IMG/VR virus record: IMGVR_UViG_3300045977_000271
Coordinates: 1 to 41,301 of that record
From: a virus
Reading direction: 5' to 3' (one strand)
Length of the DNA: 41,301 bases
The notes beneath the pieces were generated by a model. That model saw nothing but the letters and a program-made list of their open reading frames with translations. It was not told the DNA's origin and made no database searches. Positions 1 through 41,301 of the stretch are shown piece after piece. Position numbers and translations under genes: made by a program. Each line of letters starts with the position of its first letter. The stretch's first letter is position 1.

Positions 1-1
1 C

Positions 2-820
2 GAGGCCGCGCCGCAGACCTGGGGCCCGATCTCGAAGTCGGTGAGCATTGCCGACTTCAAACCCTCTCGGCAGCTCCAGATCGGCGACGCGCCCAGCCTG
101 GACGAGGTCCTCGAGCATGGCGAGTTCCAGCAGGGGACGATCACTGAGGCGAAGGAAGCCGTCCAGCTCAAGACCTACGGGAAGATCTTCGCGATCACCC
201 GGCAGGCGCTCATCAACGACGATCTGAACGCGTTCGGCGAAGTCCCCGCGGCCTTCGGCCGCAAAGCGCGCGACAAAGAGTCGGACCTGGCCTGGGCGCA
301 GATCACGTCGAACCCGAACATGGGCGACGGCGTGGCGCTGTTCCACACGGCCAGTCACGGCAATCTCGCCGCCGCGGGCGCGGTCATCAGCGTCACGACG
401 CTCGGGGCCGGTCGCGCGGCCATGCGGATCCAGAAGGGCCTCGACGCGGTCACGCTCCTGAACCTGACGACCCGGTACCTGATCGTGCCGGCCGCGATCG
501 AGACGGTCGCGGACCAGAACGTCACGCAGATCACGCCGGCGCAGGCCAGCAACGCGAGCCCGTTCACCTCGGGCGGCCGGACGCCGCTCACGGTCATCGT
601 GGAGCCGCGGCTCGACGTGGCGAGTGCGACCGCGTGGTATCTGGCCTGCTCGGTCGACCAGGCCCCGGTGCTCTACTACGCGACGCTAGATGGCCAGTCG
701 GGCCCCGAGGTCCGGCAGATGGAGGGCTTCGACGTCGACGGTGTCAAGTTCCGCGCGCGGATCGACGTGGCCTTCAAGGCGGCCGACTGGCGCGCGATCT
801 ACAAGAACCCCGGCGCGTAA
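2..820 (+). CDS. Major capsid protein, C-terminal part (Mu gpT-like / protease-capsid fusion type), 5' truncated
   Basis: The frame is open from the first bases of the window, so the real start lies outside. A GTG at 41 is only an internal codon. The protein carries the stretch around LKTYGKIFAITRQALINDD, typical of capsid proteins related to Mu gpT and of ClpP-protease/capsid fusions, and ends in a region (VDGVKFRARIDVAFKAADW) typical of the same capsids. It would form the icosahedral shell. Whether a protease domain is fused upstream cannot be seen here. It is followed by a decoration-type gene, which fits a head-morphogenesis operon. Confidence 0.85.
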   Translation, partial: EAAPQTWGPISKSVSIADFKPSRQLQIGDAPSLDEVLEHGEFQQGTITEAKEAVQLKTYGKIFAITRQALINDDLNAFGEVPAAFGRKARDKESDLAWAQITSNPNMGDGVALFHTASHGNLAAAGAVISVTTLGAGRAAMRIQKGLDAVTLLNLTTRYLIVPAAIETVADQNVTQITPAQASNASPFTSGGRTPLTVIVEPRLDVASATAWYLACSVDQAPVLYYATLDGQSGPEVRQMEGFDVDGVKFRARIDVAFKAADWRAIYKNPGA

Positions 821-853
821 TCGGCCGCGTCGCAAGCGACAGGAGCAGAACCG

Positions 854-1201
854 ATGAAGACGTTCAAATCAGACGCCGACGTGGTGACGTTCACGGCCGG
901 CGCCACCATCACGGCGGGCACGGGCGTCAAGGTCGGCGACGTGCTGGTCATTCCGACGGTCTCCGTGGCGTCCGGCGCGCAGTTCACGGCGATCCGCATG
1001 GGCATGGTCGAGCACGCCAAGCTCAGCGCGCAGGCCTGGACCGAGGGCCAGCAGGTCAACTGGGACGACACGAACAAGCGATTCACGACCGTCACGACCG
1101 GCAACTTCAAGGCCGGCGTGGCCGGGGCCGCCGCGGCGAACCCGTCCGCGACGGGCCTGGTCATCCTGCACGGCGGCAACCTCGGCGCGGCGCTCGCGTA
1201 A
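854..1201 (+). CDS. DUF2190-family capsid decoration protein
   Basis: 115 aa. The small beta-rich protein has the DUF2190 pattern: an N-terminal block with a G-x-G-V-x-V-G-D turn near residues 24-30, a central AQAWTEGQQVNWDD segment, and a Gly/Ala-rich end finishing in a V-I-L-H-G-G strand. Members of this family usually sit directly after the major capsid gene and are thought to cement or decorate the shell. The start is supported by an AGGAG Shine-Dalgarno 8 nt upstream. A 33-nt gap separates it from the capsid gene. Confidence 0.8.
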   Translation: MKTFKSDADVVTFTAGATITAGTGVKVGDVLVIPTVSVASGAQFTAIRMGMVEHAKLSAQAWTEGQQVNWDDTNKRFTTVTTGNFKAGVAGAAAANPSATGLVILHGGNLGAALA

Positions 1202-1213
1202 CGAGCGGGCGCC

Positions 1214-1561
1214 ATGCCGTCCGGGGAGCAGCGGGCGCTGGCGCTCGCGATCAATTTCGCGATCAACGGCGTGCCGGTCACGATTCACCGCCAGTTCCCG
1301 GACAACGCGCCCGTGCAGACGTCCGGGATCTGGCGACTGCCGGCCGATGAGGGGCAGCCATTCGGCGTCGACTTGAAGCGCCGATCGCCGCGCCGGGTTC
1401 TGGCGCTGCCGAAGTTGGCCGGCAGTCAGGCGCAGAAAGGGGCCGTGATCGAAGCCCCCGAACATGGCACCAGCGACGTACTGACGTGGGTCGCCGATGG
1501 GTTTGCCAGCGCGATCGAGCCGGAAGTGGTGGATGTCTTCGTGGTGCGGAAGAGCGAGTAG
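1214..1561 (+). CDS. Head-tail joining / head-completion protein (lambda FII-like by position)
   Basis: 115 aa, beta-rich, no membrane segment. I do not recognise a specific motif. The call rests on size, predicted beta content and position between the decoration protein and a Z-like tail protein, where lambda-type genomes encode the FII-class head-tail connector. It ends with TAG directly followed by the ATG of the next gene, so TAG is a working stop in this genome. A 12-nt gap separates it from the previous gene. Confidence 0.5.
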   Translation: MPSGEQRALALAINFAINGVPVTIHRQFPDNAPVQTSGIWRLPADEGQPFGVDLKRRSPRRVLALPKLAGSQAQKGAVIEAPEHGTSDVLTWVADGFASAIEPEVVDVFVVRKSE

Positions 1562-2116
1562 ATGCCAGAAATCAAGCTCGAGATCGGCGGATTGAAAGAG
1601 GCCCTCGCGGGCCTCGACGCGTATGAGCGCACCCGTGTTGCACGGGCCGCGATTCGAGCGATGAATCGGGGCATCAACAGCGCCCGCACGCTGATGGTCC
1701 GCGAAATCTCACGCGAGACCGGCCTCAAGTCCGGCGACGTCAGGAAGGCACTGCCGTTGAGTGAAGCCCGCGATGGCCGCCTGGAAGCCCGACTCGCCGC
1801 CAGCCTGAAGCTGATGCCTCTCGCGAAGTTTCGGGCGACGGGACCGTTCCCATCGCGCGGCCGTGGTCGTGGCGTGCGGTGGCGCATCGGGTCCCGGACC
1901 GGTCGCGACGAGCGCGCCTTCCTGGCGCAGATGACGAGCGGCCATCGCGGCGTGTTCAAACGCGTGGGGAAGGGCCGCCTGCCGATCGTCGAGCTCTTTG
2001 GCCCGTCGCTCGGCCACATCTTCGGGAAATACCGGGCGCAGGCGCTCGCGCGCGCGCAAGAGATCTTCGACACGAACTTCGACCACGAGATCCAGTTCGA
2101 GACGTCCCATGCCTGA
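1562..2116 (+). CDS. Minor tail protein Z-like (tail completion)
   Basis: 184 aa, basic. The N-terminal half (LxGLxxALAGLDAYERTRVARAA..RAMNRG..SARTLMVREISRETGL) matches the pattern of phage minor tail protein Z, a tail-completion protein. The start abuts the preceding TAG. The C-terminus overlaps the start of the next gene by 8 nt. Position between a connector and a tail-terminator-like gene supports the role. Confidence 0.7.
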   Translation: MPEIKLEIGGLKEALAGLDAYERTRVARAAIRAMNRGINSARTLMVREISRETGLKSGDVRKALPLSEARDGRLEARLAASLKLMPLAKFRATGPFPSRGRGRGVRWRIGSRTGRDERAFLAQMTSGHRGVFKRVGKGRLPIVELFGPSLGHIFGKYRAQALARAQEIFDTNFDHEIQFETSHA

Positions 2117-2591
2117 GCCCGTCGATTACCAGATCGTGCTGGCGCTGCGTGCGGCGCTCATGGCGATGTCGGTGGCTGCCGGCTACTACTTCGACGTGCA
2201 GGGGCTCGCGGTGTAGCTCGACCCGGACACCGATGTCGAGGAACTTGCCGCGTCCACGGCCGGACGACCGTTCCTCATTCTTGAAGTGTTGCCGGACGAG
2301 CGCGAGTACTTCCCGGCGATGCAAGTGCTCGTTGTGTTGCCGGTCAAGGTGCATTGGATCGGGGACGCCGAGCCAGGCGACGACGAAAGCAAGTTGAAGA
2401 CGTTCCTGCGGGCCTGTGCGGACATCGAGCGCGCCGTGGGCGCAGAAGTACAGGCCGGCGGATTTGTCGGCTGCAACGACGCCCGCCTCGTCGGCCGCAC
2501 CTACGACACGATCGGCGGCTCGCAGATGTGGGCGATGGTCGACGTGCGGTTTCGCTTTACGCGCACGTTCGGGACGCCGGAGAGCATGTGA
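2109..2591 (+). pseudogene. Tail terminator (U-like) gene interrupted by an in-frame amber codon
   Basis: ATG at 2109 opens a frame that reads 35 codons to TAG at 2214-2216. The same frame then stays open to TGA at 2589-2591. Read through, the product is about 160 residues: a helical N-terminus (PVDYQIVLALRAALMAM), a beta-rich core (PFLILEVLP, MQVLVVLPVKVHW) and an antiparallel end (QMWAMVDVRFRFTRTFG). Size, shape and position before the tail tube fit a lambda gpU-type tail terminator; this is inference. Both flanking junctions are intact, so the two halves belong to one gene. TAG is an ordinary stop elsewhere here (1559, 12505, 22638). A nonsense mutation, sequencing error or readthrough are all possible. 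A GTG at 2286 could restart a shorter C-terminal product. Confidence 0.65.
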
Positions 2592-2806
2592 TGAGCCGAG
2601 GACGACGCACGCCGGGGTCACTGCGCCGCTGCTTGGTGCAATTCTCCGTGGTCGGCCCAGGCTACAGCTATTCCGCCGGCATTGGTCGCGTGGTGGATCT
2701 TGGCGAGAAGATCGGCCCGAACGTGACCCTCGCCGAAGTCACCGACCCCGCGTGGTTTGCACCCGTCGAGGATGAGCCGGAACCGACGGTAAAGGAGCCT
2801 GAGTAA
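2591..2806 (+). CDS. Small tail-region protein, unknown
   Basis: 71 aa. The ATG overlaps the preceding stop (ATGTGATG) and the TAA overlaps the next ATG (TAATG), so it is translationally coupled on both sides. The N-terminus is basic (MSRGRRTPGSLRR) and the C-terminus acidic (EDEPEPTVKEPE). No known domain is seen. Its place between tail terminator and tail tube suggests a tail-assembly role only by context. Confidence 0.65.
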   Translation: MSRGRRTPGSLRRCLVQFSVVGPGYSYSAGIGRVVDLGEKIGPNVTLAEVTDPAWFAPVEDEPEPTVKEPE

Positions 2807-3951
2807 TGGCGATCCCCATTTCCACGCAGGGTAAGCTGTACGCGAAGACCGAGGCGTCTTACGGGGATGCCGCGGTCACGTTCGCGTCGACCGATGCGCT
2901 GCGGCACATCAGCAGCCAGTTCCAGTTCGACCCCTTCAACCGGACCCCCTCCACCGAGAAAAAGGCGTCGGCCGGCAATTTCGCCATGTTTGACCGGCGC
3001 ATCACCGCGGCCTTGAGCGGCCTGGAGGCGGTCATGCGGCCGTCCGGCACGCTCAACACCCTGCCTGAGGCCGACGAGATCTTCCTCAACGCGTTCGGCG
3101 CCCGGACGAACGTCACACTCGACACGCTCGTCTCCTCGGGCGGCACGACCACCGGGGCGACGTTGGCGTCAGGCGCCGGCCTGGCCGTCGGCGACGGCAT
3201 CGTCCTCACGCGTGGCGGCGTCAAGTACGTCCGCGTGCTCCAGACGGTGGCGGGCGCCGCGGTGACCTGGGCGCCGGCGCTGCCTACCGCGATCCAAAAC
3301 AGCGAGGTCGTCCGAGGGTGCATTACCTATAAGTTGGCCGCCGAGCTCTCGGGCTCGCTCGCGCTCTTCCACATCGTCAGCACCTTCCGCCGGCTGCTTC
3401 TCGGGGCCGTGGTCGACCGCTTCGCCATGACGTACGACGCGAACGAGGAGGGCCGCTTTACGGCCTCGGGACCCGCGCAGCGACAGCTGACGGCGGGCCT
3501 GCCGTCCGATCCCGCGGGCTTCACGTCGGTCGGCGGGAACGCCCCCTCGGGCCTGGTCGGCGAACTAATGATCGGCGCGACGGCGTACCTCGACCGGCAG
3601 GTCATGTTCGACCTGACGAACAAGTTCAAGGTCCGGAACGAGGAGCAGGGCAACGCGGGTCTGGCGACCGGCGCCTATCGCGTCGGCACGCGTGAGATCA
3701 CGGTGTCGATCGAAGCCTTCGCGGAAACCCAGGCGACGCTCTACGACCTGGCCGTGGCCGGCACGAACACGCCGGTCCTGAAGCAGACGGGCCGCACGGA
3801 AGGCAACATCGTCGCCGTGTATTGCCCGAACGTGTATTTCAAGGTCCCCGAGACCACGGACGGGGACGACGAGGCCAAATGGTCCTTCAGCGGGACGGCG
3901 CTCGAATCGGCGCTCAACGCTGGGAACGAAATGACGCTCGTGTTCGCGTAA
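2806..3951 (+). CDS. Major tail tube protein
   Basis: 381 aa. The N-terminal segment (MAIPISTQGKLYAKTEASYG) is typical of phage tail tube proteins that begin with a short lead-in to a tube beta-barrel. The rest is beta-rich, with an inserted region near residues 105-155 rich in G/T/V that could be an Ig-like or decorated loop. It would polymerise around the tape measure to form the tail lumen. No sheath gene follows, which argues for a non-contractile siphovirus-type tail. Overlaps the previous stop by 1 nt. Confidence 0.75.
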   Translation: MAIPISTQGKLYAKTEASYGDAAVTFASTDALRHISSQFQFDPFNRTPSTEKKASAGNFAMFDRRITAALSGLEAVMRPSGTLNTLPEADEIFLNAFGARTNVTLDTLVSSGGTTTGATLASGAGLAVGDGIVLTRGGVKYVRVLQTVAGAAVTWAPALPTAIQNSEVVRGCITYKLAAELSGSLALFHIVSTFRRLLLGAVVDRFAMTYDANEEGRFTASGPAQRQLTAGLPSDPAGFTSVGGNAPSGLVGELMIGATAYLDRQVMFDLTNKFKVRNEEQGNAGLATGAYRVGTREITVSIEAFAETQATLYDLAVAGTNTPVLKQTGRTEGNIVAVYCPNVYFKVPETTDGDDEAKWSFSGTALESALNAGNEMTLVFA

Positions 3952-4086
3952 GACCTCGGTTCGCTTGCAGTAGTCGGCGCTCCATCGCCCATGGCCGTGC
4001 GCACCTCCTGGCGCCGCGGTCGTCGGCTCCCTTCGCGGGCGTCACGCCTCCAACCGGTACGTTGTTCATCCTCGCCCTGGAGGCCT
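3952..4086 (+). other. Spacer between tail tube and tail-chaperone genes
   Basis: 135 nt. The chaperone frame could start upstream at ATG 3991, but the extra residues are Arg/Ser-rich and look non-coding. I see no clear terminator or promoter. Translation more likely starts at 4087, behind GGAGG at 4079-4083. Confidence 0.5.
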
Positions 4087-4845
4087 ATGCTGCAACTCGA
4101 TTCCACCCGACCCGCCACGTTTCACATCGATGATCCGACAACCGAGCAACTCGTCCCGGTCAAGCTCCGCGTGAAATGGCTCACCGAGCAGGAGTACACC
4201 GCGTTTGCCAGCGGCATGAAGCGGCTCGACGATCCGCCGTCCCTGCGGCTGCTCGGCGGCCGCGCGTCGAGCGGCGAGGAGCAGGAGAAGGACGACAAGG
4301 GCCGGTACGTCATCTCTGAGGCGGAGATCATCGACCGGCGCCGCACGGAACTCACCCCGGAGCGGCGTGAGGCGTACGACCGCGCCGACCAGGAAGATGA
4401 GGCGTTCGTCCGGGCGTTCACGAAGGACGCGATCGAACGGTTCGTGACGGTCGTCGCGGGCGAGCTGGCGGTCGACGGTCAGCCGGTCACGTCAGGCGCC
4501 GACCTCTATCGCGTCTTTTGCGCCCGGGCGGACCTGCTCTTCGGGCTCGTCACGCTCATCCATCAAGAGAACACGATGAGTCCCGTCGCAAAAAAAGCGT
4601 GGAGGTCGCTGTCCGATTTCAGGCGTATCTCGAGCGAGCACCAGTTGGCTCAGGCTGGGCAAAAACTGGCGGAAGTTGCGGCCGGTGTCGAGACCTCGGG
4701 TACTGCGAACAACGGAGCTGCGACGGGATCGACCGAGGCCCCGTCTGGCTCAGCGGCGACCTCCTCCTCCACGCCTGCCCGGTCTCGGCGATCACGGACG
4801 AAGCGCGCGCCGTCGTCGACCTCTTCTATCGGTGCTACGCCGTGA
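4087..4845 (+). CDS. Tail assembly chaperone, short form (gpG-like)
   Basis: 252 aa if ATG 4087 is used (GGAGG at 4079-4083, short spacing). The N-terminus is beta-rich (RPATFHIDD..VPVKLRVKWLTEQEY) followed by a charged helical region. Position directly before the tape measure and a slippery A7 run at 4590-4596 identify it as the G member of a G/GT pair. After the slip site the zero frame becomes Ser/Thr/Ala-rich low-complexity sequence (ATSSSTPARSRRS), which probably reflects weak selection on this unshifted tail. Confidence 0.7.
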   Translation: MLQLDSTRPATFHIDDPTTEQLVPVKLRVKWLTEQEYTAFASGMKRLDDPPSLRLLGGRASSGEEQEKDDKGRYVISEAEIIDRRRTELTPERREAYDRADQEDEAFVRAFTKDAIERFVTVVAGELAVDGQPVTSGADLYRVFCARADLLFGLVTLIHQENTMSPVAKKAWRSLSDFRRISSEHQLAQAGQKLAEVAAGVETSGTANNGAATGSTEAPSGSAATSSSTPARSRRSRTKRAPSSTSSIGATP

Positions 4846-5045
4846 CGTACGGGGCGATGGGCGGCGCGTGGTTTGAACAGCGGTCGCTGCCGTGCGCCGG
4901 AGGGGCCGGCGAGCAACCGGCCCGCCTCATGCAGGGTCTCGTGGTCGCGGCGCGCGTGGCGAATGAAGTGCTGCAGGAAATGCTGAAGGCGAAGAAACGG
5001 GATCGGGATCGGCGCGCGCGCGACTCAGCGAGGGCCTCGTCGTGA
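4087..5045 (+). CDS. Tail assembly chaperone, -1 frameshifted long form (gpGT-like)
   Basis: 170 codons are read from ATG 4087 through the AAA codon at 4594-4596. A -1 slip continues from 4596 in the overlapping frame for 149 codons to TGA at 5043-5045, giving about 319 aa. The shifted part has sensible protein character: a Cys-rich stretch (GSCGRCRDLGYC) then helices (DEARAVVDLFYRCYAVTYGAM, VVAARVANEVLQEML). The product would hold tape measure in solution and recruit tube subunits. The next gene starts at GTG 5042, overlapping the long-form stop by 4 nt, as expected if the long form is the coupled upstream gene. Confidence 0.7.
4590..4596 (+). other. Programmed -1 ribosomal frameshift site (A_AAA_AAA)
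   Basis: In the chaperone reading frame the codons are GCA AAA AAA GCG, so the heptamer A-AAA-AAA is phased exactly as X-XXY-YYZ. Both tRNAs can re-pair after a one-base slip. The frame entered by the slip is open to 5045, next to the tape measure start. This is the standard arrangement of siphovirus tail chaperone genes. I did not find a clear stimulatory hairpin by eye. Confidence 0.75.
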
Positions 5046-7855
5046 GCGAAAAACAGATCTCGCTGAAACTTATTTTCAAGAACTTCGCGAGCCAAGAGCT
5101 TGAGAACGTCAAGCGCCAGCTCGGCGGGCTCGGCGGGCCGGTGTCGGCGCTCCAGAATCAGTTCAGCGGCATCACGACGCAACTGAGCCGGTTCGCCGGC
5201 CCGGCCGGGGTGGGCCTCGCTGTGGGCGCGCTCGTCAAGCTTGGCAGTGACGCGGTCAATCGCGCCGAAGAGATCAGCGATCTCGCGAGCAAGTTGGCGG
5301 TCAGCACCACGGCCGTGCAGCAATGGGGGCACGCGGTCAAGATGTCCGGCGGCGACATGGGCACGCTGGACGCCGCGCTGTCGAAGATGAACGCCAATCT
5401 GGGCGAGGGGAGCAATTCGACCAAGCAAGCACTGACCGATGTCGGCCTCAAGTTCAAAGACATCCGCGCGATGGCGCCCGAGCAGGCCTTCGAGACGATC
5501 GTCGGGGCGATCGAGAAAATCGAAGACCCGATGATGCAGGCGCGCGTCGCGGTCGAACTCTTCGGCCGCTCTGGGCAGGACCTGCTGCCCGCGATCCGAA
5601 ATGGCTTTCTCGACGTAGCGGAAGCCGCCAAAGTGATGGATGCGGCGACCGTGGAGAGTCTCGACCGCGCGAAGGATGCGCTGCAAAAGGCCAAGGACGA
5701 CGCGACCACGATGGTCGGCGGCATGGTCGGGGCCTGGCAGAAGCTCCAGGATACGCAGAAGTTCGTCCTGCAGCAGATGGTGATTCAGGCTGCCACCGCG
5801 GGGAAAGGCCTTCAGGCCGGCTTCGCGCATCAACTTGGCGAGGTGTTGCCGGCAGCCGCGGCGAAGTCGCAGGCGTCGCTGAAGGCCCTGGCGGACACCG
5901 GGCTGCCCTCGGCCGCTGAGGCGACCGCGCAGTTTACCGAGAAGAACAAAGCCGCGACCGACGCGATGATGAAGCAGATCGCCGCGCTCGACCAGTACAA
6001 CGCGCGCGTCGACTCGCTCGTGGTGAAGTTCAGTGGCAAGAAGGTCGCCGACCAAATTCGCGAAACCGCCGACGCGGTCAAGCGCCTCAAGGGCAACATC
6101 ACCGGCCCTGAACTCATCGAGCTGCAGCACCAGCTCAGCGCCTGGGTAGTAGAGGGCCGGCAGTTGCCGCCCATCCTCGACGACATCTGGGCCAAGAACA
6201 TCTCGATCGCGGAAGTCGTGCCGCAGGTGACGACCGACATCCGCGATCTGACCGCGGGCTTCACCGATCTCTGGCCGCAGATGAAGCGGTCAGCGGAGGC
6301 CTCGACCGCGTTCGTCGGCTCACTGAAAGAACTGCAGAAGCCGCTGGGGCCGATGCTCGACAACATCCTCGACAGCATGACGAAGGTGAAGCTCCCGCCT
6401 CCGTCGGCCGCGCAGAAATCCGGGCTCGCGCTGATGTTCCAGGACGTTGCCAACGATCTGCCCGACGTGATCCAGAAGGCGTTCCAGGGCGGCGGGAGTG
6501 TCGGGAAAAGCGTCGGCGGGTCGCTGATGTCGTCGATCATCGGGAGGAAAGAAGACTGGACGACGTTCTTCAAGGCCAGCGGCCTCGGCACGACGATCGG
6601 CGGCGCGCTGGGCTCGGTGATTCCCGGCCTCGGGACGCTCCTCGGCGGCGCGCTCGGCGGTCTCGTCGGGAAGCTCTTCGGCCCGTCGAAGACGCAGATC
6701 GCCGGCCGTGAGGCGGACAAGGAGATCGACGCCATCCGCGCGAAGCTCGTCGGCCCGAACGGGCTCTTCGGCTCGTTCAACGAGTTGCAGTCGGCGGCGC
6801 TCGAGCTCGGCCTGACCTTTTCCGACGCCTGGGTCGGCCGCGGCGTCGATGGCCTGGCGCAGTTGACGAGCCGCCTGGAGCAGTTCGAGCAGAAACAACA
6901 GGCCGTGAAGGCGCTGCAGGACGCGCTCGGCGGCGGGATCGATCGGCTTTCCAGTGCGGTGCAGGTCTTCGGCGGCGTCGTGCCCCCAGCACTGCGTCCG
7001 ATGGTCGAGAGCTTGCTGACCTCGAAATCGCTGACCGAGCAAATGCGCGGCGCGCTCCGTGGCATGACGGAGGATTCATCCTGGCAGAGCATGCAGGCGC
7101 GCGCCGAGGCGCTCGGCATCAATCTGCGCGACCTGGGCGAGCACTTCTCACAAGCGCGGCTCGGCGAGATTGCACAGGGATACGCGAGAGACATCGCGGC
7201 GTTCTCGGAGCAGGGCGCCAACATGGAAGGCGTGCTCCGAGGAATGGCCGACGAGCTCTCGACGTTGTTCAACGACGCGAAGGCCACCGGCGCCGAGTTG
7301 CCCGAGACGCTGCGCCCGTGGATGCAGCGGTTGGTCGACGCCGGGCTGCTCGTCGATGACGCTGGGCGGAAACTGGAAGACCTGAACGGCGTCACGTTCG
7401 AAGAGATGGAAGATCGCGCGCTGGGCGCCGTCGTCGACATCCTCGAGGAGATCCGCGACCTGCTCGCGCGCGGCCTGCCAGCGGCTGCCAGGGAAGGCGC
7501 AGAGGGCATCGCAGGGGCCTTCCGGGATCTGCCGCCGGTTGAGATCGACGTGGTCGCCCGGCGTCCGCACGTGTACGCGGAAACCGACGACAGCGGCCCG
7601 CCGATCTTTGATACGCCGATGCGGCGCGTGACCCGGTCCGGCTGGGGCTGGCTCAACCCGGGCGACGTCGCCGGGATGCCGCACCTGACGCCCGGCGCGA
7701 CCGCCGGCGGCGGCGTCAACCTGTCAGTCACCATCAACGCGAACGACGCCGACTCGGTCGCGCGCTGGATGCGACGCACCGGCGGCGACGCGTTTATACA
7801 ACTTCTGCGCGAGTCGGGCGTCCATCGCGCGGGGATGCAGCGGGTGTTGTCGTAA
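5042..7855 (+). CDS. Tail tape measure protein
   Basis: 937 aa from GTG 5042, by far the longest tail gene. N-terminal half is helical and Ala/Lys/Gln-rich. A Gly-rich hydrophobic stretch near residues 520-560 (IGGALGSVIPGLGTLLGGAL) is the membrane-active type of segment found in tape measure proteins. Late part is again helical, and the last about 100 residues are Pro/Gly-rich. It sets tail length; the usual rule of about 0.15 nm per residue would suggest a tail near 140 nm, an inference. Its stop overlaps the next ATG. Confidence 0.9.
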   Translation: MSEKQISLKLIFKNFASQELENVKRQLGGLGGPVSALQNQFSGITTQLSRFAGPAGVGLAVGALVKLGSDAVNRAEEISDLASKLAVSTTAVQQWGHAVKMSGGDMGTLDAALSKMNANLGEGSNSTKQALTDVGLKFKDIRAMAPEQAFETIVGAIEKIEDPMMQARVAVELFGRSGQDLLPAIRNGFLDVAEAAKVMDAATVESLDRAKDALQKAKDDATTMVGGMVGAWQKLQDTQKFVLQQMVIQAATAGKGLQAGFAHQLGEVLPAAAAKSQASLKALADTGLPSAAEATAQFTEKNKAATDAMMKQIAALDQYNARVDSLVVKFSGKKVADQIRETADAVKRLKGNITGPELIELQHQLSAWVVEGRQLPPILDDIWAKNISIAEVVPQVTTDIRDLTAGFTDLWPQMKRSAEASTAFVGSLKELQKPLGPMLDNILDSMTKVKLPPPSAAQKSGLALMFQDVANDLPDVIQKAFQGGGSVGKSVGGSLMSSIIGRKEDWTTFFKASGLGTTIGGALGSVIPGLGTLLGGALGGLVGKLFGPSKTQIAGREADKEIDAIRAKLVGPNGLFGSFNELQSAALELGLTFSDAWVGRGVDGLAQLTSRLEQFEQKQQAVKALQDALGGGIDRLSSAVQVFGGVVPPALRPMVESLLTSKSLTEQMRGALRGMTEDSSWQSMQARAEALGINLRDLGEHFSQARLGEIAQGYARDIAAFSEQGANMEGVLRGMADELSTLFNDAKATGAELPETLRPWMQRLVDAGLLVDDAGRKLEDLNGVTFEEMEDRALGAVVDILEEIRDLLARGLPAAAREGAEGIAGAFRDLPPVEIDVVARRPHVYAETDDSGPPIFDTPMRRVTRSGWGWLNPGDVAGMPHLTPGATAGGGVNLSVTINANDADSVARWMRRTGGDAFIQLLRESGVHRAGMQRVLS

Positions 7856-8682
7856 TGGCTCGGATGCTCTATCAGTTTACGTATCGGCACTCGGGGTACC
7901 TGACCTCGACGCCGATTGTCCGCGGCGGGTCGGCGACCGCGGCGACGCTCGGAAACTACGCCGACCAAAATCCCGCCTCCCTGGTCGTGTGCACGAGTAC
8001 GTCGATCCTCCTCGAGTGGGACCTCGGGTCGGCGTTGGCGCCGGCGTTCGCCGCGCTTATTCATCACAACGTTAAGGACTCGACAGCTATTTACGCGCTC
8101 GCTCATTCTTCCCCAAATGACTGGGCGAGTGGCTCCGTCCTCTTCTATCCCTTTACTCGGACCGCCTCGAGCGTGTTTGTCCCGTACGGGACGTACCGGC
8201 CGAACGCGTGGGTCTCGTTCTCAGGGCCAGCGCGCCGTTATTGGGCCTTAGGGATCGGGATATCAGGATCAGACTTCAACGACGTGAATATCAAGTTCGG
8301 GGAGTTCTTTTTACAAGCGGGCGTCAATACGTTTACGCATAACCCCTCCTGGGGGATGCGACAGGAGCTCGTGTTACCCCCTGGACAGACGACAAACGAA
8401 ACACGAATGGGGGTCCGTTGGACGACGACGGTCCTCGGGAGTCGGCGGCGATGGTCGGGCGTTGTCGAAACGACCTCGACGTTCGCAGACCAACTCCGGA
8501 GTTTGTACCAGACCTGTCTCAATGGCGCGCTGCCGTTCCTGCTGATCCCTGACCCGGCCGTGTACGACTGCGCGCTCGTGCACTGGGACAAGTTCGAGAA
8601 AACCTTTGTTGACGCGCCAAACAACGAGACCTTGTCGTTCTCGTTTCTCGAGGCCGCGAACGGTCCGGAACTACTGCTCTAA
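7855..8682 (+). CDS. Distal tail / tail-tip protein
   Basis: 275 aa, beta-rich, many aromatic residues. The N-terminal half has a discoidin-like feel: ILLEWDLGSALAPAFAALIHHN, then SSPNDW, then RRYWALGIGIS. The C-terminal half (RWSGVVETTSTFADQLRSLYQTC..LPFLLIPDP) resembles tail-tip proteins that cap the tube. The exact family is uncertain. TAATG overlaps at both ends tie it to the tape measure and the next tail gene. Confidence 0.55.
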   Translation: MARMLYQFTYRHSGYLTSTPIVRGGSATAATLGNYADQNPASLVVCTSTSILLEWDLGSALAPAFAALIHHNVKDSTAIYALAHSSPNDWASGSVLFYPFTRTASSVFVPYGTYRPNAWVSFSGPARRYWALGIGISGSDFNDVNIKFGEFFLQAGVNTFTHNPSWGMRQELVLPPGQTTNETRMGVRWTTTVLGSRRRWSGVVETTSTFADQLRSLYQTCLNGALPFLLIPDPAVYDCALVHWDKFEKTFVDAPNNETLSFSFLEAANGPELLL

Positions 8683-10373
8683 TGGCTGAGGTCGTCTTTT
8701 CCCGCTCGATGTTTATAGCGTCGCCGTCGACCTTTGTCGCGTGGGTCGAGCTGTACCACGTCGACGCCGGCGGCACGAACACCACGTACACCTGGGCCTC
8801 GATCCCGGTTGGGTTGAAAGATCCGCGCGTGTTGTCGTTTGGGAACTATCAACGCGGCGTCTCGGATGTCCGGTCTGGACACCTGTCCGGGTTTACGTTC
8901 GCGTTCGAGCTCGCCGACACGGACGGGAAGCTGCGCGCGTTTCTCACCGACGACGATACGCGGTACCTCATGAACCGCGAGGCGGCGATCTTTATCAACA
9001 CTGTCGCGGGCATCGCGAACGGCGACGACCCGAAGGTCATCGCGCGCGGCGTCGTCAAACGCTGGTCGTACACCGAAGAGAAGCGGTTTCGGTTCGAGTG
9101 CGAGGACCTCATCACGCGCGATTTCGACATGATCATCCCGAAGCGCATCATCAGGAGCGCCGACGGCTGGACGGCCAACCTCGGCAAGGCCGAGCCGATC
9201 GTGTACGGCGGCGAGTTCGACGACGGCGAGTGGCCGGCCATCTTCGGCCGCCAGGTCACGTACGACGCGGGCGGCGGGGGCGGCGTGCAGAACTGGTCGC
9301 GCTGCATCGTCGCGGGGCATGCCGTCAAAGCGATTTCCGAAGTCTACAAGTACGCGAGCGATGGCAGTCGGACGGACCTGACGGCGAACATCGGCACGAG
9401 CGTCCAAGTCAACAAGTCGATCGACATCAACGGCCGTCGCTACGCGATCATCGACGTCGTCCAAGGGGGCGGGAGTCATGGCGACCAGATCGCCGCGGGG
9501 ACCCATTACCTCGGGGTGAGCGTCGACGGCGTCGAAACCGCCGCCGACGGGACCGGGACGCTCTTGACGAGCGGGTACCTGCAGTACCGCCACTTCATGA
9601 AGAATTTCGCGTTTGGTGACTACCTGACGGGCGCCTGGGCCGCGACGGGCGAGCCCGAATGGGCGGACGCCACGACGCCGAAAGTCGACGAGGACAGCTT
9701 CGCGACGGCCGACACCACGTACGACACCGCGTTCAACCCGGCGCACACCGCGACCTGGGGGATCACCGACTTTCTGCCGCTCCGCGACCAGGTCGCGATC
9801 ATGAACCAGAGCTGCGGGCTCGTCTCCTGGTTCTCGCGCAAGGGGACGTACTTCGTCGGACTCGCGCCGCGCGCGTGGTCGCTGCCGTCGGTGACGGACA
9901 CGATCACCGAGGTCCAGGACATCTTCCAGGGCTCATTCCAGGTCGACGACTTCCCGTCTGGGCGCGAGCTCATCAACACGGTGCCGTACTCGTACGGCAA
10001 GCGGTATCACGGGCCCGGCGAGGCGTGGGCGGTGACCAACGCGATCTCGCAGGCCTCGGGCGCGATCCTCACCGCGCAACGACAAACGGCCGTGCTCACG
10101 CCCGGGCTCGATCTCCACATGATCCGTGACGCCACGACGGCGGGGCTCGTCGCCGCGCTCCTGGTGTCGAGCGAGGTCCGCACGTCGGTCATCCGGGTGA
10201 AGTCGGGGCTGTTCTGGCTACAGCGCGACCTCATGCAACTGTTTCAACTGACGCACGGATCAGGGTCGGGGGCGAACGGATACGCGGCGGAGAAGGTCAC
10301 GTGGATGCACGAATCGGTCGACCTCGACAACGACGTGATCGAGATGGTGCTTGAGGACACGTTCGCGACGTAA
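8682..10373 (+). CDS. Tail hub / baseplate-like structural protein
   Basis: 563 aa, beta-rich, last gene before a strong terminator. Residues around 90-200 (SGFTFAFELADTDGKLRAF, GVVKRWSYTEEKRFRFECED) resemble the antiparallel domains of phage tail hub proteins. The middle contains DNGxE-free, Gly/Asp-rich segments; I see no lytic transglycosylase or peptidase motif. The role as tail-tip hub rests on order after tape measure and distal tail protein. Confidence 0.5.
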   Translation: MAEVVFSRSMFIASPSTFVAWVELYHVDAGGTNTTYTWASIPVGLKDPRVLSFGNYQRGVSDVRSGHLSGFTFAFELADTDGKLRAFLTDDDTRYLMNREAAIFINTVAGIANGDDPKVIARGVVKRWSYTEEKRFRFECEDLITRDFDMIIPKRIIRSADGWTANLGKAEPIVYGGEFDDGEWPAIFGRQVTYDAGGGGGVQNWSRCIVAGHAVKAISEVYKYASDGSRTDLTANIGTSVQVNKSIDINGRRYAIIDVVQGGGSHGDQIAAGTHYLGVSVDGVETAADGTGTLLTSGYLQYRHFMKNFAFGDYLTGAWAATGEPEWADATTPKVDEDSFATADTTYDTAFNPAHTATWGITDFLPLRDQVAIMNQSCGLVSWFSRKGTYFVGLAPRAWSLPSVTDTITEVQDIFQGSFQVDDFPSGRELINTVPYSYGKRYHGPGEAWAVTNAISQASGAILTAQRQTAVLTPGLDLHMIRDATTAGLVAALLVSSEVRTSVIRVKSGLFWLQRDLMQLFQLTHGSGSGANGYAAEKVTWMHESVDLDNDVIEMVLEDTFAT

Positions 10374-10581
10374 GGCGATTGAGGATTTCACGATGAGGTC
10401 GTAAAATCTCGGCTGTCAGTCTCGGGCAGGCCTCATGAACCTGCTGACGTAGCGCCGGCTCGGCGCGACTGACGACAGCGAGCCGCAAGGGCGAGCCCTC
10501 TTGCTCGGCGCGACCGCGCCGGCGGAGGGCTTTTCTTTTTGCGGCGTTTTTCGACGGCGCGGAGGGAAGTGAGGAAGTGAC
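10374..10581 (+). other. Intergenic segment containing a terminator
   Basis: 208 nt without a gene. It holds two related GC-rich hairpin-forming stretches sharing GCTCGGCGCGAC (near 10458 and 10503); the second is the terminator described separately. The end supplies a purine-rich ribosome site (GAGGAAGTGA) for the adhesin at 10582. Confidence 0.6.
10494..10540 (+). terminator. Rho-independent terminator after the tail operon
   Basis: AGCCCTC (10494-10500) pairs with GAGGGCT (10525-10531), and inside it CGGCGC (10506-10511) pairs with GCGCCG (10516-10521) around a GACC loop. A T-rich tail (TTTTCTTTTT) follows directly. It separates the head-tail operon from the adhesin and lysis genes. Confidence 0.8.
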
Positions 10582-12507
10582 ATGAATCGGACGCCGAAAC
10601 TTGTCGTCATCGTCACCCCGGCCGAGGTCGAGGTGAACACGCCCGTTACCATCGATCCGACGGCGACGTCCGATCCGGACGGCCAGATCGTGGCGTGGGG
10701 CGTTGAGGGTGTCGAGTGGGCACCGTTGCAGCCGGTTCGCCTCGCGTTCGACCGGCCCGGTACGTACGCGCTCCGCGTCTACGCGCGCGACAACGGTGGC
10801 AAGCGGGTCTCGATCCTCAAGACGGTCACCGTCACGCCCGGTCCGCCGCCTCCACCGCTCGATCCGCCGACGATCACCGAGCATCCCAAGTCGCAGACCG
10901 TCGTGCCCGGCCAGGTGGTGGAACTCCGCGTGTCCGCGACTGGGACCGCCCCGCTCGCGTGTCAGTGGCACCGCGCGGACGGCTCGCTGATCGAGGGCGC
11001 GACCGCGTTTGCCTATGCGGTCGTGCCTGCGTCCACGTCGGGCTATTTCGCCCGGGTGTCGAACTCGGCCGGCTCGGCGGATTCGCAGGTGGCGACGATC
11101 ACCGTACAGATCGTGCCGCCGCTCGCGGACGGGGTGATTCCATCGACCTGGATCAAGTACCGCGGCTGCGCGAAGGTGCCGGCGTCGTGGCACATGGCGT
11201 ACGCCTACGGCGGCTGCTCGCTCATCACGGTCAACGGGGAGAAGCGACTGCTGGCGATGGGCTCTGAAGCCGAAGCGCGGAGCCCGATCTACGAGTGCGC
11301 GCTGCCGACGACATGGGGCGCCTCGCCCGCGAGCGCGCCGTACGCCGAGGCGCGGCGGCAATGGCTCACGCCCTACAACGGCAAGCGCGGCGCGTTCCTC
11401 GCCGATGGGACGTTCTACGAGTTCCCGATGAACCTCGCCATCAACAGCAGCATCGCGTACATGTCGCATAAGGGGCTGGCGTACGTCACGTACGACGAGA
11501 CGTACGGCGTGTCTGGCGGCATCAACGGCATCCCTAACCCGAACGTGCTCGCGCTGCGCCTGAAGGACGACGGCACAACAGATGTCTACGGACCGTTTCG
11601 TCTCTCGGGCGTGGACGGCCGCAACGTGGCGCTCGCGGGCGCGCGCTGGGCGCAACTGCTCGCGCAGGCCCCAGACGGCACGATGATCGGCGCGAGCGGC
11701 TGGTCGAGCGGCAATGAGGCGTTCTCGTGGGGCATGAGTCTGGCGAGCGGCGCGGACTGGCCCGACGAGAACACACCCGCGGGCCTCGGCCTGAGTCACG
11801 CGCTGCCCGAGCGGCTGCTGCGCTACTACTGCATGCTCGGGCTCATCGACGCGCAGACAGGCGTCGCGCCCGGCAACGGTCCCATCAAGAGCTACCGCAA
11901 GCGCGCCGGCTGGCGCCACGGCTTCGAGCGGTTCGACGGCGCCCCGCCTGACGAGTTCATGCCGGACGGCGTGCCGCCCGATCCGGCGCTCTGGGTCAAC
12001 CCGGCGCACTACGGGTACACGAGCTGGAGCGAGTGCGACAGCACGCAGGGCGTCGCGTGGGTGCCGAACGTCGGCGGCAAGGGCGCGGTGCTGTTCTCGG
12101 GCGCGATGGTGCCGGAAGGCCATCACACCTGGTACCAGAACATGTACAAGCTCACCTGCCCGTCGCACGGCGTGCCGCCGCCGACGAACGAGCACGGGCA
12201 GCCGCTCAACGTCACCGGGCCGTGCGCGACGCGACTCGATCCGTACCTCGCGGCCTACGACCCCGAGAAGCTCGCGCAGGTCAAGAGCGGCGCACTGGTG
12301 GACTGGACGGTTGAGCCCGAGTGGGTGCTGAACCTCAGCGACCTCGGCGTTGTGATCGCTCACGCGGGCCTGCCGGCCGGCGGCGGCTTCAGCGGCATCG
12401 CGTGGGACGCGGCCGACCCGACGAAGTTCTATTGCATCTCGCATCGCGCGCAGGCGCCGGCCGTGTGGTCGGCGCTCGTGCACGCCTTCGAGATCGTGCC
12501 CGAGTAG
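10582..12507 (+). CDS. Virion adhesin with PKD and Ig-like domains
   Basis: 641 aa. Residues about 5-85 look like a PKD domain (PAEVEVNTPVTIDPTATSDPDG, RPGTYALRVYARD), then a Pro linker (PGPPPPPLDPP), then an Ig-like domain at about 95-175 (SQTVVPGQVVELRVSATG, SGYFARVSNSAGSADS). The remaining 460 residues are aromatic- and Gly-rich beta sequence with repeated strand-turn patterns, possibly a beta-propeller or sandwich for sugar or surface binding. Ig-like domains decorate many phage tails and help surface attachment. It follows a terminator, so it likely has its own promoter, which I could not identify with confidence. Binding target unknown. Confidence 0.6.
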   Translation: MNRTPKLVVIVTPAEVEVNTPVTIDPTATSDPDGQIVAWGVEGVEWAPLQPVRLAFDRPGTYALRVYARDNGGKRVSILKTVTVTPGPPPPPLDPPTITEHPKSQTVVPGQVVELRVSATGTAPLACQWHRADGSLIEGATAFAYAVVPASTSGYFARVSNSAGSADSQVATITVQIVPPLADGVIPSTWIKYRGCAKVPASWHMAYAYGGCSLITVNGEKRLLAMGSEAEARSPIYECALPTTWGASPASAPYAEARRQWLTPYNGKRGAFLADGTFYEFPMNLAINSSIAYMSHKGLAYVTYDETYGVSGGINGIPNPNVLALRLKDDGTTDVYGPFRLSGVDGRNVALAGARWAQLLAQAPDGTMIGASGWSSGNEAFSWGMSLASGADWPDENTPAGLGLSHALPERLLRYYCMLGLIDAQTGVAPGNGPIKSYRKRAGWRHGFERFDGAPPDEFMPDGVPPDPALWVNPAHYGYTSWSECDSTQGVAWVPNVGGKGAVLFSGAMVPEGHHTWYQNMYKLTCPSHGVPPPTNEHGQPLNVTGPCATRLDPYLAAYDPEKLAQVKSGALVDWTVEPEWVLNLSDLGVVIAHAGLPAGGGFSGIAWDAADPTKFYCISHRAQAPAVWSALVHAFEIVPE

Positions 12508-12526
12508 CGAGGCGGAGACCCCAAGC

Positions 12527-12853
12527 ATGCACGAACTCAGACAGGAACTCGCGGTCATCAAGAACACGGTCGAGCAAGGCTTCGCCGCCGAGCGACGCCT
12601 GTTCGAGGCCTTCCGCCAGGAACAGACCGTACGGCACGACGACAACCGCGATCGGCTGGAGCGCATCGAGGAACACGCGAAGCACACGAACGGGCGCGTC
12701 ACGCGGCACGACGAGCAGATCCGGACGTTGTTCAAGGGCAAAGGGACGGACGTGCTGACGCTGCGCCAGGTCTGGATCTATCTCGGCTGCGTGGGCTTCG
12801 GCGGCTACTCGGTGTGGTGGGCGCTGACGGTCCTCTTGGGGTTCCATCGATGA
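12527..12853 (+). CDS. Coiled-coil membrane protein, XhlA/holin-accessory-like
   Basis: 108 aa. Residues 1-80 form a charged coiled coil (LRQELAVIKNTVEQGFAAERRL..), followed by one transmembrane segment near residues 83-104 (IYLGCVGFGGYSVWWALTVLLG). This is the architecture of XhlA-type lysis accessory proteins. It overlaps the endolysin start by 4 nt (ATGA), supporting a lysis role. Spanin-like or other membrane roles are not excluded. Confidence 0.6.
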   Translation: MHELRQELAVIKNTVEQGFAAERRLFEAFRQEQTVRHDDNRDRLERIEEHAKHTNGRVTRHDEQIRTLFKGKGTDVLTLRQVWIYLGCVGFGGYSVWWALTVLLGFHR

Positions 12854-13317
12854 CCCGCGACGAACTCCGCGACGTGCTCACCGGCCCGCAGGCGGTGCTC
12901 TGCACCATCCTCGGCGAGGCCGGCGGCGAGTCGATCGAGGGGCAGGTCGCCGTCGGCCAAGTGATCGCGAATCGGGCGCGGTTTCCTCGCTGGTGGGGCG
13001 GCAACTGGCGGAGTGTCTGCTTCGCGCCGCGCCAGTTCTCCTGCTGGTGGGAGGGGGATCACGCGAACACACGGATGGTCTACGACGTCGCGACCGCGAT
13101 CGCGACCCACCAGCCGATCAGCGAGCCGACGCTCCTCTCACAGCTCCGGTGGGTCACGACCGGGGTGATGGACGAGCAGCTGCTCGACCCCACGAAATCC
13201 GCGGACCACTACCTGACGGTCGCGCTCTGGCGGTCGCCGCAGTGTCCCGACTGGGCGAAGCACGCCACGCCGACGATCGTCTGCGGAAACCACGCGTTTT
13301 TCAGATTGGAGCTGTGA
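12850..13317 (+). CDS. Endolysin, SleB-type cell wall hydrolase
   Basis: 155 aa from ATG 12850, which overlaps the preceding TGA. The Hydrolase_2/SleB pattern is clear: ILGEAGGESIEGQVAVGQVIANR near residues 20-42 with the likely catalytic Glu23, then SVCFAPRQFSCW near 55-66, and a C-terminal HAFFRL end. It would cut peptidoglycan glycan strands. There is no signal peptide, so it needs the adjacent holin for release. An in-frame upstream start would run into the previous gene and is less likely. Confidence 0.88.
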   Translation: MTRDELRDVLTGPQAVLCTILGEAGGESIEGQVAVGQVIANRARFPRWWGGNWRSVCFAPRQFSCWWEGDHANTRMVYDVATAIATHQPISEPTLLSQLRWVTTGVMDEQLLDPTKSADHYLTVALWRSPQCPDWAKHATPTIVCGNHAFFRLEL

Positions 13318-13550
13318 TGACCGACTTGCAGATCAAATTCATTCTCGGCCTGCTCCGTCACGGCCTGACGTTCGTCTCGACGTGGCTCCTCGCGCAGGGC
13401 GTGACGGTCAGTGACGGCCAGATCGAGACCGTCGTCGGCGCGATCGGTGTCGTCCTGACGATCGTGCTCCAGTACATCGCGAAACGGCGCGAGACGGTGA
13501 AGGAAGCCGAACTCAAGCGCGCGGCGAATTTGCCGCTGGGGTACCGATGA
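13317..13550 (+). CDS. Holin (Pam3-gp28-like)
   Basis: 77 aa from ATG 13317 overlapping the endolysin stop. Two hydrophobic segments (FILGLLRHGLTFVSTWLLAQGV, about 8-29; VVGAIGVVLTIVLQYIA, about 39-55) are followed by a basic, charged tail (KRRETVKEAELKR). Layout and the RHGLTFVSTWLLAQG start resemble the Pam3-gp28 class of putative holins. It would permeabilise the inner membrane for the SleB endolysin. Confidence 0.75.
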   Translation: MTDLQIKFILGLLRHGLTFVSTWLLAQGVTVSDGQIETVVGAIGVVLTIVLQYIAKRRETVKEAELKRAANLPLGYR

Positions 13551-13732
13551 TTCCGGAGGCCGTCATCCTCGCGTTTTTCGGGGTGCTCGACAAAGGGCTG
13601 GAACTCGCCCTGATCGTCATCAAGGACATCCCGGCGGAGCAGCGGCGAGAGTTCTGGATCCAGCACTTCGAGCGGGATCGGCAGGTGCGAGAAGCGTTCG
13701 CTGACTTTTTGAAAGGGCTGAAGCCGTCATGA
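13547..13732 (+). CDS. Small lysis-cassette protein, unknown
   Basis: 61 aa, ATG overlapping the holin stop. An amphipathic or hydrophobic N-terminus (VILAFFGVLDKGLELALIVI) is followed by a charged helix. Could be membrane associated. No family recognised; coupling to the holin suggests a lysis-related role. Confidence 0.55.
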   Translation: MIPEAVILAFFGVLDKGLELALIVIKDIPAEQRREFWIQHFERDRQVREAFADFLKGLKPS

Positions 13733-13842
13733 CGCGCTGGCTGATTCGCTCGGGCGTGGCGCGCGCGATCGTCGTCGTGGCGCTCGTGCTGCGCGGCCGT
13801 GAATGGCGCGAGGCGCGGGCGATTGCGAGGCTGTTCGTATGA
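13729..13842 (+). CDS. Very small basic hydrophobic protein, unknown
   Basis: 37 aa, ATG 13729 to TGA 13842, with ATGA overlaps on both sides. The middle is hydrophobic (IVVVALVL) between Arg-rich flanks. The perfect overlap chain is the main support that it is translated. Confidence 0.4.
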   Translation: MTRWLIRSGVARAIVVVALVLRGREWREARAIARLFV

Positions 13843-14126
13843 GGCACTGGCTGAGAGATTTCTGGCCGTGGTGGGTCGCGCTCTTCTGGCTCATTGGGTA
13901 CGAGATCTACGCCTTGGCGACGCGTGAGGCGGATCACGTGACGCTGTCGCGGCTCGTCTGGCGCGCGTATCAAGACAACCCCTGGCTGCAGTGGCCGGTC
14001 GCGCTGATCTGCCTCGTCCTGCTCGTGCATTTCTTCGTGCGCCGGGAGGCGGCGTATCCGCTCGCGCTCTTGGCGATGGGGATCGTGCTGATCCTGACGT
14101 TCGTGCTCCGGAGGCTCTACCTGTGA
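13839..14126 (+). CDS. Small multi-pass membrane protein
   Basis: 95 aa from ATG 13839. Three hydrophobic segments are visible: FWPWWVALFWLIGYEIYAL (about 9-27), VALICLVLLVHFFV (about 54-67) and LALLAMGIVLILTFVL (about 75-90). It sits in the overlapping lysis chain, so a second holin or antiholin is possible, but no family is recognised. Confidence 0.55.
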   Translation: MRHWLRDFWPWWVALFWLIGYEIYALATREADHVTLSRLVWRAYQDNPWLQWPVALICLVLLVHFFVRREAAYPLALLAMGIVLILTFVLRRLYL

Positions 14127-14260
14127 GTTCGCGACACCGGCCTCGCTCGGTGGCGCTGGGAAGCGGACGGCCCCACGTCCGTGCGGCTGCTGGGCGAGGC
14201 TCGTCGCGACGGCCGCACCTCGCGGCGCAGCTCCGCGCGCTGCTTGAGGTCAGGCCGTGA
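14123..14260 (+). CDS. Very small Arg-rich protein, doubtful
   Basis: 45 aa from GTG 14123 (GTGA overlap) to TGA 14260, where the next GTG overlaps again. It is Arg/Ser/Ala-rich with no domain. It is listed because the two-sided overlap fits the coupled chain; the composition could also come from spurious GC-rich reading. Confidence 0.35.
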   Translation: MSSRHRPRSVALGSGRPHVRAAAGRGSSRRPHLAAQLRALLEVRP

Positions 14261-14649
14261 GACTGACCGATCTCCATCCGCAGTTCATTGGCTCTGGTGG
14301 CGAGGGCGTGTCCCGGCAGTCCGATCGGCCCTGTCCAGCGTGCGCTGGGGCGGGGTGCCAGATCTGCCACCAAACCGGGAAGGAGTTCGAGCCGGCTCCG
14401 CGTCGCGAGGGTGTCGGCGTCGTCTGTGACTGTCCGTGCGGCGATCTGGACGAGGGGCACCAACTCTACGTGCCGTTCGCGAACCCGATCGACGGCGGTC
14501 CGCAACTTGAACGACACGGGTGGCAGCGGACGGGCGATACCTTCGAGACGCTGACGCTCACGCCCTCGATCCTGCGCGCTCGCGCGCGAGGCGGCTGCGG
14601 CTGGCACGGCTTCATCACCAACGGCGCGGTCACGGGGCAGATCGAATGA
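14257..14649 (+). CDS. DUF6527-like zinc-binding phage protein
   Basis: 130 aa from GTG 14257. The first half has a Cys-rich motif (CPACAGAGCQICHQTGKEF). The second half carries the pattern LTLTPSIL..GGCGWHGFITNGAV, which recurs in phage proteins of the DUF6527 type. Function unknown. It is the last gene before the fibre block and overlaps the next ATG by 4 nt. Confidence 0.6.
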   Translation: MRLTDLHPQFIGSGGEGVSRQSDRPCPACAGAGCQICHQTGKEFEPAPRREGVGVVCDCPCGDLDEGHQLYVPFANPIDGGPQLERHGWQRTGDTFETLTLTPSILRARARGGCGWHGFITNGAVTGQIE

Positions 14650-16622
14650 GGCTCACCCACGACGCGCACGCGCTCACGGGCGTCGGGGACGGGATCCTCG
14701 GCGTCGACGGCGTCGCGGTGTCCGACCACGCCGGGAAACCGTGTCCGCTCAACTCGATCCGGTTCATCTATCAGCATCACGCGCACTTGGAAACGCGCCT
14801 CGCGTCGGCGCCGGAGATCGAGCCGATCACCTTGAGCCCGGTCGGCGCACATACGCTCCGCGCCGGCGGCGGGACGTGGGCCTCGCTCTTCGATGATGGC
14901 CTCCGCGTCAACGGCGTGCGGTGGCTCTTCGAGGTCGGGCCGGGCCTCTGGGACGTCGACCCCGACGGGCGGGTCCTGATGTGTCCCGACTACAACACTG
15001 GGCCGAATGCCGGCGCGGGGATCCAGTGGCGCAACGCGGAGAGCCGGACGCTCGTCAAGGAGATCCCGCCGCACGTCACCGGGCCGATCCGCAACGATCC
15101 CGCGATGGGCGGCCCATGCGTCCGCTCGCTCTCGGGCCTCCGCGCCGCCTGGATTTCGAACGGCGCGGTCCTGACGACGGGGATCCCGGGCTACGTTCGC
15201 CGACATGACGCGGAGATCTTTTACTGGGTCGTCCCGGTCGAACTCCCGAGCGGGGACGTCTGGCTCCTCGAATACTCCACCCGGTTGACGCTGCGCCCGG
15301 CCGATTCGCTCGCCGGCCTGGTCCTTACCGAGGGGATCGCGTTCGGGCCGGACGCGGTCGCGTTGAGCGATGAGCTCGTCCTCGTCGGATGGGCGAACGC
15401 GTCGGCCGAACGGCCCGAGGACTTGGTACTCCATCACGTTCCCCTGGAGGACGAGCGGATCGACCTGTCGTACCCGCCGCGCTCGGCGGTCGTCCGGCCG
15501 CATCGCGCGTTCGCGCTCGCGTCGTACGCGTTCGGCGACGACTGCACACCACTCGCTGACGTCGTCCTCCCGATGCAGGCCGCGCCCGAGACCGTCGACG
15601 CGTACGTCGAGGACGGCTACGAGATCATCGACCGGACCGACCTCGCGCTCGATGTCCCGGCCTGGGCGCTCTACGCCGGCGAGCGGAGCGGCGTGAGTTG
15701 CGAGGCGGCGATCGACGAGGCGCGCCCGCAGGCCGAGCGCGACGGCGTCGGGTTGCTCGTCTATCAGGACAGCCGCGAGATCCGCGACAGCGTCGTCGCG
15801 AAGCTCCGGAAGGGCGACGCGCTTGCGCCTCAGTGTTACCTCGAGCACGGCGAGCCGGTCGCCGACTTCGCGCGGCGGGTCCGCGAGGAATGCGACCGCC
15901 TGGCGGCGCGCCTGCCGGCCGGTGTCGTCCTGATGCCCGCGGTCGGGTGGCACACGCGGAAGGACGACGCGCATCCGGACGGCCTCCCGGCGGCCTCGCT
16001 CTGTTGGGCCTGGGTCGCGCTCACGGGCCTCGCGGACCTCGGGCAATGGTTCGGCCTCATCGGATTTCGCGAAGGCCTGGCGGACTTCTGCGAGGCCCTC
16101 GCGCCCTATCTCGAGGACTTCGACAGCGGGATCCCAGTCCTCGCGTACCCGCCGACGCCGGACCCGCCGCCCGATCCGGTCGACCCGACCGATCCTGATC
16201 TGCCCGACATCGACCCGCCGGCGCCGCCGTTCATTCCCGAGGCCGTCGCGCTTTCCATCGAAGGGGACATCATGAGGGGATACCTCCGTCACCGCGTCAC
16301 ACGCAAAGTCGCGCGCGTCGACCCCGCGCCGCGGCCAGGCGCGAGCGGAAACCATCAATGGCCGGTCAACTGGGACAAGGACGACGCCGGCGGGCATGAG
16401 CTCGGCGAGCTGCTCAAGGACGGCGACCGGTTCGTCTTTCGGTTCGAGGCCTGCGGCCGGGTCCTGTGTTTGAACGGCGCCGGGCAATGGGAAACGCGCG
16501 CGGACGCCGGCGGCGACGAGCGGTTTCTCGTCACTGATCAACCCGAGGGCGTCACGTTTCTGTACCGCTCGCCGGCCGGCGCGCCGGTCGAGCTCTGCGA
16601 GTTCGTCGAGGCGGCGGCGTGA
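14646..16622 (+). CDS. Large tail-fibre-region protein
   Basis: 658 aa from ATG 14646, overlapping the previous stop. Three parts can be told apart: a beta-rich N-terminal 330 residues; a region at about 335-490 that alternates helices and strands (SCEAAIDEARPQAERDGVGLLVYQD, AGVVLMPAVGWHT) and could be a TIM-barrel-like domain; a Pro/Asp linker (PPTPDPPPDPVDPTDPDLP) and a C-terminal beta-trefoil-like piece. Likely virion fibre or carbohydrate-interacting protein. No catalytic motif I can name. Confidence 0.5.
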   Translation: MRLTHDAHALTGVGDGILGVDGVAVSDHAGKPCPLNSIRFIYQHHAHLETRLASAPEIEPITLSPVGAHTLRAGGGTWASLFDDGLRVNGVRWLFEVGPGLWDVDPDGRVLMCPDYNTGPNAGAGIQWRNAESRTLVKEIPPHVTGPIRNDPAMGGPCVRSLSGLRAAWISNGAVLTTGIPGYVRRHDAEIFYWVVPVELPSGDVWLLEYSTRLTLRPADSLAGLVLTEGIAFGPDAVALSDELVLVGWANASAERPEDLVLHHVPLEDERIDLSYPPRSAVVRPHRAFALASYAFGDDCTPLADVVLPMQAAPETVDAYVEDGYEIIDRTDLALDVPAWALYAGERSGVSCEAAIDEARPQAERDGVGLLVYQDSREIRDSVVAKLRKGDALAPQCYLEHGEPVADFARRVREECDRLAARLPAGVVLMPAVGWHTRKDDAHPDGLPAASLCWAWVALTGLADLGQWFGLIGFREGLADFCEALAPYLEDFDSGIPVLAYPPTPDPPPDPVDPTDPDLPDIDPPAPPFIPEAVALSIEGDIMRGYLRHRVTRKVARVDPAPRPGASGNHQWPVNWDKDDAGGHELGELLKDGDRFVFRFEACGRVLCLNGAGQWETRADAGGDERFLVTDQPEGVTFLYRSPAGAPVELCEFVEAAA

Positions 16623-17821
16623 TTCTCGCGACCCGGGCGGACATCCCAAAGGCGCGCGTCCATGGGACGCACGGCGGCGGCGGTCCGCTCACGCTCCCCG
16701 AGCTCGCGATCGACGGGCGACACTGGCGCAACAGCGGCCGGATCTACGTCCCGCGGTGGCTCTCGCATCTGTCCGCGTTGCGGCCTGATCGTTCTGAGGA
16801 TGATTGGCGCGAGTACTTCGCCTGGGCGATCGCGACGGGGTTCGAGGGCGCGCGCGTGTTCGCGGGGTTTCTCGGCGACTGGGCGAGCGGGCAGACCGCC
16901 GAGTCGGCCCGCGCCAGGTTGTCGCCGTACCTCGACGCCGCGGCGGCCTGCGGCCTGGCCGTCGAGGTCACCGCGCTCACCGGGACCGCCGACGGCGGGT
17001 ACGACCCGCGCGAACACGTCGACATCATCGCGAGCAAATGCGCCGGCCGCCCGAACGTCGTCCTCGAGCTCGGGAACGAGCTGTACCACGGGTCGCAAGC
17101 CGAGTACATGCTCGACCCGGATTTCCTCGCCGAGCTCCGCCATATCGCGCGCGCCGCCGGGTTCGCCGGACCGATCGCGTATGGCGCGTTCGGCGCGGAT
17201 GAACCCTTACCCGACGGGACGTGGCCGTACCCGGTCGCGGACTATTCGACGGTCCATCTCGACCGCGGCCGGCCGTTCTGGGAACAGGCGCGGCGCGTCC
17301 GCGAGATCTACAGCGTTAGTGAGGCGACGGGCGCGCCGGCGCTCGACAACGAACCGCTCGGCGCCGCCGAGAAAAACGGGGACGAGTACGACCCGCCGAA
17401 ACAACGCTCGAACGACCCGGCCTTTTTCTCCGTGCTCGGCGCGCTCGATCGCGGATTCTCTGGCGTCGGCGGCGTCCATCACTCCGAGGCCGGCCGCGAG
17501 GCGGTCCTCCCAGGGCCGGTGCAACAGCGTTGCGCGGAGGCCTACGTCGCCGCACATCGGGCCGTCGCCGACATCGTCGGCGAGGACATTCCGGCGTATC
17601 GCAACGCGGGACACACCGACTCGCCGGTCCTCTCGTTCGCCGCCGGCGGCGCGGTTCGCTGCTACTCATTCACGGTCGGCGACCGCGGCGCGACCGTCGG
17701 CGTCGGCGTCACCGCGGACCCGGGGATCGTCTGGGGGAACGGGTTCGCGCCGGTCGCGGTCCGGTACGAAGAGGTCGCGCGCGACAGTCGCGCGCTCAGG
17801 GTTTACGAAGTGCGCCGGTAA
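16619..17821 (+). CDS. Probable virion glycoside hydrolase (clan GH-A-like TIM barrel)
   Basis: 400 aa from GTG 16619 (GTGA overlap). Alternating helix/strand pattern suits a TIM barrel. Residues 147-158 read VVLELGNELYHG, with an Asn-Glu pair (N153-E154) at a strand end as in clan GH-A acid/base sites. A second Glu (E245 in DNEPLG) could be the nucleophile. The C-terminal 80 residues look like a beta-sandwich. In a fibre operon this suggests a depolymerase acting on capsule or cell-surface glycans. The substrate cannot be inferred. It could be a non-catalytic binding barrel if the geometry is wrong. Confidence 0.6.
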   Translation: MILATRADIPKARVHGTHGGGGPLTLPELAIDGRHWRNSGRIYVPRWLSHLSALRPDRSEDDWREYFAWAIATGFEGARVFAGFLGDWASGQTAESARARLSPYLDAAAACGLAVEVTALTGTADGGYDPREHVDIIASKCAGRPNVVLELGNELYHGSQAEYMLDPDFLAELRHIARAAGFAGPIAYGAFGADEPLPDGTWPYPVADYSTVHLDRGRPFWEQARRVREIYSVSEATGAPALDNEPLGAAEKNGDEYDPPKQRSNDPAFFSVLGALDRGFSGVGGVHHSEAGREAVLPGPVQQRCAEAYVAAHRAVADIVGEDIPAYRNAGHTDSPVLSFAAGGAVRCYSFTVGDRGATVGVGVTADPGIVWGNGFAPVAVRYEEVARDSRALRVYEVRR

Positions 17822-17844
17822 ACGCGGCGCGGGAGGGTTTCTCC

Positions 17845-18252
17845 GTGGCAAACGGACTGTACGCCAAAGCGAAACAGGCTTTTCTCGACAAGGGGCATGA
17901 TCTCAACACCGACGACATCCGCGTGGTCCTGTCCGACGCGGCGGACTACTCGCAGAACTTGTCGACGCATGATTTCCTCGACGACGTGCCAGCCGGCGCG
18001 CGGGTCGCGGTGTCGTCGACGTTGGGCTCGCCGACGATCACCGATGGCGTGTTCGACACCGCGGATTTCTCGTGGACGTTGGTCAGCGGGGATCAGAGCG
18101 AGCAGATCATCGTCTACAACCACACGGGCGGCGCCGACAGCGCGCGCGGCCTGCTCGTGTTCTATGACACCGGCATTACGGGTATGCCCGTCACGCCGAG
18201 CGGCGGCGATATCAACGGCACCGTACATAGCTCGGGCTGGTTCGCGCTCTAA
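17845..18252 (+). CDS. Conserved phage virion protein, tail-fibre region
   Basis: 135 aa from GTG 17845, with GGGAGG at 17831-17836. The order of motifs (N-terminal LYAKAKQAFLDKGHDLNTDDIRVVL in pieces, DFLDDVPAG, GVFDTADFSW, LLVFYDTGITGMPVTPSGGDI) matches a family of small phage structural proteins of unknown function. I recall the pattern but not an established name. Confidence 0.6.
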   Translation: MANGLYAKAKQAFLDKGHDLNTDDIRVVLSDAADYSQNLSTHDFLDDVPAGARVAVSSTLGSPTITDGVFDTADFSWTLVSGDQSEQIIVYNHTGGADSARGLLVFYDTGITGMPVTPSGGDINGTVHSSGWFAL

Positions 18253-18284
18253 GCGCGCGCCAGGCGAGCAGGAGCGAGGGGAAC

Positions 18285-18527
18285 ATGATCACTGAAACTG
18301 AGGTCTGCGTCGGTTGCGGTCAACCGACGCATCAGTACGAGTACGTCGGCATCGGCGAATCCCCGACGGCGCCGGCGAACGCGAACGGGTTTCGCGCGGA
18401 GGCGTTTCCGATCTGCCGGACCTGTCACCATCAACCGCCGCGGCCGATGAAGTTTCATTACGCGCCGCGCGCCGAGGTTGGGAAGTACCTCGCGCGGGCC
18501 GGCTCGAACTTCCTCGGGGGCGACTAA
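18285..18527 (+). CDS. Small zinc-binding phage protein
   Basis: 80 aa. Two Cys pairs, CVGC near residue 8 and CRTCHH near 44, form a likely zinc site. A 32-nt gap with GAGCGAGGGGAAC provides a ribosome site. Function unknown. Confidence 0.55.
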   Translation: MITETEVCVGCGQPTHQYEYVGIGESPTAPANANGFRAEAFPICRTCHHQPPRPMKFHYAPRAEVGKYLARAGSNFLGGD

Positions 18528-18531
18528 CGCC

Positions 18532-18942
18532 ATGCGGAAACCCTGGGGCGCGGTCGATCCCAACTCGACCCATCAACGCTGGTCGCGGTGGGTGGCGACG
18601 GTCCGCGCGCATCGGACGCGCCGGCCGACGCTCGAGGACGTCCGCCTCAACTGGACGCGGTATGTCCGCCGGCTCTTTCGGACGACCGTCGGCCGGATCC
18701 GGGTCGAGGTCCTCGACGACCGGTACCGCCTGGTCGCCGAGCTCGAGGGGCCGCCCGTGCACGACCCGGCGTACGTCGCCTGGGTCCGGCGCGAGCTCGC
18801 CGGCGCGTTCGTGGCGAAGGGGTTCGGCCCGGGCGCGGTCCTCGAGGACCTCGAGACGGCGCTCCTCGCCGGGTCCGCCGAGGACGGCCGGCCGGCAGCG
18901 CAATTGCTCGTGTTGCCGCGCCTGACGATCGGGAAGGCGTAA
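18532..18942 (+). CDS. Unknown phage protein in fibre module
   Basis: 136 aa from ATG 18532, 4 nt after the previous stop. It is Arg-rich and mixed alpha/beta (GRIRVEVLDDRYRLVAELEG). No domain recognised. The same frame is open further upstream to 18478, but those residues overlap the previous gene and ATG 18532 fits the spacing. Confidence 0.5.
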   Translation: MRKPWGAVDPNSTHQRWSRWVATVRAHRTRRPTLEDVRLNWTRYVRRLFRTTVGRIRVEVLDDRYRLVAELEGPPVHDPAYVAWVRRELAGAFVAKGFGPGAVLEDLETALLAGSAEDGRPAAQLLVLPRLTIGKA

Positions 18943-18946
18943 TGAC

Positions 18947-20203
18947 ATGCGAGTCTTTGTCGGTCCGTTGGCCTGGCGTCCATCGTTCGGGGCGGCCGGG
19001 TTCGCGTGGGGTGCGCCGGTCCCGGGCGTCAAGGTCCTCGATTTCCGCCCGCTCGCCGAATGCGGTACGGCGGGCCCGGCCGCGCAGACCTCAGCGGTCC
19101 TCATCGCGCCGGACGCGATCGACCTGGCGGCGATCGATCCCGCCTATGAACAGATCGCGAGCGACCCCGACGAGACGCTCGACCTTGCGCGCCGCCAACA
19201 ACTCAAAGCCTTGACCGGGTCGACGGCCGCGCTCACCGCGCTCCGCCTGCGAAACGTGCTGTACGAGCTCCTCACCGAGCACGCGGACCCCGCGCAGGTC
19301 CGGACGACCGGGACGATCCTCCCGACCCGCGACCGCCGGCTCACGCTGCACTGCGGACCGCTCGCGCTCGAGAAAGACTTCGACTTTCTCGGGCCAGAAT
19401 GGCCGAACGTCCGCGACACGATCCGCGCGCAGTACCGCCAGTTTCGCGACGAGGCCCTCGCCGGCCTCCGCGAGGCGTTTTTTCATCGCCGGTTCCTAAT
19501 GGTCCTGCTTGAAAAGTTTCGGTTGAGCGCGACTGGCGAGATCCTGCGTCGGTTCATTCCGGACGACCTCGACCTCGAGGACCCGCTCCCGCATCACACC
19601 GCACATTCGGATAACTTTAACGTCTCGAACAATAGCAATCTGTCGGGGCAATTGACTTGGACGGAAACGAGCAGTACGAGCCATTGGGAAACGAGCTCGA
19701 GCCAGGCGCGCGCGATCCTCGGCGCCGCCGACCTCGACGCGCGCGCCGAACACGACGTCAGTAGCAACGATCACCGGACGCAATTAACCGGCGTCGAGAC
19801 CGGGATTTACTGGGGCGTCTGCGTTCGGTTCGCGTCAGCCGCGCGTACTTACATGCTTGGGTACCGCGGGTACGGTGAAACCAACTCCGCGATCGCGAAG
19901 GTCGTCACCGGCACGCGGACCGAGCTCACGACGGACGCGACGAGCAGCTCCGCCAACGACGTCATCTCGCTCGAGTGCTCGGGGACGATTCATACCCTCA
20001 AGATCAACGGGGCCGTGCAACTCGGGCCGCATTCGGACAGCTCGATCCCGACGGGGACGCGCGGCGGTATTTTTGGATTCCTAATTAGCGGACTCCCTGG
20101 CGCGGATGATTTCCTGACCGAGGACATGCTCGTACAGGCCGCGCCGTACGGGATGGTCCGCACCTATCGGCCCGCGGCGTTCGCGCCGGGATTCGGGCGC
20201 TAA
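18947..20203 (+). CDS. Tail-fibre protein with C-terminal LamG/ConA-like domain
   Basis: 418 aa. N-terminal 220 residues are mixed helix/strand, ending in an acidic hinge (IPDDLDLEDPLPHH). The C-terminal about 195 residues look like a concanavalin-type lectin fold: DNFNVSNNSNLSG start, ILGAADLDARAEHDV, ECSGTIHTLKINGAVQLG and GGIFGF. Such domains bind sugars on phage fibres. The C-terminal half is relatively AT-richer than its surroundings in places (AATAGCAATC, near 19625), perhaps a mark of domain exchange. Confidence 0.55.
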   Translation: MRVFVGPLAWRPSFGAAGFAWGAPVPGVKVLDFRPLAECGTAGPAAQTSAVLIAPDAIDLAAIDPAYEQIASDPDETLDLARRQQLKALTGSTAALTALRLRNVLYELLTEHADPAQVRTTGTILPTRDRRLTLHCGPLALEKDFDFLGPEWPNVRDTIRAQYRQFRDEALAGLREAFFHRRFLMVLLEKFRLSATGEILRRFIPDDLDLEDPLPHHTAHSDNFNVSNNSNLSGQLTWTETSSTSHWETSSSQARAILGAADLDARAEHDVSSNDHRTQLTGVETGIYWGVCVRFASAARTYMLGYRGYGETNSAIAKVVTGTRTELTTDATSSSANDVISLECSGTIHTLKINGAVQLGPHSDSSIPTGTRGGIFGFLISGLPGADDFLTEDMLVQAAPYGMVRTYRPAAFAPGFGR

Positions 20204-20226
20204 CTTTTCAAAGGGAGATTGACACC

Positions 20227-21108
20227 ATGAGTGGCATGTTGACACCGCGCGAAGTGGGGATGCTCGCGGCCGGCGGCGAACACCTGGCAGAGAAGGCGCC
20301 GCTTCACAACCTGTTCGGGCAGCGTGGCCCGCGTTGCCCGACGTGCTCAGGCCTCGGGCGGTACCTCGTGCTCGCCGAGGGCGCGACGACCCGGCACACG
20401 TCGCGCTGTACCTGCGGCGGGACCGGCATCGACGACAAGGCGGTCATGCGCGGCCAGATCGAGACGCTCGTCGACCGGCTCGAGCGGCTCGAGCGGAAAC
20501 GGCTCGCCGACGCGCGGCGGATGAACCGGCGCCTCCGTGAGCTCGGCATGAACCGCGACCCGCGGATGATGAACAGTCGGCAGTATTGGGCCGAGTGTAT
20601 CGCCTGGGCGACGGCCGACGGCGCCGCGATCGCGAACACGACGAACGAGTCGATCATTTTCCCGAACATCGTCACCGCGGGCAATTACATGCAGGACGGG
20701 CGCGTCATGCGCGGCCGCGCATACGGCAAGTACTCGACGACTGGCGCCCCGACGGGGACCTGGGCGGTCCGGTGGAACGGCGTCGGCGGGACGTTGCTCG
20801 CGACGAGCGAAGTCTTGACGCTCGGGAACGGCGTCACCAACGCGAATTGGGCGATGGAGTTTCACATTCAGACCCGGACGAACGGCTCCGCCGGCGCGCT
20901 CTTCGTCATGGGCGAGCTGACGGTCCACACCGCGGCCGGGACGGTCCTCGCGAACGTGTTCGGCGTCAGCGGATGGGACGCGCCGGCGCAGGTTGGCTCG
21001 CTCGATCTGACGGCCGATACGCCGCTCTCGGTGACGTTCGACTGGGGAACGGCGAACGCCGCGAACACGCTCACCGGGCATCTGTACACGCTCGAATCGC
21101 TCAACTGA
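20227..21108 (+). CDS. Chimeric fibre protein: zinc hairpin, coiled coil, beta head
   Basis: 293 aa, good ribosome site (AAGGGAGA). Residues 37-68 have a DnaJ-like Cys pattern (CPTCSGLGRY and CTCGGTG; C37, C40, C61, C63). Residues 74-110 form a charged coiled coil (ETLVDRLERLERKRLADARR). The rest is a Gly/Thr-rich beta domain, jelly-roll-like. The arrangement suggests a trimeric fibre with a zinc-stabilised base and a receptor-binding head. The zinc part is unusual for a fibre. Confidence 0.5.
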   Translation: MSGMLTPREVGMLAAGGEHLAEKAPLHNLFGQRGPRCPTCSGLGRYLVLAEGATTRHTSRCTCGGTGIDDKAVMRGQIETLVDRLERLERKRLADARRMNRRLRELGMNRDPRMMNSRQYWAECIAWATADGAAIANTTNESIIFPNIVTAGNYMQDGRVMRGRAYGKYSTTGAPTGTWAVRWNGVGGTLLATSEVLTLGNGVTNANWAMEFHIQTRTNGSAGALFVMGELTVHTAAGTVLANVFGVSGWDAPAQVGSLDLTADTPLSVTFDWGTANAANTLTGHLYTLESLN

Positions 21109-21115
21109 GGCCGGG

Positions 21116-21817
21116 ATGCAGCGACAAGCGGGGACGGCGCGGACCTCATCGAGCGGCAACCCGATCACCGCGTCGGTCGCGGTCCCGGCGGGCGTCGGCG
21201 CGCTCGTCGTCCTCCTGAAGATCGACAGCGGCACGAACCGCGCCGGCGGCGCGCTCACCTGGGGACCGTACACGCTCGCCGCGCATCCGAGTAACCCGCA
21301 GAAGGCGGTCACGACCCCCGAGGTCGGCGTCGAGATGCACTGGCTGCTCAACCCCGCGCCAGGCACGCAGACTCTCACGATCCCGAACACCGGCGCCTTG
21401 ACGATTAAGTACACGATCGAGCGGGCCATTCCGGCCGGCGGCGGGACCTGCGCGCTCGGCGGGACGAGCGGCAGTAACAACACGAGCACGAATCCGACCC
21501 CGGGCAATATTGCGATCAACGAACCGCAGGAGCTCGCGTTCGCGATTGTCGCCGGCGGCCATACGACGTGGTCCGTTACCGGCCAGGCCGGGACCGCGAT
21601 CGCGAACACCGACGACGGCGCGCACGGCGGCGGCGAACAGTACGCGCTCAACCCGGCGATCGCGTCCGCGTTCGCATTAAATTGGAATAACGGAACCTCT
21701 GAAGATTGGGGCGCGCTCGTCGCCTCGTTCCGCGAGGTCCCGGCGAATGCGGTCAACAACTTCGCCGGCGTTCGGGCCGAGGGCGATCTGTCCTGCGTGG
21801 CGCGCGTGAGGGCCTAG
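21116..21817 (+). CDS. Beta-sandwich fibre protein
   Basis: 233 aa starting at ATG 21116 after GAGG. It is beta-rich, with Thr/Ala/Gly/Asn enrichment (GGTSGSNNTSTNPTPG) typical of fibre tips. No motif allows a closer name. Ends in TAG one base before the next GTG. Confidence 0.5.
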   Translation: MQRQAGTARTSSSGNPITASVAVPAGVGALVVLLKIDSGTNRAGGALTWGPYTLAAHPSNPQKAVTTPEVGVEMHWLLNPAPGTQTLTIPNTGALTIKYTIERAIPAGGGTCALGGTSGSNNTSTNPTPGNIAINEPQELAFAIVAGGHTTWSVTGQAGTAIANTDDGAHGGGEQYALNPAIASAFALNWNNGTSEDWGALVASFREVPANAVNNFAGVRAEGDLSCVARVRA

Positions 21818-21818
21818 C

Positions 21819-22640
21819 GTGGGGTTCCCTCAACGACGCTCCCCGTTTTTCGCGAACCCGCTCGCGTACGACTCCGGCGCCGGCGGGCCGCAGACCCTCG
21901 AGGTTCCGCACGTCGGCACGACGGCGGCGGTCAATACGCCGACGGTCGGCCTCCGCTTGGCGGCCGCGACGATCGCGTCGGCCGCGGTCGTGTTCGCGCC
22001 GACCGTCGCGCTCCGGGTTCAACCGCCGACGGTCGCCTCGAGCGCGGTCGTCAATGCGCCGACCGTCGCGCTCCGGGTCAACCCGCCGCACCTGGCGAGC
22101 TCGGCGACGGTCAACGCGCCGGCGGTCGCGCTCCGCGTCGTCCTCCCGCACATCAGCTCGAGCGCGACGGTCAACGCGCCCACGGTCACCGCGAGCGGCG
22201 TCGTCTCGCCGCCTCACCTGGCGTCGACGGCGGTCGTCAACGCGCCGACGCTCGCGTACCGCGTCCTCGTGCCGCACGTCTCGAGCGCGGCGACCGTCAC
22301 CGCGCCGGCCGTCGCGCCGCGCCTCGTCGCGCCGCACGTCGCGAGCTCCGCCGCCGTGTTCGCGCCGACGGTCCGGTACCGGTTGCAACTCCCGACCCTC
22401 GCCTCGAGCGCGACGGTCAACGCGCCGACGGTCCGGTACCGCCTGGTCGTCCCGCACGTCTCGAGCGCGGCCGCGGTGTTCGTCCCGACGGTCATCGACC
22501 TGTCGGCCTCGTTCCCGCGGACGCTCTTCCCGGCCCTCGAGCACGACGTGACCGGCCGGGCGACGTTTGCAACCCAGGTCGCGCGCGCGACGTTCGACGC
22601 GGCGCTCGACCGTGAGACCCTCTTTCATGGATGGGAGTAG
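21819..22640 (+). CDS. Repetitive fibre-shaft protein with ten 20-residue repeats
   Basis: 273 aa from GTG 21819. After a short leader, residues about 28-230 consist of about ten tandem copies of a 20-residue unit with consensus PH(h)ASSAxVNAPTVxxRhxx. Copies vary in sequence but keep Ser-Ser/Ala, N-A-P-T-V and a following Arg. The unit predicts two strands with turns, so a beta-helix or beta-solenoid shaft is likely. A C-terminal helical piece follows. Similar ATVNAPTV-type repeats are common in phage fibre regions. Length may vary by recombination between repeats. Confidence 0.65.
   Translation: MGFPQRRSPFFANPLAYDSGAGGPQTLEVPHVGTTAAVNTPTVGLRLAAATIASAAVVFAPTVALRVQPPTVASSAVVNAPTVALRVNPPHLASSATVNAPAVALRVVLPHISSSATVNAPTVTASGVVSPPHLASTAVVNAPTLAYRVLVPHVSSAATVTAPAVAPRLVAPHVASSAAVFAPTVRYRLQLPTLASSATVNAPTVRYRLVVPHVSSAAAVFVPTVIDLSASFPRTLFPALEHDVTGRATFATQVARATFDAALDRETLFHGWE
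21900..22500 (+). repeat. Tandem 60-bp repeats encoding the fibre shaft
   Basis: About ten degenerate 60-bp units with recurring GTCAACGCGCCGACGGTC-like cores (for example near 22047, 22108, 22168, 22237 and 22416). They correspond to the 20-residue protein repeats. Confidence 0.7.
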
Positions 22641-22646
22641 TCCGCC

Positions 22647-22991
22647 ATGGTGCAGCGACCGCAGAAACAAGCGATGTCCAACATCTATCGCGGGGAGGCC
22701 GTCCGGCAACCCTGCCAAACCGTCCCGCCGACTGACATTACGACATGGACCCTCGTCGGACAGCTCAAGGCGGTCGACGTGACGGGCGTCCCGACGGGCG
22801 CCGTCCTGGCGACCGCGACCATCACAAAGACGGCGCCGCTCACGGGTGGGTATGACGTCAAGTTCACAAGCGGACACACCGACCGGACCCCCGCGAACTA
22901 TTTCGTCGACGTGTGGCGGACCGACTCGGGCTCCGAGCAACTGCTCTGGGAGAGCCCGGTCGCGATCCTGCCGTACGAAACCCGGTTCTGA
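22647..22991 (+). CDS. Small beta-rich tail/fibre protein
   Basis: 114 aa with GGGAG upstream. Pattern IYRGEAVRQP..DITTWTLVGQLK..GGYDVKFTSG..DVWRTDSGSEQLLWE resembles small baseplate or fibre domains of the BppU-like type found at the end of fibre modules. Last gene before attP and convergent to the integrase. Confidence 0.5.
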   Translation: MVQRPQKQAMSNIYRGEAVRQPCQTVPPTDITTWTLVGQLKAVDVTGVPTGAVLATATITKTAPLTGGYDVKFTSGHTDRTPANYFVDVWRTDSGSEQLLWESPVAILPYETRF

Positions 22992-23011
22992 GTTACCTGG
23001 TAACAAAATAA

Positions 23012-23040
23012 TCGGACACTGAGCGACAACTTCGGACACT
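23012..23040. repeat. TCGGACACT direct repeat, 20-bp period
   Basis: Copies at 23012-23020 and 23032-23040 are spaced about two DNA turns apart on one side of the att core. A candidate pair of arm-binding sites for integrase or an accessory factor. Confidence 0.4.
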
Positions 23041-23051
23041 TCCAGACAATC

Positions 23052-23078
23052 GAGCGGCCGGCGTGGGGCCGACCGCTC
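23052..23078. other. GC-rich hairpin without T-tract
   Basis: GAGCGGCCGG (23052-23061) and CCGACCGCTC (23069-23078) form a 10-bp stem with one mismatch (a G-U pair if read on the minus strand). No T-run follows on either strand, so a classic terminator is not supported. It lies between two convergent operons. Confidence 0.4.
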
Positions 23079-23105
23079 AAAAATGCTCAATAAAATCTAG
23101 GAATT

Positions 23106-23157
23106 TGGCGGGGCCGACGAGACTCGAACTCGCGACCTCTGGCGTGACAGGCCAGCG
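23106..23157 (-). tRNA. Partial tRNA-Asp (anticodon GTC), 3' half only, att core
   Basis: On the minus strand the sequence runs from the anticodon stem (CTGGC / GCCAG, loop CTGTCAC with anticodon GTC) through the variable loop, T arm (GCGAG, TTCGAGT loop, CTCGT) and acceptor 3' strand CGGCCCC to discriminator G and CCA. The D arm and 5' acceptor are missing, so it is not a functional tRNA here. Integration would rebuild the host tRNA-Asp 3' end. Confidence 0.85.
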
Positions 23158-23240
23158 TCCGGTGAATCGTATAAGTCATTGTCTTCAGGCTACTTGTCTA
23201 TATATTTCCAATATCCAGGTAACTAGATGGTGGTGACTTC

Positions 23241-24317
23241 TCAGGCCAGTTTCGCGGCCACACCGGCCAGCTTGGCGAGTTGAAACGGCGCGTATCGCCT
23301 GGTCATCCGCGGACTGGTGTGCCCGAGGAGCTCCTGCACGTCGGCCAGATCGGCGCCGGCCTGCAGGTAGGCGGTCGCGACCGAGTGCCGTTGGTCGTAC
23401 GGCCGGACGTGCGCCGGCCCGAGCCCGCGGGCCTTGGCCTCCGCGCGGCACGCCCGCTGAAACGCCTTCCGAAACAGGTTCTTGTCGTAGGGCTGGCCGA
23501 GGAGCTTGCGGTCAATGAGCACCGCCCACGCGGCCAAGCCGTGACGATTGAGCGGCACGGTCCGAAAGCGGCGACCACCTTTGCCGGTCGGGATAAAACA
23601 CACCGCGCGCTCGAGATCGACGTGGTCACGCTTCATCCGGGAGAGCTCCGAATTACCGCGCATGCCGGTCCACAGGAGCACGCCGGCGATCGCCTGATGG
23701 TCCGGGTTACGCAGCCGCGTGATCGCCGCCTGGAGGAATGCCAATTGCCGCGCGCGCGGCTCCGGCGCCGGTTCCTTGAACTTCAGCACCTCGCGGACCG
23801 GATTCGGCGCCCCCTTCCCGTCAAGGATGGTGTACAGGTGCAGGAGCGCGGTCCGGCGGTGATTGCACGCCGAGGCCGAGAGCGGCTTCGCCTTCGTCTT
23901 GTACGTCTTCGTGCGTGGGACGTACACCAGCACCGGGCCGCGGTGGCGCCAGGCTTGGAGCTGCTCGCGAATCATGGCGGCCGTGATGTCAGCCCGGGTG
24001 GTGTCGCCGAAGACCTCGCGCCAGACGTAGAGATCCCGCTTCCGCCACTCGTACGTCGGCATGGCTTCGATCTGCCGAAGATACGTCGCGACGTCGGCGG
24101 CGAAGCTGTTCGGCCGGGCGACGACCCCGTCCGGCTCGCTGAGCCGCTCTCTGGCCTGGACGCGCTGGTCCTCGCGCCACTGCTTCATCGCGGTGACGGT
24201 CGCATTTGCGCCGAACCGTTTCGAGGCGAGCTTCGTGCGCCCGCGGCCGATCGGGATCCGCACGAAGGCGCGGAAGCCTGTTGGCGTCTTGACGAGACCC
24301 GGGCCGAGATGCGTCAC
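23241..24317 (-). CDS. int: Tyrosine-recombinase integrase
   Basis: 358 aa from GTG 24317, chosen because it overlaps the upstream stop (GTGA); extending upstream adds only Arg-rich residues inside the previous gene. Catalytic residues are visible: Arg220 (WTGMRGNSEL), Lys246 (PTGKGGRR), Tyr307-Arg310 (RPYDQRHSVAT, with Tyr in place of the usual His), His333 (LLGHTS) and nucleophile Tyr342 (RRYAPF). An N-terminal SAM-like core-binding domain spans about 70-170. It sits 84 nt from the tRNA-Asp core, the normal placement for an integrase using that site. It would drive integration and, with an excisionase, excision. Confidence 0.93.
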   Translation of the reverse strand: MTHLGPGLVKTPTGFRAFVRIPIGRGRTKLASKRFGANATVTAMKQWREDQRVQARERLSEPDGVVARPNSFAADVATYLRQIEAMPTYEWRKRDLYVWREVFGDTTRADITAAMIREQLQAWRHRGPVLVYVPRTKTYKTKAKPLSASACNHRRTALLHLYTILDGKGAPNPVREVLKFKEPAPEPRARQLAFLQAAITRLRNPDHQAIAGVLLWTGMRGNSELSRMKRDHVDLERAVCFIPTGKGGRRFRTVPLNRHGLAAWAVLIDRKLLGQPYDKNLFRKAFQRACRAEAKARGLGPAHVRPYDQRHSVATAYLQAGADLADVQELLGHTSPRMTRRYAPFQLAKLAGVAAKLA

Positions 24318-24667
24318 AGGGACGCGCCGAGCGCGCCGCCGCAGTGGGCGCAAAAGCGTGAGGTGGCGGGATTGTACTTGCCGCACGCACTACAGAGCAG
24401 CGCCGGCGCGGGGGCGACGGGGGCGGCAACCGCCTTCACCGGCGCGGCTGTGGGCGGGTCCACGGTCACCGCCCAGACCAGCGCCACAACCCAGCCGATA
24501 AACGACCAGCCGAGCAGTAAGTTCACGAGCGCGATCGCCGCGGTGTTCTGCTTTTTCTTCACGAGCGCGATGATCGTTGGCAGGATGTAGACCACCAGCC
24601 CGCCGATGATGAACGCGAGCAGTAGCATCATGCCGACCGCGCCGGAGGTTGCGTCAGAGGCGGACAT
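24314..24667 (-). CDS. Superinfection immunity protein (Imm_superinfect-like) with zinc ribbon
   Basis: 117 aa from ATG 24667, preceded on its strand by AGGAGG. Two membrane segments: MMLLLAFIIGGLVVYILPTII and LVNLLLGWSFIGWVVALVWA. The LLLGWSFIGWVVALVWA segment is the hallmark of the superinfection-immunity family related to T4 Imm, which blocks DNA entry of incoming phages. A Pro/Ala linker leads to a C-terminal zinc ribbon (CSACGKYN..FCAHCG). Overlaps the integrase start, so the two are co-translated. Protective role is known for some relatives and inferred here. Confidence 0.75.
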   Translation of the reverse strand: MSASDATSGAVGMMLLLAFIIGGLVVYILPTIIALVKKKQNTAAIALVNLLLGWSFIGWVVALVWAVTVDPPTAAPVKAVAAPVAPAPALLCSACGKYNPATSRFCAHCGGALGASL

Positions 24668-24677
24668 GGGTGGCCTC

Positions 24678-25262
24678 CTAGAGACCGTACTTCTTACGGA
24701 CCTTCTTCGCGAGCACCTCGCCAAACTGCATGCAGTAATTCGTGCCCCACTCGATGTCCGGCTGGCGACGCTGCCCGGCCATGAACCCGGCGACGGTGGC
24801 ACCGATGTAATACGCCTCCAGGTTGAGGTTCATTGTGGCAGTGACCGAGGGCACGCGCGGGTTCACCAAAGCGGCGAGCGCACCATGCGTCTCGTGCTCC
24901 TCGCCGCCGTCCCAGCCGGGTCCGACGGGCTTAGCGGACCAGTCGTCCGGTTGTTGGCGTACCGGCATCGCCGGTGGCTCGGCGTGGCGTTGGGCGTGCT
25001 TCGGAGTCGCGGAACGGGGCATCGTCTCCTCGTCAGCTTCGGTGCTTTTTGCGAGTCCCAGTTCGTCCATGAGACGACCGAGGCTGTGTCCGACCTCGCT
25101 GAGCGCGCGAAGGATGTGCCGTTTGAGGCTCTCTGGCATCGGGTGTTCCGCCGTGCTCAAGGCGGTGCAATTTCTTTCGCACAGTTCGGGCGTCATCGCC
25201 CGCGCCGGTCTCGGCGGGAGCGATGGGTGTCGGTACACGAGGATCGGCTTCTGGTCGAGCAT
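24678..25262 (-). CDS. Unknown phage protein
   Basis: 194 aa from ATG 25262, which has GGAGGTG 6 nt upstream; an in-frame GTG at 25271 lies inside that Shine-Dalgarno. A helical region at about 45-70 (ESLKRHILRALSEVGHSLGRL) is followed by a disordered His/Pro/Glu segment and a C-terminal part with EWGTNYCMQFGEVLAKKVRKK. No domain recognised. Its first 230 nt overlap the 3' part of the broken repressor frame. Confidence 0.5.
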   Translation of the reverse strand: MLDQKPILVYRHPSLPPRPARAMTPELCERNCTALSTAEHPMPESLKRHILRALSEVGHSLGRLMDELGLAKSTEADEETMPRSATPKHAQRHAEPPAMPVRQQPDDWSAKPVGPGWDGGEEHETHGALAALVNPRVPSVTATMNLNLEAYYIGATVAGFMAGQRRQPDIEWGTNYCMQFGEVLAKKVRKKYGL

Positions 25263-25570
25263 GGGGAGCACCTCCGTTCGATGTTGGGTGCTCTATACCA
25301 GATCCACTTTCGTCACGCCTTTGTAGTAGCGTTTCCGGGTTTTCCCCGAATCCGCGCGACAACTCGACGATACGAAACAGAGCCGCCCGCATTTCTGCCA
25401 GGCGATGCTCGAAGTCGGTAATCTCTGTCTGAAGAGCGCCCGCTGCAGCTTGTACTCCTGGGCCCTGACGGCCTAGGTCAGACCCGAGCGCCGAGAAGAC
25501 ACGTTCCAGCGAGAGGTCTAAGGCCTGGGCGACTAAGGTCAACTTGTCGATGGTCGTGTTCCGATTTAAC
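25033..25570 (-). pseudogene. XRE repressor, C-terminal fragment (separated by transposon)
   Basis: The frame entering at the transposon boundary reads NRNTTIDKLTLVAQALDLSL, the second half of an XRE helix-turn-helix domain. A coiled-coil-like segment (ALQTEITDFEHRLAEMRAALF) and a long Arg/Pro-rich tail to 25033 follow. The start of the domain is on the far side of the ISL3 element at 27739-27907. Joining 27739-27907 to 25033-25562 gives exactly 699 nt, 232 codons plus stop. The last 230 nt overlap the next gene, so the true C-terminus is uncertain. Confidence 0.8.
25563..25570. repeat. Target-site duplication, left copy (GATTTAAC)
   Basis: Exact 8-bp direct repeat of 27739-27746, directly abutting the left inverted repeat. 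Eight bp is the usual duplication length for ISL3-family elements. Confidence 0.9.
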
Positions 25571-25594
25571 GGGTATTCGGACTCTTGTGTTGAA
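25571..25594. repeat. Left inverted repeat of the ISL3 element
   Basis: Matches the right end (27715-27738, inverted) at 19 of 24 positions: identical blocks TATTCGGA and GTGTTGAA with a variable middle. Confidence 0.88.
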
Positions 25595-25651
25595 ACATGA
25601 CTTCTGAGACAATGCCTCGGTTCGGATTAACGTGTGGAGGATGATGCTCCG

Positions 25652-26392
25652 ATGTTTGTTCTGTCGCTCTTCCCCGGCATCGGCTTGTTCGATATGGCGT
25701 TCGAGGAGGAAGGCTTCTGCGTTGTTCGGGGACCTGACAAGCTCTGGGGTGGCGATATTCATCGCTTCCATCCATCTGCAGGAAAATTCGATGGGATCAT
25801 CGGCGGGCCGCCCTGCCAGAGCCACAGCCGCTTTAGGCATTTGGCGGCGGCGACCGGCAAGAACATCGCGCCGGACCTGATTCCCGAGTTTGAACGGTGC
25901 GTAGCTGAGGCCCGGCCGTCTTGGTTCCTGATGGAGAACGTGACCGACTCGCCCGAGCCTGTCGTCGACGGCTACGAGGTGTGCCGGTTCATTCTGCAAA
26001 ACAGGCATCTCGGTGAAATCCAGAACAGAGAACGGGCCTTTGCCTTCGGGACAACGGGAGCACGCCAGGACCTGCGCCGCTACATCCAGCTCGCACCTCT
26101 GGAGAGCGCCGAGTGGTGTGGGGCGATACTCGCATCCGGTGGCCGGCGACCAGGCACAGAGTCCCGCCGCGGCAAAACGCGTGGCGCTTGGCATGGCTTC
26201 TGCGGCCCGCGCGAGTTCGCCCATGCCCTGAAGGCGCAAGGACTGCCCGAAGATTTTCTGGCTGACTCGCCGTTCAAGATGAAGGAACGGTTCCGAGTCG
26301 TAGGTAACGGTGTGCCGCTTCCTATGGGACGCGCCTTGGCCCATGCGGTCAAAAGAGCCATGTATCCACAACTCTGCGAAGCCACGGCATAA
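25652..26392 (+). CDS. C5-cytosine DNA methyltransferase (transposon passenger)
   Basis: 246 aa from ATG 25652, with GGAGG at 25636-25640; an upstream in-frame GTG (25634) would overlap that site. Motif I is LFPGIGLFDMAFEEEGF, the catalytic motif IV is GGPPCQS with Cys55, motif VI is ENV (95-97), motif VIII is QNRER (124-128), and motifs IX/X are near RVVGNGVPLPMGRALA. It is compact for the family, with a short target-recognition region of about 90 residues. All core motifs are present, so it is probably active. The recognition sequence cannot be read from the protein. It may mark host or phage DNA and shield them from restriction. Confidence 0.92.
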   Translation: MFVLSLFPGIGLFDMAFEEEGFCVVRGPDKLWGGDIHRFHPSAGKFDGIIGGPPCQSHSRFRHLAAATGKNIAPDLIPEFERCVAEARPSWFLMENVTDSPEPVVDGYEVCRFILQNRHLGEIQNRERAFAFGTTGARQDLRRYIQLAPLESAEWCGAILASGGRRPGTESRRGKTRGAWHGFCGPREFAHALKAQGLPEDFLADSPFKMKERFRVVGNGVPLPMGRALAHAVKRAMYPQLCEATA

Positions 26393-26398
26393 CGCCGA

Positions 26399-27736
26399 GT
26401 GACGAACTTCCTCTATCTGCCCGGCTGGGAGGTCACGAAGGTGCAGCGATCGGCGCAGGAATACATCGTGGAGGCAACGTTCGGCGCGCAGCCTGCAGCC
26501 TGCACCAAATGCGGCGTGGTGGGCGAACTGTACCGGCACGGCACGAAGGTCACTGCGTTCAGGGACGCCCCGGTCCACGGCAAGCAGGTCACAGTGCAGG
26601 CCAACCGACAGCGGTATCGGTGCCGCGCCTGCAACCAGACCTTTCTGCAGGACGTGCCGGACATGGACGAGCAACGGCGCATGACTGTTCGGTGCCTGGA
26701 ATACATCGGCGAGCAGGCGCTGCTGCGGCCGTTCACGCACGTCGCTGACGACATCGGTGTCCACGAAAAGACCGTCCGTAACATTGCCGGCGAGCGCATT
26801 GAGCGGCTGATGGCGGAACACAGGCTCAGAGCCCCACGGATGCTGGGGATGGATGAAGTGTCGGTCCTGCGGAAGCCTCGAGCGGTCTTGACGGACATCG
26901 GCAGACGCGCGCCCATTGACCTGCTGGAGAGCCGGACAAAGCCCGTCGTGGCGCACTGGCTCCATCATCTGCCCAACCGTCAACGCGTGGAGGTCGTGGC
27001 GATGGACATGTGGGCACCCTACCGTGACGCCGTGCGGGCGGTACTGCCAGCAGCGTCCATCGTGGTGGACAAGTTCCACATCGTGCGGATGGCCAGTCAG
27101 GCCCTGGAAGTCGTCAGGAAGGCCACAGGGCGCGACCTGGAGCCACGAGGGCGGCGCCAGCTTGTTAGAAGCCGGTTCTCGCTCCTGCGGCGTCCCAAGC
27201 AGCTCTCGGCCAAAGCGGCGCTCGATCTTGATGCGTGGTTGGTGAACGAGCCGACGCTCCGGCACGCCTACCAGGCCAAGGAAGCCTTCTACTCGATCTG
27301 GGATCTGAAGACGAAGGACGACGCCCGTGAGGCGTATTCCCGCTGGCTCGCGGAGATGCCAGCCGACATCCAGAAACCCTTCAAACCCGTGGTGACTGCC
27401 ATGAAGAACTGGGACACGGAGATTTTCAGCTATTGGGACCACCGCATCACGAACGCGTACACCGAGGCCATGAACGGCGTGTTGAAGCTCGTCAACAGAA
27501 TGGGGCGTGGCTATGGCTTCAACGTCATTCGAGCCCGCGTCCTCTTTGGACGACAGGACAGCGACTTGGAGGAATGCCAAAGCTGTCAACGGTCCTTCAA
27601 CTCGAAGGGTGTTAGTCGATTCGTTCATCGGGATAACCAAATCATTGGCCCCGTCCTTTTGTGTCCCGACTGCCGCCGATTCCACACGGATCGATGGTTC
27701 ACGCGTGATGGCACTTCAACACTTAAATCCGAATAG
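26399..27736 (+). CDS. ISL3-family transposase with extra C-terminal zinc finger
   Basis: 445 aa from GTG 26399. N-terminal zinc finger has C35, C38, C75 and C78 (CTKC, CRAC), followed by a helix-turn-helix. The catalytic core has D152 (MLGMDEV), D203 (VVAMDMWAPYRD), VVDKFHIVRM and E356 (YTEAMNGVLK), the DDE layout of ISL3. Beyond the usual end (NVIRARVLF) about 65 residues add a second Cys pair set (C393, C396, C422, C425). The stop codon TAG lies within the right inverted repeat. Catalytic residues look intact, so the element may still move. Confidence 0.93.
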   Translation: MTNFLYLPGWEVTKVQRSAQEYIVEATFGAQPAACTKCGVVGELYRHGTKVTAFRDAPVHGKQVTVQANRQRYRCRACNQTFLQDVPDMDEQRRMTVRCLEYIGEQALLRPFTHVADDIGVHEKTVRNIAGERIERLMAEHRLRAPRMLGMDEVSVLRKPRAVLTDIGRRAPIDLLESRTKPVVAHWLHHLPNRQRVEVVAMDMWAPYRDAVRAVLPAASIVVDKFHIVRMASQALEVVRKATGRDLEPRGRRQLVRSRFSLLRRPKQLSAKAALDLDAWLVNEPTLRHAYQAKEAFYSIWDLKTKDDAREAYSRWLAEMPADIQKPFKPVVTAMKNWDTEIFSYWDHRITNAYTEAMNGVLKLVNRMGRGYGFNVIRARVLFGRQDSDLEECQSCQRSFNSKGVSRFVHRDNQIIGPVLLCPDCRRFHTDRWFTRDGTSTLKSE

Positions 27737-27738
27737 CC
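27715..27738. repeat. Right inverted repeat of the ISL3 element
   Basis: Inverted partner of 25571-25594; overlaps the last codons and stop of the transposase gene. Confidence 0.88.
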
Positions 27739-27746
27739 GATTTAAC
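27739..27746. repeat. Target-site duplication, right copy (GATTTAAC)
   Basis: Exact copy of 25563-25570, directly outside the right inverted repeat and inside the repressor coding frame. Confidence 0.9.
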
Positions 27747-27907
27747 TCGATCCGGTTGACTGTTTCCTTGTTCACGCCCGCGAGCTCCGCGAGCGCTTCA
27801 GTGTCCAACCCTTTCGCGGTCCGGGCGGCACGAATCACATCGCCGTAGGGCATCGGCGGCATTGTGCCAGACGGATAATTCCGTAGCAAGACGGCAAGCC
27901 CCGTCAT
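27739..27907 (-). pseudogene. XRE repressor, N-terminal fragment (disrupted by transposon)
   Basis: Starts at ATG 27907 with AAGGTG about 5 nt upstream. It reads MPYGDVIRAARTAKGLDTEA and LAELAGVNKETVNRIELNR, the first helices of an XRE helix-turn-helix domain, then runs into the transposon and stops after a few foreign codons at 27716. The rest of the domain is at 25033-25562. It faces away from a Cro-like gene across shared operators, which identifies it as the CI-type lysogeny repressor. As it stands only a 63-aa truncated peptide would be made. Confidence 0.85.
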
Positions 27908-27992
27908 ATCAACACCTTACGGAAACAATAAAAAATCCGTAGAAAATCCTTGACACGATACGGATTCGTTCTTACCATACGGACTAATCCGT
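27908..27992. promoter_or_regulatory. Divergent early control region with TACGGA operators
   Basis: Five copies of the half-site TACGGA / TCCGTA occur in 76 bp: 27918-27923, 27936-27941, 27959-27964, 27978-27983 and 27988-27993. The last two form the palindrome CATACGGA-ctaa-TCCGTATG (27976-27995), which includes the start codon of the Cro-like gene. The segment is AT-rich against a GC-rich background. It is the expected operator region between CI-type and Cro-type genes. Confidence 0.8.
27950..27978 (+). promoter_or_regulatory. Promoter for the rightward early operon
   Basis: Consensus -35 TTGACA (27950-27955), 17-nt spacer, -10 TACCAT (27973-27978). Transcription would start near 27985, only about 8 nt before the ATG at 27993, so the mRNA would be nearly leaderless. 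Operator half-sites lie in the spacer and over the -10. Confidence 0.7.
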
Positions 27993-28208
27993 ATGACGCT
28001 CAAAACAATACGTGAGGCCTTGGGAATCAGTCAGGTCGAACTCGACCGCCGAGCTGGACTCACGCGCGGATCAGTCGGCGACATCGAGTCCGGACGCAAC
28101 TCCAATCCATCGTTTTCCATCTGCGTGAGCATCGCCGAGGCGTTGCGCCGCGCAGGCGCGAAGGGCGTGGACGCCGAACAGTTGTTCGCGTCTCGCGTGG
28201 CCTCGTAG
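27993..28208 (+). CDS. Cro-like XRE-family regulator
   Basis: 71 aa. Single helix-turn-helix: IREALGISQVELDRRAGLTR then GSVGDIESGRNSNPSFSICV. ATG 27993 lies within the operator palindrome, consistent with autoregulation. First gene of the rightward early operon, divergent from the repressor. By analogy with lambda it would repress the repressor and early promoters. With CI broken it may be the only remaining regulator. Confidence 0.8.
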   Translation: MTLKTIREALGISQVELDRRAGLTRGSVGDIESGRNSNPSFSICVSIAEALRRAGAKGVDAEQLFASRVAS

Positions 28209-28210
28209 CC

Positions 28211-28573
28211 ATGTCGACCACTCTGGCAAAGCGGCTACATGACGGTCCACGCAAAATGCTTTCAGCCAAGCTGCCGGCAGGCGAAACGACTTGCAAAAAA
28301 GTTTCAGACGAGCAGCAGCGCCTCTACGCTGGCCGCATTCTCCGGGCGGCCTTCAACGAATCCGGACTGACCGATCAGGAAGTGACCTTCGATCTGGACT
28401 ACGCGAATCAGAGCATGGTGACCCGTCTCGTGACGGGAGAGATCGTGCCGCCCCTCCTGGTGCGCCTCTTGAGTGTGCCGGCGCTCCGGCTGGGATTGAT
28501 GCTCGCCCTCGCGCGCGTCGCTGGCGAAGGCGTCGAAGTTGATGAAGTCATTCGTGTCCGGAGGCGCGCATGA
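28211..28573 (+). CDS. Probable early regulator, unknown family
   Basis: 120 aa. Central helices (AAFNESGLTDQEVTFDLDYA, NQSMVTRLVTGEIVPPLLVR) could form a helix-turn-helix. Position after cro suggests a CII-like or other early regulator, but no signature supports CII. Overlaps the next ATG by 4 nt. Confidence 0.5.
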   Translation: MSTTLAKRLHDGPRKMLSAKLPAGETTCKKVSDEQQRLYAGRILRAAFNESGLTDQEVTFDLDYANQSMVTRLVTGEIVPPLLVRLLSVPALRLGLMLALARVAGEGVEVDEVIRVRRRA

Positions 28574-28800
28574 ATCCGCTGGGCCTCCACGACCCCATCC
28601 CGAAGTCCTGCAAGGTCCGCGACGTCTGCCGTGCGCTCAACATCTCGCGCGACACGTTTTACCGGGCGATGGCGGCGGGGAAGTTGTCCCTCGTTGAACT
28701 CGCGCCGATGGGCCGGTCGCGCCGATTCAGCGGCGAGAGCGTCGAGCGCGCGGCCGCCCGGACGCGTTGGGCGGTCGTGAAACGGCAGGTGAGCGCATGA
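28570..28800 (+). CDS. Excisionase/MerR-type DNA-binding protein
   Basis: 76 aa from ATG 28570. Pattern KVRDVCRALNISRDTFYRAM then GRSRRFSGESVERAA is a winged helix-turn-helix of the HTH_17/excisionase type. It could be the directionality factor for the integrase or a regulator. ATGA overlaps at both ends. Confidence 0.65.
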   Translation: MNPLGLHDPIPKSCKVRDVCRALNISRDTFYRAMAAGKLSLVELAPMGRSRRFSGESVERAAARTRWAVVKRQVSA

Positions 28801-29036
28801 GCCTCGCGACTGTGTTCTTGCTCCTCATCGGCCTGTCGCTGGCCGCGCTGGCGGCGGGGCGAGGCCTCCGCTGGCTCGTCGCCGACGACCGCGAGCGCGA
28901 CGGCGACACGCTCATTCAGTGCGTCGTCTGCCACGACTACAAGCCGAAGCGCGATCTCGTGCCCTACACCGACGCCTTTCAGCGCGCGGCGTTCCGCTGC
29001 GCGGACCATTGCCGGCATCCGCGGAGAGTCGCATGA
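28797..29036 (+). CDS. Small membrane protein with Cys-rich tail
   Basis: 79 aa from ATG 28797. N-terminal membrane segment (TVFLLLIGLSLAALAAGRGL) then a soluble part with CVVC and a later CADHCRH, a possible metal site. No family known. First of four consecutive predicted membrane proteins. Confidence 0.5.
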   Translation: MSLATVFLLLIGLSLAALAAGRGLRWLVADDRERDGDTLIQCVVCHDYKPKRDLVPYTDAFQRAAFRCADHCRHPRRVA

Positions 29037-29416
29037 CGGTCCTCTTGCTCTGGCTGCTCGCGAACTCCGTGCTCCTCACCGCGGGCTGCGTCCTCGCCGT
29101 CCGCCGTCAACAGCGCGATCTGGATGGCGCGCGGGCCGAACTCGACGCCGCCAAGCACATCGGGGCCTCGCTCTTGGCGACGCTCCACGGCGAGCGCCAA
29201 CAGCTCATCGACGCGCTCGCCGCGAAGGAACGTGCCCTGCAGCTCTTCACGAACGAGCAAGAGCTGCGCACGGCGGAGCGGCTCTTCGCGAAGGCGCGCT
29301 ACGACCAGCTCGAAGCGAACTACCAGTACGCGATGGATCTCTACATTGCGACGTGGCAGGTCTTCGACGACGACGCCGATCTGTGCGAGCGCGCGAAGCG
29401 GAAGGTGGTCCAGTGA
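29033..29416 (+). CDS. Membrane-anchored coiled-coil protein
   Basis: 127 aa from ATG 29033. N-terminal hydrophobic segment (VLLLWLLANSVLLTAGCVLA) with a Cys near its end, then a long coiled coil (RQQRDLDGARAELDAAKH.. and ERLFAKARYDQLEANY). Topology resembles an inner-membrane spanin, but it is in the early region. Function unknown. Confidence 0.5.
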   Translation: MTVLLLWLLANSVLLTAGCVLAVRRQQRDLDGARAELDAAKHIGASLLATLHGERQQLIDALAAKERALQLFTNEQELRTAERLFAKARYDQLEANYQYAMDLYIATWQVFDDDADLCERAKRKVVQ

Positions 29417-29544
29417 TCACGCGCGCGCTCCTCGTCGTCGGGTGGATCGTCGTCGGCGCGTCGACGGTGTTCGTCGGCGTCGTCGTATGGGCGTCGATCC
29501 GGCAGTGGTGGATCGAACGCGCGAAAGATCGGGGGAGTTGGTGA
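29413..29544 (+). CDS. Very small membrane protein
   Basis: 43 aa from GTG 29413 (GTGA overlap). One strong transmembrane segment (ALLVVGWIVVGASTVFVGVV) and a charged tail. Supported by overlap on both sides. Confidence 0.5.
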   Translation: MITRALLVVGWIVVGASTVFVGVVVWASIRQWWIERAKDRGSW

Positions 29545-29948
29545 TGAAACGCTTCATCGACAAAGTTCAAGATGGGTTCATCGTGCTCGCCTCTGCGGTG
29601 TTCGTCGCGCTCTGCCTGACTGCCATCATTGCGACCGCGCGCACGGAGGCGCGCCAATCGGTCGCCTGGTCGCACTGGGTCATCGCCGCCGAGGGGTATT
29701 CGTGGAACGGCTCGACGTGGGTCCTCGTCGACGCGCTGCCGGGGACGCTCAACCTCTTGAGCTCGCAGGGATTCGAGATCGTCTCGATCAGTGTCGAGCG
29801 CACTGACGCCGCGCGCCTCGTTCACATCGTGGGAAAAACAAGTTCAGCTCCGGTCGGCACGAGCTGTCCGGACTACGACCCGAACACGCCCGGGATGCAG
29901 GGCCCGTATCCCGGCGCCGTGTGTTGGCCGGACGGGGGGTGGCGGTGA
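29544..29948 (+). CDS. Membrane-anchored protein with exposed domain
   Basis: 134 aa from ATG 29544. One membrane segment near residues 12-31 (FIVLASAVFVALCLTAIIAT), then a domain with WVIAAEGYSWNG and a Cys pair (SCPDYDP..VCWPDGGW) near the end. If the C-terminal side is outside, the Cys pair could form a disulfide. Function unknown. Confidence 0.5.
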   Translation: MKRFIDKVQDGFIVLASAVFVALCLTAIIATARTEARQSVAWSHWVIAAEGYSWNGSTWVLVDALPGTLNLLSSQGFEIVSISVERTDAARLVHIVGKTSSAPVGTSCPDYDPNTPGMQGPYPGAVCWPDGGWR

Positions 29949-30157
29949 TGGCGAAGACCGCGCGACAGCTTCCGCGAATCGAATGGTTCCCTGGGCCGAG
30001 CGGCGCCCGGTGGCGGATGAAGGCGGCCAACGGCGAGATCGTCTGCACCGGCCAAGCGCACCGTGATCTGTCCGACGTCAAGCGCGCCGTGCGACGCGTG
30101 CGGGAGCTGATGCGCGGACGGTTGGAGTTTGTCTATCGGCGACGGACGCGCGCCTGA
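29948..30157 (+). CDS. DUF1508-like small protein
   Basis: 69 aa from ATG 29948 (TGATG overlap). Pattern IEWFPGPSGARWRMKAANGE then IVCTGQAHRDLSDVKRAVRR is close to the DUF1508/YegP repeat. Function of this family is not well established. Confidence 0.55.
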   Translation: MAKTARQLPRIEWFPGPSGARWRMKAANGEIVCTGQAHRDLSDVKRAVRRVRELMRGRLEFVYRRRTRA

Positions 30158-30167
30158 AACGAAAACA

Positions 30168-30189
30168 GGCCGGCGCGTGAACGCCGGCC
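30168..30189 (+). other. Perfect hairpin upstream of the recombination genes
   Basis: GGCCGGCG and CGCCGGCC form an 8-bp perfect stem with a 6-nt loop (CGTGAA). No T-tract follows, so it is not a classic terminator. It ends just before the GGAGG ribosome site of the gene at 30204 and could affect mRNA stability or translation. Confidence 0.45.
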
Positions 30190-30203
30190 CGGAGGTCAAC
30201 CCA

Positions 30204-30749
30204 ATGAACAGCCCGAATCTTACCACGATGCCCGCGTCTCGTCTTCGACAGCCGCCTCCAAATGAGTTGGCGTCCTCTCCCCAGGCTGCCGCGCGGGCGT
30301 CTGATCCGCCAGCCGCCGGTCCCGTGGGAAGGACGGGACCGGCGCCCGCCGTGCGGGACGAGCTGCTGGCGGAACTGGCGGAGGTGATCGCGCACGCCTT
30401 GTGGTCGGCCCGGGAGATTCACTTCGCCGACACGATCCGGCCGTGGGATCAGGCGACGGCTGAGGAGCAGCAGGCGTGCCTGCAACTCGCGCGGGAGGCC
30501 GTGACGAGCGTCCACGAGTTCCGGCGTCTGGATGCCGTGCGGATCGTGCGCTTGGCGGTGCAGCAGCAGATCGCGGAGGCCGCGGTGCTCGCGCTCGAGC
30601 CCGACGAGGACCATTCCCAACACCGCCTGATCTCGGCCGCGATCCAGCGGATGCAGACCAACGTGCTGCGCATCGACCCGGCCTCGTTCGCGATCGGGCT
30701 CTACCGGCATGCGCTCCGGACGGAACGGGCGAAAGGCGGGGCACGATGA
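30204..30749 (+). CDS. Unknown protein before Erf
   Basis: 181 aa. ATG 30204 was chosen for the GGAGGTCA just upstream; the frame is open earlier but lacks a site. N-terminal 60 residues are Pro/Ala-rich, then helices (VRDELLAELAEVIAHALWSA, VRIVRLAVQQQIAEAAVLAL). Overlaps the erf start, so a recombination accessory role is possible by context. Confidence 0.5.
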   Translation: MNSPNLTTMPASRLRQPPPNELASSPQAAARASDPPAAGPVGRTGPAPAVRDELLAELAEVIAHALWSAREIHFADTIRPWDQATAEEQQACLQLAREAVTSVHEFRRLDAVRIVRLAVQQQIAEAAVLALEPDEDHSQHRLISAAIQRMQTNVLRIDPASFAIGLYRHALRTERAKGGAR

Positions 30750-31504
30750 GCAAGAACGCGGTACTCCCCATTGAACGCGATACGGCCCTCGTGCCGGTCG
30801 AGCAGGCCTCCAGTCTGGCGCTGGTCATTGAACGGCTGGCGAGCAATCCCGCCGTGGACGTGGCGAAGCTTGAGAAGATCATCGAGCTGCAAGAGCGCGT
30901 CCTGGGCCATCAGGCTAAGGCGGAATACTTCGCGGCCTTCGCGCAGATGCAGGGCGAGCTGCCTGAGATCTCTGAGCGCGGCGAGATCTCAGTCAACGGC
31001 CAAGTGCGGGGCCGGTACGCGCGCTTCGAAGACATCCAGACGGCCATCCGGCCGGTGCTCCAGAAGCACGGCTTCGCGCTCAGCTTCCGGATGGAGTTTC
31101 CGAACCCGACGACCGTGAAAGTCATCGGCGTGCTGGCCCATCGCGCCGGCCACGCGGAAACCACCGAGTTCATGTCTCTCGCGGACACGTCCGGCAGCAA
31201 GAACGCGATCCAAGCGCTCGGGTCGTCGCAGTCGTACGGCCAGCGGTACGTCACGAACGCGCTGCTCAACATCGTGAGCCGCGGCCAGGACGACGACGGG
31301 CGCACCGCTGAGCCGGCCAAGGTGACGGCGCCGGAGGGGTTCGACGACTGGTGGGAGGATCTGCAGACCGTCGCCGAGCAGGGGTCCTTGTCCCTGAAAG
31401 CGGCGTGGGAGAAGTCCTCCTCAGCGTTCCGCAGCCATCTCACGAAGCACCACCGGGACGCCTGGGAAGCCATCAAGCGCGCGGCGGCGAAGGTGTCGGC
31501 ATGA
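30746..31504 (+). CDS. erf: ERF-family single-strand annealing protein
   Basis: 252 aa from ATG 30746. Pattern ARFEDIQTAIRPVLQKHGFA, then FRMEFPNPTTVKVIGVLAHRAGHAE in pieces, then ALGSSQSYGQRYVTNALLNI is the ERF core. It anneals complementary single strands, for phage recombination and genome circularisation. The C-terminal 60 residues are a helical extension. Directly coupled to a YqaJ-type exonuclease, forming a typical phage recombination pair. Confidence 0.9.
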   Translation: MSKNAVLPIERDTALVPVEQASSLALVIERLASNPAVDVAKLEKIIELQERVLGHQAKAEYFAAFAQMQGELPEISERGEISVNGQVRGRYARFEDIQTAIRPVLQKHGFALSFRMEFPNPTTVKVIGVLAHRAGHAETTEFMSLADTSGSKNAIQALGSSQSYGQRYVTNALLNIVSRGQDDDGRTAEPAKVTAPEGFDDWWEDLQTVAEQGSLSLKAAWEKSSSAFRSHLTKHHRDAWEAIKRAAAKVSA

Positions 31505-32163
31505 AGGTGCTGGACGTCGCCCAGCGCTCGCCTGAGTGGATCGCGGCCCGCCTGGGCAAGCTCACGAGCACGTGCGCGGCTGACATGCTGGCCACCACGA
31601 AGAGCGGCGGCGAAGCGGCGGCCCGCCGAAACCTGCGCGTGAAGCTCGTGCTGGAACGCCTGACGGGGCGCAGTGTGGAGCGCGGCTACGTGTCGCAGGC
31701 CATGCAGGACGGCATCGATAACGAGCCGCTCGCCGCGGCGGCGTTCGAAGCGCTCTCCGGCGAGATCCTGCACGTCACCGGGTTCATCGAGCACGATTCC
31801 CTATTGGCCGGGTGCTCCCTGGACGGCCATACCGGGACCTTCGATCAACTCGTGGAGATCAAGTGCCCGACGCCGGCCGTGCATCTGGAGTATCTGCGCT
31901 CCGGCAAAGTCCCGTACGACTACCTCCAGCAAGTCCGCCATGCCCTCTGGATCACGGGCGCGCTCCGGTGCGAGTGGCTGTCGTTCTGTCCGGCGTTCCC
32001 GGAACCGCTGCAGGCGAAGTTGATCGCCGTCGAGCGCGGAGAAGTCGACATCCCGGCCTACGAGCGCGCGGCCGTGGCATTCCTCGCGGAAGTCGATCGC
32101 GAGTACGAGGCGGTGGCCACGATGGGCAACTTGCGCGGGCAGCTCGAAAAGGCGCTGGCGTAA
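31501..32163 (+). CDS. YqaJ/lambda-exonuclease-type recombination nuclease
   Basis: 220 aa from ATG 31501. PD-(D/E)XK core: RSPEWIAARLGKLTST near the N-terminus, E75 (GIDNEPLA), D108 (AGCSLDGH), then E119-I-K121 (LVEIKCP). This is the YqaJ viral recombinase family. It would resect DNA ends to feed the Erf annealing protein. ATGA overlap with erf. Confidence 0.9.
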   Translation: MKVLDVAQRSPEWIAARLGKLTSTCAADMLATTKSGGEAAARRNLRVKLVLERLTGRSVERGYVSQAMQDGIDNEPLAAAAFEALSGEILHVTGFIEHDSLLAGCSLDGHTGTFDQLVEIKCPTPAVHLEYLRSGKVPYDYLQQVRHALWITGALRCEWLSFCPAFPEPLQAKLIAVERGEVDIPAYERAAVAFLAEVDREYEAVATMGNLRGQLEKALA

Positions 32164-32601
32164 ATGGCGACGGTCTGGACGGGATTCGTGGACGACGCTG
32201 GGCACTTCGCGCTCGATCAGCGCAAGGCGTTCATCGAGTGGGTGAAGAAGTTCAAGGGCTATGAAGTGGTTCTGGAAGTCCGGCGCCGGCCGCGAATGCA
32301 AGGGAGTCAGCAGCTCAGGTACTACCGCGGCGTCGTCGTGCCCGACATCGCGAAGGCGACCGGGGTCACTGATCCGGACGACTACGAGAGCGTGCATGAA
32401 GGACTAGCCTGGAAGTTCCTGCGGCTCCCGGACGGGCCGATGGGCGAGCCGCGCCGGAGAAGCACCAGCAAGGGGCGCATGTCGATGGAGGACCTCAGTC
32501 ATTACATCGACCAGGTGATCACGTGGGCGGAGACGTCGATTCCTGACTGTCGTGTTCGGCGCCCGCATGAAATTGATCTGGAAGAGGTCGTGACGCCATG
32601 A
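32164..32601 (+). CDS. NinB-like recombination accessory protein
   Basis: 145 aa, starting right after the exonuclease stop. Pattern QLRYYRGVVVPDIAKATGV, YESVHEGLAWKFLRLPDG, MEDLSHYIDQVITWAE and IPDCRVRRPHEID recurs in phage NinB-like proteins, a family thought to assist recombination. Exact family uncertain. Confidence 0.55.
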   Translation: MATVWTGFVDDAGHFALDQRKAFIEWVKKFKGYEVVLEVRRRPRMQGSQQLRYYRGVVVPDIAKATGVTDPDDYESVHEGLAWKFLRLPDGPMGEPRRRSTSKGRMSMEDLSHYIDQVITWAETSIPDCRVRRPHEIDLEEVVTP

Positions 32602-32813
32602 CGCTGCCAGAGGAGTACCGCCGTTGTCGAGCCTGCGGCGCCCTGTGCGATGGCGACGTGTGCGACATGGCCTGTGAGCTGCAGCTCGTCGCGGAGCGTG
32701 AAGCGAACGAACCGCGCGAGCACGACTGCCCACAGCCAGGGCACGCCTGCTCGTCCTGGTGCGGCTACTGCGGTCGCTGCTGCGACTGTCAACGTGAGAC
32801 CGCCGATGTCTGA
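32598..32813 (+). CDS. Cys-rich small zinc protein
   Basis: 71 aa with eleven Cys, including CRACGALC near residue 10 and WCGYCGRCCDCQ near the end. Likely binds two zinc ions. Overlaps neighbours at both ends. Function unknown. Confidence 0.5.
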   Translation: MTLPEEYRRCRACGALCDGDVCDMACELQLVAEREANEPREHDCPQPGHACSSWCGYCGRCCDCQRETADV

Positions 32814-33168
32814 AGCGATCCGCGACATCCGCTTGCACAAGCGCCCGCGCGTCGTCGACAAGGCGGCGCAGCGGAAGGCGGCGGAGGCCGTGTGGCGCGA
32901 GGTCTGTCGGCTGGTGGAGATCCGCGATCGGTTGTTCTGTCGCGCCTGCCGGCGCCGCGTGGTGAAGACGCTGTCGCTGGTGCCGGAACGCCTGGAGCAC
33001 CATCACGTGATCCCGCGATCGTGCGGAGGATTGGACACTGAGAGCAACGTGGCGATTGTGTGCCAGGGCTGCCATTCCGATCGGCACATCACGCGCACGC
33101 TGTCGATGCTGGGCCGGGCGGATCAAGTCCTGCGCTTCGAGCGGGACGGAAAGGTGTGGCACGGATGA
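32806..33168 (+). CDS. HNH endonuclease
   Basis: 120 aa from ATG 32806, overlapping the previous gene by 8 nt. Zinc pairs C45/C48 (CRAC) and C86/C89 (CQGC) flank LEHHHVIPRSCGG, with N81 and H90/H94 completing the HNH pattern. The frame is open far upstream, but those residues read across the previous gene. May serve in DNA processing or as a homing-type nuclease. Confidence 0.82.
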   Translation: MSEAIRDIRLHKRPRVVDKAAQRKAAEAVWREVCRLVEIRDRLFCRACRRRVVKTLSLVPERLEHHHVIPRSCGGLDTESNVAIVCQGCHSDRHITRTLSMLGRADQVLRFERDGKVWHG

Positions 33169-33404
33169 TCAGCTTCCTGCGCCGGCTGTACCTCGCCTTC
33201 CTGAACCGCCACGACGCTGGTCTCGACAAGGTGCGCCACCGGTTCGGCCACAAGTCGGTGAGCGACACCTACGACCACCAGAAGGCCCGGCAGGGCTATC
33301 TAAAGGCCCAGCGGCAATCGGCGACGGGGCGGAAGTATCGCAAGGCCACCACGGCCAAGGTAACGACCACGGCCAAGGTCATGCCGATCCGGAGGGCGAA
33401 GTGA
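33165..33404 (+). CDS. Small basic protein, unknown
   Basis: 79 aa from ATG 33165 (ATGATC overlap with TGA). Very basic (RRLYLAFLNRHDAGLDKVRH, then Lys/Thr-rich ATTAKVTTTAKV tail). Possibly nucleic-acid binding. No domain recognised. Confidence 0.45.
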   Translation: MISFLRRLYLAFLNRHDAGLDKVRHRFGHKSVSDTYDHQKARQGYLKAQRQSATGRKYRKATTAKVTTTAKVMPIRRAK

Positions 33405-33808
33405 AGCAGGCCGCCTTCGCCGAGTTCTACGGCGCGCCGGTGGTGGTCGCGCGCGGGCCGGCTCGACGCCAGGCAGACACCAGCGTCATCGTCTGGCGCG
33501 ATTGCATTTTGCCGACGCTGACCCGCCGCGAAATCGTCGTGTTCCGCGCGCTGCACGCGTACCTCGAGCACACCAAGCACGCGGACGCGACCGGCGGCGA
33601 GCTCACCGAGTGGATGGTCCAGCGCGAGCTCGCACGCGATGTGAACGGCTGCCGGCCACGGCTCACGGGGTTGGCCGACAAGGGCTGGATCGCAAAGCGT
33701 GAGACCACGCGCCACTGTCGAAACTATCTGACCGAGGCGCATCCGTACGTGCCGGTCGTGCCGCTCGGGGCGTTGCACGACCTCAATCCGAACGACGGCG
33801 GGCAGTAA
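33401..33808 (+). CDS. Winged-helix-like protein, unknown role
   Basis: 135 aa from GTG 33401 (GTGA overlap). Central part LTRREIVVFRALHAYLEHTK..TEWMVQRELARDVNGCRPRL and TGLADKGWIAKRE predicts a winged helix with Asn/Cys-Arg-Pro recognition helix. Might be a regulator or replication accessory protein. Confidence 0.55.
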   Translation: MKQAAFAEFYGAPVVVARGPARRQADTSVIVWRDCILPTLTRREIVVFRALHAYLEHTKHADATGGELTEWMVQRELARDVNGCRPRLTGLADKGWIAKRETTRHCRNYLTEAHPYVPVVPLGALHDLNPNDGGQ

Positions 33809-33834
33809 CTAGAAGTCGGGAAAGGACGGCGGGT

Positions 33835-34410
33835 ATGTCAGATCAGACTCTCCCTCCCGGGAGTCCGAAGAACAAGAGTTTGGAAATCTTCAATCAGGAC
33901 GTAGTGCAAGAGCACCTGCGGCTCGCTTGTGATTGGTTGGCTGAAAAGACGAAACGAGAGTTTCAACAGTCAGTCGTACAACGTCTGGAGAGTCCCGCAG
34001 GAGCGGCGCTGCAACGGCACCTTGAGAGCGTCGGCGAAGCGATTTTTGAAATCTGGTTCACTGGATTAGTCGCTTACGACCGTACCAAGTTCTCCCCCTT
34101 CTTGTTGATCAGGCAGTTTGATGTAGAGGTCGCCTCCAAGCGATACCGGCTGGATTTTACGATTGCGATCGCCGGCACAACGCCTCTCGAATACCTGCCC
34201 GTCGCTATCGAACTCGATGGCCACGCGTTTCATGAAAAGACCCCAGAGCAGGTTACGGCCCGGAACGAACGCGACCGCCACCTGCAAGCGGCCGGCTATG
34301 AGGTCATTCACTTTTCCTATTCGGAACTGACGGGGAAGCCTGTGCATTGCGTGGTCGACGCGATGCGCGTGGCCTGGCTGGCCTATGAGAAGACAAGGAA
34401 GGCCGAGTAA
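33835..34410 (+). CDS. PD-(D/E)XK nuclease of DUF559/Vsr-like type (moron)
   Basis: 191 aa. Core: D107 in YRLDFTIAI, E126-x-D128-x-H130 in AIELDGHAFHEKT, then EQVTARNERDRHLQAAGYEV and IHFSYSEL. This is the endonuclease layout of DUF559/Vsr-like proteins. It breaks the overlap chain with a 26-nt gap before it, and its base composition is lower in GC than neighbours, so it looks like an acquired accessory gene, perhaps for defence or repair. Confidence 0.72.
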   Translation: MSDQTLPPGSPKNKSLEIFNQDVVQEHLRLACDWLAEKTKREFQQSVVQRLESPAGAALQRHLESVGEAIFEIWFTGLVAYDRTKFSPFLLIRQFDVEVASKRYRLDFTIAIAGTTPLEYLPVAIELDGHAFHEKTPEQVTARNERDRHLQAAGYEVIHFSYSELTGKPVHCVVDAMRVAWLAYEKTRKAE

Positions 34411-35261
34411 TGCGTCTCGCCGGAAGCCGAGACGCGGAAAAACCGCCAGCGTTTCAGTTCTACGCGAAGGCGTGGCTGAGCTCCACCCGCGCCATGCCGC
34501 ATCACGCGCGAGGCGTGTATATCGACTTTCTCGCGTGGTCCTGGGATAACGGGCCGCTGCCGTCTGACGAGAAGGCGCTGGCGGTTCTCGCAGGTATGAC
34601 GCTGCCGGCATTCCGACGCGTGTGGCAGCACGTCGGCCGCAAGTGGGAGTCTACCGACGTCGGCCTCGTCAATCTCCGGCTCGAGCAACAACGCAAGGAC
34701 CTGACGGCCTACCTGGACGAGCAATCCAAGAAAGGGCAGAAGGGGGCCGCTGCGCGATGGCAACGGCATCCTCATGGACACAACTCAGGCAATGGCCCGG
34801 GCATGCATCAGCTATTGCCTGATTCGTCTCCGGAATATGACTCTTCATCTGCATCTTCACCTTCAACAAGTGCAAAAGAACACCAAGACCGTGTGGCCCC
34901 GTCGGCGCTCATGGACGCGTGGAACGACGGAACGAAACCGCCAATTCCGCGGTGCCGCGGACTCACGCCCAAGCGAGAGCGCCTGGCGGCCAGCCGCCTT
35001 CATGACCACCCGATCGACGAATGGCGCCAGATCATCGGCCGGATTCAGGCCTCGGCCTTCTGCCGCGGGGAAAACGATCGCGGCTGGGTGGCGACGTTCG
35101 ACTGGCTGCTGCAGGCGGACGTCGGCCTGAAAGTGCTCGAAGGCAAATACGACAATCGCCCAGTTAAAGCCAAGGGCCCCGATGCGCACCGCCGATCGGG
35201 CACGCCTGACGCCGCCGCCACCCGCAAACTGCTCGACGAAGTCCACGGGGGCCGCTCATGA
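34410..35261 (+). CDS. Replication protein with YdaU/DUF1376 domain
   Basis: 283 aa, TAATG overlap with the nuclease. N-terminal DUF1376-type domain: FQFYAKAWLSSTRAMPHHAR then GVYIDFLAWSWDNGPLPSDE and an AGMTLPAFRRVWQ helix, a winged-helix module of phage replication proteins. Low-complexity linker (SSPEYDSSSASSPSTSAKE), then a C-terminal domain (KRERLAASRLHDHPIDEWRQ, FDWLLQADV) typical of helicase-loader partners. Coupled to DnaB. Confidence 0.75.
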   Translation: MRLAGSRDAEKPPAFQFYAKAWLSSTRAMPHHARGVYIDFLAWSWDNGPLPSDEKALAVLAGMTLPAFRRVWQHVGRKWESTDVGLVNLRLEQQRKDLTAYLDEQSKKGQKGAAARWQRHPHGHNSGNGPGMHQLLPDSSPEYDSSSASSPSTSAKEHQDRVAPSALMDAWNDGTKPPIPRCRGLTPKRERLAASRLHDHPIDEWRQIIGRIQASAFCRGENDRGWVATFDWLLQADVGLKVLEGKYDNRPVKAKGPDAHRRSGTPDAAATRKLLDEVHGGRS

Positions 35262-36580
35262 GCACGGCGATCCTGCACGACGAGTCGGCGGAACGCGCGC
35301 TCCTCGGCGCCGTGATCGTCCGGAACGGCGCCATGGACGATCTGGCCGACCTGCTCGAGCCGGCGCACTTTGGTCGCGAGCATCACCGGTTGACGTTCGC
35401 GGCCATGCGGGATCTGCACGTCGCGGGGACGGCGATCGATCCGATCACCCTGGCGGCGGAGCTCGAGCGCGCCGGCGATCTCGACACGGTGGGCCGGCCG
35501 TTTCTGCACCAGCTCGGGGAAGGCGTGGCCCGCTCTGCGAACGTCGCGGCCTACGCCAAAGTGGTCCGCGACTGTGCCTTGCGACGCGATCTGGCGGCCG
35601 CGGCCAGGCGGATGCTGGCCGATGCGGGCGGCACCGAGATCTCGGCGGCGCAACTGCTCGAGGATGCCGAGCAGGCGATCTACCGACTGAGCGCGACGGC
35701 GGTAAAGACGGACTGGGTGAGCGGGGCCGATCTGTCGCAGGAACTCTTTCCAGTCATCGAGACGCTGACGAACGAGCGGAAGGCGCTCACAGGGGTGGCG
35801 ACGGGGTTCCGCGATCTCGACTGGATGACGCGCGGATTGCAGGCCGGCGACCTCGTGCTGCTCGGCGCGCGGCCGAGCTCGGGGAAGACCGCGCTGGCGC
35901 TGCAGCTGGCGATGACGGCGGCGAAGACGGTGCCGGTGGCGTTCTTCTCGGTCGAAATGTCGCGGGCGCCGCTGGGCCTTCGGATCGTCAGCGCCGCGGC
36001 CCAGGTGGATTGCTGGCGCCTGCTCTCGGGCGGGTTGAATGAGTTCGATCTGCTGCGCGTGGGGGAAGGCCTCGCGCAGCTCGGGGAGGCGGCGATCTAC
36101 ATCGACGAGTCGCCGACGCTCTCGCCGATCCAGGCGCGTTCGAAGCTACGGAGGTTGAAGGCGAAGGCGGGGACGATCGGGCTAGTCGTGATCGACTACC
36201 TGCAACTGATGGCGGCGTTGCCGGAGCACCGCACAGAGAACCGGACGACGCAGGTCGCCGGGATCTCGCGGGCGCTGAAGATCCTGGCGCGGGAGTTCGG
36301 CGTGCCGTTCCTTGTGCTCTCGCAGCTCTCGCGGGGCCTCGAACGCAGCACCGACAAGCGGCCGCAACTCTCCGACTTGCGCGAATCCGGTGCGCTCGAG
36401 CAGGACGCCGATGTGGTGCTGCTGCTGCACCGGCCGGAGATGTACGACAAGGACAACGACAGCCTGAAAGGGAAGGCGGAACTCATCGTGGCGAAACAGC
36501 GCAATGGGCCCATCGGGCATCTGGAACTGTTCTGGTCTGGTCCCCAAATGCGGTTCGAAACGGAACGGAGGGCCTCGTGA
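35258..36580 (+). CDS. dnaB: Replicative DNA helicase (DnaB family)
   Basis: 440 aa from ATG 35258. N-terminal DnaB domain about 6-105, then RecA-like ATPase: Walker A GARPSSGKT (203-211), Walker B VVIDYLQLM with Asp313, then LKILAREFGVPFLVLSQLSR and LRESGALEQDADVVLLLHR, all typical of DnaB. It unwinds phage DNA at forks, presumably loaded by the upstream protein. Confidence 0.95.
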   Translation: MSTAILHDESAERALLGAVIVRNGAMDDLADLLEPAHFGREHHRLTFAAMRDLHVAGTAIDPITLAAELERAGDLDTVGRPFLHQLGEGVARSANVAAYAKVVRDCALRRDLAAAARRMLADAGGTEISAAQLLEDAEQAIYRLSATAVKTDWVSGADLSQELFPVIETLTNERKALTGVATGFRDLDWMTRGLQAGDLVLLGARPSSGKTALALQLAMTAAKTVPVAFFSVEMSRAPLGLRIVSAAAQVDCWRLLSGGLNEFDLLRVGEGLAQLGEAAIYIDESPTLSPIQARSKLRRLKAKAGTIGLVVIDYLQLMAALPEHRTENRTTQVAGISRALKILAREFGVPFLVLSQLSRGLERSTDKRPQLSDLRESGALEQDADVVLLLHRPEMYDKDNDSLKGKAELIVAKQRNGPIGHLELFWSGPQMRFETERRAS

Positions 36581-36765
36581 TCCAGCCGGTGGAGCCGACG
36601 ATCTCGGACGTGATTGAGCGCGATCGGGCGGAAGACGAGGCGCTCGTGTCGATCACGGCGGCGCTCTGTGCGTGTCAGCGGGCAGGGTTTCCACCAGCCG
36701 TGCTTGATCGTCTGCTCGAAGCCAAGGCGGCGGCGCTCAAGGTGACGCAGGAGCGCGAAGTGTGA
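36577..36765 (+). CDS. Small helical protein, unknown
   Basis: 62 aa from GTG 36577 (GTGA overlap with dnaB). Acidic N-terminus, predicted helices. No domain recognised. Confidence 0.5.
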   Translation: MIQPVEPTISDVIERDRAEDEALVSITAALCACQRAGFPPAVLDRLLEAKAAALKVTQEREV

Positions 36766-37052
36766 CCCGCCGCGACGACGACACAAACCTGCTGACCACG
36801 GTGTCGCCCGAGGAGCGCGACGTCTGCGACGAGCTCAAGCGCCTAGCGCTCCTCGACACCGACGCGAACCTGCTCAGGCTCGCGCTCTGGCACCTGGCGC
36901 GCTGGTACGAGCTGGCACTGCCGGACGAGATCTTCGCGTTGCGCGTGCGCGGCCGATCCTGTCCACCCGTGCCCGCGTCTCGGCTGCTGCACTTCAGCGA
37001 CCGGGAAGCGGATCGCGCGCCGGCGTTGCCGTTTGAGGAAGCTGCGAAATGA
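36762..37052 (+). CDS. Small protein, unknown
   Basis: 96 aa from GTG 36762. Helical middle (ANLLRLALWHLARWYELALP). No domain recognised. Overlaps both neighbours by 4 nt. Confidence 0.5.
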   Translation: MTRRDDDTNLLTTVSPEERDVCDELKRLALLDTDANLLRLALWHLARWYELALPDEIFALRVRGRSCPPVPASRLLHFSDREADRAPALPFEEAAK

Positions 37053-38032
37053 GCGCCGTGACGACGATCGAATGGACAGATCGGACCTGGAATCCAACCC
37101 GCGGCTGCTCGGTGATCTCGCCGGGCTGTGTCAACTGCTACGCCATGAAGCAAGCACACCGGTTCAGTGGGCCCGGCGGCGCGTACGAGGGCCTCACGAA
37201 ACAGACGAAGGCCGGGCCGCAATGGACCGGCACGGTGCGACTGATCGACGACGCGCTTGGTGAGCCGGCGCGCTGGAAGAAACCCGCGCGCATCTTCGTG
37301 AACAGCATGAGCGATCTATTTCACGAGTCGCTGTCGGACGAAGCCATTGATTGCGTCTTCGCGGTGATGGCCTGGGCGCGGCACCACACGTATCAGATCC
37401 TCACGAAGCGGCCAGCTCGGATGCGCGACTACATCACTGGGCTTGCCGCGCTGTCGCCGTACGACCGCGCGTGCCGTCTCGCCAACGCGGGCGCGTGGAA
37501 GCCGTTCGCCAACACGGGCATCGGCGGGTTGGAGTGGCCGTTGCCGTGGATCTGGCTCGGCGTCTCGGCTGAAGACCAGCAACGCGCCGACGAGCGCATC
37601 CCGCTGTTGCTCCAGACGCCCGCGGCCGTCAGGTTCGTGAGCGCGGAGCCGCTGCTTGGGCCGATCGACCTGCGGCCCTACGTCGCCCCGACCGAGACGC
37701 TGCGGACCCTCACCGAGCGCGATCCGGCGTTCATCGACTGGGTCATCATCGGCGGCGAGAGCGGGCCAGGCGCGCGGCCATGCGACGTCGCGTGGGTGCG
37801 CGCTCTTGTGCGGCAATGCCGCGAGGCGGACGTCGCCTGCTTCGTAAAGCAGCTCGGCTCGCGTCCGTGCCTCGCCGGCCCCTGCTCCAGCCAGCCGGGT
37901 GAGGTCTGGACGGTAACAGGGCAAAGCGGCGGCACAGAGATCGTCCTGAAGAATCGGAAGGGCGGCGACCTCGCTGAGTGGCCGCCCGCGTTCCGCGTGC
38001 GCGCGTTCCCGCGATCGGCGGTGCCGGCGTGA
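37049..38032 (+). CDS. Gp37/Gp68-family protein (DUF5131)
   Basis: 327 aa. Start TTIEWTDRTWNPTRGC then SVISPGCVNCYAMK, with Cys20, Cys27 and Cys30; later KPARIFVNSMSDLFHE, HTYQILTKRPARM, WLGVSAEDQQ and WVIIGGESGPGARPCD. This is the phage Gp37/Gp68 family. The Cys triplet suggests an iron-sulfur or zinc site; biochemical role is not established. Common in phage accessory regions. Confidence 0.9.
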   Translation: MSAVTTIEWTDRTWNPTRGCSVISPGCVNCYAMKQAHRFSGPGGAYEGLTKQTKAGPQWTGTVRLIDDALGEPARWKKPARIFVNSMSDLFHESLSDEAIDCVFAVMAWARHHTYQILTKRPARMRDYITGLAALSPYDRACRLANAGAWKPFANTGIGGLEWPLPWIWLGVSAEDQQRADERIPLLLQTPAAVRFVSAEPLLGPIDLRPYVAPTETLRTLTERDPAFIDWVIIGGESGPGARPCDVAWVRALVRQCREADVACFVKQLGSRPCLAGPCSSQPGEVWTVTGQSGGTEIVLKNRKGGDLAEWPPAFRVRAFPRSAVPA

Positions 38033-38379
38033 AGCAAATGTCCTTCGCGCTCACCACGCCGCAGATCCTCGCGCAGACGAAGACCGTGACGCGCCGGATG
38101 GGCTGGGCCACCGCGAAGCCCGGCGACATCGTGCAGCCGATCGAGAAGGGCCAAGGGCTCAAGAAAGGGGAGACGGTCACGAAGATCGGGCCGCCGATCC
38201 GGTTCGTGCAGGTCAGCCGGGAGATCTTGGCGGACATTACGCCGCAGGACGTCTACCGCGAAGGATTCCCGCGGCTCACGACGCGCGAATTTATTCGGAT
38301 GTTCAAGCGGCACCACGGGTGCCGCAGGTCGGTGGTCGTCACGCGCATCGAGTTCGAGTACCTCGAGGTCACCGCATGA
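38029..38379 (+). CDS. ASCH/PUA-like domain protein
   Basis: 116 aa from GTG 38029 (GTGA overlap); ATG 38038 is an alternative. Pattern MSFALTTPQILAQTKTVTRR then WATAKPGDIVQPIEKGQGLK, DVYREGFPRLTTREF and VTRIEFEYL fits phage ASCH proteins, which are expected to bind RNA or modified nucleotides. Right after DUF5131, as often seen in phages. Confidence 0.72.
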   Translation: MKQMSFALTTPQILAQTKTVTRRMGWATAKPGDIVQPIEKGQGLKKGETVTKIGPPIRFVQVSREILADITPQDVYREGFPRLTTREFIRMFKRHHGCRRSVVVTRIEFEYLEVTA

Positions 38380-38843
38380 GGCGCGTCGCTTTCACGGTGC
38401 CGGGTGAGTTCGGTGGAAAAGGCTCGATGCGCGCCTACACGTACCGTCGCAAGAACGGCGGGATCGGGGCCAGGGCCACGGCCGACAATCCCAAGACGAA
38501 GATCTGGGAGGCCACGATCTCGAAGAGCGCCCGCGAGGCAATCGCCGACGATCCGCGCCTCTTCACCGGTCCGGTTCGTGTCCAGATCTGCGCCTATCTG
38601 GCGCGCCCGAAGTCGGTCTCGCCGCGCGTGCGGCCGCTGCCGACCGTCAAGCCCGACTGCGACAAGCTGGCGCGTTTGGTGCTCGACTCGCTCACCAAAG
38701 TGCTGCTCTCAGACGACGCGATCGTCTGCTCGCTGCTGGTCCGCAAGCTCTACGCGCACGCGCTGCCGTACGTCGAAATCGTCGTCGGCGACTATCTGCC
38801 ACACCACGAAGTCAACCATCCACCACAGGAGATCCGCGCATGA
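38376..38843 (+). CDS. rusA: RusA-family Holliday junction resolvase
   Basis: 155 aa from ATG 38376. Acidic motif VKPDCDKLARLVLDSL (D94, D96, D104) followed by LLSDDAIVCSLLVRKLYA, the RusA pattern with its Asp cluster and Lys. N-terminus FTVPGEFGGKGSMRAY is also typical. It would resolve recombination junctions made by Erf/YqaJ. Confidence 0.85.
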   Translation: MRRVAFTVPGEFGGKGSMRAYTYRRKNGGIGARATADNPKTKIWEATISKSAREAIADDPRLFTGPVRVQICAYLARPKSVSPRVRPLPTVKPDCDKLARLVLDSLTKVLLSDDAIVCSLLVRKLYAHALPYVEIVVGDYLPHHEVNHPPQEIRA

Positions 38844-39439
38844 ACGAGACCGAAACCGTTGTCACCGAGACCAACACCGTCGAGCTGCCGCCCGGCCGCC
38901 TAATCGACGAGAAGGAGTTCAGCCTGCTCGAAGAGCACCGGCGCCGACTGCGCGAAGCGACCGCCGACTACAACAAAAAGCACGACGAAGCCAAGGACGC
39001 GAAGAAGACCATGGACGCCGCGAGCGACGCGTTCATCACAGCCTTCGATCGGTTCGTCCGGTACACGAACGGCGAGCGCGATTTGCCGCTCTTCGAGCAG
39101 CCCACCCAGGGCGAGGTCAACGAAGCGGCCATGAAGCGGAGCCATGTCCATGACCTCTGCGTCCGCCTGAAGGACGTGGCGCGTGTGCAGCTCGATCCGC
39201 TCGTGGTGGGAGGCTGGACGGCGGACGAGATCCACGAGGCCGAGGGCTGGCTCGACGAAGTGGCCGAAACCCCCGAGGGCCAGGACTGGCCGGCGCCGCC
39301 GGCGTTTCTCCTGGGCGACGTGCCGAAGAACGCGGCCGAGGCCGAAGGCGTCAATGGCACCGCCAGCGAACTCGCGCCGACGGACGACGCGGTCACCACG
39401 AAGGGGCCGAAGAAGACGCGCAAGCGGAAGAAGTCATGA
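38840..39439 (+). CDS. Coiled-coil phage protein, unknown
   Basis: 199 aa. Helical, charged first half (EEHRRRLREATADYNKKHDE) and a basic Lys/Arg tail. No domain recognised; possibly a DNA-associated accessory protein. Confidence 0.5.
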   Translation: MNETETVVTETNTVELPPGRLIDEKEFSLLEEHRRRLREATADYNKKHDEAKDAKKTMDAASDAFITAFDRFVRYTNGERDLPLFEQPTQGEVNEAAMKRSHVHDLCVRLKDVARVQLDPLVVGGWTADEIHEAEGWLDEVAETPEGQDWPAPPAFLLGDVPKNAAEAEGVNGTASELAPTDDAVTTKGPKKTRKRKKS

Positions 39440-39654
39440 GCACGGGCCTTGTCATCTGCTCGGTCTGTCACAAGGAAGTCCACCAGGACGGGCCGCAGCA
39501 CACCTGGCGCCATTGCAGTCGGTTCCACGACTGGACGCCGATCTGCGAGGGCGGGCACCCGATCTACCCCGTGGTGCGGCAAGACATCGTCGGGTTGTTC
39601 TGTCAGGCGGACGGGTTCGCACCCCCGCCCGCCACATCGATTCCGATCGGCTGA
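39436..39654 (+). CDS. Small zinc-finger protein
   Basis: 72 aa from ATG 39436. CSVCHKEVHQDGPQHTWRHC gives a Cys2-His-type site, with further C in ICEGGHP. Function unknown. Confidence 0.5.
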   Translation: MSTGLVICSVCHKEVHQDGPQHTWRHCSRFHDWTPICEGGHPIYPVVRQDIVGLFCQADGFAPPPATSIPIG

Positions 39655-39672
39655 ACGGAGGCCACGCAATGA

Positions 39673-39694
39673 AGCGAGCGAGCGAGCGAGCGAG
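39673..39694. repeat. AGCG tetranucleotide repeat (5.5 units)
   Basis: Five full AGCG units plus AG follow ATG 39669, which itself has an ideal GGAGG at 39657-39661. In the present length that ATG reads a 20-residue peptide ending at 39731. One added unit would join it in frame to the gene at 39707. Confidence 0.6.
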
Positions 39695-39706
39695 AGGAAC
39701 GGCCAT

Positions 39707-40060
39707 ATGCCGGTTGATCTCGGCAGTCTGATCCGGGCGCAGATTGCCGAACGCCGGCAGGCGCTCGACACGCTGGAAGCGGCCATCGATCAGTTCGAGC
39801 ACATCGAGCTGGGCCAGAAGGACAAAGGCACCATGCAGGTCCGCTTCCAGCGTCGGCGTCGGCGTGCCGAGGTGGCCGAGGGCTCGGTCGAAGAGCGCAT
39901 CCTGACAGCCGTGAAGGACGGCGCGTCGACCATGCCGGCGATCATGAAAGCGGCCAACACGCGCCCGCACGACGCGAAGAAGTTCGTACGCGCGCTCGTC
40001 GCCGACGGACAACTGAAGGCCGAAGGTAAAGGGCGGTGGACGACGTACGCCGTCGCGTAA
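39707..40060 (+). CDS. Phage protein with possible winged-helix domain
   Basis: 117 aa from ATG 39707, with AGAGGA upstream. N-terminal helix (GSLIRAQIAERRQALDTLEA), Arg-rich linker (FQRRRRRAEV), then a winged-helix-like part (EERILTAVKDGASTMPAIMK, KKFVRALVADGQLKAEGKG). An alternative upstream start, ATG 39669, is now out of frame. Confidence 0.55.
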   Translation: MPVDLGSLIRAQIAERRQALDTLEAAIDQFEHIELGQKDKGTMQVRFQRRRRRAEVAEGSVEERILTAVKDGASTMPAIMKAANTRPHDAKKFVRALVADGQLKAEGKGRWTTYAVA

Positions 40061-40070
40061 CGCTAATCGC

Positions 40071-40557
40071 GCGGCGCGAAGGAGGAGCAGTGAAGAAGCG
40101 ACAACAGCGCCGAGAGCGGTATCCGAGGCTCATCGATTCACTGGAACGGGTGTTGTTCCCCTTTCAGGAGTCCGAGGAGGAGCAGGAATCGTTCACGCCC
40201 GAAGGCCGAAAGCGCGTGGATGCTTGGCTGTCTGACTTGTTGGCGAGCGGCGCGAAGGAGGGACAGTGATTACCGGCAGGTTGATGGTAGAAGGCTGGGG
40301 CGCTATTCAGCCGTATGTTGTCGAAGTCGTCGGGCAGACCCCGAAACACCTACGGATTCGTGCGATCACGAGAACAAGGCTTGCTGGCCGTGGCCGATGG
40401 CTGGAGCCGGGTCAGACCGCCCTCGTGCCGACTTACGCCGTGCGAGACAACTGCACGCGCTGTCAGGGTCGGCGCGGCGGTGTGCCGGGGAATGAGAACG
40501 TCATCGGCGGCAAGGCGGTCTGTGACTACTGCTCCGTGCCGAGCGGCGCGAAGGAGG
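40071..40557 (+). repeat. Three identical 15-nt ribosome-site cassettes
   Basis: GCGGCGCGAAGGAGG occurs exactly at 40071-40085, 40247-40261 and 40543-40557, each a few nt upstream of the start codon of the next gene (40090, 40266, 40562). In the second and third cases it also encodes the last residues (SGAKE) of the preceding gene. It looks like a shared module-joining sequence. Confidence 0.75.
40090..40269 (+). CDS. Small acidic/basic protein, unknown
   Basis: 59 aa from GTG 40090 with GGAGG upstream. Basic start (KKRQQRRERYPR), acidic middle (ESEEEQESF), ends in ASGAKEGQ, the SGAKE piece encoded by the shared 15-nt cassette. Confidence 0.5.
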   Translation: MKKRQQRRERYPRLIDSLERVLFPFQESEEEQESFTPEGRKRVDAWLSDLLASGAKEGQ

Positions 40558-40562
40558 CGTGA
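40266..40562 (+). CDS. Small zinc-binding protein, unknown
   Basis: 98 aa from GTG 40266 (GTGA overlap). Beta-rich N-terminal half (RLMVEGWGAIQPYVVEVVGQ), then a zinc site CTRC and CDYC. Ends PSGAKEA, again from the shared cassette. Confidence 0.5.
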   Translation: MITGRLMVEGWGAIQPYVVEVVGQTPKHLRIRAITRTRLAGRGRWLEPGQTALVPTYAVRDNCTRCQGRRGGVPGNENVIGGKAVCDYCSVPSGAKEA

Positions 40563-40906
40563 TGGAACGGCGAGCAGGAAAATCGAAACTTGTCGGCCGT
40601 CCACTGGACGAGGACGGCAACATCGAGTTGAGGGTAGAGCGCCCAGCGATGACCCCCGACCCGTCCCTGACGGAGCACATCGAGAAGTTGCAAAAGTTGA
40701 CCGAGTGGCACCCGTCCTATGCTCCTGCCATTCGCGCCGTGCTCGCGGCCCTCGCCCAGCGGCCTTGCGAGTGGACGCTGGACGAGGCGGATTACGGCTG
40801 CTGGAGTAGCGGCTGCGGCCATGCGTTCGAGTTCACGACGGACGGGCCGAAGGAAAACGGGTTCAAGTTCTGCCCCTACTGCGGCGGCATGTTGGAGGCC
40901 AAATGA
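40562..40906 (+). CDS. Small protein with C-terminal zinc ribbon
   Basis: 114 aa from ATG 40562, preceded by AAGGAGG. Helical middle (PSLTEHIEKLQKL, AIRAVLAALAQRP), then GCWSSGCGHAFEF and FCPYCGGMLEAK, a zinc ribbon. Shares DNA segments with the next gene. Confidence 0.55.
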   Translation: MERRAGKSKLVGRPLDEDGNIELRVERPAMTPDPSLTEHIEKLQKLTEWHPSYAPAIRAVLAALAQRPCEWTLDEADYGCWSSGCGHAFEFTTDGPKENGFKFCPYCGGMLEAK

Positions 40907-41301
40907 GCGACACGAAAGCCAGCGGGCCGTCCCTGACGGAGGCCGTCGAGACGCTGCGGCAGCGAAGTGCGCGGTTGCGGAAGGTGATCAACCGGACGCC
41001 GGAGGACATCGCGTTGGCCGACTCGATGGATGCTGTGCTGAAGGCGCTGGCGGATGTGACGCAGGAGGAACGGGACGGCTCGCGTCTGATTCAACGCCAG
41101 AGCGATCTGCTCACGGGTGTCGTGAATGCGCTGAAAGGCGAGCCGCCCTCGTTGACGCTGTGGAGTCATCATGACGCGCCAGAACTGGCACGGCAGGCGG
41201 TCGCGGCCCTCGCCCAGCGGGAGGAGGACGTTACGCGGCTGCGGGAGTGGGCTGACGCCAAGATCGAGCGCATGCTGGCGCGGGCTGACGAGATCGCCGT
41301 T
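40903..41301 (+). CDS. Helical phage protein, 3' truncated by window end
   Basis: 133 residues from ATG 40903 (ATGA overlap) with no stop before the edge. Helical and charged (TEAVETLRQRSARLRKVINR, AQREEDVTRLREWADAKIER). Shares CCGTCCCTGACGGAG (40661-40675 and 40927-40941) and a 20-nt stretch (40743-40762 and 41201-41220) with the previous gene, pointing to partial duplication. Confidence 0.55.
   Translation, partial: MSDTKASGPSLTEAVETLRQRSARLRKVINRTPEDIALADSMDAVLKALADVTQEERDGSRLIQRQSDLLTGVVNALKGEPPSLTLWSHHDAPELARQAVAALAQREEDVTRLREWADAKIERMLARADEIAV

Follow-up and report, generated by a model that had tools for sequence, protein, structure and literature searches.

The element and its insertion site

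The 41,301-bp virus contig IMGVR_UViG_3300045977_000271 (hereafter the window, i.e. the whole stretch of DNA analysed) contains a 2,168-bp element (25571-27738) with two intact genes on the same strand, a C5 cytosine DNA methyltransferase (MTase) and, 6 nt beyond its stop codon, an ISL3-family transposase whose own stop codon falls within the right terminal repeat (Table 1). The terminal inverted repeats are imperfect, start with GG as expected for the ISL3 family, and match at 19 of 24 positions (GGGTATTCGGACTCTTGTGTTGAA on the left, GGCTATTCGGATTTAAGTGTTGAA on the right). They are enclosed by two exact copies of the octamer GATTTAAC, an AT-rich 8-bp target-site duplication of the kind made by this family. 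Re-measurement confirmed the repeats, the duplication and the length given in an earlier note on this DNA, whose boundaries of 25563-27746 are exact for the duplications and not for the ends of the element itself. Of the 13,679 pairs of identical 8-mers spaced 0.5-6 kb apart in the window, only the GATTTAAC pair is abutted by 24-mers with an inverted match of 19/24, the runner-up reaching 16/24; a chance inverted repeat was ruled out, as the ends of the element are the unique best among all these pairs. The GC content of the two genes is 61-62%, compared with 66-67% in the phage flanks.

Table 1 Features of the element and its surroundings in the window
Feature	Position	Strand	Evidence
Phage tyrosine integrase (lysogeny module)	23241..24386	-	PF00589 (1.4e-21), phrog_1
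Interrupted repressor, 3' part	25033..25570	-	ORF from joined flanks; alone without Pfam match
Target-site duplication, left copy, GATTTAAC	25563..25570	.	Exact match to 27739-27746
IRL (left terminal inverted repeat), GGGTATTCGGACTCTTGTGTTGAA	25571..25594	+	19/24 against right end
Inner (subterminal) left-repeat copy, TTCGGATTAACGTGTGGAG, element positions 51-69	25621..25639	+	15/19 match
Cargo C5 cytosine DNA methyltransferase, 246 aa	25652..26392	+	PF00145, phrog_116, motifs, AlphaFold/Foldseek
ISL3-family DDE transposase, 445 aa	26399..27736	+	PF01610, PF14690, PF13542, NF033550
IRR (right terminal inverted repeat)	27715..27738	-	Inverted match to IRL
Target-site duplication, right copy, GATTTAAC	27739..27746	.	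Exact match to left copy
Interrupted XRE/HTH_3 repressor, 5' part (N-terminus)	27747..27907	-	ORF from joined flanks

Both genes proved to be complete, as had been claimed for them. The transposase matched PF01610 (3.9e-61), PF14690, PF13542 and NF033550 (2e-91; 306.7 bits against a cut-off of 180), has the zinc ribbon and HTH of an ISL3-type DDE transposase, and retains the catalytic residues D152, D224 and E356. Its nearest relative was 53% identical, and no solved structure was found for it. The protein ends in a Cys/His-rich C-terminal extension. One ISL3 subgroup likewise has a C-terminal extension, which in one locus (L002:142-1551) is a recognisable HNH endonuclease domain (PF01844, 1.5e-9), and the extension of the window transposase (27550-27736) resembles a degenerate Cys/His version of that domain.

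The MTase matched PF00145 (3e-19), and the C5 motifs I, IV, VI, VIII, IX and X (FPGIG, GGPPCQ, ENV, QNRER, QGLP and GNGVP) are all intact in an alignment of 20 relatives. The AlphaFold model (pLDDT 89.6) is that of a complete small C5 MTase with M.HaeIII and M.HhaI as the nearest solved folds in Foldseek, and its variable target region is short and modelled partly with low confidence (residues 174-181). The conserved start is the ATG at 25652, the longest ORF beginning at a GTG at 25634. No restriction gene accompanies the MTase between the ends of the element, which hold only the MTase and the transposase, and the enzyme is thus solitary. The ends, the duplication and the transposase profiles together support the proposal that an ISL3 element carries this MTase as a passenger within its ends.

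The host contig encodes tail, tape-measure, Erf, DnaB, replication-initiation and integrase proteins, so that the reported insertion in a phage is borne out and the phage, with its integrase, repressor, Erf, DnaB and tail genes, is a temperate one. Joining the flanks with a single GATTTAAC restored an open reading frame of 232 aa on the minus strand, and its HTH_3 domain (5e-10) spans the joint. The element therefore interrupts a CI-like repressor gene beside the integrase. A search for the empty site of this phage with the joined repressor protein gave no relative in viral contigs, and a DNA search against phage records for that site returned only a 69-bp match. This match (24466-24534) adjoins the integrase; many Mycobacterium phages have DNA that is 81% identical to it, annotated in some of them as a superinfection immunity gene. 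The stretch 27930-28010, which separates the interrupted repressor from a divergent HTH-like ORF beginning near 27993, was seen by eye to contain several TACGGA/TCCGTA half-sites resembling phage operators. The 41,301 bp of the window yielded no tRNA.

Related elements in phages and their cargo

For an overview of related elements, viral contigs were searched with nine ISL3 transposases, which gave 80 loci, and 76 loci (75 of these and L005) were scanned for ends. With clear ends defined as a match of at least 16/24 together with a matching 8-bp duplication (one duplication was 7/8 owing to an N), 50 of the 76 loci qualified (48 distinct) and 26 did not; some of the IMG/VR loci may come from prophage edges or from host DNA (e.g. 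L284, with TetR and SfLAP genes). The distance from the left end to the transposase gene was 358-2,983 bp (median 819) in all 48 distinct phage elements, and the duplications across the family were 74% AT, against a background of 46%. Domain matches among the cargos included N6_N4_Mtase (twice), Dam, DpdA, NADAR, PAPS_reduct, YopX (three times), Lar and others, and PHROG matches comprised DNA methyltransferase, queuine tRNA-ribosyltransferase and phosphoadenosine phosphosulfate reductase, the latter two belonging to the moron/auxiliary category; numerous small cargos had no known domain. Genes for modification or anti-restriction made up 5 of 49 cargos and at least 3 of 148 neighbouring phage ORFs (p = 0.02, with a background count that may be incomplete), and MTases alone 3/49 and 3/148, respectively (p = 0.16). 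MTases and the other modification or anti-restriction genes are a minority of the cargos, and their excess over the neighbouring phage ORFs is weak and suggestive at most.

As a control, 498 bacterial genomes from the phyla of Mesorhizobium and L036 yielded only eight close transposase relatives, one of which had an exact 8-bp duplication, its cargo including a phage BRO-N gene. Exact 8-bp duplications also surround unrecognised cargo-bearing ISL3 elements in Caulobacter phage DMCA (L335), Vibrio phage Seahorse (L331) and Escherichia phage Fraca (L333), and the transposase of the last bears the annotation of an HNH endonuclease domain protein.

The left ends of these elements share a common anatomy. 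An outer repeat and an inner copy of it were present in all but one (n = 51); 43 elements have the inner copy at positions 50-52 and 7 have it at 61-64, one helical turn further; that of the window element lies at the conserved position. Among 12 element pairs whose transposase genes share at least 88% DNA identity, 11 showed no detectable similarity of cargo, as in one pair with 95.8% identical transposases, one carrying a TGT-like and the other a PAPS-reductase-like cargo. In such close pairs identity stops at the inner repeat or a few bases past it and restarts at the transposase start codon, and we infer that the slot between these two points is exchanged as a module. The stop codon of the upstream cargo ORF lay -60 to +20 nt from the transposase start in 43 of 53 elements, most commonly as a 4-nt overlap, where picking the nearest ORF favours short distances. 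Since the transposase starts at or adjoining the cargo stop, the two are probably carried on one transcript and appear to be translated in a coupled manner. The total -35/-10 score of the left ends was not above that of shuffled sequences (7.35 and 7.20), giving no consensus promoter there, and TATAAT-like boxes cluster at position 40.

In the annotated phage collection, "DNA methyltransferase" and "transposase" stand side by side in Vibrio phages. The phages K256 and K251 g2 have in common a 2,484-bp element (99.9% identical, ends 19/24) consisting of a D12-class MTase and a transposase, with different duplications (GAAAAGAG and GAAAAAAG) and different sequence around the two insertions. Phage K242 and four others are without the element at the K251 g2 site; K243 and K245 are empty-site phages, and K288 and K290 carry the element. 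K242, exactly 2,492 bp shorter, represents the empty site: the joined flanks of K251 g2 measure 6,651 bp, which is the length in K242, with 5 mismatches, none closer than about 1 kb to the junction. The insertion in K251 g2 lies at the beginning of what K242 annotation gives as a transcriptional regulator gene, comparable to the repressor insertion in the window. Between the transposase start and the right end, a further copy on a Vibrio anguillarum plasmid shares 88% DNA identity with the phage element; this copy has a PAPS-reductase-like cargo instead and a duplication of its own (TATTTAAT). The element at two sites, the empty site and the plasmid copy together show that an MTase-transposase unit with fixed boundaries transposes and that its cargo is replaced. 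Units of this kind, for which a search had been recommended in the earlier note, are thus found in K256 and K251 g2, and their movement between phages is supported in Vibrio phages. The window's own element had no further copy among viral contigs, searched by transposase, MTase or end pattern, or among plasmids, so that the case for its mobility is built on its duplication and on these relatives.

A close relative of the window MTase (88% protein and 84% DNA identity) was found in virus contig L006, between a DDE_Tnp_IS1595 transposase and the right end of an IS1595 element (3903-5772) whose ends match at 21/24 positions and whose flanking octamers match at 6/8. The C5 motifs are kept in this relative as well, and the two MTases were sisters in a maximum-likelihood tree (support 100/99), indicating that closely related genes ride in two IS families. 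The L006 octamers (3895-3902, TTCTTGAA; 5773-5780, TTCAAGAA) are reverse complements of each other rather than direct repeats, meaning that the inverted repeat extends into the flanks. Varied passengers occur in a clade of IS1595 elements from viral contigs (L132-L211), several with exact 8-bp duplications; among them are a 442-aa N4/N6 MTase (L142), a C5-like protein (L146) and, at a locus without an exact duplication (L134), a 435-aa C5 MTase. The MTase family otherwise occurs mainly in viral contigs and scattered bacterial genomes with no ISL3 or IS1595 transposase nearby. Phages with the methylase and no transposase, which had been named as speaking against a mobile passenger, do exist among distant relatives (at most 58% identical); they fit a cargo taken from among the genes circulating in phages and leave mobility unrefuted.

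What the cargo may be for

We read the window element as a phage-adapted ISL3 transposon of the ISPpu12/ISPst2 type with an exchangeable cargo slot whose contents benefit the carrier, and give this account a probability of roughly 0.78. The unit comprises an outer left repeat, a 26-nt spacer, an inner left repeat, one or more cargo genes, the transposase and a right repeat, and the transposase would move it as a whole into AT-rich sites with formation of an 8-bp duplication. Cargo is exchanged faster than the transposase diverges by about 5-10%. In the window, such a unit has inserted into a temperate phage's repressor gene and has presumably inactivated it. Most likely it is the carrier, the phage and hence the element, that gains from the cargo, a reading suggested by the several cargos with a role in DNA modification or restriction (C5, N4/N6, Dam and D12 MTases, DpdA, Lar). 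In the window copy, the predicted MTase activity would methylate phage DNA against host restriction, and restriction evasion by this cargo is plausible.

The earlier note had proposed a self-methylating transposon that could mark its own and its carrier's DNA. On a rival reading of this kind, the MTase would serve the transposon itself by marking its DNA or controlling transposition. There is a parallel in Tn10, whose transposition is controlled by Dam; the MTase and transposase of the window are adjacent and probably co-expressed, and ISL3 as well as IS1595 elements repeatedly have MTases as cargo, of several different chemistries. Most relatives, however, carry unrelated cargo, including groups with near-identical ends and transposases, and methylation is therefore not needed for the transposon cycle. 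With so many other genes in the same slot of relatives with like ends, self-marking cannot be the general function, and as a design point of the element it was not upheld. We regard this proposal as quite improbable; judged by the relatives, the MTase is no special feature of this kind and is one of the various occupants that a general cargo slot can have. It is still harder to believe that an ordinary ISL3 insertion came to lie beside a phage MTase that was then enclosed by a fortuitous left repeat. Relatives of the MTase are indeed mainly phage genes without a transposase, but the inner repeat specific to the family is present in the left end at its conserved position, the 8-bp duplication encloses both genes, the GC content of the element differs from that of the flanks, and the joined flanks restore the repressor gene with no MTase between. 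This explanation was rejected on the inner repeat and the restored repressor ORF.

A further alternative is that any translated ORF would serve in the slot, as long as its translation is coupled to that of the transposase and so drives it, the function of the cargo being irrelevant. The start of the transposase at the cargo stop leaves no room for a leader of its own, and the great diversity of the cargos, many of them tiny and without known domains, would be expected of such filler. Against it, many cargos are intact full-length genes, several belong to phage accessory ("moron") families, and a bacterial relative of ISPpu12 holds a coherent set of cadR, a cation transporter and lspA; we consider neutral filler unlikely.

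Returning to the cargo that benefits its carrier, near-constant transposases joined to differing phage genes suggest that these elements are vehicles carrying accessory genes, DNA-modification enzymes among them, from phage to phage. We lean towards a broader view of phage ISL3 elements as "cassette" transposons, in which a slot defined almost to the base would be refilled with unrelated accessory genes and translation of the transposase would be tied to the occupant, making them dedicated gene shuttles of phages. Phage mosaics gain and lose single morons by mostly unexplained routes, and a cargo-swapping element would be a concrete one. It may also explain why closely related methyltransferases occur in unrelated phages within unrelated IS families. 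Such elements are active in sequenced phages, and the near-identical Vibrio phages with and without the MTase copy form a natural experiment. The elements also make it possible to ask whether phages escape host restriction by means of mobile DNA-modification genes.

Comparison with known elements

Passenger-bearing IS1595 elements are described in ISfinder. Those from viral contigs resemble the window element in their MTase passengers, above all in the L006 gene and also in the other MTases of L134, L142 and L146, and differ in having the unrelated DDE_Tnp_IS1595 transposase and other ends (GGGAATTATATAC...). The K251 g2 and K256 element (OZ195767, OZ195684), annotated merely as two separate genes, has an ISL3 transposase preceded by a DNA MTase, ends of the same kind and an 8-bp duplication, whereas its MTase is a D12-class N6-adenine enzyme and its transposase is 32% identical to that of the window. 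Classic ISL3 elements with a transposase only (L326-L329, in two bacterial genomes) share the transposase family, the GG..CC ends and the 8-bp duplication, but measure 1.34-1.40 kb and have no cargo, with about 115-130 bp upstream of the transposase gene.

ISL3 elements with passengers are represented by ISPst2 and ISPpu12 (PMC6305408, PMC4133298, PMC4447125). ISPst2 (GGGTATCCGGAATTTCTGGTTGAT) carries arsR and a permease gene as passengers (PMC6305408), and ISPpu12, which turned up again in a Klebsiella plasmid with a length of 3,372 bp, has the regulator gene tnpR (PMC4133298). Nothing on phage-resident cargo-bearing ISL3 elements or MTase passengers was found in the open-access literature searched; cargo-bearing ISL3 elements are known in bacteria, and phage-resident ones with swappable phage cargo were absent from the literature searched. 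The ends of both known elements (GGGTAT-CGGA...) are nearly equal to those of the window element, their duplication is likewise 8 bp, and their DDE_Tnp_ISL3 transposases are about 43% identical to that of the window. Their cargo lies within the ends, upstream of the transposase gene and on the same strand, precisely as the window MTase does. By ends, duplication, transposase and gene order, the window element is accordingly grouped with ISPpu12 and ISPst2. It differs from both in residing in a phage and in carrying a solitary C5 MTase instead of metal or efflux genes, and from ISPpu12 in lacking tnpR, while its relatives in phages, unlike these two, exchange cargo between near-identical transposases.
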